From Antedon mediterranea (lineage: Eukaryota > Echinodermata > Crinoidea > Comatulida > Antedonidae): DNA of 64,000 nucleotides. Under the pieces are notes generated by a model. It had not been told where the DNA came from. It saw only the letters and a program-made list of their open reading frames with translations, and ran no database searches. The position numbers were made by a program, and so were the translations under genes. How positions within the stretch are numbered: position 1 is the stretch's first letter; each line of letters begins with the position of its first letter. The DNA is taken from the NCBI RefSeq assembly GCF_964355755.1, contig NC_092676.1, forward strand, positions 29,060,288-29,124,287, given 5' to 3'. Shown piece by piece: positions 1 to 64,000 of the stretch.

Positions 1-170
1 GCTTCGATGAATCTCAGAAATCACAAATGACCGCTAGAGGGCTCACTACTTTTTGTCTAGTCTAAATGAATGTGTCTGGGAGACGAGGTCACCCAGTATA
101 AATAAAATATTTCAATTCAATATAGTCAAATTATAGCATTAATACAAGTCTATTTTCTCTCTTTTTTCAG

Positions 171-555
171 ATCAGAGAAACTAGTTAGGCGTGGCATTCA
201 AGAGGTTTTTGCAGCTTTCAGAATTCTAGTTGATTTCATAATAATCCTTGTACTTGAAACCATTCGGTTTTTAGCTTACAATATCCTACAAACGTTAATC
301 GTTGGTGTCTTTACTGTATTAGGTGATTATCTATTAAAACCTATATTAACCGGTCTATTCAACAGCATTCTTCAACCTATTTCAACGTTTGTTTACAATG
401 TTGCTGTGGCAACTCGGACAGTAATGGTACCAGTTGGGGATACTTTAAAGATCATCTTCACACCTTTGATAATGTTAGTGAAAGCTTTTAGGTTATTTGA
501 AGTAAACTTAAGGAGTAATAAGCCGGAAAATATACACCAGATTGAAGATGTTTGA
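171..555 (+). CDS. Last coding exon of an unrecognised multi-pass membrane protein (5' part outside window)
   Basis: An acceptor (pyrimidine run then CAG at 168-170) opens a 127-codon frame ending in TGA at 553-555. The first base completes a split codon, so earlier exons lie left of the window. The translation begins SEKLVRRGIQEVFAAF and ends ENIHQIEDV. It is very hydrophobic in its first 60 residues (runs such as DFIIILVLETIRFLAY and TLIVGVFTVLG), then has repeated proline-containing hydrophobic segments (LLKPILTGLFNSILQPI, IIFTPLIMLV), and finishes with a short polar tail. That pattern fits several membrane-embedded or re-entrant helices. I do not recognise the family and assign no function. 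Exon reality is supported by the acceptor, the long open frame and codon quality; identity is unknown. Confidence 0.6.
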
Positions 556-875
556 CTGTTTTATATGCTAGTTTATGTAAATGTGTTTATTAAGTTCATC
601 TAATAAGACAAAGCTTAAGCCTTGTCCATAATTCCGTCCATTTCTATATAATTTTAAACGTTTTGATTTGTTATACAGCCTAAGTGTAGTGAGCTTTAGC
701 TTGTTAAAAAATGAAAAATACTGTAATTAATTTTTTAAGAAGTTGAATGAATTTAGTACCGGTATCTGATATCCTAATGTACAATACTAAATTATTCATA
801 TAGTACAGGTACTATTATTGTATCAAATTAATTAATCAGCCTTTGCTATATACCAAATATACAGTTGTTTTATAA

Positions 876-881
876 AATAAA
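876..881 (+). terminator. Candidate poly(A) signal AATAAA for the 171-555 gene
   Basis: A consensus AATAAA lies about 320 bases after the stop codon, in AT-rich sequence. Other copies follow near 1026, so the cleavage site is uncertain. Confidence 0.35.
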
Positions 882-2154
882 TGTTACTCATATAAATATA
901 CATTTTAATGTTCCAAAAGAGTAAATGTATAAGCTTTCTTGCCAAAGTGTGATGGTATAGGCCTCTGTTTTAAAATCAGCTTACCTCGACTATCAATCAT
1001 GCCGGTGTACAAAAAGTAGTTTATAAAATAAATTGCAACATATTTTTGTAAACGGATAAATGTTTAAACAGATTACTGTAGTTTTTTTTCTCTTTTTATA
1101 TATTTAATACCAAACTAGAGCTTATAAAGGAAGCACGTTTAGGAGTCACTATTATTTTGGAAAAAGGTAAATGAAATGAGAAAATATTTATTTTTCAACA
1201 TTCTCACTCCTGATAGGACGATTGAAGCATATTGATCAAGAAACTCAACAGTACATGTGATCTACCACAACATTTATATCAACATTTCTCCAATAAAAGT
1301 AATTAAATTACTGCAGGAGTTTGATATAATTATGTAAAATGGAGGAAAATAAATGCAATACTCAGAGAGTAATCCAAATGCATGCAGAAATTAAAAGAAA
1401 TATAAAGTACAGCACAGTACATGCAATATCATCAATTTAGACTGATTAACACAAAATGGCCGCCATCTTCACTGATTGCTGAGTTGAACAGAACAAAAGA
1501 AACTAAATGCAAATGCAAGTGGTTCTAACCACCTGCATTTACATAATATGCAAATACAGGGACATCTGAATAAATGGTTTACAAATATCCCCAAAACTGT
1601 ATATAGAATAAAAACTGTAGAATGTGCATTAGTGAGAAATAAAATGGAAAACAACAAGAAATCAAAAGATTTGTAAGAAAATTGGACAAAAATAAGACAC
1701 ACAAGTCAAAAATTGCAAATGTTCAATTGCACATTTATGTATTGTTACTGTTAAATCTTTCATATATCAAACATTAATAAGGTTTAATGTTAGGATAAAA
1801 CACAATGTCAAAGTTCAAGTTGTACCCCGACATTAAAATTTAAATTTCATACCTATTTATCAATTATTAATATTACATTTTGGTCCCTAATTAGCACTCT
1901 CACTGGTCTAGTGCAGTATATATTTGACCTATTGGACCATTTAAAAACACTACATTTTAAATTAAAAGAATATACTCTAATAGATAATATGTTTATATAT
2001 AATATGTATAAATTATTACAATGTAGTTTGTTCAATGCATAGAGGCAAAAGGTAAACTTTAATTTATTGATTTGTGATAAACTAAATCATGGTGATGAAT
2101 ACTGTAAACTAGAGGTTTTCTTAAGGTTTTAAGACTTTTCTTTCAGTAGAGCTC

Positions 2155-2199
2155 CTATTAAGGGGACACTTTTGGAACCCAAACATGTCCCCTTAATAG
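2155..2199. repeat. Inverted repeat, 14-bp perfect arms
   Basis: Arm CTATTAAGGGGACA is matched by TGTCCCCTTAATAG with a 17-base loop. The words CCCTTAATAG and GGTGTCCC recur in the adjacent tandem repeat, so both probably belong to one repeat family. Confidence 0.6.
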
Positions 2200-2291
2200 A
2201 ATATTGGTTGGTCTGTGGCGGATACAGGATTCCAGCCTGGTGACAGATTCCAGCCCTGTTGGGCTGTAGTGCTACTGAACACATCTACTTC

Positions 2292-2410
2292 CCTCTAATC
2301 CATTTCACAGGTGTCCCACTAACAAGGGTTCCCTCTAATCCATTTCACAGGTATCCCACTAACAAGGGTTCCCTTAATTTATTTCACAGGTGTCCCATTA
2401 ATAAAGGTGT
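2292..2410. repeat. Short tandem repeat, period about 40 bp, 3 copies
   Basis: Three diverged copies of a unit containing 'ccatttcacaggtgtcccac' and 'taacaagggtt' lie head to tail; the third copy is the most diverged. Confidence 0.6.
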
Positions 2411-3362
2411 CCCAAAGGAGCGTCATTATATTCTACAACAGATAGTTGATTGTATATTAGTACATTAATTAATTCACTAAGTGTTTTGGAGTTTCTGTAC
2501 GTAAAATTTATTACAATAATGTGTTCTATATTTTTATTTATACTTCTATTTATGATTTACTGTAGCTCCCTATGGGGCAGATTCAATTTCATACAAAAGG
2601 AAAGTGACATTTTGGAGTGATCACAAAAGACAAAAATTATTAATTCAACTAAAACTAAATTAATATACTTCATATCAATTTCAAATTAATGCATACTGGT
2701 TAGGCCACAAGAAATAAATGCTGAAAGTATCAACTAAAATGGTATGGCAATTAAGGTTAGATAATATACAACCTTTAGAGATCATGTCTACATTATTCTA
2801 CTGCAGTTACTGCAGTAACTCCATTTTTTTTATTCTTTAACCTGTACAGTATGTCAAGCCTTTGTGTAATCGTACACATTGCTTATTGTACAGTCTTATA
2901 TATTCTTGAAACACAGTACAACCAGGGAAGAGTGAAATTACATGGTACAACCATACATTATTGCAGTAAAAAAATTCATTACTGCAGTAACTGCAGTATT
3001 AAATGACATGATCCCTTTATACAATGCTAATGGTGACTTACATTTAGTTTCTGACTGCTATAAAAAGCACACAATTCAAGAATAAATATGTGAGAGGTCA
3101 AACAGGTCAAATTATCCTTGTGAACATACCGCAAACCAACACTTTGCTAGCTTACACCGATGCAGCACTCCATCTGTACCTGAGCTTACAAACCGCTTTA
3201 GCAGTCATAAATTTCGTCTCTATTTAGTCTTCAGCAGGCTTAGCCTTTCATCTCATTACGCCCCTGTACCCATGTTAACTAACAACTACTACTGTAGCTG
3301 TGGTCTTTACTTTCACAGCCTTCAAATTTATACCAATTATAATTTATCTCAAACATTATCTA

Positions 3363-3368
3363 TTTATT
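3363..3368 (-). terminator. Candidate poly(A) signal for the ORP8-like gene
   Basis: AATAAA on the minus strand about 50 bases beyond the stop codon at 3419-3421. It is close enough to serve a short 3' UTR, but the AT-rich context makes chance matches likely. Confidence 0.35.
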
Positions 3369-3418
3369 TTTTATACAAGGTTGGAATATTCCTAAAATTT
3401 AATAAATAAATCTATAAA

Positions 3419-3681
3419 TTATCGCAACAAATACCCAAGTATAACTTGACTAATGAGAAGCACTGCGATTATAAGTAGGTCTTTGGTTGAGATGCCGCCC
3501 TCTATATCACCTCTACGTCGCTGGTCATGCATGTGGCGTGCAATTGCCTCAAGACGACTGTTAACAAGTTCTAACTGAGCTTGTTGCCGTTTGTTTCCTT
3601 CCTGGATTGATGCTATAAGCTGATTGGATGTTGATCCTTGGATACGAGCACCAGCTTGCTTGGATTGATAAGATGGTGATT
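3419..3681 (-). CDS. OSBPL8: OSBPL8-like exon 19: C-terminal linker and membrane anchor
   Basis: Residues about 831-917. A glutamine-rich predicted helix ([20 protein letters not shown]) is followed by the basic run [11 protein letters not shown] and the hydrophobic segment [18 protein letters not shown] ending in R and TAA. This tail-anchor layout is what separates ORP5/8 from the soluble ORPs. Acceptor AG lies at 3682-3683. Confidence 0.92.
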
Positions 3682-6600
3682 CTATAAAAAATGTACAATT
3701 TCGCTACATTTAAATTGTTGTTTAAGCATTAAAAGTAACTTTAAAGTACATTTACACCCTTTTTGGTGACCACATATATCTATCTGCAGTTTAAATTTGG
3801 TAAAGATCCCAGGGCCGTAGCCACCAGTACGGTTGGTAAGGTTTCAACCTGACCATTTTTTTACAGAAGCCTTTGACAACCCAGTGGCTTGAACAGAGAT
3901 TTTTCCCTTTTTATGTGAAAACTGGACCACTTTATTTCTTGTGGCTACATCACTGGATCTGTAGTGTAGTTTTTACGTTATCCTGAGACAAACACAACCA
4001 CATAAAAAAAGAGAAAAATCTACCAATAACTTACTTTCATTCTCTGATACCGAGTGTCTATCAGGCTCCGGTGTTGAACACTCACTCTCACGATCTACAT
4101 CATGAAGAGGTCGTAAACTCAACGACGTTCTGCCTTCGTTAACTTTATCTCGCGCCCGTAGAATTGATTCTTGTTTCTTTAATCTCTTGTCAACGTTTCC
4201 TTGTTGTAATCCTTTCGGTAAGCTGACGATACTAGTGGCGCGGACAATTGCGGTTTTGTGTCGCGTTCTCGTTTGTATGACACCATTGTACTCAAATTCT
4301 TCAATGTCATTCTGTGGATCCCATGGTCTGTTACTAAAAGAAATAAAGCAGTATTTGGTAGTTAATTGAATCCTATACTTATACTGCAGCTACATTACAT
4401 TGCTGCAGTCTGTCTATTGCAACACCAGATATTGATACTGTATAAAACACCTGTGCCTTTGTAGACATGTAATCTAGTATACCTACTGTATCAATAAGGG
4501 TTTGAGATTGAATATTTGAATTCTATAATTATAATGTGCTACATTACATGGCTGCAGTCAGTCTATTGAATGTACCTTTAACAATAGATATTGATGCATT
4601 AAGCACCTGTGACTAAAATCTGACATACTGTATTAACTAGTACAAGTGTTATTTACAGCAGTAGCAATGAATGTCTTTAACTTACTCCATATGTTTATAA
4701 ACCCAATCACCAGTGATTTCATCTAATTCAAACAACTTAGGAACCCATTCTTGATTTTTAACCTTGCGTTCTTTGTGACCCTTTCTCTGCTCTTCCTCAA
4801 GAAGATACTTCTCATGCGTAGCTGCTGTCTGGTCACCTTTCTTTATAGCTTCAGCTACATGGACCCATAACCTGCAGAAAACAAAATGGAGATTAAGCCT
4901 ATCGTAGCACCTGCCAAATCATCTTATGCTCTGTCTGCACTATCAAACTCAAAAAGTGTGATGTGCATATTACTACCACTTTGGGTACATCACACTTTTT
5001 TTCTCAAACTAGTTTGATAGTGTAGACAGAGCTTTAGAAAGATGGAGAACAAATCTATCTTTTAACACCAACCCTAACCTTGGAAAAAAATTGTTTGAAA
5101 AAATTATATAAATAATAAAAATCAAATATAAAACTCACTTTTCCGATTCAAAATTACCCTGTTCATCAAAAGACACTGTCGACCTAGGTAACCTCTTAGA
5201 TCTGACCTCTGGGGTCACAGCCCAAAACAGTTCTGATTCCTACAAAATTAGAAAGAAAATAAATAAAACAAAGCAGATACTGTATAATATAACTGTTCTT
5301 ATAATCCAATAAATTTATTACATTTTACTGTAGTAGTAAAAATAAAAATATTTACCCCTGTTCTCTTGTTTTTCATATAAATTTCTTCATCCTGAAAAAA
5401 CACAAATGTAAGAGTTACCAATTTACTTACTTACTTACTTACCTACTTAATTAACTTGATTTATTTCATATACTGCTTGTTCAGAATGTTTGTATAATGT
5501 CGCACCAACAAATAAACCACATATAGACTTACCCATTGTCCTTCTAACGTTGCTAGGGTGTCTTTACCAAACTTGAGTTTTCCGGTGATTTGATTCCATG
5601 ATCCACCAAGGAATGGCTGCAAAAAATGAACAATTGGATAGATACTAATTCTGCTGTGTTGTGTTGTTATCGAGACAATAGATAATATAATAATAATAAT
5701 AATAATAAATAACATTTATAAAGCGCAAGAGACAAAGGTTTCAAAGCGCTGTGTTTTCCAAGATCTGTGCAAGTAATAGCGTGTGATTATGCTTCTCTGA
5801 AGATGTTACTACATTGAATACACTCTTTATATTTCCTCTAAATTCTCTTACCTTAAGTTTAAAGTCAAGTTCTGCTCTATAGCCAGTTTTCTCGCATTCT
5901 ATAGATACTTTCCCCCCATATTCCATCGTTAATGTACCATATAAAATGCCTGATAAAAAGGATATGTACAGTTTAACAAAAAACAACAACAAATTTATTT
6001 ACCATCTTTATTGAGGGTGGCTTATCTAGTTCCAGTGAAGAAATTGATCATTAAGGGTATAAAGTATTTACATTAAAATAATTTGAGTTAGCATCCATAG
6101 CCTAGGTGCATATCTACTAAACCATAATTGATTTTCAATGTAAAATATATGAAAGGCTTAAGTAAATACTTAACTAACCTTTACAATTTGCATACGGCAT
6201 AGTTATAAGGTAGTCTTCTCCACGGGTAAGGAATGTGAGCTTGCCAACGCCATCCATGAGAGCTGATACAGAATTACCATAGAACTTTGACTTGGCTAGA
6301 ATACCACCACTTATACAGAAACCATCCTTGCGGTTTGATATGTGAAAGACTGAGATCGGCGGGTGATGCGAAACCTAGAAAACACATTATTCATTAAAAA
6401 AGGTGTATCAATTGGTACGGCACTAAGAGTAACCTGTATTGAATTAAAACCGTTGGATAGGCTACAAATAAGTAAAAAGGCTGAGAGGATATATTTATTC
6501 TTACCTGCTCTGCAATGTAGAACGTCCTACTGTTCGTCTTAGCGTGTGTCCACAAACAACGGTACGTCTCTCCTATGATAGGGTTGTAAGGTTTCTTTAA

Positions 6601-9600
6601 ACCCTGAAACAAATCAAGCATATCATATTAATATTTTTTTATATACGTCCAGTTTACTATTTATTGTCCTTGTAAGACTTTAATTGTAGATCTTATTTTT
6701 GAATGTAATTCTAAATTGTTTTCAACTTACTTTTGGTTTTTTATAAAATCCAGATAGATACCACTTAACCACTGATTTCATTCTAGTGTAAGGATTCTCT
6801 TCTATAGCAGCTCTGAAAAATAAATTTTTCTTTAACTTTTTTTTTATATTTCATACTCATCCAAATTACAGGATAATTTTAAAATAGCACCATCCTTAAA
6901 GCTCTGTCTACACTATCAAACTAAGTGCGATGTGTCCAAATATGGTAGTGATATGACATCATTGTGTCCAAATGGACATAATTTTTTGTCACATAAAGTT
7001 TGATAGCGTAGACAGAGAGCTTAAGAATAAAAAAAAACATACTCAGACAACATATCAGCATGATAGTAGAAATCCGTAAGCTTGTCTAGAAGTGACCTAG
7101 GTTCAAGTATAAAGGTCGGTAGTACGACCTTTGACAGGTCCATTCCAGGTCGTACTTGCTTTATTAATCCCCATATAAGACCTTTGTTTTCTTCACCTAG
7201 AGTTTCTGATTGTGTATTCTCCTGTGGAATTAAATAAATGAATGGAATGTTTATTTAAATATCCTTGAAATTGTAATTAAATACTGTTGTAATATGGTTT
7301 GAATTGTGAGAATTTATTTATTTATTTCGGTATAAAAATATAATACAAAAAGGAGCAAAAGCTGAAAGCATTGTATGTACACACTAAAAATATTATGGGC
7401 AGCACACACAAGGAAAAACAATACATTAGTAAGCAAAAACAAGAACCATATACAAATACAGACAATTGTCAGACTACACATTGCTATAGTAATCTGCACC
7501 TGCCCAGCATTTTTCATCTATATTGTATTTAAAACATAGGTCATTTATTATCATACTATCTCTTTGTAAGTCATATATTAAGTATATTGTTTAGCATACC
7601 AAACCTTAGAAGATGGTTAAATTGGAATGAATTTCTCTTTTTGAAAAATAATATATGGCCTTACAACAAGCATTTCTTTAATTCTAAATATTTAATCATG
7701 AATCAGTTTATACTTCATAATAATAATACTAATCGTACCAAACCAAGTTCCTCTGCTTCATTCAATACATAAGTGGTTTCTCTTAGTGGGACTGGTAACG
7801 GTTCTACACTGTCTTCCTCCTCTGACATTTCCGAGTCAGACTTACTTTCTTGGTCCTTCTCCTCATCTTTCTCAATATCAGATTCATCCAAGCCTGAGAG
7901 AAAGCGAAGGTCATAAAAGGTCCTAAATTACTATTAAAACTCATTTGTGATACCAGATTTGTTGTTTTGTAGTTGTTGTTGTACTTGCTTGTTTTATTTG
8001 GGATCTTGCACACAACAAGAAACATTGTTTTCTTCTAATACAAGATACTTAATAATGGTCTTTAAAATGGCTTCATTATATTATGTATTGTTTATGTTGC
8101 CATTATTGAAATAATAAAGGTTCTTCTTGAATTTCATCTTAGTTCTTGTAAAAACCAAACATTTTAGCCCAATCTTAGTACTAAATTTAACAGTGTCCGT
8201 TTTTGTTCGTTTTATTTTAAATTTTTCGAAAACTTCTACTGTACCTTGGTTGGCAAAGTGTTTCTCAATTTCCGATTCATCGAGTGAATTAGTTTCAAGC
8301 TGGAAAGACTGTGTGAGTAGATTAGTGTCGATCTGTCCGCTGTCTCTCATCGACTTCATTAAAAGACTAGAGCATCGTAACGCCAGCTCCAAGGCATCCA
8401 TCCAACATTTGCCGTCAGCTTCCGATGGCGCCCGGAATATTAAGTAGTTATTAGGCAGTGGGATTGTAAGCGCTCCCATGGATTCACCTTTAGGCCCCTA
8501 ACATGAATAATAATAAAAAAGTTTTATTTTTTTATTTTTTAAAAATTTATATCATAATTTAGGCAAATTGCCAAGAATAACCATAAGCAAAATCATTCAC
8601 TATACTTCGTAAAGGTGGCAATCCTGTTCAGAAGACATACATACTTAAGATGCTCTAGGTAAACAAAGTCTTACTACAAGTCTTTTGAAGTGAAGCTGTA
8701 ATTTGTCATTAGAAAAAAAATCTGACATATGACAGGACTTGGACCCAGGACCCTTGGATTGGCAGCCAAGCATCATAACCACCAAGCCACAACTCTACTA
8801 AATAAATTGATGCTATAACACTATAAACATAATGTAGACACTTTTTTGTAATGTTTTTGTTTTTGAGTTCGTATTGTGTCCGTTGGATATTGTGCTCCGC
8901 CAACAGAGCAGAGAATTTCTATGTTTTTTCTTAAAACAATTGAAAATAAATGATACTTGACTTGATTATTATTCCTTTAAAAAAACATTGGAACTTGTAA
9001 ATTGCATATTTTTGTTTTATATACATTGTTTCAGAATTGTTATATTTTGCACAGTACCATGAAAAAAAGTATATTCCTGAAAAAACTATTGAACTATGAT
9101 ATTTACAATTAAGAATAGTAGGAAATAGCAATTACTTAAAAATCAATACTTATTATTAATTTATTGTTTCTAAATTGATATTACAACTCAAACAATAAAT
9201 AGAAATATGAATAATACAATAAGATATGAGAAGGAATCTATAAATATAGATGGCCTTAACCGTGGATCTTTAATTGCAAGGATTTTTCTCATTCGTAATA
9301 GTGTTTGGATCAATATACTGTAGTACATCAGGCAGACATAACACATTGCTGCATTCAAATAGCTGGATCATTGCAGAGTTTTGAAACAGTGCTGTCTGTT
9401 AATAAGAGTATCTGTGGTCTACTTTTTTTCTTGTCTAGTTCAGTTTTTATTTATCTATTTCTTCTTTATATTGGTGATGGTGATCTCTTTCGTGTCAAAA
9501 CTGTTAACCTCCTAGAGGTCAAACTACAGGAACTTAATGCAAATGTATGTGGTAGGGTTGTCAAGAAAACTCAGATCTTAGATATATCTGAGTTTTCTAG

Positions 9601-12600
9601 ACAACCATGTGGTAACTCATTTTAAACAATTTTAAGTTGGCCTATTAATCATAAAATGCATTTCAACTTACCTTAGTGGCCCAAACAGATTGGTCCAATG
9701 GATGATAAAGTTTAAAACAGAAGCCATCCTTCTTTGACGGACGCTCTATCAATTCACATGTATTTAATAATATAGTTCCAACCCACTGACCATGCTAAAA
9801 ATATATATAAAAAGTTATTATTTATATAAAGGTTAATTTGACTATTTGTATGCATGTATTAAATTACAATAGTAATAGATGCACATTAAAGCAATTAAAT
9901 CTTCCCAAATACTAATTATACCATTTGCTAGTGTAAACTGAATTTTATTTTAACTAAAGTTCAATATCAGGGGCACATCCAAGGGATCCAATTTAACAAA
10001 TTGTAATGCAAAAGATTGGACATCAAATTAAGTTCAGCACTTCATTGCACTACTTGTAGTAGGCCCTCCCCCCACCCACCCACTATTTAAAAAAAAATCC
10101 TGGATTAGCCACTGAATATTATTATTTTAAGCAAATCCAGGCTATGTTCAGACTTCCTTACAGAGCCTCTCTCTATGATATGCTATTTGGGTAAAATTTA
10201 CAAGTTTCAACATAGTCTCTCAAACATGCATCATGCATAGCCAGCACGTAAACTGTAGAATGATTCTAATATTATTGATCATATTACATAAGCAGTAAGC
10301 CAAGTGCACAGCTAGAATCTAAAATATCATCATTAACGTAATTGCTATTTTGAGCCACGTTATCGTCAAAACCATAAAACCAATCATATATTCCTGCGGA
10401 CGTCATTTATGTTGATTTTATTCATAAAGCTTTAAAAAATTGTTGATGGGTCTCGTTTCAGTTGCAGTTGACATTTAGTTCAATAAAAACAAACAGCATC
10501 ATTTTATCTTTTGTCCAATGTAAACCATCACAGTTTTATTAGCAATGTAAACAGGAGTTTTATACAAAAATGTTAAAGGTTAAATCACCATTCTAACAAT
10601 AGCAATTATGACCATAGTATAAAACCATCACAGTTTAGTAAAGATCACAGAAGTTTAGTTCAATACTATAGCAAGCTTTCATTTCAGGACAGTAATTTTT
10701 ACAAAAGATTAATTTTTAAAGATAGATTGTCCCCCTGAAAAAATAAATAAAAATGTTTTTGTTGAATATGCCATTTTAATGTCACATAATAGTTATTTAC
10801 TTTGACCAAAAGTTGGATTATTAATCTTAATTTTTCATGTTTTTGGGGACAATACATCTTTAATCTGTGCATTCCCAGTCCACACTCATTCTGTTCGGTG
10901 TCTGGACTGTATTTAGCCGATTTACCAGTCATTCTTCGTTCAATAGTCATTCTACTAAAGCTTGTCTTTTATTTTTACCTTTGGTCCTTTATATAGTATA
11001 AACAATCCTGGCTTCAACACACACCACAGCTTGGTCCAGCCTTTTAATGTACCTCGAACCTAGAAAACAAATCAAGGATTCAAAATGATAATGACTCATA
11101 AACTTGGGATGGGAGTGAGTATATATACCTCATTAACACAATGTTGCAGGTAGGCCATATATAAATATTATCATGGGTCATTCAGAAAAAAATCAAGTGG
11201 GCTTTATTCAATTTATTAAAATTGTTATTAATACACTGTATATACAATTTTGTGGGTCAAAAATAATAGGTTGGCCATCTTATACACTACTTTATTTATC
11301 TACGAAGGCAGGATGGTTTTTTCCTTGGGCCGTGCAATGATAATCATCCCAATAATTTTATTTATTTTATGTCTTTAGGCAAGCCAAGGATTACCAGTAC
11401 TGTAGTAAATTAATCACTGTCCTAATCAGGTATGTGGTAAATCCCCCTTATAATAAGCCCAAGGTGGGCTTAATATTGTATATTGTACCCTTGTCAACTG
11501 ACTGAATCAACTGATTTATACTGGATATCCTGGATATAACTTCTACTATTAGTGAATGTGAAAATTAAATATTTCTTCAAAGTAATGATGTGGACAAACA
11601 TGATTTCACTGGCAAAAAACTGATCTACAATGAATTCGTCCCAGTTTTACCAACGTTTAATATTTCATATCCTATTGTATACTCCTTGTATAAATTGTAA
11701 TGATTCAAAGTCACGAAGAGTGCTCATGTGAAAGCATACATTCAATTTCAAATAATGAATTTTTTAATAACACACAAAAAAAATCAATTTACGTATCGTG
11801 TTTCAAACAACAATTTAAAGAAAACGCTAATGAATTTCATGCAACTGGTAATAGTCTCGGAATGTTGTAAACTGGAACTGTTGTAAGTGATGTGATTCGG
11901 TGATGCTTACTCTAGTAGTAATTTAATCTGACTGATATAGTCCACAATTTAAAATCAATTTTTAATTTACTAAATATTCCACTAAGCCAAAGTAAATACA
12001 GGGTGTTCTTTTCAACCTCAAGGGATACAGAATGATGTTAATAATAACTACTCTGTACTCTCAATGAGTTACAAATAAACTTCCTATATGAAATACTCTC
12101 CTTGCAATTCAATCATTTTTATGTTCCCCAGAATCGCGAAAAGTTATGTGGTCGATCACATGTGTGTGTGTTTCTTTCTGTATTTATTAGTTACTGTAGC
12201 AGGATTACTCAAAAAGTTATTGTCTGATTTTCATAAGATTTCAAAGGATGGTCTCATAGCTGGCAACATGCCATTACATTTTCATATGCCTAGGCGAAGG
12301 TTTGCGCTCTCTTCTAGTTTTGAATTTCTTTTGGGACACAATTTTGAAGCCATACATTTATTTTTAAAATGAATGTATATCCTTTCGAAATTGCTAAGTA
12401 TTTTATTTTATAGGATTTCATAGCTGAATGTGTTCTTTTTGTGTACACCGACAAGTTATTCATAATATGAGTGGCAACAAATACTGCTAGACTGCTAATG
12501 TATCTCAGGAGAATTCAACAAAAATATCCAATTTCCAGGTTTTTTGAAAAATTATGAGGAAAGTTTGAAAATCAAGATCTGCATATGCAAGTATTTATCA

Positions 12601-15600
12601 AATTCCATTATAAAATGACTGTATCCGTTTTACAAAATTGCACAGTTATCATAATATTTCATAAACTAACATATTTTTTTAAAGTGGAGATGCAAAATAT
12701 ATGTTATGTTTTCATTGCATATTTACATTTTCTTTCATGGAACATTAAACTCTCAGCATTTCTCAAACATTTGTACAATATATGACACATTTTAAATGTA
12801 ATATTTTTCCATTTTCCATTTAGATATTCAGTGACATTAACATTTCAAAATATGTTGATGTGTTTAATGTTAATAATGTGAATAATTTAAATTAATGAAT
12901 TTTGTGTGAATTTCTGACACAAATGTCTAAATTATTAATGTACTTTTTGTCCTTTTAATATTAATAGACCTGTCGCCAATCGCGCAAAGCGGACGTCAAG
13001 TGTACAGAGAATAAACTACATCAAATCAAATTCGAACGAAATTTACCGTCATTCTGACATTATACTTTCCACGATTTGTTTCCATATTTGTCTGTTTTGG
13101 GTAGCGATGGTTTGCTATTATGCTAAAGTCTACATTTTTTCCTTTTAATAAATCTTTTTTTATTTGGTTTATCCAGTTCTCTTTTCAGTTTTAAAATGTT
13201 TTTTTTTATTAAATAAAATACATACCTTCAAAAAATCTGCCATGACAACTATGGCCGGATCAGACAGCGCACTCAACAACTCCTTAGTGACGCGTTTCTT
13301 TTCACGTTTATAGTTTTTCTTCTGCACCTTAAGCGACTCACGTTTTGATATTTTCGTCGACGTAGGGGTACTAGTTGACGCATGTCCGTCAACGGCAAGC
13401 GCCAACTTTCCTTCAGACTAAAAAAAAGAATAATTGTTAAAGCAAAATAAATGCAATGAAATTAATTTCTTTTAAATTTATTTTGATACAGTATTTTTAT
13501 TTGTTAAATTTTATAGGCATTTTCAATTATACTATTACTGTATGTTACAGGGACACTAATTTGACGTTCTGTTGCTGACCTAACCTCTTGACCGCTTGTT
13601 GTCGAATTAATAAATGAAAAAAAAAGTTACAACCTATTATTAAGACAAAAACAGAACACTTTTATTCAAATATAGCATGCTTTATTGTCGATTTGTAAGC
13701 TCATTTTTAAAAATAAAATGCAATTACAGGATTGACTACATAATTTGGGACTGCTTTAATTACGGAAGCTTTTCGCAAGTCACACTTTATTAATGATGAG
13801 GACGACGCAAGACGTGACAGTCTTAATGCTTAATTACAATTTACTGCAAAGACAGACAAGTCTGTGACAGTTTGAAGACATTATTAATTAATAACGTCTA
13901 TAAATTGACAAGCGAATTAAGACATACAGTACTCTAGTTGAACATGCAAAATGTCCCTCCCTGCACAACACTTTTAACATGATACAAGATAATCCATCGC
14001 AAAGCATCATAATCCCATCATGAAAAAAACAGTCAGAAAGAACATTAATTACATTTTTTTAAGTCAGTTTTTGTCTTAAAAATATTTAATGTATACCATT
14101 TAAGTTATTATAAATGTATGCTGCCTTAATTTTTTGAATAAATGTTGAATTTCCTTCCAGATATTTTTAAAACTCACATTAATTTAATAAACATTATAAT
14201 TAAAAAGCACTATCTAACTAATTTTGTTATTTCAAGAAATAATGAATGGGTAATACCAGGAGGCTTTTAATTAAATGTCTGCATAAATAGTTGTTGAATA
14301 TCATTTGTTATTTTGGTTAAATCTTGCTATTAATACAACTATCGCAGATTTCAAAGCCACTTCAATATATTCTAGGTCAAATTTCTAACTGCTTACAATT
14401 ACTGAACATTTTGTTATTGAAAGAATACTGGATGGACAGAATTGTGAAAATGGATCTACTAATAATGTAAGTGCAATATGGAATATTAGGTATCATTAAC
14501 AAGAGACAGAGACAATGCATGCAAGGACAGACAGACTCTAATTGCAGCCACGTCTTAAATCTGGAAGCGGTACGGCTTATTATTACATGAATACTGTACT
14601 TAGAACTTATTATTACATGAATACTGTACTTAGAACTTATTATTACATGAATACGGTACTTAGAACTTATTATTACATAAATACTGTACTTAGAACTTAT
14701 TATTACATGAATACTGTACTTAGAACTTATTATTACATGAATACTGTACTTAGAACTTATTATTACATGAATACTGTACTTAGAACTTATTATTACATAA
14801 ATACTTAGAACTTATTTTTAAGTACTATAGTTTGTATTGTTGTATTTAACAAACAAAAGGAAGGAAGATAAATTATATCTGAATGAATCCCTAGAATAGG
14901 AATACAATAGTTCTATTCTAGTATTCAAATTTAAAAGTGTTGTTATAATTAAAAAGTCGTAATCAAATGATCAAAGTTTTCTTCTATCCATTTTCAAATT
15001 ATAAGCATTTTGGCCGCTTCTTGTGGAAACCATTGGCACATTAGATTATTTGTTGTTGTTAAGCTCTGTCTACGCTATCAAACTTTATGTGACAAATCTA
15101 AGTATATGGACATGATGATGTCATATTACTATTATATTTGGCCAAATCACTCCTATATTTGGGCGTTTATTTTGTAAAGCTAGTTTGATAGTGTAGACAG
15201 ACCTTTAGAATGTTTACTAAAATTGTAAATAAATAATTTTGTGTTCATTCGGAAAACATCACACAAAACATTTGCTTACCCTACTTCGTTGTCCATTAAA
15301 CTTGGTTGAACCACGAAGAGCTTCACGTTGAAAAAACTCATTTTGTTCTTCTGAACCAAGTACTAAAAAAAACAAAGAAAACATATTAATGTATTAAGCA
15401 ATTGACATTGTTGAAACAAATGATATTCTTTTGATTAAACTTAAATTATTTATATATCCCACATATGGCATTATATCCAGGATTATAGGTAATGTGTCAC
15501 ATAAAGTATTTATCACATAATGTTATGTTAGTTATAGGTACCTGTACCTGTATCATAGGCAAATTCTGTGATAGGCCTACTGTACAGTGACACATGTATT

Positions 15601-18600
15601 ACAGTAGGTGTGACACCTGTATCATAGGCAAATTCTGTGATATAGTGTCTCATGTATTAGATGTTACACCTGTATCATTCATAAGGATGTGTCTACTAAA
15701 CAAGAGAGTAAGTATTCCTATCAATAATGTTAACTTTGTATTATTTACTTTATCTAATTATGCATTTTGTTACAATTTCTTCCATTTTAACAGGTAAAAG
15801 TCAGAATGGTTCAACTTTCGACTCTGATGAAGAAAGGGAAATGTGTCACTATATCTATCACAAAATTTTCAAATTCAAAGCAGGACACTTTAGTAGTAAT
15901 TGTATACAGCTTATACAATAACATCACTAAGCATATTGTAAATCAACGGATTAACCCATTTAAACACAACATTCACACAATACAAACACACAAATAAATC
16001 AGTATTTTGCATTTAAATTGCTTATATAAGTACACATTTAAAGTGAACTACTACCACCAGTTAAAACTACACAGAAATTGTAGTTTTAAATCTTCTATCC
16101 AAAGATTTTTGATAATTAAAGAGATTTTGGAATTTATAGTTGAGAATTACAAGTGAAACCATTCTTATTATTAATCATTGGTACTTTACAGACAAGTGTT
16201 AAGCTCTGTCTACACTATCAAACTTTACAGTATGTGACAAAATGTGCCCATATATGGACATGATGACATCACTACCAAATTTGGGAATATCACTACCATA
16301 TTTGAGAATATCAACACTACCATATTTGAGCACATCACACATTTTTGTCAAACTAGCTTGATAGTGTGAACAGAGCTTAAGTTAAGTCCTGGTTTTCTAA
16401 TAACATTATAATAAAATATTAAAATCTAACACAGTCGCCTTTCACCATCAAACTAACTTGAAATGAAATACAGTACTAGCCTATTTATTCATACTAGATA
16501 GTTTTTTATATTGACCATAAACTTCACGTCAATACGTTACCTCTTGAAACCTAGGCTGATTAAAGTAGAGCTATAAAAAATAACGAATATAAATGATATT
16601 AAATGAAATTGAACGACGACGACAAGCAGTCATCCTTGTTTGAAATAAACCTTCTGGCTCAGAGACAAGACAGTTTTTAGCATTTTGCTTCAACTTAAAT
16701 GAACACTATCAATTTACAGTGTCAACAGAATAAAATAGTATCATTACATTAAAGCTCAGTTGCACTAAAAAAATCTGAAATCAGTTTATTATTCAACATA
16801 AAATGATAAACAAATAGAGAGTTACACCGCTAAATCTTTCAACCTTTAAAATAAAAAGCAAGAATACTCGGCTGCACCAAGCAGCATTGAGTGGCATGGT
16901 GCGCAAAACTCAGCGGGCTAAGATATAATATAAACAATATCTCCTAATTATATAATCAGTAATTTTAGTAATCCAATACAACAGCTGCATAGATATATAC
17001 ATTACTGTTATTGTACAAATTATATATACAAAGTTAATGAAATCAATGTGGGATCATACAATGTGGGATCATACAATGTGGGATCATACAATGTGGGATC
17101 ATACAATGTGGGATCATACAATGTGGGATCATACAATGTGGGATCGCTCATGGGGGAAAATATTATTAATTTTTACTAAATGTATATAATAAAGTATCTC
17201 TATTGGTTTCATTCAGGACAGTGTTCCGAGATTTTACATCAAAAAACAATTTATCCCAATATCTAAAATTGTATAAGATTTTTGTATGTCAATCAGGTAA
17301 ATTAGAGAGAAAAAGAAAAAATTCTGATGAGAAAAAATTGACTGAAAAATAAGATATCTTACCTGTAGAAAGAGTGGGTACCACGCTTTTTGAGCGACCT
17401 CTAGGCCGACCTTCCAACTTCAGTTGCGTTGACTTAAACATATTTTTGAATCATACATGTGACTGTAATATCAGTGCTTACAATAAGCAAGGAACTTAGT
17501 CTGCTACTTATAATGTTCTTTCACCGTAAATCACACAACACAGAAGATAAATTAATTGACCAAGATAAAGATGGATAAAGTCATTTCTTAACGTTTTATG
17601 AATTCAGCAGTGATGTACACATTCTATTACAAATTACAGATTATTATTAGTAAAAATACAAAGCGTTTTTGAAAACAATTTAAAGTTTGACAGTGATTTG
17701 TTCTCTGCAAGCAAAAATATAAACAAATTTGAATCTGAAGAAAAAATGTAAAGTAAAACAAAATAAAACTAAATAATTATAAATAATAATAATAATAATA
17801 ATTTATTTGGAGATTACACTTTTACAACAGTGGCACTCGACCAAATGAAGGTGCATCCAAGAGAAATATACAAAAAAAAAAAACATGATATAGAAAATAA
17901 CAATATGTTTTCCAAATATTTACTATCAATACCAGAAAAATAGTGTTTCATCCAAAATAATTCAAAGACCAAAATGAACACACATCAGTCTGAAAAAAAC
18001 TGCAGCAGCACTTGTCACCAACTAAGAATATTAATACAACGTCTTGGTTGAAATTAAAAGTACATATTAAAATAAAAAGAAAGTATCAGCAAAGATTGAG
18101 CCATTGAAACTGAATTAAAAACACATAGAACCTGATGATTACCACGATCGAAAAGAAAAGATGCAGACGTACGGTCTAAGTACAACGTGTAATGATGACT
18201 AATGGGCAGCCGGCAGCATTCAACGAGATAATTTGACCAATGTATACGATAAATGTCCAAACGGTCACTAACTGTAAACAGAAGGTTTATAAAGAATGGC
18301 AAATCCTGTTTTACGATAATGAAATAAAAGCAAAGATATGTTATCTAACCAATTTATACGTCCCAGTTATTAATATGTCTGATATGATTGGACGATTTGG
18401 ACCAATCAATCATGAAGATATGAAGGCCGATTCAGTTTGATTATTCTCTTCTCATTTATAAAATTCCATGTAGCGATGGCATAGTTATATCAATTACATT
18501 AATACATTGAGGCTTTCCTTAAATGAATCCTTATGGATTACACACACACAATCTGGACATATATTTGTTTTCCACGTATCTAATGTTACATGATGTATGT

Positions 18601-21600
18601 ATTAATTAATTCCTTATATGGCAGTTTACATTAGGCAATAATTTTCCGTGTGGAGACTCTCTCTCTCAAAATGTACAGTAGTTATTTGAATTAGGACACA
18701 TCGATTTCAATCGCAGCTCGCAAAAACTCATAAATACCACCCAAACTGTATACTAACTAATAGTAATAATAGCCCATCATTCCTTGAGAGCCTAAAATTG
18801 AGACGCCACTCACAGTACTGCACTCAACTTGAGACGCCACTCACAGTACTGCACTCAACTTGAGACGCCACTCACAGTACTGCACTCAACTTGAGACGCC
18901 ACTCACAGTACTGCACTCAACTTGAGACGCCACTCACAGTACTGCACTCAACTTGAGACGCCACTCACAGTACTGCACTCAACTTGAGACGCCACTCACA
19001 GTACTGCACTCAACTTGAGACGCCACTCACAGTACTGCACTCAACTTGAGACGCCACTCACAGTACTGCACTCAACTTGAGACGCCACTCACAGTACTGC
19101 ACTCAACTGCACTCAACATATTCAAATATGAATTCAAGAACTTCTGAAATATAGTTTTCAGTTTCCATAATAAAAGTTGAAAGAAGCAGATCCAGTGAGG
19201 GCGTGTGGCGCAGTGTGTTGGACGTTGGACTACCGATCGTCAGACCTAGGTTCGAATCCAACTCTCGCCGCATTGCTTGTATCCGTAGGCAAGATACTTT
19301 ACTTACGTTGCCTCTCTCCACCCAGGTGTATAAATGGGTACCCAGTTAGATCTAGACACAACTGCGCTGGTTACCGGCTGCATTATGGGAGTATGTTTCC
19401 ATACGTGTTTGATCCCAACAAATACTGGGGTAATAATGCTTGTAAAGCGCCTTTGAGCATGATTACTCATGAAAAGGGCGCTATATAAATCTGGTATTAT
19501 TATTATTATTATATATCCAATCTTTACTACCTGTAGCAAACAGCTAAATACACATATTCCAATATCACAAGTCACCCTTTGTATAAAATATATTATCACA
19601 TTCTTAGCAAATACAGCATATTAATAATGCATCAAAAAATATAGTGACTAGTACTGGTTTATGATGAAACCAATATACAAACACATTTGGAAAAGTAAAC
19701 ACGTCTAACAAATACCAAATTCTAAAGGCTCAAAGAAGACAGGTTACTGTACAAAGATACTGAGATTCTTACACAATGTACTGTACCATGAAGAAGATAT
19801 TAAATGCATTGAAACTATAAACAACATTCTATTCCGTCCAATCAAATTAAACGCATAGATTATGGTGTTTCCAATTACTAAATGGGAAATTTTAGAGATA
19901 ATTTTAAATTCTAAACATAATTGTTGGCATTATCAGATAAATATTATTTTAATATATTTTAATCAAAACAAAGTAATTTTTTTTAATTCTTTTAATTTTA
20001 TCTTAACCATTGAGAATGCTGCAAACAGTACCATGAAAACGAAACCAAACAGAAAATAAAACACGTTATTTCAAAATTAAACACAAAAAAATAAAATAAC
20101 TTCAGAAGCCAGGTGGCACTACATCATATATAAAACAAAAAATAAAATGTAGAATTTAAAAATTAATTAATTAAAGGAAATCTAAGAGATAAATATGTTT
20201 TAAATGAAATGCATGACACACCCTTCAAACGATGCAGCCTGTATCGCCAATATCCTGAATCCAAGTGAGAAGGAACGTTGTTGTTTAAGCGTGCTAAATG
20301 CAAGAAAGCATCCTAAATGCAGGCTGAAATGAACCAACAATGAACAAATACAGCACTAATATTCCCTGGTACCCAGTTGATATCCAGTTGATATCCAGGT
20401 ATTATTCAAACACAATGTTTGTTATCAATAATACACCATGAAAAAAGTTGATGATGTAATAAAGCTACATTGCCTGCAATTCAACAATTTACAGACCATA
20501 AACCATATTAAACAAGTTAAATACAGTGTTTAATTGAACTCATGACAGAATTAACGAAAAACTTGAAAAACAAAGTATACACCAAATAGATGATCATTTT
20601 CCTATCAATATTCCTATTGGTTTCAATGGTTCAATTATTAACTATTTTCACTAATATCCTGGTACAACAATCAAAGCCCTTGATACCTAATCCTTACTTG
20701 AACGAGTAAATCACTGCACATAAGCTGATCAATACTTATAAAAATACTTGTTATAAACAAACGGATGAACTAAAGCAGATATCACTAGAGATACTGTATC
20801 AGTTCCTCTTGCTAAAGCCACTCTCATGATACAAACCTATGCTTTTAATAGTATGATTAATACATGCTGTACAATAAACAATGTGAAGATTGAAGAGGTC
20901 ATAAAACCAATCATCAAAATTGACCTCATATAACTTGATTGGTTAAAGAATATATGATTATTTTTTTATGTAAAACAGTAATAGTATACCTTTGATCTAA
21001 AGATAAAGTCTATAAAAATAAATTGGTGATATGATTAGTTTCTATCTATACAAATTACAACCATTAATGATAAATAAAACATTATTGCAATATAGAAAAA
21101 TACATCATATTAATTTACATATATTTTTTAAGATATTACATTAATAAAAAAACAATTCTGATATTATGATAATGTGGTGTTAAAAAAAGCAAATTACACA
21201 TTAATGTGGTGGAGGCGGCAAGTAGGACAGATTATGAAGATAACAAGTTTTACGCTTCTTTAAATAAAACATCTAAGCATCTAATAGAGGGCACTATAAC
21301 CTTTTTTTTTTGTTCTGAATAACCATTTTCCTTTCAGATTTTCTGAGATTTTGATTACAAACTTTAAAAAATCATATAAAAAAGACGAAAAAAATATGTT
21401 TAAATTGCCTTGCTTAAAGTTAAACTGCATCTAGGCTAAACCTTATTAAACTTGTGCATTCCATATTGGGAAAATATGACAAACAAACATGGATGACTAA
21501 GCATTTCGGGACAACACTTAACCCATATAAGAATGAACTATCAATGTGCTGCACATTATTACCCCAGGTCATTTTTTGGATAAAAACTTGGCAACATACT

Positions 21601-24600
21601 CGCATAATAATGCAGCTAACTGTAGTCATCAGCGCATAATAATGCAGCTAACTGTAGTCATCAGCGCATAATAATGCAGCTAACTGTAGTCATCAGCGCA
21701 TAATAATGCAGCTAACTGTAGTCATCAGCGCATAATAATGCAGCTAACTGTAGTAATCAGCGCATAATAATGCAGCTAACTGTAGTCATCAGCGCATAAT
21801 AATGCAGCTAACTGTAGTAATCAGCGCATAATAATGCAGCTAACTGTAGTAATCAGCGCATAATAATGCAGCTAACTGTAGTCATCAGCGCATAATAATG
21901 CAGCTAACTGTAGTCATCAGCGCATAATAATGCAGCTAACTGTAGTCATCAGCGCATAATAATGCAGCTAACTGTAGTAATCAGCGCATAATAATGCAGC
22001 TAACTGTAGTCATCAGCGCATAATAATGCAGCTAACTGTAGTCATCAGCGCATAATAATGCAGCTAACTGTAGTCATCAGCGCATAATAATGCAGCTAAC
22101 TGTAGTCATCAGCGCATAATAATGCAGCTAACTGTAGTCATCAGCGCATAATAATGCAGCTAACTGTAGTAATCAGCGCATAATAATGCAGCTAACTGTA
22201 GTAATCAGCGCATAATAATGCAGCTAACTGTAGTAATCAGCGCATAATAATGCAGCTAACTGTAGTCATCAGCGCATAATAATGCAGCTAACTGTAGTCA
22301 TCAGCGCATAATAATGCAGCTAACTGTAGTAATCAGCGCATAATAATGCAGCTAACTGTAGTAATCAGCGCATAATAATGCAGCTAACTGTAGTCATCAG
22401 CGCATAATAATGCAGCTAACTGTAGTCATCAGCGCATAATAATGCAGCTAACTGTAGTAATCAGCGCATAATAATGCAGCTAACTGTAGTCATCAGCGCA
22501 TAATAATGCAGCTAACTGTAGTCATCAGCGCATAATAATGCAGCTAACTGTAGTAATCAGCGCATAAGAATGCAGCTAACTGTAGTAATCAGCGCATAAT
22601 AATGCAGCTAACTGTAGTCATCAGCGCATAATAATGCAGCTAACTGTAGTAATCAGCGCATAATAATGCAGCTAACTGTAGTCATCAGCGCATAATAATG
22701 CAGCTAACTGTAGTCATCAGCGCATAATAATGCAGCTAACTGTAGTAATCAGCGCATAATAATGCAGCTAACTGTAGTCATCAGCGCATAATAATGCAGC
22801 TAACTGTAGTAATCAGCGCATAATAATGCAGCTAACTGTAGTCATCAGCGCATAATAATGCAGCTAACTGTAGTCATCAGCGCATAATAATGCAGCTAGC
22901 TGTAGTAATCAGCGCATAATAATGCAGCTAACTGTAGTAATCAGCGCATAATAATGCAGCTAACTGTAGTAATCAGCGCATAATAATGCAGCTAACTGTA
23001 GTAATCAGCGCATAATAATGCAGCTAACTGTAGTAATCAGCGCATAATAATGCAGCTAACTGTAGTAATCAGCGCATAATAATGCAGCTAACTGTAGTCA
23101 TCAGCGCATAATAATGCAGCTAACTGTAGTCATCAGCGCATAATAATGCAGCTAACTGTAGTCATCAGCGCATAATAATGCAGCTAACTGTAGTCATCAG
23201 CGCATAATAATGCAGCTAACTGTAGTCATCAGCGCATAATAATGCAGCTAACTGTAGTCATCAGCGCATAATAATGCAGCTAACTGTAGTCATCAGCGCA
23301 TAATAATGCAGCTAACTGTAGTCATCAGCGCATAATAATGCAGCTAACTGTAGTCATCAGCGCATAATAATGCAGCTAACTGTAGTCATCAGCGCATAAT
23401 AATGCAGCTAACTGTAGTCATCAGCGCATAATAATGCAGCTAACTGTAGTCATCAGCGCATAATAATGCAGCTAACTGTAGTCATCAGCGCATAATAATG
23501 CAGCTAACTGTAGTAATCAGCGCATAATAATGCAGCTAACTGTAGTCATCAGCGCATAATAATGCAGCTAACTGTAGTCATCAGCGCATAATAATGCAGC
23601 TAACTGTAGTCATCAGCGCATAATAATGCAGCTAACTGTAGTAATCAGCGCATAATAATGCAGCTAACTGTAGTCATCAGCGCATAATAATGCAGCTATC
23701 TGTAGTCATCAGCGCATAATAATGCAGCTAACTGTAGTCATCAGCGCATAATAATGCAGCTAACTGTAGTAATCAGCGCATAATAATGCAGCTAACTGTA
23801 GTCATCAGCGCATAATAATGCAGCTAACTGTAGTCATCAGCGCATAATAATGCAGCTAACTGTAGTCATCAGCGCATAATAATGCAGCTAACTGTAGTCA
23901 TCAGCGCATAATAATGCAGCTAACTGTAGTCATCAGCGCATAATAATGCAGCTAACTGTAGTCATCAGCGCATAATAATGCAGCTAACTGTAGTCATCAG
24001 CGCATAATAATGCAGCTAACTGTAGTAATCAGCGCATAATAATGCAGCTAACTGTAGTCATCAGCGCATAATAATGCAGCTAACTGTAGTCATCAGCGCA
24101 TAATAATGCAGCTAACTGTAGTAATCAGCGCATAATAATGCAGCTAACTGTAGTAATCAGCGCATAATAATGCAGCTAACTGTAGTCATCAGCGCATAAT
24201 AATGCAGCTAACTGTAGTCATCAGCGCATAATAATGCAGCTAACTGTAGTAATCAGCGCATAATAATGCAGCTAACTGTAGTCATCAGCGCATAATAATG
24301 CAGCTAACTGTAGTAATCAGCGCATAATAATGCAGCTAACTGTAGTAATCAGCGCATAATAATGCAGCTAACTGTAGTAATCAGCGCATAATAATGCAGC
24401 TAACTGTAGTCATCAGCGCATAATAATGCAGCTAACTGTAGTCATCAGCGCATAATAATGCAGCTAACTGTAGTCATCAGCGCATAATAATGCAGCTAAC
24501 TGTAGTCATCAGCGCATAATAATGCAGCTAACTGTAGTCATCAGCGCATAATAATGCAGCTAACTGTAGTCATCAGCGCATAATAATGCAGCTAACTGTA

Positions 24601-27600
24601 GTCATCAGCGCATAATAATGCAGCTAACTGTAGTCATCAGCGCATAATAATGCAGCTAACTGTAGTCATCAGCGCATAATAATGCAGCTAACTGTAGTCA
24701 TCAGCGCATAATAATGCAGCTAACTGTAGTCATCAGCGCATAATAATGCAGCTAACTGTAGTCATCAGCGCATAATAATGCAGCTAACTGTAGTCATCAG
24801 CGCATAATAATGCAGCTAACTGTAGTCATCAGCGCATAATAATGCAGCTAACTGTAGTAATCAGCGCATAATAATGCAGCTAACTGTAGTAATCAGCGCA
24901 TAATAATGCAGCTAACTGTAGTCATCAGCGCATAATAATGCAGCTAACTGTAGTCATCAGCGCATAATAATGCAGCTAACTGTAGTCATCAGCGCATAAT
25001 AATGCAGCTAACTGTAGTCATCAGCGCATAATAATGCAGCTAACTGTAGTAATCAGCGCAAAGTTGTGTCTTGATTCAAGATTCAATTTTATTTGCCAAT
25101 TTAAAATGGAAATAATATGAGTATATTTTCAACATTAAATTCTAAAATGTATATTTTATTAATAAAAGTATTATTATATAAAAGATCTAACCGGCACCCA
25201 TTTTATACACCTGGGTGGAGAGAGGCAAATGTAAGTAAAGTGTCTTGCTTTTTTTTCTTTTTTTTTAAATATATATTTATATATATATTTTTGCTTTGTT
25301 TGGCAATAAAAGTTGAAAGAAGTAAAGTGTCTTGCTTAAGGATACAAGCAAATTGGCGAGGGTTGGATTTGAACCATGACCTCACAATCAGTAATCAAAA
25401 GTCCAACATACTGCAGTGCACGCCCTCACATACTATCTGAAGCCCTAGAATAAAAACATCCCCTTTAACCGTGTCCAATCATTACTAATCTAAACATTAC
25501 TTAGTTAATATTGTAAGGGTCTTGTAATTGCCGACATGCAGCAATGATTCATCATCACCATTAATCTATCACTTATTAGTTGTGTAAACTATGCATGTCA
25601 TAATAATAATTTATTGTGACTCTAAAGCACTGTCTACATTATAAAACTTTATGTGACAACAAAATGTGATGTTGCCAATATATGGAAATGATGATGTAAT
25701 ATCTACCGTAAACTAGTTTGATAGTGCAGATTGTAGCTTAAGATGAGAGTTGTCTGCTGCTTGTCTATTGTCCAGAAATCACTGTTGTGCCATTATTTAT
25801 TTGCTTCAATTTATAGTCATATAATTCACACTCTAGGTTTTTGTTAGAGGAAAGCAGCTGTTAATAACTTTAGATACAAACTCATAAAAGTTGCTTTTTC
25901 TCCTTTGGACATAGTCAAAGCTGTCTGAGTATACAGTATTCACTTTTTTTTTCTTTATTCAAAAGAACGTTGAAATTCTAAACATTATAACCAAACAGTT
26001 ACAGTTCTTGGACTTTATCTTTCCTTTTTAATGTCAACAAACAGAACCATTCTTTTTTCTTTTACAATTTCATTTACAAAATGACATTCTATTTTTAATA
26101 CTATAAAGGAGGAATTATTCAACTATTATTGGAAGAATAGTTTATATTTGACTGCAAGAATAAATGTAGAATACAAAAGATAAAAAGCAACAAATGAAAA
26201 TGACAATTGTACAATCTATTTAAAGATACCACTACAGTATGTGACTCACCATGTTCAAATATAGAAAAAGGGACATTCTCAACAAAGCCAAAATCCTGAA
26301 ATTGATTGGACTACGATAAAAATAAACTTGGAACGCTAAAGATGTATTATATGCTAAATTTAAATATTAAATTAGGAATATATGCATTTTCAGTACAATC
26401 GGTTAATAAGTCTGTCTGTACAAAAGCTATGAAACATTTACATTGACATTTAGTAGTTTATACTACTACTAGGTAATTCAGTATTTTTATGGTATTATTT
26501 TTAATCAGGGAAGGTGAAATTCTTCCCTGGTATCAATACCCATCTGTTTATTTACAATACGGCTTATTGCTCCTGTTATTGCTATCAAAGTCAGTTGTAT
26601 TCTAATACATACATACATGGGATCCTCCTCTTCTACGTCGTAGAACTGGAGTCGAAAACCTATTCAGCACCAAATAGCCTACTAAGGTGTTTGTTAAGAA
26701 TTTTCTTCAATTGTGTAATGGCTTTGGCTTGCCTGACTTTTAAAACTGTCAAACAATCTTCAACAATCAAACCAACCATACAATAATCGCGGAACACTGA
26801 TCTGTTTTCCAGATAAAACTGATCATGCACGTTTATATAAATACTGTGAATGATTAACAGTTCAGAAATTTCTACATGATTCTCTGTACTCTATTATCCA
26901 CATATAATAGATTACTGTATGTGCAGTATCATACTGTAGGCAAATTCTGTAATACAGTGTAACATACTGTATGTATCACATGTACCGCCTATACAGTATC
27001 ATAGGCAAATTCTGTAATACAGTGTAACATACTGTACTGTATCACATGTACCGCCTATACAGTATCATAGGCAAATTCTGTAATACAGTGTAACATACTG
27101 CACTGTATCACATGTACCGCCTATACAGTATCATAGGCAAATTCTGTAATACAGTGTAACATACTGTACTGTATCACATGTACCGCCTATACAGTATCAT
27201 AGGCCAATTCTGTAATACAGTGTAACATACTGTATGTATCACATGTACCGCCTATACAGTATCATAGGCAAATTCTGTAATACAGCGTCACATATTTATA
27301 ACATGTAGAACATGAATGTTAGGGTTAGGTTAAACAATGGACTACTCTTCCCTGGTTAAATTTATAATATGGCCTATGATACAGACTTCACATGCAATAC
27401 ATTACAGTGTATCATAGAATGCGGCTATGATACTGTACAAATTGTGTGCCAAACATCAGCCAACAAAAATTCTAAAGAAGGGAATCATACCAAACATAAT
27501 ACTGTATACTACTAATGTGTACTATACAGTATCCAGTATATTTCTTACCTATACCCATTTTTCAAAATGATGACGCCCAGATATTCGGTCAAATAACGGT

Positions 27601-30586
27601 GTAATTCTTCCCAAATTCCTTGCCCTAGCTACATCTGATTTAGTCTTCTGATACTAGTCATAATCCTAATCGATCGTAACATTTTATGCTTGCTTATTGC
27701 CAGAGGTACTACTATACTACTTACATTCCTTAGGTGTCTGAGTTAAGGTAAGGTAATCAATACATACATCAATAACAGTAGCTGTATTTGAATCAACGAT
27801 GCATAAAGTAATCTAAAGCTCTGTCTACACGATCAAAAACCATTTTATTTTGTCATCAACCTTTGGATTTATAGAATATAAAAACAACCACCTTGATGAT
27901 GTCAACTGTTTTTATTTACAGTCACACTTGACTGCCTCTCTTTATGAGAAGATGATCTGATTATTATGTCCTTTTACAATTTTTCAAGTGCATATAAATT
28001 AATTAAACCATACAATCACTCAGCTAAATCATAAAAATGCACAAACCTTTCTACTGTGATGACTTACCAAATTCGGTATAGAAACAACAACTGAGCAAAC
28101 ATTAGGAATAGGCCCTCCATAGACCCACAGTAGCCAGCAGTGCCTACCAGATCAGCACACCGGGAGACGACCCCCTACTCTTTTCGAATAGTGTACTAAG
28201 TTTTTTAACGTATGCTAATACTATATGTACACAGGACCAACGGCGTTACATCCCATCCGAGGAAGGATGTTGTGTCCCTATCATCCAGTATATACAGTAT
28301 GCCAGCAAATGCTATAATCGCATCTGTCCATCTGGTTACACTTAAAATACAGAACACACAAAAATATAAAATATTGTAAAATGTGCTCCTTACCATTTCC
28401 TGGGCTGTGGTGGTGACTTGTCAGACTGTCGTGGTGATCTCGTCTCATGGCTGCCAGACGTGGTGATCGGCTCGGTGTTCCGCCACTATCACTTATACCT
28501 GAAAAATATAATAAGAGAACTTTTTTAGAATACAAAAAAAAAAAAATGAACTAATTATCTTGCGCTTAGTTTTGGTGTTTTATATGATTGTCTCAAGGGA
28601 TATCTTCGGAATCCACAAAATCTTTCCCGTAATAAGAAGTGTCCCCTGAATTGCATTCCAAAGAAGGGGTTCTGCTGCAAATAAAATGAAAATAGTTTTT
28701 TAATGGTAATGCTTTATAGAATAATCTTTAAATCTATTTAATCCTAATGAACAGGATATTACTTAAATATTTTACTACCTTAATCCTAAATCTATTTTCT
28801 CGAAATATAACAATAAGTGTACAGTACAATGCATTGGTTCAATGCTGCCCAATGGAGCACAACATTTGGTTTGATTATTAAACCAGTCTGTATGTATGCC
28901 ATCCAAGAAAGGAAAAACAAACTAAAAATGTTATTAATCTAATCATATTAATCTATCAGTTCAATTTGTTGTTTTTACTTTCAGTTCTTTTTTGTAAAAA
29001 TAGCAACTATTCTCACTCTCAATAACTCAATCAATTAAACAAAAATTAAAACTGATGTCTTTCAAATATCATCACAGTTGAATGAGTTTTTCTTGTCAGA
29101 TCTCTATAACATTATCCATCAAAAAAAGATATTCTTCAATATCAACTCAATGTAAAATATCAGATGAGATCTCTTTTACAACACAGTACCAGGATCAGCT
29201 GATTACAGGATTTCATAAGACTCTCCTTAGCCTATACAGACGGAGGCTAACTTGGTACCTGCTAAGTTTAATAGCAACTAGAGTAAAAAAGGTGCAATAT
29301 CTCTTACAATTACCAGGATGAACTGACTACAGGGTTTAAGACTCCTTATAAAACAAATTCTGCTTTTATACCTTCATACGGAGGCTAACTTGGTACCTGC
29401 TAAATTAGTAGTATAGAGTATAGAGTAGTATAGTGAAGGTGATGACATAGCCTTGATGAAATAAAATTATATTGATTTTTTAGACTGAATTGTATGCATG
29501 AATGAGCACAATACAATTCTGTTGTCAGCAATTGTGTAATCAGTTTTAGTAAGGAAGAACACAGTGCAGATGAAATCAACTTATGCAACCATGGCAACCA
29601 AGAATACTGCACAAAACATGTACAGGAGGAGGAAATTACTGGTAGTAGGTGATTTATTGTTTTGAGGAGACAACAATGATGAATGGTCATACATTGGTGA
29701 CTGATGGCTCAGTCCATTCAACCATGGAGGTGGTGGTGACTATGATGTCATTGTCATGTTGATAAAAGTAACATAAATTGAATCGGTAGAATCCTTTTCA
29801 AAATATTATTTCAATTATGGTTTATTCCGATTCAAACACAAAGCTCAATTATGTAACTAAATTCAATTATGCAACATATAAATTATACAACAAAAGCACA
29901 ACTGAATAAATCAGAATAATTTTCTTTTCAACAGACTCCCGAATAGACTATTATTATTTTTTAGCCACAGTACAATACTGGCTGGCTGAAAACTATCTCC
30001 TAAATCTTACATGACTCAAAAAGTAAAGCAAAATAACAGGTATATCGAGGCCCATTATTACAAATTACAACCTGCCGTACCTTAAATGAGGTAGTCCTAC
30101 AATTACTAAATAAACCCCTCTGTACCTTAATTAAGTGAGGTAGGCCTACTATTACTAAATACACCCCGCCGTACCTTAAATGAGGTAGTCCTACTATTAA
30201 TAAATACACCCCGCCGTACCTTAAATGAGGTAGTCCTACTATTACTAAATACACCCCGCCGTACCTTAAATGAGGTAGTCCTACTATTACTAAATACACC
30301 CCGCCGTACCTTAAATGAGGTAGTCCTACTATTACTAAATACACCCCGCCGTACCTTAAATGAGGTAGTCCTACTATTACTGAATACAACCCGTTGTACC
30401 TTAAATGATGTACAGGTAGGCCCATTATTACTAATTACACCCCGTACCTTCATAATCCGACTCGTCATCGCGGTGACCCTCCACCTCCTCTATCATTAGT
30501 GCCAATCGCTCTTGCCATTCCTTAACGTGATTAATGGGCACACCTTTGCGCGCCTCTGACCTCCGACGTACCCTTCTTCTTATCAT
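3419..30586 (-). CDS. OSBPL8: Oxysterol-binding protein-related protein, ORP5/ORP8 type (19 coding exons)
   Basis: Role by family: ORP5/ORP8 are ER-anchored lipid-transfer proteins exchanging phosphatidylserine for PI4P at ER-plasma membrane contacts. Exons in transcript order: 30448-30586, 28394-28498, 15280-15362, 13226-13417, 10979-11059, 9672-9794, 8245-8497, 7739-7893, 7043-7221, 6731-6812, 6505-6603, 6179-6374, 5852-5949, 5533-5616, 5356-5391, 5139-5239, 4686-4871, 4035-4333, 3419-3681. All junctions keep phase and total 2754 nt (917 residues; human ORP8 about 889). Domains: basic segment with [10 protein letters not shown] (about 135-160), PH domain (about 168-290), oxysterol-binding domain (about 380-780) with [11 protein letters not shown] and EQVSHHPP, then a hydrophobic anchor (about 893-915) and a terminal arginine. 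The PH-adjacent motif and C-terminal anchor point to ORP5/8 rather than soluble ORPs; choosing between ORP5 and ORP8 needs a tree. The start ATG at 30586 has an in-frame TGA just upstream. Confidence 0.93.
4035..4333 (-). CDS. OSBPL8: OSBPL8-like exon 18: end of the lipid-binding domain plus polar linker
   Basis: Starts with [20 protein letters not shown], the conserved end of the oxysterol-binding domain. A Ser/Glu-rich, probably unstructured linker follows ([18 protein letters not shown]). Donor GTAAGT lies at 4029-4034 on the complementary strand. Confidence 0.92.
4686..4871 (-). CDS. OSBPL8: OSBPL8-like exon 17
   Basis: Encodes [29 protein letters not shown] then [19 protein letters not shown], matching the conserved charged helix and 'FELDPLTGEW' region of ORP8. 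GT donor and AG acceptor are both consensus. Confidence 0.92.
4927..5036. mobile_element. MITE copy, 'gctctgtctacactatcaaa' family
   Basis: Starts 'gctctgtctgcactatcaaa' and ends with the inverted form 'tttgatagtgtagacagagc', about 20-bp terminal inverted repeats around a short AT-rich core containing 'gtgatgt' and 'catcacac'. It has no coding capacity and lies in the intron between exons 16 and 17. Confidence 0.8.
5139..5239 (-). CDS. OSBPL8: OSBPL8-like exon 16
   Basis: Encodes [19 protein letters not shown] and [11 protein letters not shown], matching the ORP8 segment that ends EEQGDFESEK. Donor GTGAGT, acceptor TAG. Confidence 0.92.
5356..5391 (-). CDS. OSBPL8: OSBPL8-like exon 15: 36-base microexon
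   Basis: Exactly 12 codons, [12 protein letters not shown], joining LATLEGQW to ESELFW. It is in phase 0 on both sides, so it could be skipped without shifting the frame. Donor GTAAAT is weaker than its neighbours. Confidence 0.88.
5533..5616 (-). CDS. OSBPL8: OSBPL8-like exon 14
   Basis: 28 codons encoding [20 protein letters not shown] and LATLEGQW, a signature stretch of the ORP5/8 lipid-binding barrel. Donor GTAAGT, acceptor GCAG. Confidence 0.93.
5695..5760 (-). mobile_element. SINE 3' end fragment with (ATT)n tail
   Basis: On the minus strand the sequence reads AGCGCTTTGAAACC..GCGCTTTATAAATG then a TTATT microsatellite. The GCGCTNTATAAAT plus ATT tail is also the 3' end of the full SINE at 19195-19505. 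Confidence 0.5.
5852..5949 (-). CDS. OSBPL8: OSBPL8-like exon 13
   Basis: Encodes [20 protein letters not shown] and [12 protein letters not shown] of the lipid-binding domain. It starts with two bases of a split glycine codon and ends in phase 0. Confidence 0.93.
6179..6374 (-). CDS. OSBPL8: OSBPL8-like exon 12: carries the VSHHPP part of the ORP signature
   Basis: Opens with [19 protein letters not shown]; with EQ from the preceding exon this makes the diagnostic EQVSHHPP motif, whose two histidines (about residues 500-501) contact the PI4P headgroup in the family. It continues through [12 protein letters not shown] and [15 protein letters not shown]. Confidence 0.95.
6505..6603 (-). CDS. 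OSBPL8: OSBPL8-like exon 11
   Basis: 33 codons, [18 protein letters not shown] then RTFYIAEQ. The KPYNPIIGE motif is the conserved lipid-binding strand of ORPs. Confidence 0.95.
6731..6812 (-). CDS. OSBPL8: OSBPL8-like exon 10
   Basis: Encodes [20 protein letters not shown] and GFYKKPK, matching the ORP8 region just before KPYNP. Donor GTAAGT. Confidence 0.93.
6897..7023. mobile_element. MITE copy, same inverted-repeat family
   Basis: 'agctctgtctacactatcaa' at the left end pairs with 'tttgatagcgtagacagaga' at the right. It sits in the intron between exons 9 and 10. Confidence 0.8.
7043..7221 (-). CDS. OSBPL8: OSBPL8-like exon 9: start of the oxysterol-binding domain
   Basis: Encodes [37 protein letters not shown] and [10 protein letters not shown]. 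These are the lid and early core of the lipid-binding domain, nearly as in vertebrate ORP8. Confidence 0.95.
7739..7893 (-). CDS. OSBPL8: OSBPL8-like exon 8: acidic linker
   Basis: Encodes an Asp/Glu/Ser-rich linker ([20 protein letters not shown]) then [12 protein letters not shown], as in ORP8 between the PH and lipid-binding domains. The donor GTACGA is non-optimal but is fixed by the frame of the next exon. Confidence 0.85.
8245..8497 (-). CDS. OSBPL8: OSBPL8-like exon 7: end of the PH domain
   Basis: Encodes [40 protein letters not shown] and RCSSLL, the last strand and C-terminal helix of the PH domain with its conserved tryptophan, followed by a linker. The open frame on the opposite strand is a shadow. 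Confidence 0.94.
8715..8800 (-). mobile_element. tRNA-derived sequence (SINE head), glycine-like
   Basis: On the minus strand there is a pol III A-box-like 'tggcttggtggttatgatgc', a helix with loop CTGCCAA (anticodon GCC position), and a B-box-like 'gggtccaagtcc'. Mismatches in the arms and its intronic position point to a SINE head, not a working tRNA. Confidence 0.5.
9556..9606. repeat. Short near-perfect hairpin
   Basis: Arms GGTTGTCAAGAAAACTCAGA and TCTGAGTTTTCTAGACAACC pair with one mismatch around a short AT-rich loop, inside an intron. It could be a small foldback element or a hairpin RNA; nothing distinguishes these. Confidence 0.5.
9672..9794 (-). CDS. OSBPL8: OSBPL8-like exon 6: PH domain
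   Basis: 41 codons, [20 protein letters not shown] then [19 protein letters not shown]. The match to ORP8 is close throughout. Confidence 0.94.
10979..11059 (-). CDS. OSBPL8: OSBPL8-like exon 5: PH domain start
   Basis: 27 codons, [20 protein letters not shown] then ILYKGPK, the first PH strands. Phase 0 at both ends. Confidence 0.94.
11060..13225. other. Intron 4 of the OSBPL8-like gene, no feature seen
   Basis: AT-rich sequence without recognisable repeats, exons or RNA genes. Short open frames on either strand lack family similarity and splice context. Confidence 0.6.
13226..13417 (-). CDS. OSBPL8: OSBPL8-like exon 4: basic region before the PH domain
   Basis: Encodes a Ser/Thr-rich stretch, then [18 protein letters not shown] and [12 protein letters not shown]. 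The [10 protein letters not shown] motif is characteristic of ORP5/8, where the basic segment helps plasma-membrane binding. It is phase 0 at its start, so a phase-0 first exon (33756-33800) could splice directly here. Confidence 0.93.
14572..14815. repeat. Tandem repeat, period 30 bp, about 8 copies
   Basis: Unit 'tattattacatgaatactg' plus 'tacttagaac', almost identical from copy to copy, with one shortened last copy. Because 30 is a multiple of 3 it yields a meaningless repetitive open frame. Confidence 0.9.
15060..15208. mobile_element. MITE copy, 'gctctgtctacactatcaaa' family
   Basis: Left end 'aagctctgtctacgctatca', right end 'agtttgatagtgtagacaga'. The core carries 'gacatgatgatgtcatatta' as in the other copies. 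Confidence 0.8.
15280..15362 (-). CDS. OSBPL8: OSBPL8-like exon 3: N-terminal variable region
   Basis: Encodes [20 protein letters not shown] and FNGQRSR. It needs one base from the preceding exon, and three candidate upstream exons (ending at 17363, 28394 and 32053) all supply exactly one. Donor GTAAGC, acceptor TAG. Confidence 0.8.
15544..15680. repeat. Tandem repeat, period about 70 bp, 2-3 diverged copies
   Basis: Units share 'tgtatcataggcaaattctg'. The same core word builds the 66-bp array at 26923-27305, so the two arrays are related. Confidence 0.65.
16200..16380. mobile_element. MITE copy with internally expanded core
   Basis: Ends 'aagctctgtctacactatca' and 'ttgatagtgtgaacagagct'. 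The core holds several degenerate repeats of 'atcactaccatatttgag', making this copy longer than its relatives. Confidence 0.8.
17043..17146. repeat. Tandem repeat, period 15 bp, about 7 copies
   Basis: Unit 'aatgtgggatcatac' repeated without error until the last copy, which changes to 'ggatcgctcatgg'. Confidence 0.9.
17363..17441 (-). CDS. OSBPL8: Alternative first coding exon of the OSBPL8-like gene
   Basis: ATG at 17439-17441 opens [20 protein letters not shown] and VPTLST, ending in a strong GTAAGA donor with one overhanging base that fits exon 3. This would give an 862-residue isoform with a basic N-terminus. An out-of-frame ATG lies just upstream. The coding frame and donor are seen; use as a promoter-proximal exon is inferred. 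Confidence 0.6.
18797..19117. repeat. Tandem repeat, period 31 bp, 10 copies
   Basis: Unit contains 'gagacgccactcacagtact' and 'gcactcaactt'. Copies are essentially identical and stay in register from 18800 to 19079. A SINE begins about 80 bp downstream. Confidence 0.92.
19195..19512 (+). mobile_element. Full-length tRNA-derived SINE
   Basis: A tRNA-like head has an A-box ('tggcgcagtgtgttgga') and an exact B-box ('ggttcgaatcc'). The body contains 'cctctctccacccaggtgta' and the 3' end is 'gcgctatataaatctgg' followed by an ATT microsatellite. This is the standard architecture of a pol III-transcribed SINE moved by a LINE. The same body occurs inverted at 25195-25432. Confidence 0.8.
21601..25060. 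repeat. Satellite array, 32-bp unit, 108 copies
   Basis: The unit 'cgcataataatgcagctaac' plus 'tgtagt(c/a)atcag' recurs at 21601 + 32n up to n = 107 without a single net insertion or deletion. One position (27th of the unit) is C in about 74 copies and A in about 34; only a few other substitutions are visible (near 22568, 22899 and 23699). The array lies inside a long intron of the OSBPL8-like gene. Confidence 0.97.
25072..25180 (-). mobile_element. LINE-like 3' end fragment
   Basis: On the minus strand 'ccattttaaattggcaaata' runs into AAATTGAATCTTGAATC, a typical LINE 3' end with a short tandem tail. A second copy sits at 58493-58620. Confidence 0.45.
25195..25432 (-). mobile_element. Inverted copy of the 19.2-kb SINE, interrupted by a small insert
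   Basis: On the minus strand it begins 'gagggcgtgcactgcagtat', contains a decayed B-box 'ggttcaaatcc', and ends in the 'cctctctccacccaggtgta' body. An insert of about 70 bp starting with a T-run (near 25250-25321) is flanked by direct repeats of 'agtaaagtgtcttgctt', which looks like a target-site duplication. Confidence 0.7.
25624..25741. mobile_element. Degraded MITE copy, 'gctctgtctacactatcaaa' family
   Basis: Ends 'aaagcactgtctacattata' and 'agtttgatagtgcagattgt'. It has more mismatches than the other copies, so it is probably older. Confidence 0.65.
26923..27305. repeat. Tandem repeat, period 65-66 bp, 6 copies
   Basis: Unit core 'cataggcaaattctgtaata' recurs at intervals of 65, 66, 66, 66 and 65 bp. 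It shares its core with the shorter array at 15544-15680 in the same gene. Confidence 0.88.
27812..27860. mobile_element. Solo left end of the 'gctctgtctacactatcaaa' MITE
   Basis: 'taaagctctgtctacacgat' followed by 'caaaaacc' and a 'ttttgtcat' core. The matching right end is missing, so this is a truncated copy. Confidence 0.5.
28394..28498 (-). CDS. OSBPL8: OSBPL8-like exon 2: N-terminal variable region
   Basis: Encodes [20 protein letters not shown] then [15 protein letters not shown], polar and probably disordered with several Ser-Pro sites. Acceptor TTTTTCAG and donor GTAAGG are good, and the exon keeps phase 1 on both sides so it can be included or skipped. Confidence 0.78.
29188..29405. 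repeat. Two-copy direct repeat of about 100-120 bp
   Basis: 'accaggatcagctgattaca' .. 'cggaggctaacttggtacct' is repeated once with substitutions and length changes (second copy starts near 29311). Confidence 0.65.
30068..30447. repeat. Tandem array, period 45 bp, about 8 copies, containing the exon 1 splice-donor sequence
   Basis: Unit 'ccgccgtaccttaaatgagg' plus 'tagtcctactattactaaatacacc'. On the minus strand each copy reads AAG|GTACGG, the same as the real donor of the exon at 30448-30586, which abuts the array. It looks like repeated local duplication of the donor flank. It also creates repetitive open frames that I do not treat as genes. Confidence 0.88.
30448..30586 (-). CDS. OSBPL8: OSBPL8-like first coding exon (longest isoform)
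   Basis: ATG at 30584-30586 opens [20 protein letters not shown], then [20 protein letters not shown] and DESDYE. An in-frame TGA two codons upstream of the ATG supports this start. The donor AAG|GTACGG is the seed of the tandem array that follows it in the intron (30068-30447). Confidence 0.78.
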
Positions 30587-32052
30587 CTCTTGTCAATTGC
30601 GGCATTAAGTTACGCTACAAAACCTAGGCCTATGTTAGCCTGTTTGTGCTGTTACAACTACAGGACCTTCACCCTGCTGTAACTACCTACCAAATGATTA
30701 CTACCCTGCTGCCCTGCATGAATAGCAATATTAAATCTACCACACTTGTTTTAAATACAAAAGAACTTTAACCTCTTAACTGTATTGTAAACAACCTTTT
30801 GTGTGTTAAGGGACGCTCTCAAACTTTCTATACAAATTTCTGTTTTTAATGAACCAACATTCATCAATTTTTTTTTACTTCACTGATTTCTATTTTTGTG
30901 AAAAAATAAATTGAGGAAAAGGGTTTACCAGTGGTCCATTAAATTATGAATGAATTTCTTGAAATTACCAACATTAATCAGACTATTCTAATATTAATCA
31001 GTACGTTAATGTTTTTTATAGGAAAGTTTAGGATTTATTATTAATAAAAAGTAGTAACCAATGATTACAAATTTGCCTGCTGGCCATATTTTTAATATAT
31101 GAAAGCATTCATTTGTATTTTTTAATCAACCTGACAATGCAAGAGTTTGGCAACAATTATTCTAAAAAAATGTGCATATTAGTATTTTATTTGGAAACAA
31201 AATTCATCAACATTTAACATACATAACATTGAACAATATCTTTAGTGAGAATCAACAAAAACTATCAAATATGCGACAAAATATATTAAACAGTGCAAAA
31301 AAATGATATTCAAATAGCTGGTGACAATTAAAATGCTTACATTGAACAAATTATGTGAAATATTTTCATTTTTTTTACTACCAATACTTACCACTAGGTG
31401 CTTGGGTGACTTTATAAGTATATTGGCCACTCTATACATCAATGAACAGAGAGTAAGCAAAGTGTAAGGACCATCAGTGGAGAAGCAGGCCAGGCAGTAG
31501 ATGAAATAAAAATGTTGTGAGTAGTCAGGCAGACCAGCAGAGATCCCATCAATGAAAGTAGTCAAGCAATGTATGAAAAGCAGACAAAGTACGGAACAAT
31601 ACAGTACAGTGTTTGAAAATTCAAAACAAAGAAAAAAGTGTACAAAGTTAGAACAATTTTTCAATTTCAGAAAAACAGTACAGTAAACATGTCAAAACAT
31701 GGAGGTAAAATAAATGTTTATTTTTTTGCCTCTATGGTCAGAAGAAGTCACTCAGAAATTAAAGATGTTGGGATTAACGATTAATTTAAATGTCAACAAT
31801 TGGTTGAATGTTAATTTCCAAGATAAACACTAATATTCACAAGAACAATTCAATTTTTTAAAGAAAAAAATTTATCAGGAATTTGAAATTTTGTTTTACT
31901 TGTGAAGATGAAAGGGTTAAGATGTCTTTAATTGGAGAGTGACCAATACAAAAAAATATTAGCTTCGAAATTTTCTAAACAGATAATATTTTTAAAAGTG
32001 CTAATAAGCATGCTATGAATGTTTAAATAGTATTCTAATCAAACATACTTAC

Positions 32053-32137
32053 TTCTGCTAAAAAACTGAGAACATGATTTGCTTTTTTTAAGTTTAGTCT
32101 GAGCTTTACGAAAGCGAAATGATGGCAGCTGATTCAT
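32053..32137 (-). CDS. OSBPL8: Candidate alternative first coding exon of the OSBPL8-like gene
   Basis: ATG at 32135-32137 opens MNQLPSFRFRKAQTKLKKSK then SCSQFFSR, ending in a perfect GTAAGT donor with a one-base overhang. That phase fits exon 2 (giving SRSISDSGG) and exon 3. The basic Lys/Arg/Ser composition resembles the 17.4-kb alternative. Transcription is inferred. Confidence 0.55.
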
Positions 32138-32535
32138 TTTTTAAAATACCGATTATAGCCAAATAATAATGTCCTAGTTTGTAGGTCCATCTACCTTGTT
32201 ATGAAAGGTATAGTCGGACTGACATGGACGGAGCCAAATTCAATCAATTTATTGAAGAGCGTGTACAATAGCATATTGTTTCTCCAACCATGAGGATGAT
32301 GTTAACTAAGCATCCAGCTGTAAAACTAGTTAATATTCACAATATGTCACATGTACTGTAATCTGCCCATTTCACGCAGATCATTAAAAGCTTATGAATG
32401 TTTTACATACCGCTACTTTAAAACAAAGCACTGTACTTAAGGATTGACTAAATTACTGTTCTACTAAATGAGCTGCTATCATGATGTGATTATACCTATG
32501 CTTTGTATGGTAGGTATATATTAGAGATACTGTTA

Positions 32536-32641
32536 TTAAGCTCTGTCTACACTATCAAACTAGTTTGACAAAAAAGTGTGATGTGAAACATAACATAACA
32601 TTTATTTGTCACATAAAGTTTGATAGTATAGAGAGCTTTAG
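32536..32641. mobile_element. MITE copy, 'gctctgtctacactatcaaa' family
   Basis: Ends 'aagctctgtctacactatca' and 'aaagtttgatagtatagaga'. It is compact, about 105 bp, and lies between two candidate first exons of the OSBPL8-like gene. Confidence 0.78.
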
Positions 32642-33755
32642 TTGAACCAATTTTAAGCAAAACACACAAAAACAGGGTTCTGCATTTAATTTCATTTTTA
32701 AATGTAAGGGAGAAAGTAGGGATATTAGGGGAAACTTAATTCAGAAAAACAGCAGGGTTGAAGATCAGTATTTAGTGTGTAAAAATATCACACATCATCC
32801 CAATTATAATGTAGTCTGTTTATTGTGAAACTCTATTGTGAATTATGGCTTGAAATTTACATATTATGCAATACTGTGCGTGTGTGGAAATGATTATTAA
32901 AGGCCAATATAGAGGGGGCTATAATGATATTTGAATTAATCAATTAATTTTATTTATTTCTGCTATTTGATATGAATTAAACTACGTAGAATAAAATAAC
33001 ATTTTAACATTTAGGCCTATAATGATTTTTTTTTTGCGGTACTTAAGTAAACATTAACTTCTTAATGTAAGCAAGTAATAAATATTATTAATAAATAATA
33101 TCCATTTTTTTAAAAGGTAAATAAAAAGGGTAATTGCAATTTTAGCATAAATATTGAGCTTTCATATATTTTTTATGACATGAATCATGATTCAAAATAA
33201 ATCGTATCTTAAAATTATAAATTAAAAGAATAAATTTCCAATCTTATATTTGGTACAAATATCGTCAATCCAAAGTTTAATGAATATGATTGCAATTTCA
33301 AATGTAAATAGGCCAGATCTTATTCTTAGGCCCCTAGGATTATTAATATTATTATTTAGGCTATTTAATATTTAATAAATATTTAAACTTATAAAAATAG
33401 GCCTAATAAATTTGCAATCTATCATGTAATGTTATTGTTGTATAAATGTACACCACTAATCATTTTTATTTTCCAAAATTAATTGTTTCATACACTTTTA
33501 GACTGCAAATCATTAAAAATTTGATAGGTACTACTAGGCATCATAAATCTTAACTGCATCTCCTTTATAATTAATTAGCAGCTAGGCTAGCTGCTGCGCA
33601 CACATCTTGCCCTTCTGCCTGCCGCCGCCAACTTACTTTAGTTTGGCTACCTCTAGCCTATCTATAAGAGGCCTAGAATATACCGGATATTTATAGACTT
33701 AATCATACAACATAAATTAAATATTTATTTAGATGATAAGATTGAATAAACTCAC

Positions 33756-33800
33756 AACAATATCTGATACTTCTTTATCGTGTTTATCAACTGCTTCCAT
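33756..33800 (-). CDS. OSBPL8: Candidate distal first coding exon (15 codons)
   Basis: ATG at 33798-33800 opens MEAVDKHDKEVSDIV, followed at once by a GTGAGT donor in phase 0. That phase does not fit exons 2 or 3 but fits exon 4 (13226-13417) or exon 5. It could be a further isoform start or belong to an unrelated transcript. Confidence 0.4.
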
Positions 33801-35074
33801 CGCATTTAAACAATGTCACACGAACTCTAGGCCGACAAGATAAATAAAAAGATAATTTTCTTTTTAAGTACCGTAATAAATTACAGTATGGAACGCCTTT
33901 GTCGCCTTTTGTGTGTCACAATAATTTGTGGCTTCAATTCTAACCTCTAATAGGCCATAAGCAGTAAATTCTAACGTTTCATCTCGTTCCGATGTCATGG
34001 ATCTACAATTTCTTTACATATTTAGAATAATAATTTTATAAATAACAACATATCAAAAGTTCTCCATAATCGTGTTAGACAATTTTGAGAAATTACTGTT
34101 TTATTTTGGTACTTTATTTTAATATACACCGCGTGAGTGATTTGGTCGGGCCGAACGTTACACGTTCAAATTATCCGCAACGTCTTAAAAACTGTACCAC
34201 GTGATCGTATTTCACCAATCATGCTCTGTTTACAGATGAGGGGGGAATCCCCAAAACTCACACACGGCAACGTCACACGTGGACAAAAATATTCAATCAT
34301 GATGAATGGAGCTAGACGTGGAGGAAAATTTGTTTGATTCCCCACCGAACAAATGCTACTGTAAACGAAGAAATGATGCATCTTATGATCATCCTATTGT
34401 ATTGAAATAGTCTCCTGCTCATATAAGAAATGGGATTTTTAGAATGTTACCACTTAAACCAGTGTGCTATATTAATAATATTCGTACAGAAAGGCTAGGC
34501 TAGCTAGCTACGTCTTTAGGCTCTAGCCTAAAGGCTTAAGGTAGCACACTGGCCTAGGTCTGGAGGTGTATACTAGGCTACTCTCAAGATAGCATAGGCT
34601 AGGTAGGCCCAGCAGCAGCACAGTACAGTTAGGCCTGCTACTAAACTATAACTTAATGGGCTATTATTAAGTTAAAACGGCGACAAACGAAATACAAAGA
34701 CACAGGTGAGGATAGCATAATTTTAGTACATTTTGAGCAAACATAATAAATACACATTAAAATTAATATATTATTATTTATTATTATTAATAATTACAAT
34801 TGTTTGAAATAATTAATTTGGTCTGGCCTAGAGTAAGCAGGCTTTCCCTATACTGTACCTAGGCTATCCTATTTAGTATTATGCATTCATTTTGATGGCC
34901 TGGTCCGAAGACTAGGCCTAGGCCTAGTATTCATACATCAGCCCGGTATTATTTTTATTTATAAATGCTTAATTTTAATTAAAAATAATTTATTTCATTT
35001 CAACTGTATCATTTCAATTCAATTTATATTCAATTATTTATGTCTAGGTTGTCTAGTGGAAAGGAGGCACAAAA

Positions 35075-35099
35075 ATGCTGAACACGTTCACTGATTCTG
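35075..35099 (+). other. Possible first coding exon of an unknown + strand transcript
   Basis: ATGCTGAACACG.. reads MLNTFTDS and runs directly into a consensus GTAAGT at 35100. No downstream exon is evident before the oppositely oriented TWNK gene. It may be chance or a noncoding RNA exon. Confidence 0.15.
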
Positions 35100-36039
35100 G
35101 TAAGTTTTGGATCCTTTTTTAATGTAGAGATGAGAAATGCCAAATGATTTATGTTTTGTTATAATTATATACAATAGTAGTAAAATTAGTAATGAATGCA
35201 AGAAATAGCTGAAAAACATCCATTACTTTAAAAATGTTTTATATACCAGGTTGCATTGTCAATAAACACTATATAGTAATGGAAAGTGTGTGGTAGAGTA
35301 AGTAAAGTTGAAAATGTTTCAACGTTTCTGTGTATGGTTTACCACAAATCTGAACTAATTTTTAAATATAAAACCACAAAGATTCATTGTAATTTAATAA
35401 TATTCAGTTTAACTAAAATATTAAGTAATCGATATAAATTAGATAATCTATTCTTGATTATTTGTTACAGAAATGATACCAACTTCAAAACAATTGTCAT
35501 CATCTTGAATTTTTCATAAACTTCAAAACCATCAACTGGCTGAATGTAAAATACTTACTGCAAATGTTGCTGAATCTATGTTTAATTGTACCTACCTACC
35601 ACGTAGTATGTACATACTGTATATGAAGGATATTCCACATAGTAATTATTAATTAGTTAAAGTATATTTGCTATTTCCATTGTACACTGGCCATGCCGCA
35701 CCTGAAATTGACAACTTTTCTACTTGACTACTAGTTATGCTGGTACAACGTATCTAGAGAAGAGTAGGATTATATACATTGTATATTGGGCAACATGTAG
35801 GGTTGTAAAAAAACACAAATCCAAAAGAAACAAAAAAAAAATAAATGAAAATACATTACAAGGTATTTGTTGTATATTGTGTGTATGTCCATCTCGTATC
35901 ATTATCAATAATAATAGTTCTCTCCACAAGACTTACATTCATGTTATCAATATAAAAACAGTAAAAATGGGCTGACAGGCCTACTTATCTGGTGTTTCAC
36001 AGAAAAAAATGGGTTGTTTTTATGGAAGCTCCTGGCCTA

Positions 36040-36720
36040 AATTGGCACTAAAAACTCATAAAAAATGCAATATTTAAGTTACAATAAATAAGTTATTGCA
36101 TAATCATTTATTGTTTGTGTTGAAAATTTACTCAGATGTCACTAACCTACTAGCATACCCATTGCATGAATATAAATATTATTATGGCAAGTCATTTTCT
36201 AAGAAATCATGTAGGCTTACGTACTCCTCAAAAACAAATAAAACATCAAAATTATCTATAAAATTAGCAAATTCTCAGCTGGTGCAGTGCATCTTCCTAT
36301 ATAAAAAAAATCATCCTATATAAAAAAAATCATCAAGCTGGTTTGGTTGTTTATCAACCCTCTCGGGTAGTTGTACAGAAAAGGCATAGTATTTATTCAG
36401 GCGCCTTTTACGGTTTGAGTCGAGTTCACACAAAATTGGCACTAAAAACAAAAAAAATGCAATGTAAGTTACTATCATATTATTGCATAATAATTTCTTT
36501 TGCGTTGAAACTTCACTTGTGTGTCACTAACTCACTAGGATACCCATTGCATGAATATAAATACATAGTGAGAGTTGATTATTAAAATATAACTGCTCAA
36601 AAAACGACTAAAATATATTAAAATTATCTATAAAATTGGCCAAATCTCAGTTTTTGCATCTTCATAAATAAAACCTCCCTGAAGCTGACAAGCTGAAACT
36701 TTGAATCTTGTTTAACAACC
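36040..36720. repeat. Two-copy diverged direct repeat
   Basis: 'ttggcactaaaaac' .. 'tacccattgcatgaatataaa' occurs at 36040-36180 and again at 36436-36565, with similar following sequence (words 'aattatctataaaatt' and 'ctgg'/'aaccctctc'). The unit is unidentified. Confidence 0.55.
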
Positions 36721-37449
36721 CTCTCAAATAGTTGGGAAAAAAATATAAATATGGTATGTCAATTAGTTACGAAGATATTGTGTCTTAAACATCTTGAAAA
36801 GTGCAATTACAACTAAATAATTGTAATTTTTCAGTTTTCCTCACATACAAAATACTTATTTTTTAAATTTTAAATTTTGGATAAGTGTTCACAATATACT
36901 GGACTACTCACAGAGAAAAGACAATTGCATTTGGACAAAGACTTTTAAAGATATTGGCCCATAAAAGTACCTCCAGACCTCAAAAAGTGCCTTTTTTGCA
37001 GTAGTGGGGTACCTTTGAGAGGCCATTGCTCAAAAGTGTACAAGTATTTCATGGAGAACTTTTGATATAGTATGTGTAACATATTCATTTCACAATATCA
37101 ACTTTCAAAATGTAGATCCAAGAGGTGGGAACGAAATCCATGTTCTAGGCATCTTTTGAGCTACTGCTTATGGCCTATAACTAAAGAATACTGTAATTAC
37201 TTTATAATAAACATAAAAATAAAGAGGAACACAAAAGATAATATGTTTATCAGGAAAAGTGAGGACAGCTCTTTCCTGCATTTATTTTAATCATGGAGGT
37301 TTCCTCCATGTTTTAACACAGTACAAAAATTAATATATGAAAATATAGGATATAGTAATACAGTACATAGCTTCTATTCTTAACATTCAAGTTCAATTTT
37401 AATCACTTATACCTTCACTATCTACTTTATAGAAATAATTTTCACAGTT

Positions 37450-37455
37450 TTTATT
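37450..37455 (-). terminator. TWNK: Candidate poly(A) signal for TWNK
   Basis: AATAAA on the minus strand about 80 bases after the TWNK stop codon, consistent with a short 3' UTR. Confidence 0.45.
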
Positions 37456-37537
37456 GAATTAAAATTTGTATTAAAAAAATACAGAATTCCTCAATTAGCA
37501 AGCTGTTGTATACAATGTTGTAGACAGAGGGCAGTGT

Positions 37538-37741
37538 TCACTCAGCTGTTTGCTCATTTTCAATAAATATATCTTTAAGCGAAATTGATTTAGCACCAAT
37601 AATGTCGGTCTCCTCTCCGTCTTTCTTTAGTTTTGGTGGTTTTTTATTCCTAATTTTAGCCGGGGCTGACATGCAGAGAGAATCTTTGTCAAAGTATAGA
37701 GGAACAACACCAAGATCTCCGTCAAATCTGTTTTTTGCAAC
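37538..37741 (-). CDS. TWNK: TWNK exon 12: C-terminus
   Basis: Encodes [20 protein letters not shown] then [20 protein letters not shown] and an acidic/polar tail to TGA at 37538-37540. NRFDGD is the conserved end of the RecA-like core. Confidence 0.95.
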   Translation of the reverse strand, partial: VAKNRFDGDLGVVPLYFDKDSLCMSAPAKIRNKKPPKLKKDGEETDIIGAKSISLKDIFIENEQTAE

Positions 37742-40700
37742 CTAAATGAAAAAAGATTGTTAGTATATTTTGCATTTATGATTCTAATTAAAGAAACTTT
37801 CATTTTTATTTCATTTATTTATTTGACCAACAAACCATAAGATTAAATATACAGAGATGAATTAGTCAGGGACTGCTAAAGTAAATAAGATTACTGTAAC
37901 TACAAGAGTCAACAGTTCCATGATCTTAACTAGAATAAATTTATAATGCAGCTGCCATTCAGGCACTGAATGTTTGTCAGTATACCATACGAGAGTCATG
38001 TGACACTTTCCAATTGTTTTTGTTTTTTTTATTTATCTGTTTTTGTATATCTCAGAGCAAACATAATGTCTATGTATATTTTATATGCAAATGACAATAA
38101 ATGGAAGTGATTTTTCACTGATGAATGAATGACTGAATATGCCGTGTAATACCTGAATGTACTTCTTGCCTCTCACAGACGTCAACCTTCTATCTTGAAG
38201 GATTAGAACGTTGTCTGCTTCTTGACTTGCCTTGGCACTACCAAATATGGAGGCAGTTTGCAGCTCATCCGAGTCTTTTTCCTGCAATTGATAAAAAATA
38301 AATTACCATGACTCCTACCAAGGTGATATTTAAGAGTCATATATAGTGTTTCAATTTAAAGTATTGCCTAACTAGAAACGGTAGGAATAGCACCATGGAC
38401 GAGCGCTACTATAGAGATTACAAGGTCAGATCCCAAGGTCATTATATCATACGTTCACACTGGCACGTCAATTTCCACTTAATCTAAATGTTCACATACT
38501 GTCGATGAGTAACAGTCGACTACGACCCATGTGTACGTGACCGTCGTGTGCACATTCACTCAATTTAAAAGTCCATGTTGAGATATTGTATATCATACAG
38601 AGTGCCCTTATGAGGCCAGAATATAAATAGTTTCGAGCGTGGATATCTTAGAATTAGAGACACACCACATGTACTCTCGCTATCAAAATGAATACTATTT
38701 CATGATTGTTACAATATCGTATGAGTATTTTGTAGACAATATATTACACACTGGGGTATTGTAATTTACATAATAAATAGTATAATATCAAGGTGGAATG
38801 TTGCGTGGGAACGCCAGCACTGAATGTGAATGTATCATAATTTGTGATGAAAATCTTCATTTGAAAAAACACCATTCAAGTTTTTACCTTGCGTGGGTGA
38901 ATAACCAAAGTCACATGACAATTATTCCGTGTTGCGAATGTGCGGAATGTTGCAATGATCGCATCGTACATAGCAAATCTGTCGCTGACAGTCTTGTCAG
39001 AAGAGCCAACCATAAACTGCAAATTGTCGATTATGACGTGTTCAATGTCGTGTACGTACACAGCGTGTGTCATTGCCTTTTAAAAAAAACATTACAATAT
39101 TTTATATGTAATTATTGTGTAATGACATGTAAAGTAATGCTGTATGATATCTATGGGAGGCTACAGTTGCATTTATCATCCAAGTAGTTTATCTGTATTT
39201 AAAAGGTCTAAAGCTCTGTCCACACTATTAAACTTTATGTGAAAATGTGAAATGTGATGTACCCAAATCTGGAGATGATGATGTCATATCAGTACCATAT
39301 TTGGGCATATAACGACCATATTTAGGCACATTACAATTTTTTTGTCAAACTAGTTTGATAGTGTACACAGAGCTTTAAGCTATGGAAGTGCTTTTATGGG
39401 AGTAACACCAGTGCTGTTACACCATTCATGCATACTCCCCTCTACCTTTCAACCTGTTTACCTCAATGACAGCTTTCATGTTTTGTTGTCCATGGAAGTC
39501 TAAAAAGTAAAGCGGTAACAGTTCCATCTTATCAGCCCATTCATCAAACACAGCAATGTTCTGTTCCATATTTAACCTTAAATCATAATTACCATCAATT
39601 ATTCATACCAATATTTAAAGCTCTGTCTACACTATCAAACTTAATGGGACAAAAAAATGTGATGTCATATCACTAACATATTTAAGCATATCACTACCAT
39701 ATTTGGGCACATCTCACTTTTTTTGATAGTGTAGACGGAGCTTAAGAGTATTTTTATTCACAAAATCTGATATCAATATCTAATAGTGGTGGTTCACAGT
39801 ATTATCATGCATCACATTAACACTGATATTGGAGCTACTCTTGTAGTAACAAAGTTTGAAATAAATGATACGGTTACTTACTGGGAAAACTGGCGAATCA
39901 TAGTTTTAGCAAGTCGTACATTCTTAATTTCAAAACTGCCCCATAGTGTGTTTACCTAGATAAATTAAATGATATACTTTTGAATGTCATTGAGTATTAC
40001 TGTACTCTGTAACCCAAGAAGAAGGAACAATTTATTATTGTAAAATACAGAATTTGATTATAATTGTATCATGTAATTGGTGTTTACACTGTTAGATGAA
40101 AATGAAATAAATATAATACACTTGACTATCTCAATATCTGATTCCTTTTATTATTCAATATAATGGAAATTACAATGTTCATATCTTGGCTTGCCTAAAA
40201 AAAATAAGGAAAAAAGAAAAAGAGAAGAGAAAAGAGAAGAAAGTAAAAGAATAAAAGAAGAGAGAAAAGAACAACAACAAGAAACATTAACAAGATGACT
40301 TACCCCTTGCATACACAAATCCAGGGAGTACTCACTGATGAATGTTGTCTTTCCACTTCCTGTTGGACCTGTGAACACGGTCAACTCTCCTTTCCTGTGA
40401 CCTTTTAATATGTTACACAGCTGTGGAAACCGCTGCCACTGTGAAATGCAAGTGTTCTTATTAAAGCATGTTATACCCCTTTCACACCAAAACTCCGGAG
40501 TGTCTCCGGAGACACCCCGGGGTTTATGACCATTCAAAACGTCGAGAAACTCCGGAGATACTCCTTTCACACCAACGTAGCAACTCCGGGGTTTATAAAA
40601 TAAAATTGTAAATGTCGCCCTCTATTTTGTTTGTTTACATAGCGACGATCATTAGAATCATTTTAATTAATAATATGTTTAATTTAATAATTACTTTCAA

Positions 40701-43700
40701 AAGTCTCAGAAGTAATATAATGTTTTATTGATACTACTTATTATTTTTTAACCTGCTATATATGTTGTACAAATATTTAAAGTATTTTGAAATAAAACTA
40801 AAGCAATGAGTGATCGTGTGAGGATGACCTTTTGACCCGAAACACTCCGGAGTTTGATGTTGGTACCTTTCACACCAAAACACCGGGGTGTCCCCGCAGT
40901 TCGCTCTCCGGAGAATGTTCAGCTGTTCAACCCCGCAGTTTTAAACTCCGGAGTTGCTTGATTTTACCTTTCACACCAAACAGCGGGACGTCAACTCCGG
41001 GGTGTCTCCGGAGTGTCTCCGGAGTTTTGCTTTTGGTGTGAAAGGGGTATTACACAGCTGTGGGAACCGCTGCCACTGTGAAGTGCAAGTGTTCTGCAGG
41101 GCTCGCAGAATCGCTTGCCCGACGTCCCGCGGCAACCAAATAAATACGTCGGGCAACTAAAATTTAACATATCATGTCCCGACGGGCAACCTCTTAAAAT
41201 CACCGAAAATGTCCACGATGTTTTACAGGGGTGGTGAAAAACTGTAACAATGAAAATAATAGTCGCGCACGAACGAATTCTCTTGACGTCGAGACCAGTG
41301 TAGTGTTTGTTAAGTAAATGTATGGATCGGAATTCGGTGGTATGGAACGTTATCTCCAGGAGCCAAAACATGTGTTTCTATGCAGTCGGGCGTATCAAGT
41401 CGTTGCGTATAGAGTTTCCAGGTCTGTCATATAGCACGCGGTCTCTTGCGGCATCCATTGATCGCGAAATAGGAAGCGTTGAACTCTCGGCTTTTAACTT
41501 ATTTGAAGTTATTATACCAGGGAGTTTCTAATTAACAACTCCCTAGTTATACTATAAACCAAATAAAATAGGGGCTAGTATGTTTTTGTTTTTCTCAATT
41601 ATCGACATCATTTTACGGTGGTAATAAAATCTGAATCTACTACTTATAGTATTAATTATGTGGCCTACAGCCTGATAGTAGATTAGGCCTATGTTTAATT
41701 ACATTCATGTTATGTATTTTGTGTGTAATAAATAATTTGCTGAATTACTGTAATTATTGTTCAAATTAATGTACAGTTGTAAATACAGTATATTATTAAA
41801 TTATTATAATAGATACGTAATTTTAATTGTCTGTGCCAAATAGGCGGCGGCCGATGTTTTTAACACAGGCAAGTAGGCCTACCATTTTTTTTACAAATAT
41901 TACAGAATATAAATTTAATAGGCCTAATAATTTATTTAATAAATACATTGAATACTTAAATAGTTACAGTATATTTTTTATTATCAACATTGAAAATAAT
42001 ACACTTCTTCGGGTATCGCCGAGAGTTGAACTTTCAAAAACTCCAACTTGGCGGAGCACGTGGTTTTCACCACAATTCGGCACAGTTCCCTTGTGTTTTC
42101 AATCACCAACTTGTGCGAGCAGATGGTTGTTTTTATCCAACCTGTGCGAGCTTCTACTGTAACAACAAGTAAACTTCCACAAGCCCGCACTCTCCACACA
42201 CCGTACCCATTAGACTTGCCCCAAGTCTGTATTATCTTTTTTTTTATTCATTTGTTTTTATTTCGACCGCGATTTTTGTCTGAAAATACAGACTTGTGAA
42301 ACACGTATAGAAATCGATTTGCAGACCGCAAACATCCGATCAGAATGACGTAGTTTATCATACCGTATTTGGCTATATGGGGCGGGCGGTATGTAAATAT
42401 GGATTTCGAATCAACCAATGAAAAAGATCGAGTACGTACAGTCTAGTGCTGAATGTACGATCGAGACTGTTGAAATATAAAATCGTAATGCCAAGTTGTT
42501 TTGTTTATTAATTGTTTAGTCTTTGGCCTAGGCCTCTTTCGTAGGTCCTACTCAATTCGCACGTATGACCTGCCAAATAAAACGCCAATAAAGTAGGCCT
42601 ACATACCACCACCGGCGACACACAACAACAGGGCTACACCACCACCACACAGTCATAGGGACTGGCATATATTTTTCAATTTATCTTTCTGCATTTGAAT
42701 AGTGTTCAGTTTGAAAGAGTATGTAATCGTAAGCATTTTAAACTTTAAATCAACAAAATTGATTGAGTATTTCGAAAGTTATGAATAAAATAAGGTGTAA
42801 AAATTTGGCACCATCACTATCCTTTGTTTACATAGGAATCCCCACCCCGCGTTTGTGACCTTGTACACAAATAGTCACTGGGTGAAAATACTACTAAAAC
42901 ACATATAAATACATTTTATGAACATATTTTTAATTAGAAAGTTGATGGTGACAAATATATATTTGCATAATACCACATTTTGTTTGGAAATTGTGTCAAA
43001 ATCACAAAAATAAGATAGAAAGTACTTATTTTATGTTTACCCTCTCCCCGGACTGCGCGAATGTCCCGGAGGAATACCCCCACCTCAGCCAGGCTGTGTG
43101 ATGACGTCATCAGGCACTTCGCGGCCTAGAATTGCTTACTCACCTAGCATCAGGTGATTAAAAACCTTTTGTGATCCAATATAGGTGATATTTATGTAAA
43201 ACCAAAGGCGTACACTGTTAAAATATAAATATATCTAAAATATATAAGCAAAATCCCAAAATATTAGGCATGTTTTCGATTTTTTCTGATTTTACTAACA
43301 TTTCGAGCCCAAAATAAAATGTCATCGCGAAGACATGTGGGCAAAGGAATTTCAAATTTTTCATCGGAATTTTCCGGAAAAGATCGTACAGTCATTCGTT
43401 TTTTCTGAATAGCCAATCAGAGTTCGTAAATTCATGCGCAAGTTGACCCCTTTTTAACAGGTTAAGGGTCACACTTGTCTATTCCCTAAAGATGTCTGCT
43501 GCCCTCTAGCGGTTTTGCTAGTAGCCACAGAACAGGACATGGTCTGGGTGGGAATTAAATCAAAATTATCTCCGCGTAATAAATGATCCATTCAATGTTT
43601 GATTTGCGGAGAAGCTAGCCTATCATATCACGAGTTTTCATGTTCTTGGGAAAAATCCCATCAAATGTTTACCAGACTACTAGGCCTAGGCATATAAAAT

Positions 43701-46700
43701 AATGTCTAGCCTTCAGAAACTTTTATAAATGTACCCAAGAAGTACACGTTGTCTAAACGTAACATAGCGCATGCGCACCATCTTAGTTGTTGAGTCTTTG
43801 AAATTCTGAAATATGAATATTAAAACGGTGTACGAGTGAGTAGCCAATCGCATGCAGCTGAAACTGGTCAACCGGATAATCGTATGCACCAAGAATTCTT
43901 GGTGTCAAACCACGTGACTTGTGCGTGTTTCCCCAGACGGAGTATCCAAAATCAAGTAGTATACGTATGAAACGCCATATGTGCCAAAATATTTATCTTT
44001 TTACTAATATTAAGACAAAACTCCGTCTGGAGCCCAGACTACGTACCCATGTGCTCCTACTACGTACGGCAGCTGCTGTGAGGTTTTTTGCTATACGCAT
44101 GCGTATTGTTTCACGTCACGTAGACGGACGTCAGTTGATGTTTTTTTTTTTTTTCTTCTCTATGATTTCAACGCGTTACAAGCTCATCACCTTCATAAGT
44201 ACTTTGTTTAAACTTTTTAGGCCTAGGAGGCCTACATTTCTATAGGCAATATTTTAGATATATCTATTAAATAATTGTAAGATAATTAGTGCCATGTCTA
44301 GGCCACTACATTTTAAATATCGCAAAATAGCTTGATTTCGGAATTTCATTGCACAATAGAAGCAAAACGTTTTTGCTCCCAAAGTAAACCCACGTGAATA
44401 CGCCTTTTTCATTCACGAAACGGAACACATCTTCGATCGATGACAAACAATGCCGTGCAACGAAGCGTAACCAACAGAAATAACATAGCGTTTTCAAGGG
44501 ATTTCAGGACACCATGTTAATTAAACAATCGCAACTCTTGTACGGAGGATCGTATGAGAAAATAAATTACTGTAAAATGTTCTTAAAAGATTGGCCTACA
44601 TCACTGTGTAATTGAAAAAATTTGAAAAATTGTTTACACTACTTTAAAATCCATCGAAAAAAACACCACAGTGTATTAAGCATAGGCGTTTTTCACCGAC
44701 GTTTTTTCGCGGTGCAGTCGCGGTATAAAACGTTAAAATTAAGTTAAAATAGTGGGCAAGTAAAAAAATGATGAGGGCAACCAAAATCTAAAACCTACTT
44801 GCCCGAAGGGCAACCAAATATTTTAGGATTCTGCGAGCCCTGGTTCTTATTTTAACATGTTACACAGCTGTGGGAACCGCTGCCACTGTGAAGTGTAAGT
44901 GTTCTTATTTTAGCATGTTACACAGCTGTGGGAACCGCTGCCACTGTAAAGTGTAAGTGTTCTTATTTTAACATGTTACACAGCTGTGGGAACCGCTGCC
45001 ACTGTGAAGTGCAAGTGTTCTTGTTTTAACATGTTACACAGCTGTGGGAACCGCTGCCACTGTGAAGTGCAAGTGTTCTTATTTTAGCATGTTACACAGC
45101 TGTGGGAACCGCTGCCACTGTGAAGTGCAAGTGTTCTTATTTTAGCATGTTACACAGCTGTGGGAACCGCTGCCACTGTGAAGTGCAAGTGTTCTTGTTT
45201 TAACATGTTACACAGCTGTGGGAACCGCTGCCACTGTGAAGTGTAAGTGTTCTAATTAAAGCATGTTACACACAGTACGGATTCCAGTTCTGTGGCCGGA
45301 TAAAATATCGTTAGAAATGGGTGTAGTGTTTAAAATAGAACCTTTTATTTACACCAATGCATTCAAGATTCTGTATAACATGTGTGTGTGTGTGTGTGTG
45401 AGTGAAAATGTATACATGTTCAGGGCCTACTAACCTTAACACCAGCCACTTGGTCAGTATCTGTGAGTTCTCTGAACACTTCTTGTCGTAGGTTTTGAAA
45501 TGATAAAATTGACCTATGGGCAACAGGTTGAGCCCTCTTGAGAATTTTCATCAAATCCATATTCATGTTCAGGGCCTGAAGAGGTGCTGGGAGGTCATCA
45601 AGTGGTCTAATAATAAAATAATATTAATGTTCAGGGCCTGAAAGGGATGCTGGGAGGTCATCAATAAAATAATATTCATGTTCAGGGCCTACACATGTGC
45701 TGAAAGTGGTCTAAATAATAAAAGAATATTCATGTTCAGGGCCTGAAGAGGTCTTGGGAGGTCATCAAGTGATGATGATGACCTTCTAATTAAAGACTAT
45801 CATACATATCCCTCTTGGTAATTCCAATCATTTACACTTTTGGCAGTTGAACAACAGATTTTAACTAAATCATAACATCACATACCTGAGGAGATGACAT
45901 CTTTTAGAGTTCAATTTTTTAGAAAATTTTCTAGCTGTTTCCCAAGATCGCACATCATTTCCAAACCAAAGAGTGATCTTCTTAAAATGTTCAAGCATTG
46001 GTAAAATCTACAAAATAGAATTTTGTTTCAACCTTATTCAGTGCCTTCGTGGCTTTATTGCAGTAATTGTATAGAAGTATACCTCTTGCTATTTAAGTAT
46101 TCTGGCACGCTACTTTACCTCTTGTGGCAGAGTCATGAGACCTCTTGGAAGAGACAGAACTGGCGTCTGGAGCTTCTGATGGACTGCCACTGCATCAAAC
46201 TCGTTCAATGTCAGTATAACCTCTTCTGAATCTGGTGCCAATAGTTGGTAGCCAAAGAGACCTTCTGGATTCAACCTTAGGGAACAGAATTAAAATTAGT
46301 TAATTTTGGGGAGTGATAAATTGGTATGCGTTGTTGACGCCAATATAGAATGACATTGAGAAAGTCTTAAAATTCTTCATCATCTTGTATATACTTGCCT
46401 TGGATAGGAAAAGGTGTCTAACTGAAGGTGCTTATTTCGATGAACTTTGGCCATCGCCAGATGTTTTACAGCACTTATGTCCATATTATGATTGTGAAGA
46501 GGTAAAATAAGAGTTTTATCATCTTTACAAACACATACATTTAATTTATCAAGAGCAGCATCAGTCAGTACCTGAAAAACATTAAACATCAAACTGTTCT
46601 AAAGCTCTGTCTACACTTTCAAACTTTTACAAAAAAAAAGAGTTTGATGTTCCCAAATATGGTAGTGATATGCCTAAATATGATAGTGATATGCTCAAAT

Positions 46701-47608
46701 ATGATAGTGATATGCTCAAATATGGTAGTGATATGATATCATGTCAATATATGGGCACATCATATTTGTATCACATATATTTGTGATGTATGTTGCGCCA
46801 TAAGCAGCAAAAATGATGTGGTATCTGTTCCAATACAACTTTACTTTCACCCTCCTAAGAAGTGCACCTCATGTATAAATGTTTTAAACAGGAACATTGT
46901 TCAAACACATTAATGTACCTCAATCTGAAATAGTTTCTTTAATGTCACTTTTTTTCTACCAGTACAATCACTAAATTTGTTGGATTCCGTCAACTTAACG
47001 ATTCCTTCATCCAATTCTTCTTTACGTTTCTCTGCATCCTCATCTTCTTCCGCATCCAGCAACAGCTCTCTTCGTTTCTGGAGGCTGATCCGATCTTGTA
47101 ACCGATTCCAAGAACCGCACAACTTCTGACATTGGCAGCTATGGTAACCTGGAATAGAAATTAGCCATTGCTAATAAAGGCTGTGTTGATTACTTAATGA
47201 AATGATTTGAACAACTTTGACCTCTAATCAACAGTAGATGAGTAAAGAGTAATGTTTTATACACATACCTGAGGTCTTATTCACAAACAGGCTTTTCTCT
47301 GGTTCTTCACAGAAAGGGCATTTTGTTTTAAAGCATGTGAATCCGTTGGTAACATCCCAACCATGTGCGTGTAAGCATTCTCTCATCTCCGTCGGCGTCG
47401 GAACGTGCACATCTTGAACGGATTGGATCTTGAGAAAGCGTTTCATCAACTTAATACTTGTATGAAAATTTCTAGATGCATTATTACTTTTTTGATTAGT
47501 AACATGTTTTAAAGATTGTTTTTTTACAATGACGTATGCCTTTGCACTGTTAACCTGTATATCAGTAGACCATGTCAGTTGGAAATGCTTTCTTGACAAT
47601 CGTTGCAT
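37538..47608 (-). CDS. TWNK: Twinkle, mitochondrial replicative DNA helicase (12 exons)
   Basis: Role by family: hexameric 5'-3' helicase of the mtDNA replisome, related to phage T7 gp4. Exons in transcript order: 47269-47608, 46919-47148, 46399-46571, 46119-46275, 45886-46007, 45435-45606, 40304-40438, 39882-39955, 39462-39576, 38888-39076, 38153-38281, 37538-37741. The join is in phase throughout and totals 2040 nt, 679 residues (human about 684). Features: a Lys/Arg/Ser-rich N-terminus free of acidic residues at first, plausible as a mitochondrial presequence; a T7-primase-like zinc module with C97-P-F-C100 and C118/C120; a primase-like domain; a linker; Walker A GPTGSGKT at 422-429; Walker B with VIIDNLQF around D523; then [12 protein letters not shown] and a Lys-rich tail. 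Start: the first in-frame ATG (47606-47608); a 5' ATG-only exon at 48383 is a possible extension. Intron 3 uses a GC donor, and intron 6 carries an unusual array. Confidence 0.96.
38153..38281 (-). CDS. TWNK: TWNK exon 11
   Basis: 43 codons, [20 protein letters not shown] then [19 protein letters not shown], near-identical to the human C-terminal helicase segment. Phase 0 at both ends. Confidence 0.96.
38888..39076 (-). CDS. TWNK: TWNK exon 10: Walker B
   Basis: 63 codons, [20 protein letters not shown] then [25 protein letters not shown] holds the Walker B aspartate and the LVIHPRK strand is the conserved sensor region. Confidence 0.96.
39209..39377. mobile_element. MITE copy, 'gctctgtctacactatcaaa' family
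   Basis: Ends 'aaagctctgtccacactatt' and 'gtttgatagtgtacacagag'. It lies in the intron between TWNK exons 9 and 10. Confidence 0.8.
39462..39576 (-). CDS. TWNK: TWNK exon 9
   Basis: Encodes [20 protein letters not shown] then [16 protein letters not shown]. The FHGQQ motif is typical of Twinkle. Confidence 0.94.
39616..39744. mobile_element. MITE copy, 'gctctgtctacactatcaaa' family
   Basis: Ends 'aaagctctgtctacactatc' and 'ttgatagtgtagacggagct'. Two copies of this family occupy adjacent TWNK introns. Confidence 0.8.
39882..39955 (-). CDS. TWNK: TWNK exon 8
   Basis: Encodes [20 protein letters not shown] then [14 protein letters not shown] is the helicase motif carrying the catalytic glutamate region (SFEISNVRLA in human). 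Confidence 0.94.
40304..40438 (-). CDS. TWNK: TWNK exon 7: Walker A
   Basis: 45 codons, [20 protein letters not shown] then [20 protein letters not shown] and LCMQG. It holds the nucleotide-binding P-loop. Its acceptor and first codons are the sequence multiplied in the tandem array of the preceding intron. Confidence 0.97.
40474..41049. mobile_element. 576-bp inverted-repeat element with TTA target-site duplication
   Basis: Left end 'tacccctttcacaccaaaac' matches the complement of the right end 'ttttggtgtgaaaggggta'. Long CCGGAG-rich arms extend inward on both sides. TTA flanks it at 40471-40473 and 41050-41052, and excising it restores 'catgttacacagctgtgg' of the host tandem unit. TWA duplication and such ends suggest a non-autonomous PIF/Harbinger-type element; no transposase is seen. 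Confidence 0.85.
41097..44842. mobile_element. 3.7-kb element with 16-bp terminal inverted repeats, no transposase seen
   Basis: Left end 'cagggctcgcagaatc' is matched exactly, inverted, at 44827-44842. Both subterminal regions carry 'gggcaacc'-type words. Flanks read GTTCT on each side (41091-41095 with one extra G, and 44843-44847), suggesting a 5-bp target duplication. The interior is mostly AT-rich with a GC-richer part near 42900-43150 and 43900-44100; open frames there are short and unrecognised. A CAGGG start is typical of hAT elements, but these usually make 8-bp duplications, so the superfamily is open. Confidence 0.7.
43099..43112. promoter_or_regulatory. CRE-like palindrome TGATGACGTCATCA
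   Basis: A perfect 14-bp palindrome with a full CRE/ATF core, in a locally GC-rich part of the 3.7-kb element. It could be a promoter remnant of the element; no gene is attached. Confidence 0.3.
44844..45270. repeat. 58-bp tandem array copying the TWNK exon 7 splice acceptor
   Basis: Eight units in exact 58-bp register (44844, 44902, .. 45250). On the minus strand each holds a pyrimidine-containing stretch, CACAG and then TGGCAGCGGTTCCCACAGCT, i.e. the 3' splice site plus the first ~36 bases of exon 7. A further partial unit lies at 41050-41096 beyond the 3.7-kb element. Each copy would run into TAA about 12 codons in. Confidence 0.9.
45435..45606 (-). CDS. TWNK: TWNK exon 6: linker to the helicase domain
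   Basis: Encodes [40 protein letters not shown] and a helix ending VAGVK. This is the linker region, known in the family for hexamer contacts. Donor GTTAGT. Confidence 0.93.
45560..45780. repeat. Degenerate tandem copies of a TWNK exon 6 segment
   Basis: 'attcatgttcagggcctgaa' followed by a 'gaggtcatcaa' word recurs about 3-4 times, beginning inside exon 6 (45560-45606) and running into the upstream intron. It is another local duplication of exon-edge sequence in this gene. Confidence 0.6.
45886..46007 (-). CDS. TWNK: TWNK exon 5: primase-like domain
   Basis: Encodes [20 protein letters not shown] then [20 protein letters not shown], matching human '[22 protein letters not shown]'. Confidence 0.94.
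46119..46275 (-). CDS. TWNK: TWNK exon 4: primase-like domain
   Basis: Encodes [20 protein letters not shown] then [20 protein letters not shown] and [21 protein letters not shown] is diagnostic for Twinkle. The frame requires two bases (AG) from exon 3. Confidence 0.94.
46399..46571 (-). CDS. TWNK: TWNK exon 3: primase-like domain, GC donor
   Basis: Encodes [20 protein letters not shown] then [20 protein letters not shown] and FSYP. Ending at AAG|GCAAGT gives two overhanging bases and restores [13 protein letters not shown] across the junction. The nearby GT (GTATAT, 4 bases on) would throw exon 4 out of frame. Confidence 0.88.
46600..46790. mobile_element. Partial MITE copy with expanded core
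   Basis: Left end 'aaagctctgtctacactttc' followed by several repeats of 'aaatatgatagtgatatg(c)c'. No clear right terminus is found. Confidence 0.6.
46919..47148 (-). CDS. TWNK: TWNK exon 2: second half of the zinc module and charged helix
   Basis: Encodes [20 protein letters not shown] then a Glu/Lys-rich predicted helix ([20 protein letters not shown]). The HSCQCQKLC cysteines pair with CPFC of exon 1. Confidence 0.93.
47269..47608 (-). CDS. TWNK: TWNK exon 1: presequence and CPFC half of the zinc module
   Basis: [20 protein letters not shown] begins a basic, Ser-rich N-terminus. [20 protein letters not shown] and [20 protein letters not shown] follow, aligning with human 'TEIRQYLRGHG..' and '..SLFIDKT'. 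The open frame reaches back six more codons without a stop. Confidence 0.88.
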
Positions 47609-48500
47609 ACTCACACTCACACCATTCTATTGGTAGATAGTAATATTTCAAAATGATCAGTCATTATTTTTTATCCGAAAAAATGTTTCTGAAAAAGAAG
47701 TAAATAATAATCTAAACTAAAATTATTATACTAATATTAAATATTGCAACTTAGTAAAGTTTGTATTGTTGTAGATGTACATTAAATTAAATCATATGGA
47801 CATATTTTTTATTACAAAAATGTATATTAGTATTTATTTAATAATTATAGAATAGTCCCGAGCCGAATCGTGCCGAATCGTCCCGCTACCGTCCGTGAAG
47901 TCTTATGCCCACTTTTATTTTAGGTGCGAAGTTGCAGCAGTAGCGCCGGCCGGCCTAGCTAGTATACCTAGCGGTCACAGTGCATTTCGGCCGCCAATCA
48001 ATTTATAATTATTTAGTAAAATATTAACATTTTAACACACATGGCGTGTCATACATATTCAAGAATAATTACAATTCTGGCGGCTGAAATAAACAATACA
48101 TATTTTGTCCTTTTTTGGCGTTTCATGAATTTGGCAATTCATTAACCAGCGGCCGAAATGATCAGACACCTACCTACCCTACCCTATAGGCTAGGGCCTA
48201 GCTAGTATAAGGCCTAGCCTAGGAGAGCTAGGTAGGCCTAGGCCTAGCTAGCTAGCCTAGTAGGCTTAACTTATTTATATATAGACCTAGGCTACTAGCC
48301 TATCTTATCTTATAATTAGAAACACAATAAATTAAAATAACGTAACATATAATACAGCAGATAATAGTTTATAAATATTTACCATTAAAAAAAAAAGTTT
48401 AATTGTTCCAAAACTCTCACTCCTTCCCCATCATCACGACGCACATGTTGTTTTTATTATTTTGAGGTATTCAGAGCGCGTCATTCTGACGACTGGAGCA
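47609..48500 (-). promoter_or_regulatory. TWNK 5' flank, probable promoter region
   Basis: Sequence upstream of TWNK contains short CG-containing stretches near 47865-47960 and 48420-48540 and a CTAG/AGGCCTAG cluster at 48180-48300. Inverted words 'atttcggccgc' (47976) and 'gcggccgaaat' (48150) flank AT-rich DNA. A possible ATG-only 5' exon ends at 48383. No TATA assignment is attempted. Confidence 0.35.
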
Positions 48501-48564
48501 TTCTTTACTTCTCTACGGAGCGCCATTTATGCCTTTATTAACTTCAATAATATAAATAGTACTA

Positions 48565-48970
48565 CGGTAACTACTCAAGTGTACCCAATTTAGCACCAGG
48601 GTAGCACAGTGATATAAAATAGAAATAAGTCACTACTTTCAATATCTTTTCGTATGTTAATACACTGTGCTCAAGTGGACCTAATTTGAAGTCGCTTAAG
48701 TTTCAATATTAGGGCCTATATGTTTAAAAGGCATCTGAAATCATATTTATTTCAACAAATTTACGAGTGCTAGCGGTTCTGGCGTTGCGCCTTAGAACTT
48801 ATCTTTTTGGAAAGAATTCGGCGCATTATAAATATGAATTGAATTGAATTGAATATCTTTTCGTATGTTAATACACTGTGCTCAAGTGGACACAATTTGG
48901 CACCAGTGGAGCACAGTGATATAAAATAGAAATAAGTCACTGAATGTTAATAATCTTTTCGTATTTAAAA
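48565..48970. repeat. Diverged direct repeats split by a retroelement 3' end
   Basis: 'atcttttcgtatgttaatac' and 'gatataaaatagaaataagt' each occur twice. Between the copies, about 48715-48855 holds a fragment ending 'gcgcattataaatatgaatt' plus a GAATT tail, typical of a SINE/LINE 3' end. Confidence 0.6.
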
Positions 48971-49836
48971 CATCGAGAAAAAATACTTCTGGAAATACTT
49001 CAAAAATATTTCAAACTTGCTATATATGTTAAATATCGGTTACTCCATCCGTAATGCAAAAGAAAAATTAGTTTCAAGCCATATCAGTGATTTTAATAAC
49101 TTGCGTTTGTCTAAGATAAATACTTATTTAGTGTCCCCGGAAAGTGAACATATTCATTGAAATATGAAATTAAATATTAAGTCTCCAGTACTAGCCCACC
49201 ATGGAGCTAATAATGAAAATAGAGCCCAGAATTGCACTTATATACTATACTTATTACTACACATGACCTATGATATAAATTATGATAATGTTAACATTTC
49301 AACTATCCAGATGCGACGCTACTTCAAAATTTTAGGTGGGGTTTTCTACTCTAAAAACTCGACTTCATATATGCCTAAAGGCCTAGCTCGAAATTGGTCA
49401 AGAAATTGGCATCTTTGCAAATGTTCTATATTTTATCTTATTTCACTCTCCATTAACCCCATACAAAAACCATCGGAGACAAAGTATCTGTTTAAAACAT
49501 GTTTATTCTGGGATTATGGCCAAACACACCAAATACCATAAACGTTTATTCATAACATATTACAAAACAATATATTGCAATCATGGATCGGACATTTTCG
49601 CTACCAATGTAGCAACATTGATTAACAAAATCAAAATTTAACAGTATGGCGTGTTGACCGCGAAAGATTAACAATGCCATCTTTCACAAGCATTGCATAA
49701 CAACGCACGACATTCCAAACCGTTTCGTACACCTGCGATGAAAATATAAAATTCAATTTCTTTTAAAATTGAGGGCGGCAAACATAAAATTTACGAGATC
49801 GAATACTAGTTGAAAAAAAAAATTGAATGAAAAAAA

Positions 49837-50090
49837 AGATGTTAAATGTGCTCTCCCTGCCTCAGCACCAAGGCCCTGCCACAGCCTTTTGGGGTCGTTT
49901 CCAGCACATCACCAGATGCATTGATGTTGTCGCCTCATGATGTGTGGTGGAAAGGGGGACGTATAATTCTGTGAACCCCAAACACAGTGGCCGCATGCCT
50001 TTAACTCTATTCCACCGACCAGCGTGGGAATCGAACCCACGACATACGTGTTGTCAACACGACGCTCAGGCGACCGAGCTAACTGATCAT
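49837..50090 (-). mobile_element. tRNA-derived SINE with an intact valine-like cloverleaf head
   Basis: On the minus strand the head starts GATCAGTTAGCTCGGTCGCC. By hand it folds with a 7-bp acceptor stem (two G-T pairs), a 4-bp D stem, an anticodon stem with loop TTGACAA (GAC position) and a perfect GTGGG/CCCAC T stem. The B-box 'gggttcgattccc' is exact. A body containing 'ggcatgcggccactgtgttt' and 'ctggtgatgtgctggaaacg' follows, so I call it a SINE rather than a lone tRNA gene. Confidence 0.65.
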
Positions 50091-50187
50091 TTTGGTTTTA
50101 ACAAGGTTAATGTGATATTTATGATGAAATGAATTACGTAATAAACGTATAAATAGACTATTATCAGCTGTTCAGTCATGTACAACT

Positions 50188-50275
50188 TTGTGGCCTAACG
50201 GGTAATGCTCAGCTTTTGGGTGCTCTCAGCTCTAGTAGATTGGGTTCGAACCTCTACGGATATTTTTTTTTTTTT
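50188..50275 (+). mobile_element. Second tRNA-like SINE head with T-run
   Basis: A-box-like 'tggcctaacgggtaatgc', a longer middle arm, B-box 'gggttcgaacc' and then a run of about 15 T at 50263-50278, which would end pol III transcription. The long arm suggests a class II (Leu/Ser-type) ancestor. Confidence 0.5.
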
Positions 50276-50857
50276 TTATTTGAAAATAAATATTGTTTTT
50301 CTTTGATTTTGAAAGAGAGATATTTCGAGGGTTGTAAATGTCAGGCCTAAACAAACAACAAAACAAGTGGACCTTTTTTTAAATCAAAAACAAAGTTGCA
50401 TAGCATTATTTTCCATTAAATAGACTGCCATAAAACCTCGAAAAGAAGCCCATGTGCTCCTTCATTTTTAGTACTCTTGGGTGGGTTTCTTTTCCACATG
50501 AAGTTCTTTTCGATATTACTTTTGCAAACTAAAAGAGAAGAGCTGGATTCCCGCCCGGAAAATGTTTTATTTACATGATTTGAATGAACAATCTTCTAAT
50601 GTAAAGATTAACAACATCAAATTTATATTAACAGTGTGGCGTGTTTACCGCGAATCTTCCCCATAATACACCTGCTCAAACTCATTTGCATAACAACGCA
50701 CGGCATACCAAGCTGTTTAGCTGCAAGGTCCCCAGAAATGACATCTATTATTTTTTTTAACAACATTTATAAGAATCTTCAGTACCCTACCATTTTTTGG
50801 GCTGAGCGAAGACAATTTTGAAAAATAGAGCTGCATAGGTTCCCGCTCGAAAAAAAT

Positions 50858-51655
50858 TACTTCCAATCAGAAGTTCCTTTTTGGTGTTGTAAGGTCTGAT
50901 ACAACTTACTTCCAAACAGTTCCGTCTGAGTTAATTTGACAACTTACTTCCAATTAGAAGTTCCTTTTTGGTGTTGAAAGGTCTGATACAACTTACTTCC
51001 AAACAGTTCCGTCTGAGTTAATTTGACAACTTACTTCCAATTAGAAGTTCCTTTTTGGTGTTGTAAGGGCTGATACAACTTACTTCCAAACAGTTCCGTC
51101 TGAGTTAAATAATTTGACAACTTACTTCCAATTAGAAGTTCCTTTTTGGTGTTGTAAGGTCTGATACAACTTACTTCCAAACAGTTCCGTCTGAGTTAAT
51201 TTGACAACTTACTTCCAATCAGAAGTTCCTTTTTGGTGTTGAGAGGTCTGATACAACTTACTTCCAAACAGTTCCGTCTGAGTTAAATAATTTGACAACT
51301 TACTTCCAATTAGAAGTTCCTTTTTGGTGTTGTAAGGTCTGATACAACTTACTTCCAAACAGTTCCGTCTGAGTTAAATAATTTGACAACTTACTTCCAA
51401 TTAGAAGTTCCTTTTTGGTGTTGTAAGGTCTGATATAACTTACTTCCAAACAGTTCCGTCTGAGTTAAATAATTTGACAACTTACTTCCAATTAGAAGTT
51501 CCTTTTTGGTGTTGTAAGGTCTGATACAACTTACTTCCAAACAGTTCCGTCTGAGTTAAATAATTTGACAACTTACTTCCAATCAGAAGTTCCTTTTTGG
51601 TGTTGTAAGGTCTGATACAACTTACTTCCAAACAGTTCCGTCTGAGTTAGCCTGA
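50858..51655. repeat. Tandem array, period 87-92 bp, about 9 copies
   Basis: Unit core 'acttccaattagaagttcct' .. 'ggtctgatacaacttacttc' .. 'aaacagttccgtctgagtta'. Copies with or without an extra 'aata' explain the length difference. Each unit contains 'caacttacttccaa' twice, so it arose from a half-unit duplication. It lies downstream of GPCR 1 and is the same family as 54560-56035. Confidence 0.93.
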
Positions 51656-51855
51656 CAATTAACACACCCTCCACTTTTTCTTTCATAAACATATTTAATT
51701 ACATTACTATTTAAGTACACATTCTGTAATCGTTCTAGATCACTTTTGCTACCGATGGTGCGTGCGCAGTCCGGTGCGCAGCCTAACTAAAAACATAACA
51801 CCGGCGCGTGTGCAGTGTGGATTTAGTAAGAAGCCTACAATGGCGGCCGCAACAT

Positions 51856-52725
51856 CTACAAAGCAAACATTTGTTTAGCCGCCATTTTGAATTCAGTAAG
51901 TCTAAACCAATAGATGATAGGGTTGGCCAATGAGTTTATTGCCATCAAAGAAAATGTAACATACAATGTCATTACACCTCCGTGTATATTATCACCATAG
52001 AAATAACCACTCATCATAATATGTACACAAACGCACCCCCATGTAAAAATAAGCACTCCCACTATCATCGAAAAAGTTGTAAGCATTCTTTTGGACTCTT
52101 CCACGTTATGGGTAGAAAACGGGATGCTTCTCCTGTGTTTTACAACACTTCTGTAAATCGCTATATAAATAACTGTATTCAGTGTTATATATGTAAAAAC
52201 TATTGCCGGAAAGCAGAAAACACATTGTGAATTTTGACTAATAAGTAGCGAAAGTCCACACTGACTAACTATTGTTACTATAACAGCAATTGTGCAAGTT
52301 TTTTTGGTGACAATGAGATGATATTTCATAGGCGCCCAAACGAGTGCAATATAACGGTCAATAGCGATACAGGCTATACTGCAAACAGAAGCTAAGAAGA
52401 ACGCATTCGCTAGAACGTAAATTAAGCAATAATACATATTCTGGATTTGTATTGTAATAAACAAGAACATCAGTGCATAGATCAAAGAACAACAAGCGTC
52501 AGAAAAAGCCAATAAAGTTATAAACACGTTTTGTTTCTTGCGAAGTTTCTTGTTTGTGAATATTAATGCCACAACAAAACTGTTTAAAACGAGCGATATT
52601 GCACATAACACGTAGAAGGCTGGGATCGCATAGTCATAGAATGCTTCCACATTGATGACGTAATAACGAGCTAAATATATCCAGAAATTAATCTCTTGGC
52701 ACGAGTCCAAATCGGTGGAATTCAT
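51856..52725 (-). CDS. Rhodopsin-like GPCR, cluster member 1 (intact)
   Basis: Single-exon frame of 289 residues with seven hydrophobic segments. Class A hallmarks: N48 in TM1 (LNSF), D76 in TM2 (LLAFSDA), DRY at 123-125 (AIDRYIALVWAPMKYH), and NPIIY at 268-272 followed by WFRLTEF as helix 8. A cysteine before TM3 (YYC) and cysteines in the second extracellular loop could form the usual disulphide. TM6 has FTWG with the tryptophan but no CWxP proline. The N-terminus is short with one N-glycosylation site (NST at 2-4). Closest relative is member 2. The family fits the rapidly expanded echinoderm chemoreceptor-type receptors; the ligand is unknown. Confidence 0.93.
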   Translation of the reverse strand: MNSTDLDSCQEINFWIYLARYYVINVEAFYDYAIPAFYVLCAISLVLNSFVVALIFTNKKLRKKQNVFITLLAFSDACCSLIYALMFLFITIQIQNMYYCLIYVLANAFFLASVCSIACIAIDRYIALVWAPMKYHLIVTKKTCTIAVIVTIVSQCGLSLLISQNSQCVFCFPAIVFTYITLNTVIYIAIYRSVVKHRRSIPFSTHNVEESKRMLTTFSMIVGVLIFTWGCVCVHIMMSGYFYGDNIHGGVMTLYVTFSLMAINSLANPIIYWFRLTEFKMAAKQMFAL

Positions 52726-53315
52726 TATGAGGAGGAGGAGGCAGCTTTGGTGATCAACTACTGATATCCTTCACTGATCGATTCCTCAGTTACAGTGTGC
52801 AATCTCCTACGATATTCCTTACTATATTAAGTTATATTGACACATTCTGTAACCTTCCATATCGTACATCAAAAACTAATTCCACCAATGTATTTGAAGA
52901 CACCTTATTGCACAAACTTATTGATACCAATGTTATTAAACCTTCATAATATATTGTTTGTTTTAAATATAGTGTACACAAATTCATAATTGTGAATTAT
53001 TTTTACTGATATCTTCAATGATTGATCGACAGTTTCATAAGTAGACAATTCCTTAATTAAGAAACACCTATAACTTTTTAACTAAACTGTCATCAATCAA
53101 ACTGGAATTGAAGCTTGATTGAAACTGACGATCCACCACGTGACTGGTGAGTCTTAATTTGCCCTAAAGTCATGACACAAACTGGAAACATTAACTTAAA
53201 CATTAAAATAGAAATCTAGCCCTCTTTTTTCCTTCTTTCACAACACAGTCTTGTTTAAAATTTGACGTATTTTATTACGAAATGTAGAAATCTGAAATCG
53301 GTGCGTGCGCAGTCC
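52726..53315. other. Intergenic between GPCR 1 and GPCR 2
   Basis: AT-rich spacer of about 590 bp. No repeat array or frame is seen. Words such as 'actgatatc' and 'cactgatcgat' near the start of GPCR 1 recur in altered form before GPCR 2, as expected from local duplication. Confidence 0.5.
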
Positions 53316-54203
53316 CTACGTGTAACTGGTATCCGCATTGTGAAAACTAGGTAACATTTGCTTAGCCGCCATTTTGAATTCAGTCAGTCTAAACCAATAT
53401 ATGATAGGGTTGGCCAATGAGTTTATCGACATCAAAGAAAATGAAATATACAATGTCAGTACAGCTCCCTGTAATATATCATCGTAAATATAATTACTCA
53501 AAGTAATACTTACACAAACACACCCCCATGTAAAAATTAACACTCCGGTAATTATTGAAAAAGTTTTAAGCATTCTTTTAGACTCTTCCATTTTTGTCAA
53601 GGGGATGTTTCTCCTGTGTCTGACAACACTTCTGTAAATCGCTATATATACAACTGTATTCAGTGTTATATATGTTATCACGGTTGTCGTAAAACAAAAC
53701 ACACATTGTTGGTATTTAGCATGAAGTATTGAAAGTCCAAACTGACTAACTATTGTTACTATAACAGCAATTGTGCAAGTTTTCTTGGTGACAATGAGAT
53801 GATATTTCATCGGCGCCCAAACGAGTGCGATATAACGGTCAATGGCAACACATGCGATACAACACAGGGATGTTAAGAAGAACGCATGCGCGAGAACGTA
53901 AATTAAGCAATAATACATATTCTGAATTTGTATTGTAATAAACAAGAACATCAGGATATAGAACAAAGAACTACAAGCGTCAGAAAAAGCCAATAAAGTT
54001 ATAAACACGTTTTGTTTCTTGCGAAGTTTCTTGTTTCTAAGTATTAATGCCACAACAAACATGTTTAAAACGAAAGAAGTCATACACACTACGTAGTGGG
54101 TGGGTATTGCATAGGCATAGAATGGGTTCATGCTTATGACGTCACGAACTTCATCTATCCACCTGATAGTATCAGCACACAGGGTACTATTTTGAGATTC
54201 CAT
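53316..54203 (-). CDS. Rhodopsin-like GPCR, cluster member 2 (intact)
   Basis: Single-exon frame of 295 residues, very like member 1 from TM1 to ICL2 (KKLRKKQNVFITLLAFSDAC, QIQNMYYCLIYVLA) and more divergent in the N-terminus and extracellular loops. DRY at 122-124, NPIIY from 265, FTWG in TM6 without the usual proline, C-terminal tail longer by several residues (SFHNADTSYT). One N-glycosylation site (NST at 5-7). Same strand and about 590 bp upstream of member 1, so a recent tandem duplicate. Confidence 0.93.
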   Translation of the reverse strand: MESQNSTLCADTIRWIDEVRDVISMNPFYAYAIPTHYVVCMTSFVLNMFVVALILRNKKLRKKQNVFITLLAFSDACSSLFYILMFLFITIQIQNMYYCLIYVLAHAFFLTSLCCIACVAIDRYIALVWAPMKYHLIVTKKTCTIAVIVTIVSQFGLSILHAKYQQCVFCFTTTVITYITLNTVVYIAIYRSVVRHRRNIPLTKMEESKRMLKTFSIITGVLIFTWGCVCVSITLSNYIYDDILQGAVLTLYISFSLMSINSLANPIIYWFRLTEFKMAAKQMLPSFHNADTSYT

Positions 54204-54559
54204 TGTTTGGCATGCACAGGACTTCCAAATACTTTGTTGATATCACTACATACATCCTTAACTGATCGTTCGAGTAATATTGCATTCCTTGTTATTATCG
54301 TCTGAAATCATATTCTGTTCAACTAATAACATCAAAAATGGTACAAACACACGCATACAAACATTATAGAATACCAAGGTTATTAAAATACATAATTAAT
54401 AACTATACAGTACAAAGATTGTTTGACTAGCTGATTACGCAAACATTCATTGTATTATTACTGACATCTCAGGTTTGATTGACAGCTTTACTAAGTAGAC
54501 CATTAAGAAAGGCATTATTACTTTGAAAATTAACTGTCAATCGTGGATAACGACCATGT

Positions 54560-56035
54560 GAATTCCAAACAGTTCCGTCTGAGTTAGCCTGACAACTTAC
54601 TTCCAATCAGAAGTTCCTTTTTGGTGTTGAGAGGTCTGATTTACTTCCAAACAGTTCCACATGAGTTAGCCCGACAACTTACTTCCAATCAGAAGTTCCT
54701 TTTTGGTGTTGAAAGGTCTGATACAACTTACTTCCAAACAGTTCCGTCTGAGTTAATTTGACAACTTACTTCCAATTAGAAGTTCCTTTTTGGTGTTGAG
54801 AGGTCTGATACAACTTACTTCCAAACAGTTCCACATGAGTTAGCCTGACAACTTACTTCCAATCAGAAGTTCCTTTTTGGTGTTGAAAGGTCTGATACAA
54901 CTAACTTCCAAACAGTTCCACATGAGTTAGCCCGACAACTTACTTCCAATCAGAAGTTCCTTTTTGGTGTTGAAAGGTCTGATACAACTTACTTCCAAAC
55001 AGTTCCACATGAGTTAGCCCGACAACTTACTTCCAATCAGAAGTTCCTTTTTGGTGTTGAAAGGTCTGATACAACTTACTTCCAAACAGTTCCACATGAG
55101 TTAGCCCGACAACTTACTTCCAATCAGAAGTTCCTTTTTGGTGTTGAGAGGTCTGATACAACTTACTTCCAAACAGTTCCACATGAGTTAGCCCGACAAC
55201 TTACTTCCAATCAGAAGTTCCTTTTTTGTGTTGAGAGGTCTGATACAACTTACTTCCAAACAGTTCCACATGAGTTAGCCCGACAACTTACTTCCAATCA
55301 GAAGTTCCTTTTTGGTGTTGAGAGGTCTGATACAACTTACTTCCAAACAGTTCCACATGAGTTAGCCCGACAACTTACTTCCAATCAGAAGTTCCTTTTT
55401 GGTGTTGAGAGGTCTGATACAACTTACTTCCAAACAGTTCCACATGAGTTAGCCCGACAACTTACTTCCAATCAGAAGTTCCTTTTTGGTGTTGAGAGGT
55501 CTGATACAACTTACTTCCAAACAGTTCCACATGAGTTAGCCTGACAACTTACTTCCAATCAGAAGTTCCTTTTTGGTGTTGAGAGGTCTGATACAACTTA
55601 CTTCCAAACAGTTCCACATGAGTTAGCCCGACAACTTACTTCCAATCAGAAGTTTCTTTTTAGTGTTGAGAGGTCTGATACAACTTACTTCCAAACAGTT
55701 CCGTCTGAGTTAATTTGACAACTTACTTCCAATTAGAAGTTCCTTTTTGGTGTTGAGAGGTCTGATACAACTTACTTCCAAACAGTTCCACATGAGTTAG
55801 CCCGACAACTTACTTCCAATCAGAAGTTCCTTTTTGGTGTTGAGAGGTCTGATACAACTTACTTCCAAACAGTTCCGTCTGAGTTAGTCTGACAATACTA
55901 CAAATCAGAAGTTCCTTTTTGGTGTTGAAACTGAGTTAGCCTCACAACTTGCTTCCAATCAGAAGATCTTTGGTGTTGAAAAGTTTTAAACAGCTTATTT
56001 CCAATCAGAAGATCCTTTTTGGTGTTAAGTTCCGT
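54560..56035. repeat. Tandem array, period 87 bp, about 15 copies plus degenerate end
   Basis: Same family as 50858-51655. Most units here carry 'ccacatgagttagcccgac' in place of 'ccgtctgagttaatttgac', with a few of the other type interspersed. The last 150 bp, towards GPCR 3, are degenerate. It fills most of the spacer between GPCR 2 and GPCR 3. Confidence 0.93.
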
Positions 56036-56152
56036 CTGATGATGAATTAGTCTTTACTTATATACAATACAATAGGAGGCCCACTGGTTACATGACGCAC
56101 TATTATTTATTAAATTAATAGATGGCTCTGTAAATGTGTTGCTACTTTCAGT

Positions 56153-57052
56153 CTATATTTGTCCACAACAAGTTATTTCGTGAATTGCTTTTCTGAAATC
56201 TGTAAGTCGAAACCAGTAAATAATTGGATTAATGAGAGAATTACATGTCATTAAAACGTAGCTGAAATAAAATATAGTCACAGTTTGTATATTAATATCA
56301 TAAATAGTGTCTTTAAATATCATAACAATGTTTGTGAAACAAATTATGCCCCACGTCAAGATGAACACACCGACAATAATCGAAAATGTTTTTAACATTT
56401 TATTCGATTTATCTAATGTATGCCTAGATAGTGGAATATTGCTCCTATTGTGCCGGATACTTCTGTAAATTGCTATATAAAGGGCTGTATTTAACACAAT
56501 ATACGTTGATACAAGTAACGGAAAGCAGAAGATGCACTCGTCGACAAAATTGAGAAAAATGAACATGAATATGAATTGGCCAATAACCGTACTGATTACA
56601 GTTATAGTGCAAGTTTTCTTGGTGACAATAAGATGATATTTCATCGGTGCCAAAACGAGTGCGATATAACGGTCAATATCGATACATGCAATAGAACTAA
56701 TAGCTATTAAAAACATTGCATGTGATAGAAATCAGAAAAGGCATAAATTATTATTGTCTTTTGAAATTAGTTCGAAAAGCACAATGTAAAATATAGAACC
56801 CATAGCGTCAGCGACAGCTAACAAACTTATAAAGACATTCTGTTTCTTGCGAAGTTTCTTCGTTGAACAAATTAACAATACAACCACACTGTTTGTCAGA
56901 AATGATATAAAACAAAAACCGTAGAATATCGGTAACGCGTAAAGAAAGAACGGTTCGGTATTTAAGATTATTTGAAATGAATTATTACGCGAAAGTACGA
57001 GTAAAGACAACTCACAAGTACTATCAAGCATGTTTACAAACGCCTTCAACAA
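56153..57052 (-). pseudogene. Rhodopsin-like GPCR, cluster member 3, one in-frame stop
   Basis: Reading through from ATG at 57052 to TAG at 56153 gives one 300-codon frame broken only by TGA at 56732-56734 (codon 107), at the start of TM3. No frameshift is present. On either side the sequence is a normal family member: TKKLRKKQNVFISLLAVADA before, and IDIDRYIALVLAPMKYH, SLINPIIYWFRL after. Membrane segments and NPIIY are intact, so the loss is recent, or the stop is polymorphic or a sequence error. The spacing to the window's other members is regular. Confidence 0.85.
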
Positions 57053-57457
57053 ACTTTTAATAAAATAACGTTATTCTCACTTAAAAGTCTCCTGTGTTCT
57101 TTGTTGTGTCTCTGCCTTTTTCTATGCTGTATGTAATAAATGTTTATAATATGCCTACCGCGTAACTCCGACTAAATACTTAAGAAAACATGTCGAGTTG
57201 CGTCAACTAAAATCAGATCGCAGAAATTTATCTATAAGTTGTTGAATCCGTTATACGTTATTACTAATGTCTAATATTACTTGATGTTGCGTACATCGCG
57301 TGTTACAAACTTGATATGACACTTTTTCTAATTGACAGCCTTAATTAACATTAATATACCATGTCAAATATTGATCTACGATTACTAAAAAGTTTAGTAA
57401 TCAAATTATACTTTAATGTTACAAACGACAGAATAAAGCAACGAACGCCATTCATCT

Positions 57458-57593
57458 TAAAGCTTGGTTAACGCAATATAAGTGATTTGACCAATCACAA
57501 GCGATGGATTATTCGAACTGTGGCTTGTCAATGGTCAACTAGTTTGCGTTGCGCTACGTCCTTGCATTGCGTCGCTAGTTTGAACCACGCTTA
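57458..57593. mobile_element. MITE-like repeat, 'taaagcttggtt' family, copy 1
   Basis: Begins 'ttaaagcttggtt' and ends 'tgaaccacgctta', an imperfect inverted pair. The core holds 'gatggattattcgaactgtg' and 'aatggtcaactagtttgcgt', shared with copies at 58358 and 63634. Confidence 0.6.
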
Positions 57594-58007
57594 CCGAGTC
57601 CAAATTATTGTTTTCTTAAGGTTCACACAATCTATACAGCGAATAGATTAGGATGAAGATTATTAAAACAGTTTGAGTGACGTTTTAATCACAGCAATTG
57701 TTGTAATGTAAAAACAACAGTTTTGATTAGCACTAACAAGTGTTTTAATATCATGCGTTTCTTACAGGCTACCAAGTAAATAAAAAATTATGGGTCTAAG
57801 GCAGTCTAGTTATTTGTGTTCGTTACTCCCAACACAAATCACAATTCATTATCTAGTTTTAATATAATAACTCTATGGTGTTCGTTATAACACGTTATAT
57901 TATAATATTGGGGTCTCATGGCGCCAATAGATAATCTAAAATATCAACAACAAAACATTAATATTACTAATAATCAACCCTTATTATTATACATGCTTTC
58001 AAATCGT

Positions 58008-58212
58008 ATGGCGCGCCGAAGTGTCATTTATTCGGAAATAAAGATATCTTAGTTTTTAATAGAGATATCTTAGTTTTTAATAGAGATATCTTAGTTTTAA
58101 ATAGAGATAAATCTATTTAAAACTAAGATATCTCTATTTAAAACTAAGATATCTCTATTAAAAACTAAGATATCTGTCTATTGCTTGAATAAATGACAGC
58201 TTGGCGCGCCAT
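58008..58212. repeat. 205-bp near-perfect palindrome built of inverted 21-bp repeats
   Basis: Outer arms 'atggcgcgccgaagtgtcat' and its inverted partner at 58193-58212 enclose three direct copies of 'agatatcttagtttttaata', a short loop near 58106, then three inverted copies. It would fold into one long hairpin of about 90 bp. No coding capacity. Confidence 0.9.
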
Positions 58213-58357
58213 AATATCGTCACTATTTTGTGTAAACCGTCCTGCTGCTTCCACTTCAAACCTATAATCCGTTTTTATACATTCTTATCTGAGTCTTATT
58301 TCTTATTTTATTTCAAAACCCAACCAACAGCAAATCACCAATAACTTAATTATTAAG

Positions 58358-58470
58358 ACCCAACGCAGGAGACGAGGTACGTAAGCGTAACGCAAGTAAT
58401 TTGACCAATCACAGCGATGGATTATTCGAACTGTCGCTTGCCATTAGTCAACTCGCTTGCGCTGCATGGC
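58358..58470. mobile_element. MITE-like repeat, 'taaagcttggtt' family, copy 2 (core)
   Basis: Shares 'atttgaccaatcacagcgat' and 'ggattattcgaactgtcgct' with copy 1, but its termini are diverged. Confidence 0.5.
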
Positions 58471-58492
58471 GTGTCCAAGATGTATGCTTTGC

Positions 58493-58620
58493 TTCAGATT
58501 TCAGATTCAGATTCCACATTTAATTTTATTTGCCAATTTAAAATGGAAAAGTATGGGTACATTTTCAACATTAAAATCTAAAATGTATATTAATAAAATT
58601 ATTACGTTTTAACAAATATT
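58493..58620 (-). mobile_element. LINE-like 3' end fragment, second copy
   Basis: Shares 'attttatttgccaatttaaa' and 'tctaaaatgtatatt' with 25072-25180, with a GAATCT tail at the 58493 end. Confidence 0.45.
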
Positions 58621-58883
58621 TAAACATACTATATTATTTTAAAACAATCAATATTTTAAAACAGACATGAAATACCACAGGAATACAATATTTTAAAAGC
58701 AACACATAAGAACACCAAAAATACTATAAACATTACTTTATACTGGTTCCAATAATTAGTTAAAATATGCAGCAAAACTGTTAAAAAAAATAAAATTATG
58801 AGATTATTCACTAGCTATATATTATTAATATTATACGTAACATACAATATATTGTGTCAAATCAACACATTGTCATCTGACGT

Positions 58884-59900
58884 CTAAGTACGTATCTTGC
58901 AAAACATTGCTTTAACAGCTTTTTTGAATTCAGTAAGTCTAAACCAATAAATTATCGGATTAGCGAGAGTATTTATTGTCATGAAAAACAGAGAAAAATA
59001 GAACATCATGATAGATAATGAACCATCTGAAGTGCGAGCCGTCGAGGCGATGCTAGCTGCTGCTATACACTTATATAACTCCAGAGTACAAAGGTAAAAT
59101 GTAACCGATAATTTTTATCTAATTTTAACAATTTTTAGCCTCTTAACTTTTTGTGTGTGTTTTTGTAAATTGTATTTTATATTTTTGTATTTTGCCAGTT
59201 TTCAAATCACATTTCTGTTTTTTAAATGGACAATAAAGTATATATGACTATGACTATGATTATGACTATGAACCAAATCCAATTGTCAAATCAGAAATCA
59301 TCACAATTAGGCAAAAATGTTCTTAACATTTTTTTGGACTTTGTTCGCGTCGTGCGCGGAATGCTGTTCCTATGGTTACTGATACTTCTGTAAATCGCGA
59401 TATATAACGCAGTGTTAATAATCAGATATAGCAAATATAACAGAGGTAAATATGGAATACCTACTTTAGCTACAATTATCTGGATTACTATGACTGCTAT
59501 AACCGAAAATACACAAGTTTTCTTAGTAACTATAATATGATATTTCATCGGCGCATACACAAGTGCGATATACATGCAGTTGATGAAATTGACACTAACA
59601 TTTGATTGATATAGTTAATACAATGAAAGTGTACTCATAGTACAATAACCTTATTGTCAAAAATAAATAGGTTAGAATAATACAGATTGAAGATGTGGCA
59701 TCGGCGAATGCTAGCAAACTGATGAAAACGTTCTGTTTCTTACGAAGTCCCTTCCTGGTCATAATCAGTATGAGAATGAACGAATTTGCTACGAATGAGA
59801 CCGCACATAACGTGTACAGAAGCGGCAACCCGTATACAAAAATCGTATAAGAGTTTAAAACATTGAAGAAATAATCGAGACGGGTAATATTGCCAATCAT
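58884..59900 (-). pseudogene. Rhodopsin-like GPCR, cluster member 4, decayed
   Basis: Start at 59900 (MIGNITRLDYFFNVLN..) through TM1-TM2 (RKGLRKKQNVFISLLAFADA) is intact. Then at about 59576-59600 a frameshift and a short deletion remove the IAIDR of the DRY motif, leaving SSTAC next to YIALVYAPMKYH. A one-base change near 59315 shifts frame in TM6, and about 200 bp of foreign sequence (59075-59275) interrupts the receptor. The 3' end is again recognisable: TLANPIIYWFRLTEFKKAV to a stop at 58884. The damage is enough to rule out a working receptor. Confidence 0.85.
59075..59275 (+). mobile_element. Retroelement 3' end inserted in GPCR 4
   Basis: The insert ends 'ggacaataaagtatatatga' and then a 'ctatga' microsatellite, typical of a 5'-truncated LINE. 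Exact edges and target duplication are not resolved. Confidence 0.5.
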
Positions 59901-60141
59901 TTTTCTTCTCGTTGTTCCTATATTGTCTGTTTTTATTCCGCGGATGCGAGTATTTTAAAACCATTTTCTTGGCTTACAGTGTTGTAGTCGTCACCATGCC
60001 ATCGAAAATGTCATTGATAATGTTGGTCACGCATCAAAATATGAGATAATATCAATCTCGAGCTAGACATAAAGTTTTGTTCTGAGCATGCGTTTTGCAA
60101 CCGAGATCACATTATAGTGACGCACGTGTTGTGACACACAT

Positions 60142-61017
60142 TTAACTTTGTGTTTGTGATGTTTCTCTGCGGCAGATAATTTCTTTCGCCGCTTTCTTGA
60201 AATCGCTAAGTCGAAACCAGTAAATGATTGGGTTCGCGATCGAGTTAAGAGCCGTACATAAAAGACTAAGATAATATAGTAAGACAGAAGATAAAGTTTG
60301 GTAATTGGAAATGATGAACGTAGCGATGCTGAATATGAATGTTAACCCACAGGCTAAATCAAATATGACCACTATAATGCAGAAAGTTTTAAACATTTTG
60401 TTAGCCTCATCACCCCCTCCGCCGATATGCGTCGATTCCGAAAGCATTCTTCTGTGTTTCTGTATGCTTACGTAAATGACTATATAAAGCACTGTATTGA
60501 TGATCATATAGGTGAGATAAACGACGGACAAACAGATAGAACATTTGAATAACGTAATAGATGCTTGAGTCGTTACAACAAAGATTACGGCGATTGTGCA
60601 AGTTTTCTTGGTGACGATAAGATGATATTTCATCGGCGCCCAAACGAGTGCAATATAACGGTCAATAGCGATACATGCAATAGAACAAATTGATATTAAA
60701 AGTAACGTAGTCATGAAATAGTAAATGTAAATGGTGTAACAGTTCAATAATAAACAGACATACGTCACAACGATAAACGCCGAACTTGTAGCATCAGATA
60801 CAGCTAACAAACTAATAAACACATTGCGCTTCTTACGAAGTTTTTTAGTATATATAATTAAAATTAAAACAAAAATATTTGAAAGAAATGAGGTTATGCA
60901 GATAGCGTAAAGTATTGGTAATGCATACTTAAAGAAAGGCTCAGTGTTAAGAATCAAACTTATTGGTCCTAAGTCTACAGCATCTCGCTTTGCCCTCATT
61001 TTCAACTCATCTGCCAT
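60142..61017 (-). CDS. Rhodopsin-like GPCR, cluster member 5 (intact)
   Basis: Single-exon frame of 291 residues. TM1 has the conserved N (LSNIF), TM2 the D (LLAVSDAT), TM3 ends in CSIACIAIDRYIALVWAPMK with DRY at 119-121, and TM7 has IANPIIYWFRLSDF. TM6 reads FCIIVVIFDLACGLTF, so both the tryptophan and proline of the usual CWxP switch are absent. ICL3 has a glycine-rich stretch (HIGGGGDEANK). The C-terminus is polar (CRRETSQTQS). N-terminal and ICL3 divergence from members 1 and 2 suggests an older duplicate; its ligand is unknown. Confidence 0.92.
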   Translation of the reverse strand: MADELKMRAKRDAVDLGPISLILNTEPFFKYALPILYAICITSFLSNIFVLILIIYTKKLRKKRNVFISLLAVSDATSSAFIVVTYVCLLLNCYTIYIYYFMTTLLLISICSIACIAIDRYIALVWAPMKYHLIVTKKTCTIAVIFVVTTQASITLFKCSICLSVVYLTYMIINTVLYIVIYVSIQKHRRMLSESTHIGGGGDEANKMFKTFCIIVVIFDLACGLTFIFSIATFIISNYQTLSSVLLYYLSLLCTALNSIANPIIYWFRLSDFKKAAKEIICRRETSQTQS

Positions 61018-61578
61018 CCAGATTCCATAAATTAATATCTTGTGATGTCTTCCAAAAGTAAATTTACTATCTCGAAAACTTCATTTTAAATTAGCGTTTG
61101 ATTGATAACAATATACAACGGGGGTAGGTCACGTGTTTACATAATGTCCATTAGATGTATCGCGTTCGTATGTTTTTCATATGTGTTTGTATTGCACTGG
61201 TAATTATTGATAGAAAAATTATAATGAAGTGACACAGTGAAACGAACTAGTTTCTTCATTCCAATTTTGTATACATTGTGATTTAACTTATTACCTAATT
61301 TAAAAATTCTTTTTTTAAATATAAACGTTAACGTTACAGCTAGTAGGCTACTCCTTTTTCATGACAAGGCATCGTGTGTAGGACGCGCGCGCAATAATTA
61401 TTGACAAGTCTATATTATTTTCGCGCGCGCATTAATTATTGACAAGTCTATACCTTCCCCCTCTCTTAATTATGTGTAACAGGCTTATCCTGGTAGCTCC
61501 TTGATTATGATCATTCTTCTTTAAAAAAAATTTAAACTAGGTTTAAATTTGATCAAACCTTATTATATGCACCCGTCT
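61018..61578. other. Intergenic between GPCR 5 and GPCR 6
   Basis: AT-rich. Contains a two-copy repeat of 'aattattgacaagtctata' preceded by CG-alternating runs (61383-61452). Otherwise nothing is seen. Confidence 0.5.
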
Positions 61579-62391
61579 TTAGCCAACTTGAATACAAGCA
61601 AGTTCTTTTGCTGCGTTTCTAAATTGAGTAAGTCGAAACCAGTAGATGATTGGGTTTACAAGAACATTAACAGTCATCAAACATACAACGATGTAAAATA
61701 AAAATTCAGTCGTTGCATCATTTATATAAACGAAAAAAATGATGCTGTGAATTAAAACTGTTAGTCCGTTTGTTACATCAAAACAGACGACTATTTACGC
61801 AAAATGTAACCACCATTTTTTTGCCCTTTTAAAGTTTTTTTGTGGATAAAACACAATCCTTGTTGTTACAAATAGTTTTATAGGTTGTAATATACAGCGT
61901 TGTATTGATAATCATGTAGACCATTGCGGGCATAGCCATTATGAAATATACATCCCTGGCTAAAGCGATGAAGACGGCTTTGGATACTACTGTATAACAG
62001 TGATTACAGCGATTGTGCAAGTTTTCTTGGTTACAATGAGATGATATTTCATCGGCGCCCAAACGAGTGCAATATAACGGTCAATAGCGATACATGCTAT
62101 TGAACATGCTGATATTAATAAACATACGTTTAGGATATAGAATACAAAATAACGATAATATAAATTTGGTGGCAGTGTGACAACCAGTATGCCAAAAACT
62201 GAACTTGACGCATCGGCAAAAGCTAATAATAAACTTACAAAGACGTTCTGTACCCTTCGAAGCTTTTTGGTCGCAAGATTAAAAACAACACGAAACTGTT
62301 AGCGAGAACTGAAAACACACACATCACGTTGAGCAATACAACAATGAATCCATTGAAAAGTTAGATTTAAACTAGTTTTGCTTTCTTCCAT
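61579..62391 (-). pseudogene. Rhodopsin-like GPCR, cluster member 6, decayed
   Basis: Receptor pieces in order on the minus strand: an ATG at 62391, TM1-TM2 remains with frameshifts (KKLRRVQNVFVSLLLAFADA), an intact TM3-ICL2 block (CSIACIAIDRYIALVWAPMK then YHLIVTKKTCTIAVI), a stop shortly after at about 61995, a scrambled TM4-TM6, and a recognisable TM7 end (VNVLVNPIIYWFRLTQF) to TAA at 61579-61581. Several frame breaks mean no full-length product. Confidence 0.82.
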
Positions 62392-62831
62392 TTTCAAAAT
62401 TTCGAAATTCTTAGAAAAAAAAAACCACTTTTAAACTACTAATTGGTTTCTTTCATTTGTTGATCAATTTTGAAATTCTTTGGGGTTTGAAGAACATTAA
62501 AAACGTATACGTCATGAGGCACTGGTCAAGCTGCATCTGAGCATGCCCAGATCAGAATAATCAGTATGCATAAAATCAATATTTTGTGCAATCATGGTGA
62601 TTATAATTTGACACCTAGCAATCACATCTGTTTTTAATTTGTTGTGTCGAAGTATACTCTGCATATTGATATTGCTCTGTAATATTGATGAATATGTGAC
62701 ACATGGATTGTTTATTCTAATTTTGCATACATCACCCAACTTGGAAATATATTTTTTGATAACAACTTAACAAAACAGTAATTAAGGATGCTCCGCCCAC
62801 GTCACGTGACGTATGATGAAGCACGCATTAA

Positions 62832-63569
62832 AGCCTGTTTTCCTGTCGATATCGTTAAGTTGCGTTGAGTTGCGTAAAGTTGCATTGAAAATGGCCAGAT
62901 TCAACGATTTTACAGGAAAAGGGGTAAAAAATCAACGTTACAAATCGTTAAAATCTGAAATCGGAGTTGAAACCAGTTAGTTCAACTTTAACGTTACGAT
63001 CGTTAAAACTGACCAATCAAATGGTCCACAAATTACGTCATTGCATTTTGTGAAAAAATAGGTACACGCTGACAATTCTTAAATTTTTACAACGCGACGA
63101 TGTTTTTCACCTTTTTTGTACACTTTAAAGGTCTGATATTTAAAAAAAAACAAGTGTAAGTCAAATTAAATTATAATATTAAACCAATTAAATTTAATGT
63201 TTGTCTTTGTGTAAGGCTAGATTAAGATATCAACGAAATCATGTCTAAAGGGTCTTTCACACCTGTTCCGGCACGGTTCCGGTCCGGCGAATCGAACATC
63301 AATGTTTCGTTTTCACGCGGCTATGCGCCAATCGATATGTGCGTAGCCGCGTGAAAACGAAACATTGGCGTTCGATTGGATTTTCCGGCGCCACTTCACG
63401 CCCGCGTGTCCCAGCAACGCTCGAAAGAATTAGAACCAAGAAACTATAAACGATCGCGTAAAAATGTGTAAATATTAGCGGTCCGGCTCGATCATCGACA
63501 CCGCTATTTTATTTTCAACTTTAACGATTTTAAACTCAACGCAACTTAACGTCGACAGGAATACAGGCT
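62832..63569. mobile_element. 738-bp inverted-repeat element with TAA target duplication
   Basis: Left end 'agcctgttttcctgtcga' and inverted right end (complement 'agcctgtattcctgtcga') continue with 'gttaagttgcgttgag' on both arms. TAA flanks both ends (62829-62831 and 63570-63572). The centre carries a separate strong hairpin (63302-63366). TWA duplication suggests a non-autonomous PIF/Harbinger-type element. Confidence 0.75.
63302..63366. repeat. Hairpin with about 27-bp arms inside the 738-bp element
   Basis: 'aatgtttcgttttcacgcgg' + 'ctatgcgc' pairs with 'gcgtagccgcgtgaaaacga' + 'aacatt' around a short loop containing 'atcgatat'. Confidence 0.7.
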
Positions 63570-63633
63570 TAATTGACATAATTCAATCTTCCTTGAAAAA
63601 AAAAACAACAATCTTGTTTCTTTCTGATCTTCT

Positions 63634-63785
63634 AAAGCTTGGTTTCCATGACAATATAGGACGCAACGCAATGACGTAGGCCTACTACGCGCAAAGTAGT
63701 AACTTGATCGTCAATATTCGAACTGCGCCCAGCGGTCAACTAGTTGCCTTCCTTGCGTCAAGTGCTAGTAGGAACCACGGTTTAA
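63634..63785. mobile_element. MITE-like repeat, 'taaagcttggtt' family, copy 3
   Basis: Starts 'taaagcttggtttccatgac' and ends 'taggaaccacggttta', better-preserved inverted ends than the other copies, with the shared 'ggtcaactagtt' core. Confidence 0.65.
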
Positions 63786-63928
63786 ACCGTTCCCTCGACT
63801 GCATTTTTTTTTAGTTTTATAATATGATCATCTTTAATTCTTTCCACAATTTAAACTGATCGGTGATTAAATTCGACTTTATAGTAATGGTAGCTACGGT
63901 ACTACTCGTACGCGTAGTACGTTAATGA

Positions 63929-64000
63929 TTAGCCAACTTGAATACAAGCCATTTCCTTCGCTGCTTTTCTAAATTCAGTAAGTCGAAACCAGTAGATGAT
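63929..64000 (-). CDS. Rhodopsin-like GPCR, cluster member 7, C-terminus only (cut by window edge)
   Basis: The minus strand reads IIYWFRLTEFRKAAKEMACI then QVG and TAA at 63929-63931. This is the TM7/helix 8 end of the same family, most like member 6 (shared ACIQVG ending). Whether the rest is intact cannot be seen. Confidence 0.8.
   Translation of the reverse strand: MIYWFRLTEFRKAAKEMACIQVG

Follow-up and report, generated by a model that had tools for sequence, protein, structure and literature searches.

Minisatellites that lie across an intron-exon boundary, known as mirages, have been published in amphioxus genes (Adh3, TnC, the globins BflGb6 and BflGb9, and PGBD5) (PMC3087553, PMC3902484), with a unit length of 10-160 bp (PMC3087553). 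According to the available parts of these reports, the AG/GT signals are kept in many units, and RT-PCR suggests that splicing is regular (PMC3087553, PMC3902484). In BflGb6, as far as the accessible text describes it, the repeat joins the 3' end of an intron to the 5' part of the next exon and counts 6 and 3 units in two haplotypes (PMC3087553). The array reported here, found in TWNK, the gene for the mitochondrial helicase Twinkle, in Antedon mediterranea, resembles these cases in that minisatellite-like copies cover an intron-exon boundary with a splice signal in many units, and its layout is that of BflGb6 as given in the available text. It differs from the amphioxus cases available to us in the gene concerned, in affecting two successive exons and in being split by two transposon insertions. 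The genomes differ as well: lancelets have 17-20 chromosomes, whereas 11 large chromosomes (C1-C11) account here for 353.5 of 354.4 Mb. A minisatellite with a splice site in every unit is also said to have been described in 1995 by Turri et al. in human IFI6 (6-16/G1P3), where it gives multiple splice donor sites that are reportedly used, while the sites repeated in TWNK are acceptors.

A further parallel is offered by the Rogers model, in which introns are gained by tandem genomic duplication, as in the potato RdRp case (PMC4974935). As in the part of that report available to us, a tandem duplication runs across splice-competent sequence, with the difference that in TWNK an existing intron was lengthened and no new intron is shown. 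In the literature searched, from which subscription journals were mostly absent, and in the accessible parts of the two amphioxus reports, the mirage structure is recognised for lancelets only (PMC3087553, PMC3902484). The TWNK array belongs to this known type of structure, has an unusually clear history, and probably extends mirages beyond lancelet genomes.

TWNK and the array of exon 7 acceptors

TWNK was read on the minus strand of the window, that is, of the whole 64,000-nt stretch of DNA analysed (Table 1). Its identity was established by phmmer with exons 1, 6 and 7 as the query against PDB, which returned the Twinkle chains 7t8b (E 1e-42) and 8e2l (E 6e-40). Exons 1-7 form a continuous reading without a stop; the frames of exons 8-12 are likewise open, and their peptides match. 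The junction of exons 6 and 7 is in phase 0 and falls at K/W (VAGVK/WQRFPQL), in agreement with both Twinkle chains found in PDB and within the conserved block that precedes Walker A. A genome search with an exon 6-7 query matched just the two exons of the TWNK locus, and a retrocopy or a second TWNK copy was accordingly rejected. Intron 3 (46276-46398, minus strand), as read from the frame over exons 3-4, is a GC-AG intron that starts with GC (CCAAG/GCAAGT), and intron 6, which holds the array, measures 4,996 bp (45434-40439).

Table 1. Features of the TWNK locus, in window coordinates
Feature	Position	Strand	Remarks
TWNK gene (Twinkle mitochondrial helicase)	37541-47608	minus	12 coding exons read
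Exon 1	47269-47608	minus	
Exon 5, end	45886	minus	
Exon 6 mirage	45559-45771	minus	four diverged copies, one of them native, of the acceptor region with the initial ~45 nt of exon 6; TRF and repeat search
Exon 6	45435-45606	minus	donor AAG/GTTAGT; phase 0 to exon 7
20-nt repeat of the exon 6 mirage unit	45411-45430	minus	inside the start of intron 6; 19/20 identical to 45673-45692
Array of seven acceptor-bearing 58-bp units and a 5' partial unit	44843-45272	minus	TRF
DNA transposon copy, 3,746 bp	41097-44842	.	inverted ends CAGGGCTCGCAGAATC; plus-strand flanks GTTCTG and GTTCTT
Detached eighth unit	41050-41095	minus	acceptor 41076/41075; separated from the array and the native unit by the two elements
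Hypothetical cryptic exon, 108 nt	40968-41075	minus	decoy acceptor 41075 and donor-like AAG/GTAAAA of the MITE; in-frame stop after 34 codons
MITE-like element, 576 bp	40474-41049	.	inverted ends TACCCCTTTCACACCAAAA; TTA/TTA flanks; inside the mirage
Native ninth (last) 58-bp unit	40403-40473	minus	includes the TAACATG edge; 3' part is exon 7 coding sequence; repeat search and unit table
Exon 7	40304-40438	minus	native acceptor TTTCACAG/TGGCAGCGG at 40439/40438
Exon 9	 	minus	5' edge approximate
Exon 12	37541-37741	minus	followed by TGA

TRF described the array as 58 bp x 7.4 with a 95% match, and its 5' partial unit lacks an acceptor. A 33-bp acceptor core was matched nine times in the window at up to 3 mismatches, against 0 matches in 100 shuffles: seven matches fall in the array and one each at 41050-41082 and exon 7. 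These results uphold the first-pass annotation in deriving the array from the acceptor and first bases of exon 7 of TWNK itself. It had counted eight 58-bp units and a partial one at 41050-41096; the period and the detached copy stand, while the acceptor-bearing units of the array are seven, the rest being the 5' partial. Nine acceptors result in all: seven in the array, one in the copy at 41075, and the native one of exon 7 at 40438. What was copied is the whole 58-bp unit, made of 22 nt of intron followed by 36 nt of exon 7, and a genome search for it, in which the count is a lower bound, found the TWNK locus only. Intron end, splice signal and exon start are all present in the seven array units, the detached unit and the native one, and the unit length falls within the published mirage range, as do the 51-54 bp of the repeat at exon 6 described below.

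The seven array units are identical to the native unit at 52-55 of 58 positions, with eight positions variable among them and the native unit. The native acceptor had been called slightly different from its copies, which holds for three distinguishing bases, although the strings given for it needed correction: the native site reads ATTTCACAG/TGG, while the decoys read ACTTCACAG and, in one case, ACTTTACAG. More specifically, the native unit differs from all eight decoys at -8 and at +12 (synonymous), and from all seven array units at +30, a position before which the 41075 copy ends. Such native-specific bases would be expected if homogenisation had acted among the inner units and spared the edge unit; homogenised inner units next to an unhomogenised edge unit are the pattern described for BflGb6 in the accessible part of that report (PMC3087553).

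Two DNA transposons inserted between the units

Two DNA transposons were inserted between units of the array, and seven units were shifted by 4.4 kb as a result. For the smaller element, we took terminal inverted repeats with a 3-bp TWA target duplication as the mark of a PIF/Harbinger-like MITE; the inverted repeats are present, and the TTA/TTA flanks match in three of the five distinct copies read, TWNK's included. Each of its two end pieces was found in at least 40 genomic places (the TWNK one included), at 96-100% and 98-100% identity, and these counts are lower bounds (298 and 340 candidates for the two pieces). The ends of the other copies coincide, or nearly so, with those of the TWNK copy.

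The ends of the larger element were set in the same way by its relatives. Among the matches listed, its left end has 37 others (84-99% identity), 36 of which start at 41094-41097 (query 15-18), and its right end has 40 others (88-100%), 35 of them ending at 44842-44844 (query 203-205). It carries the inverted repeat CAGGGCTCGCAGAATC at both ends, and the family makes a target duplication of constant length: among 11 other copies with both ends fetched, 10 show a perfect duplication of 5 bp and one a perfect duplication of 6 bp. The TWNK copy is unlike these 11 in that its duplication is imperfect, since GTTCTG and GTTCTT can be taken either as a 5-bp duplication with one extra base or as a 6-bp one with one change (5/6). 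By its ends and target duplication the element is a putative hAT-like transposon with a 5-bp target duplication (hAT5 label). The high identity of most members of the family suggests recent activity. Copies share both ends and vary in length from about 1.9 to 5.7 kb (e.g., C3:3921291-3926991 and C10:15580182-15582089).

With the two elements, a single TTA and a single 6-bp flank removed in silico, the nine acceptors were spaced exactly 58 bp apart, eight times in succession, into exon 7. TRF on the joined sequence with the TTA removed and the 6-bp flank kept reported a single array of 58 bp x 9.3 that ends within exon 7. In the order before insertion, the native acceptor is the ninth of the series and lies some 665 nt away from the donor of exon 6, and the authentic boundary is an edge unit in the 58-bp register. 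The distance of about 4.4 kb between array and true site, as annotated before, is therefore correct for the present locus and secondary in origin, being due to the two later insertions; the native site is itself the last unit of the array.

Two other explanations of the repeat were considered. As the array and the detached unit directly adjoin transposon ends, the array might have been laid down as part of a mobile element that had picked up the exon 7 boundary. The element ends set by other copies stop at the units, the unit was found nowhere else in the genome (again as a lower bound), and the target duplications show that the elements entered the array, so that we reject this origin as having next to no likelihood. 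A misassembly, to which tandem arrays are prone, is hardly more probable in view of the eight variable positions among the array units and the native one, the coherent history told by the detached unit and the target duplications, and a chromosome-level assembly with no N in the window or in the 20 large pieces read.

We thus consider, with a probability of about 0.83, that the array is a mirage, a 58-bp minisatellite across the boundary of intron 6 and exon 7 that was split by transposons and whose decoys are mostly silent. The intron sequence at the array's upstream edge is TGTGTAACATGCTTTAAT, and CTGTGTAACATATTAAAA occurs in the exon. Judging from these edges, the likely seed would be a 10-bp direct repeat, TGTGTAACAT, of which intron and exon hold one copy each. 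Mispairing of the two short repeats may have produced the first duplication, and unequal exchange may have added further units, so that the 58-bp segment across the boundary would have been duplicated in tandem and grown to nine units. The intact exon would have stayed attached to the last unit, and the protein would therefore still be encoded. Two DNA transposons then landed between units, displacing seven of them by 4.4 kb, and exon definition would choose the native site and leave most decoys silent.

Decoy acceptors and the choice of the native site

If RNA were read onward from a decoy, an in-frame stop would precede Walker A in all eight cases, as the first-pass annotation had anticipated. 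The TAA after about 12 codons that it assigned to every decoy occurs in five of the eight; the stop comes after 27 codons in two others and after 34 in the 41075 copy. We asked what might set the native site apart. Pyrimidines occupy 9 of the 16 positions from -20 to -5 in all nine acceptors, native and decoys alike, and a stronger native acceptor was rejected on this count. Because the acceptors cannot be told apart by their local sequence, what favours the true site must lie in its surroundings. Recursive splicing was also discarded, because the unit reads AG/TG, not AG/GT, and so offers no ratchet site.

Donors were scored with a matrix built from TWNK's own 11 donors, that is, from one gene, and the real donors were scored leave-one-out. 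Within the units every GT scores 2.0 or less, compared with 3.3-10.5 (leave-one-out) for the 11 TWNK donors, among them the donors of exon 7 (10.7; leave-one-out 8.1) and exon 6 (8.7; leave-one-out 6.7). Because the units lack a donor and the native site alone is followed by a full exon with a good donor, the decoys are expected to be mostly silent, and on these scores they probably are.

Beyond the units themselves, the insertions have left seven of the eight decoys with donor-like sites above 3.3, the score of the lowest real donor, at no more than 400 nt. A single such site in the large element (score 5.4) follows six of the seven array acceptors at a distance of 87-377 nt. The small element holds five sites above 3.3 within 400 nt beyond 41075. 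The best, at 108 nt, scores 8.4 and matches the donor of exon 10 in all nine letters (AAG/GTAAAA); this score was obtained with the exon 10 donor included in the matrix, and exon 10 itself scores 7.0 leave-one-out. The 41075 acceptor and this site may delimit a potential poison exon, which would be a possible exception to the silence of the decoys.

These observations could be read as splicing-based control, in which decoy acceptors would lead to NMD-targeted transcripts that tune TWNK dosage, with the 108-nt exon 41075-40968 as the best candidate. The decoy acceptors are intact and locally resemble the native one, the MITE site is identical in nine letters to a donor of the gene (exon 10), and the candidate exon contains an in-frame stop after 34 codons. 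We consider such control unlikely, given that the units have no donor of their own, that the published mirages, in the parts of the reports available, are described as not disturbing splicing (PMC3087553, PMC3902484), and that, judging from the score ranking, a single donor-like site of this kind is unremarkable in a 5-kb intron. Still less probable is a null-allele risk, by which a change in array length or the use of a decoy would harm TWNK in some individuals. Length instability is a feature of published mirages, as in the 6 versus 3 units of the BflGb6 haplotypes in the accessible text (PMC3087553); the TWNK array is at present wholly intronic, its unit is without a donor, and the open reading of exons 1-7 and 8-12 with matching peptides speaks for an undamaged gene. 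The locus provides a natural test of how the spliceosome can choose among nine locally similar acceptors.

Exon 6 and other exon edges

The acceptor of exon 6 has a mirage of its own, with a unit of 51-54 bp by TRF (Table 1). Alignment of the exon 6 acceptor with its upstream flank scored 44, whereas the best of 200 shuffles reached 18. The copies directly adjoin exon 6 on its upstream side, so that the authentic boundary is again the edge unit, and TTTAG/ACCACTT is kept in one of the three upstream copies. A genome search for this unit found just the place in TWNK. The same duplication process would thus have struck exon 6 too, probably earlier, because its copies are more diverged. On the downstream side the acceptor scored 16, a borderline value reached by 5 of the 200 shuffles, and the repeat of the unit at 45411-45430 suggests that exon 6 may lie within an old mirage cluster.

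We compared the boundaries of exons 1-12 of TWNK by side, in 48 comparisons (28, including the start-codon side of exon 1, and 20, including the stop side of exon 12), against 200 mononucleotide shuffles each. Two were far above their shuffles, the exon 6 and exon 7 acceptors on the upstream side. None of the other 46 was clearly duplicated; the exon 6 donor and the exon 12 acceptor, both upstream, equalled their best shuffle. The TWNK locus can be read as a layered history of duplication, homogenisation and two insertions, in which an essential gene has gathered splice decoys while still appearing intact.

To place this in the genome, we sampled 264 kb, which contained 50 tandem arrays of period 20 or more; minisatellites are thus common in this genome. 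In a sample of kinase genes (20 places of 10 kb each, picked from 140 kinase-search matches, with 52 ends of 26 chosen exon hits), two of the 52 ends, which are approximate, were just above their 100 shuffles (25 vs 24 and 26 vs 23). None of the 52 showed a duplication comparable to those of TWNK (score 42-44), and boundary arrays are therefore not shown to be frequent in this genome. A scan free of gene models gave 111 open frames leaving array edges; for 10 frames picked by hand from the best 45 of the 111, no Pfam match was above the cut-off and one was weak (E 0.21).

Duplications within exons tend to disrupt the frame, and those over an acceptor leave it intact, so such arrays may survive at exon edges. 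One could speculate, with considerable doubt, that mirages, rather than being peculiar to lancelets, are a general consequence of minisatellites arising at exon edges, where they would persist because duplications across a boundary are the only ones that spare the protein. Transposons inside a mirage might then give decoys donors, as for the potential 108-nt poison exon, and so open a route to new exons or introns and to control of mtDNA helicase dosage.

At L050:6382-7018 (C11, minus strand), the last unit of an array of 58 bp x 11 continues into an open frame that has a stop, with AATAAA further downstream; the frame has no Pfam or PDB match, and the site is a possible further mirage at a candidate terminal exon. 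Within the window, arrays of period 91 and 87 at 50857-51649 and 54563-55928 have clearly related units and lie 3 kb apart, and a 32-bp unit is repeated in 108 copies with a 98% match at 21601-25060.
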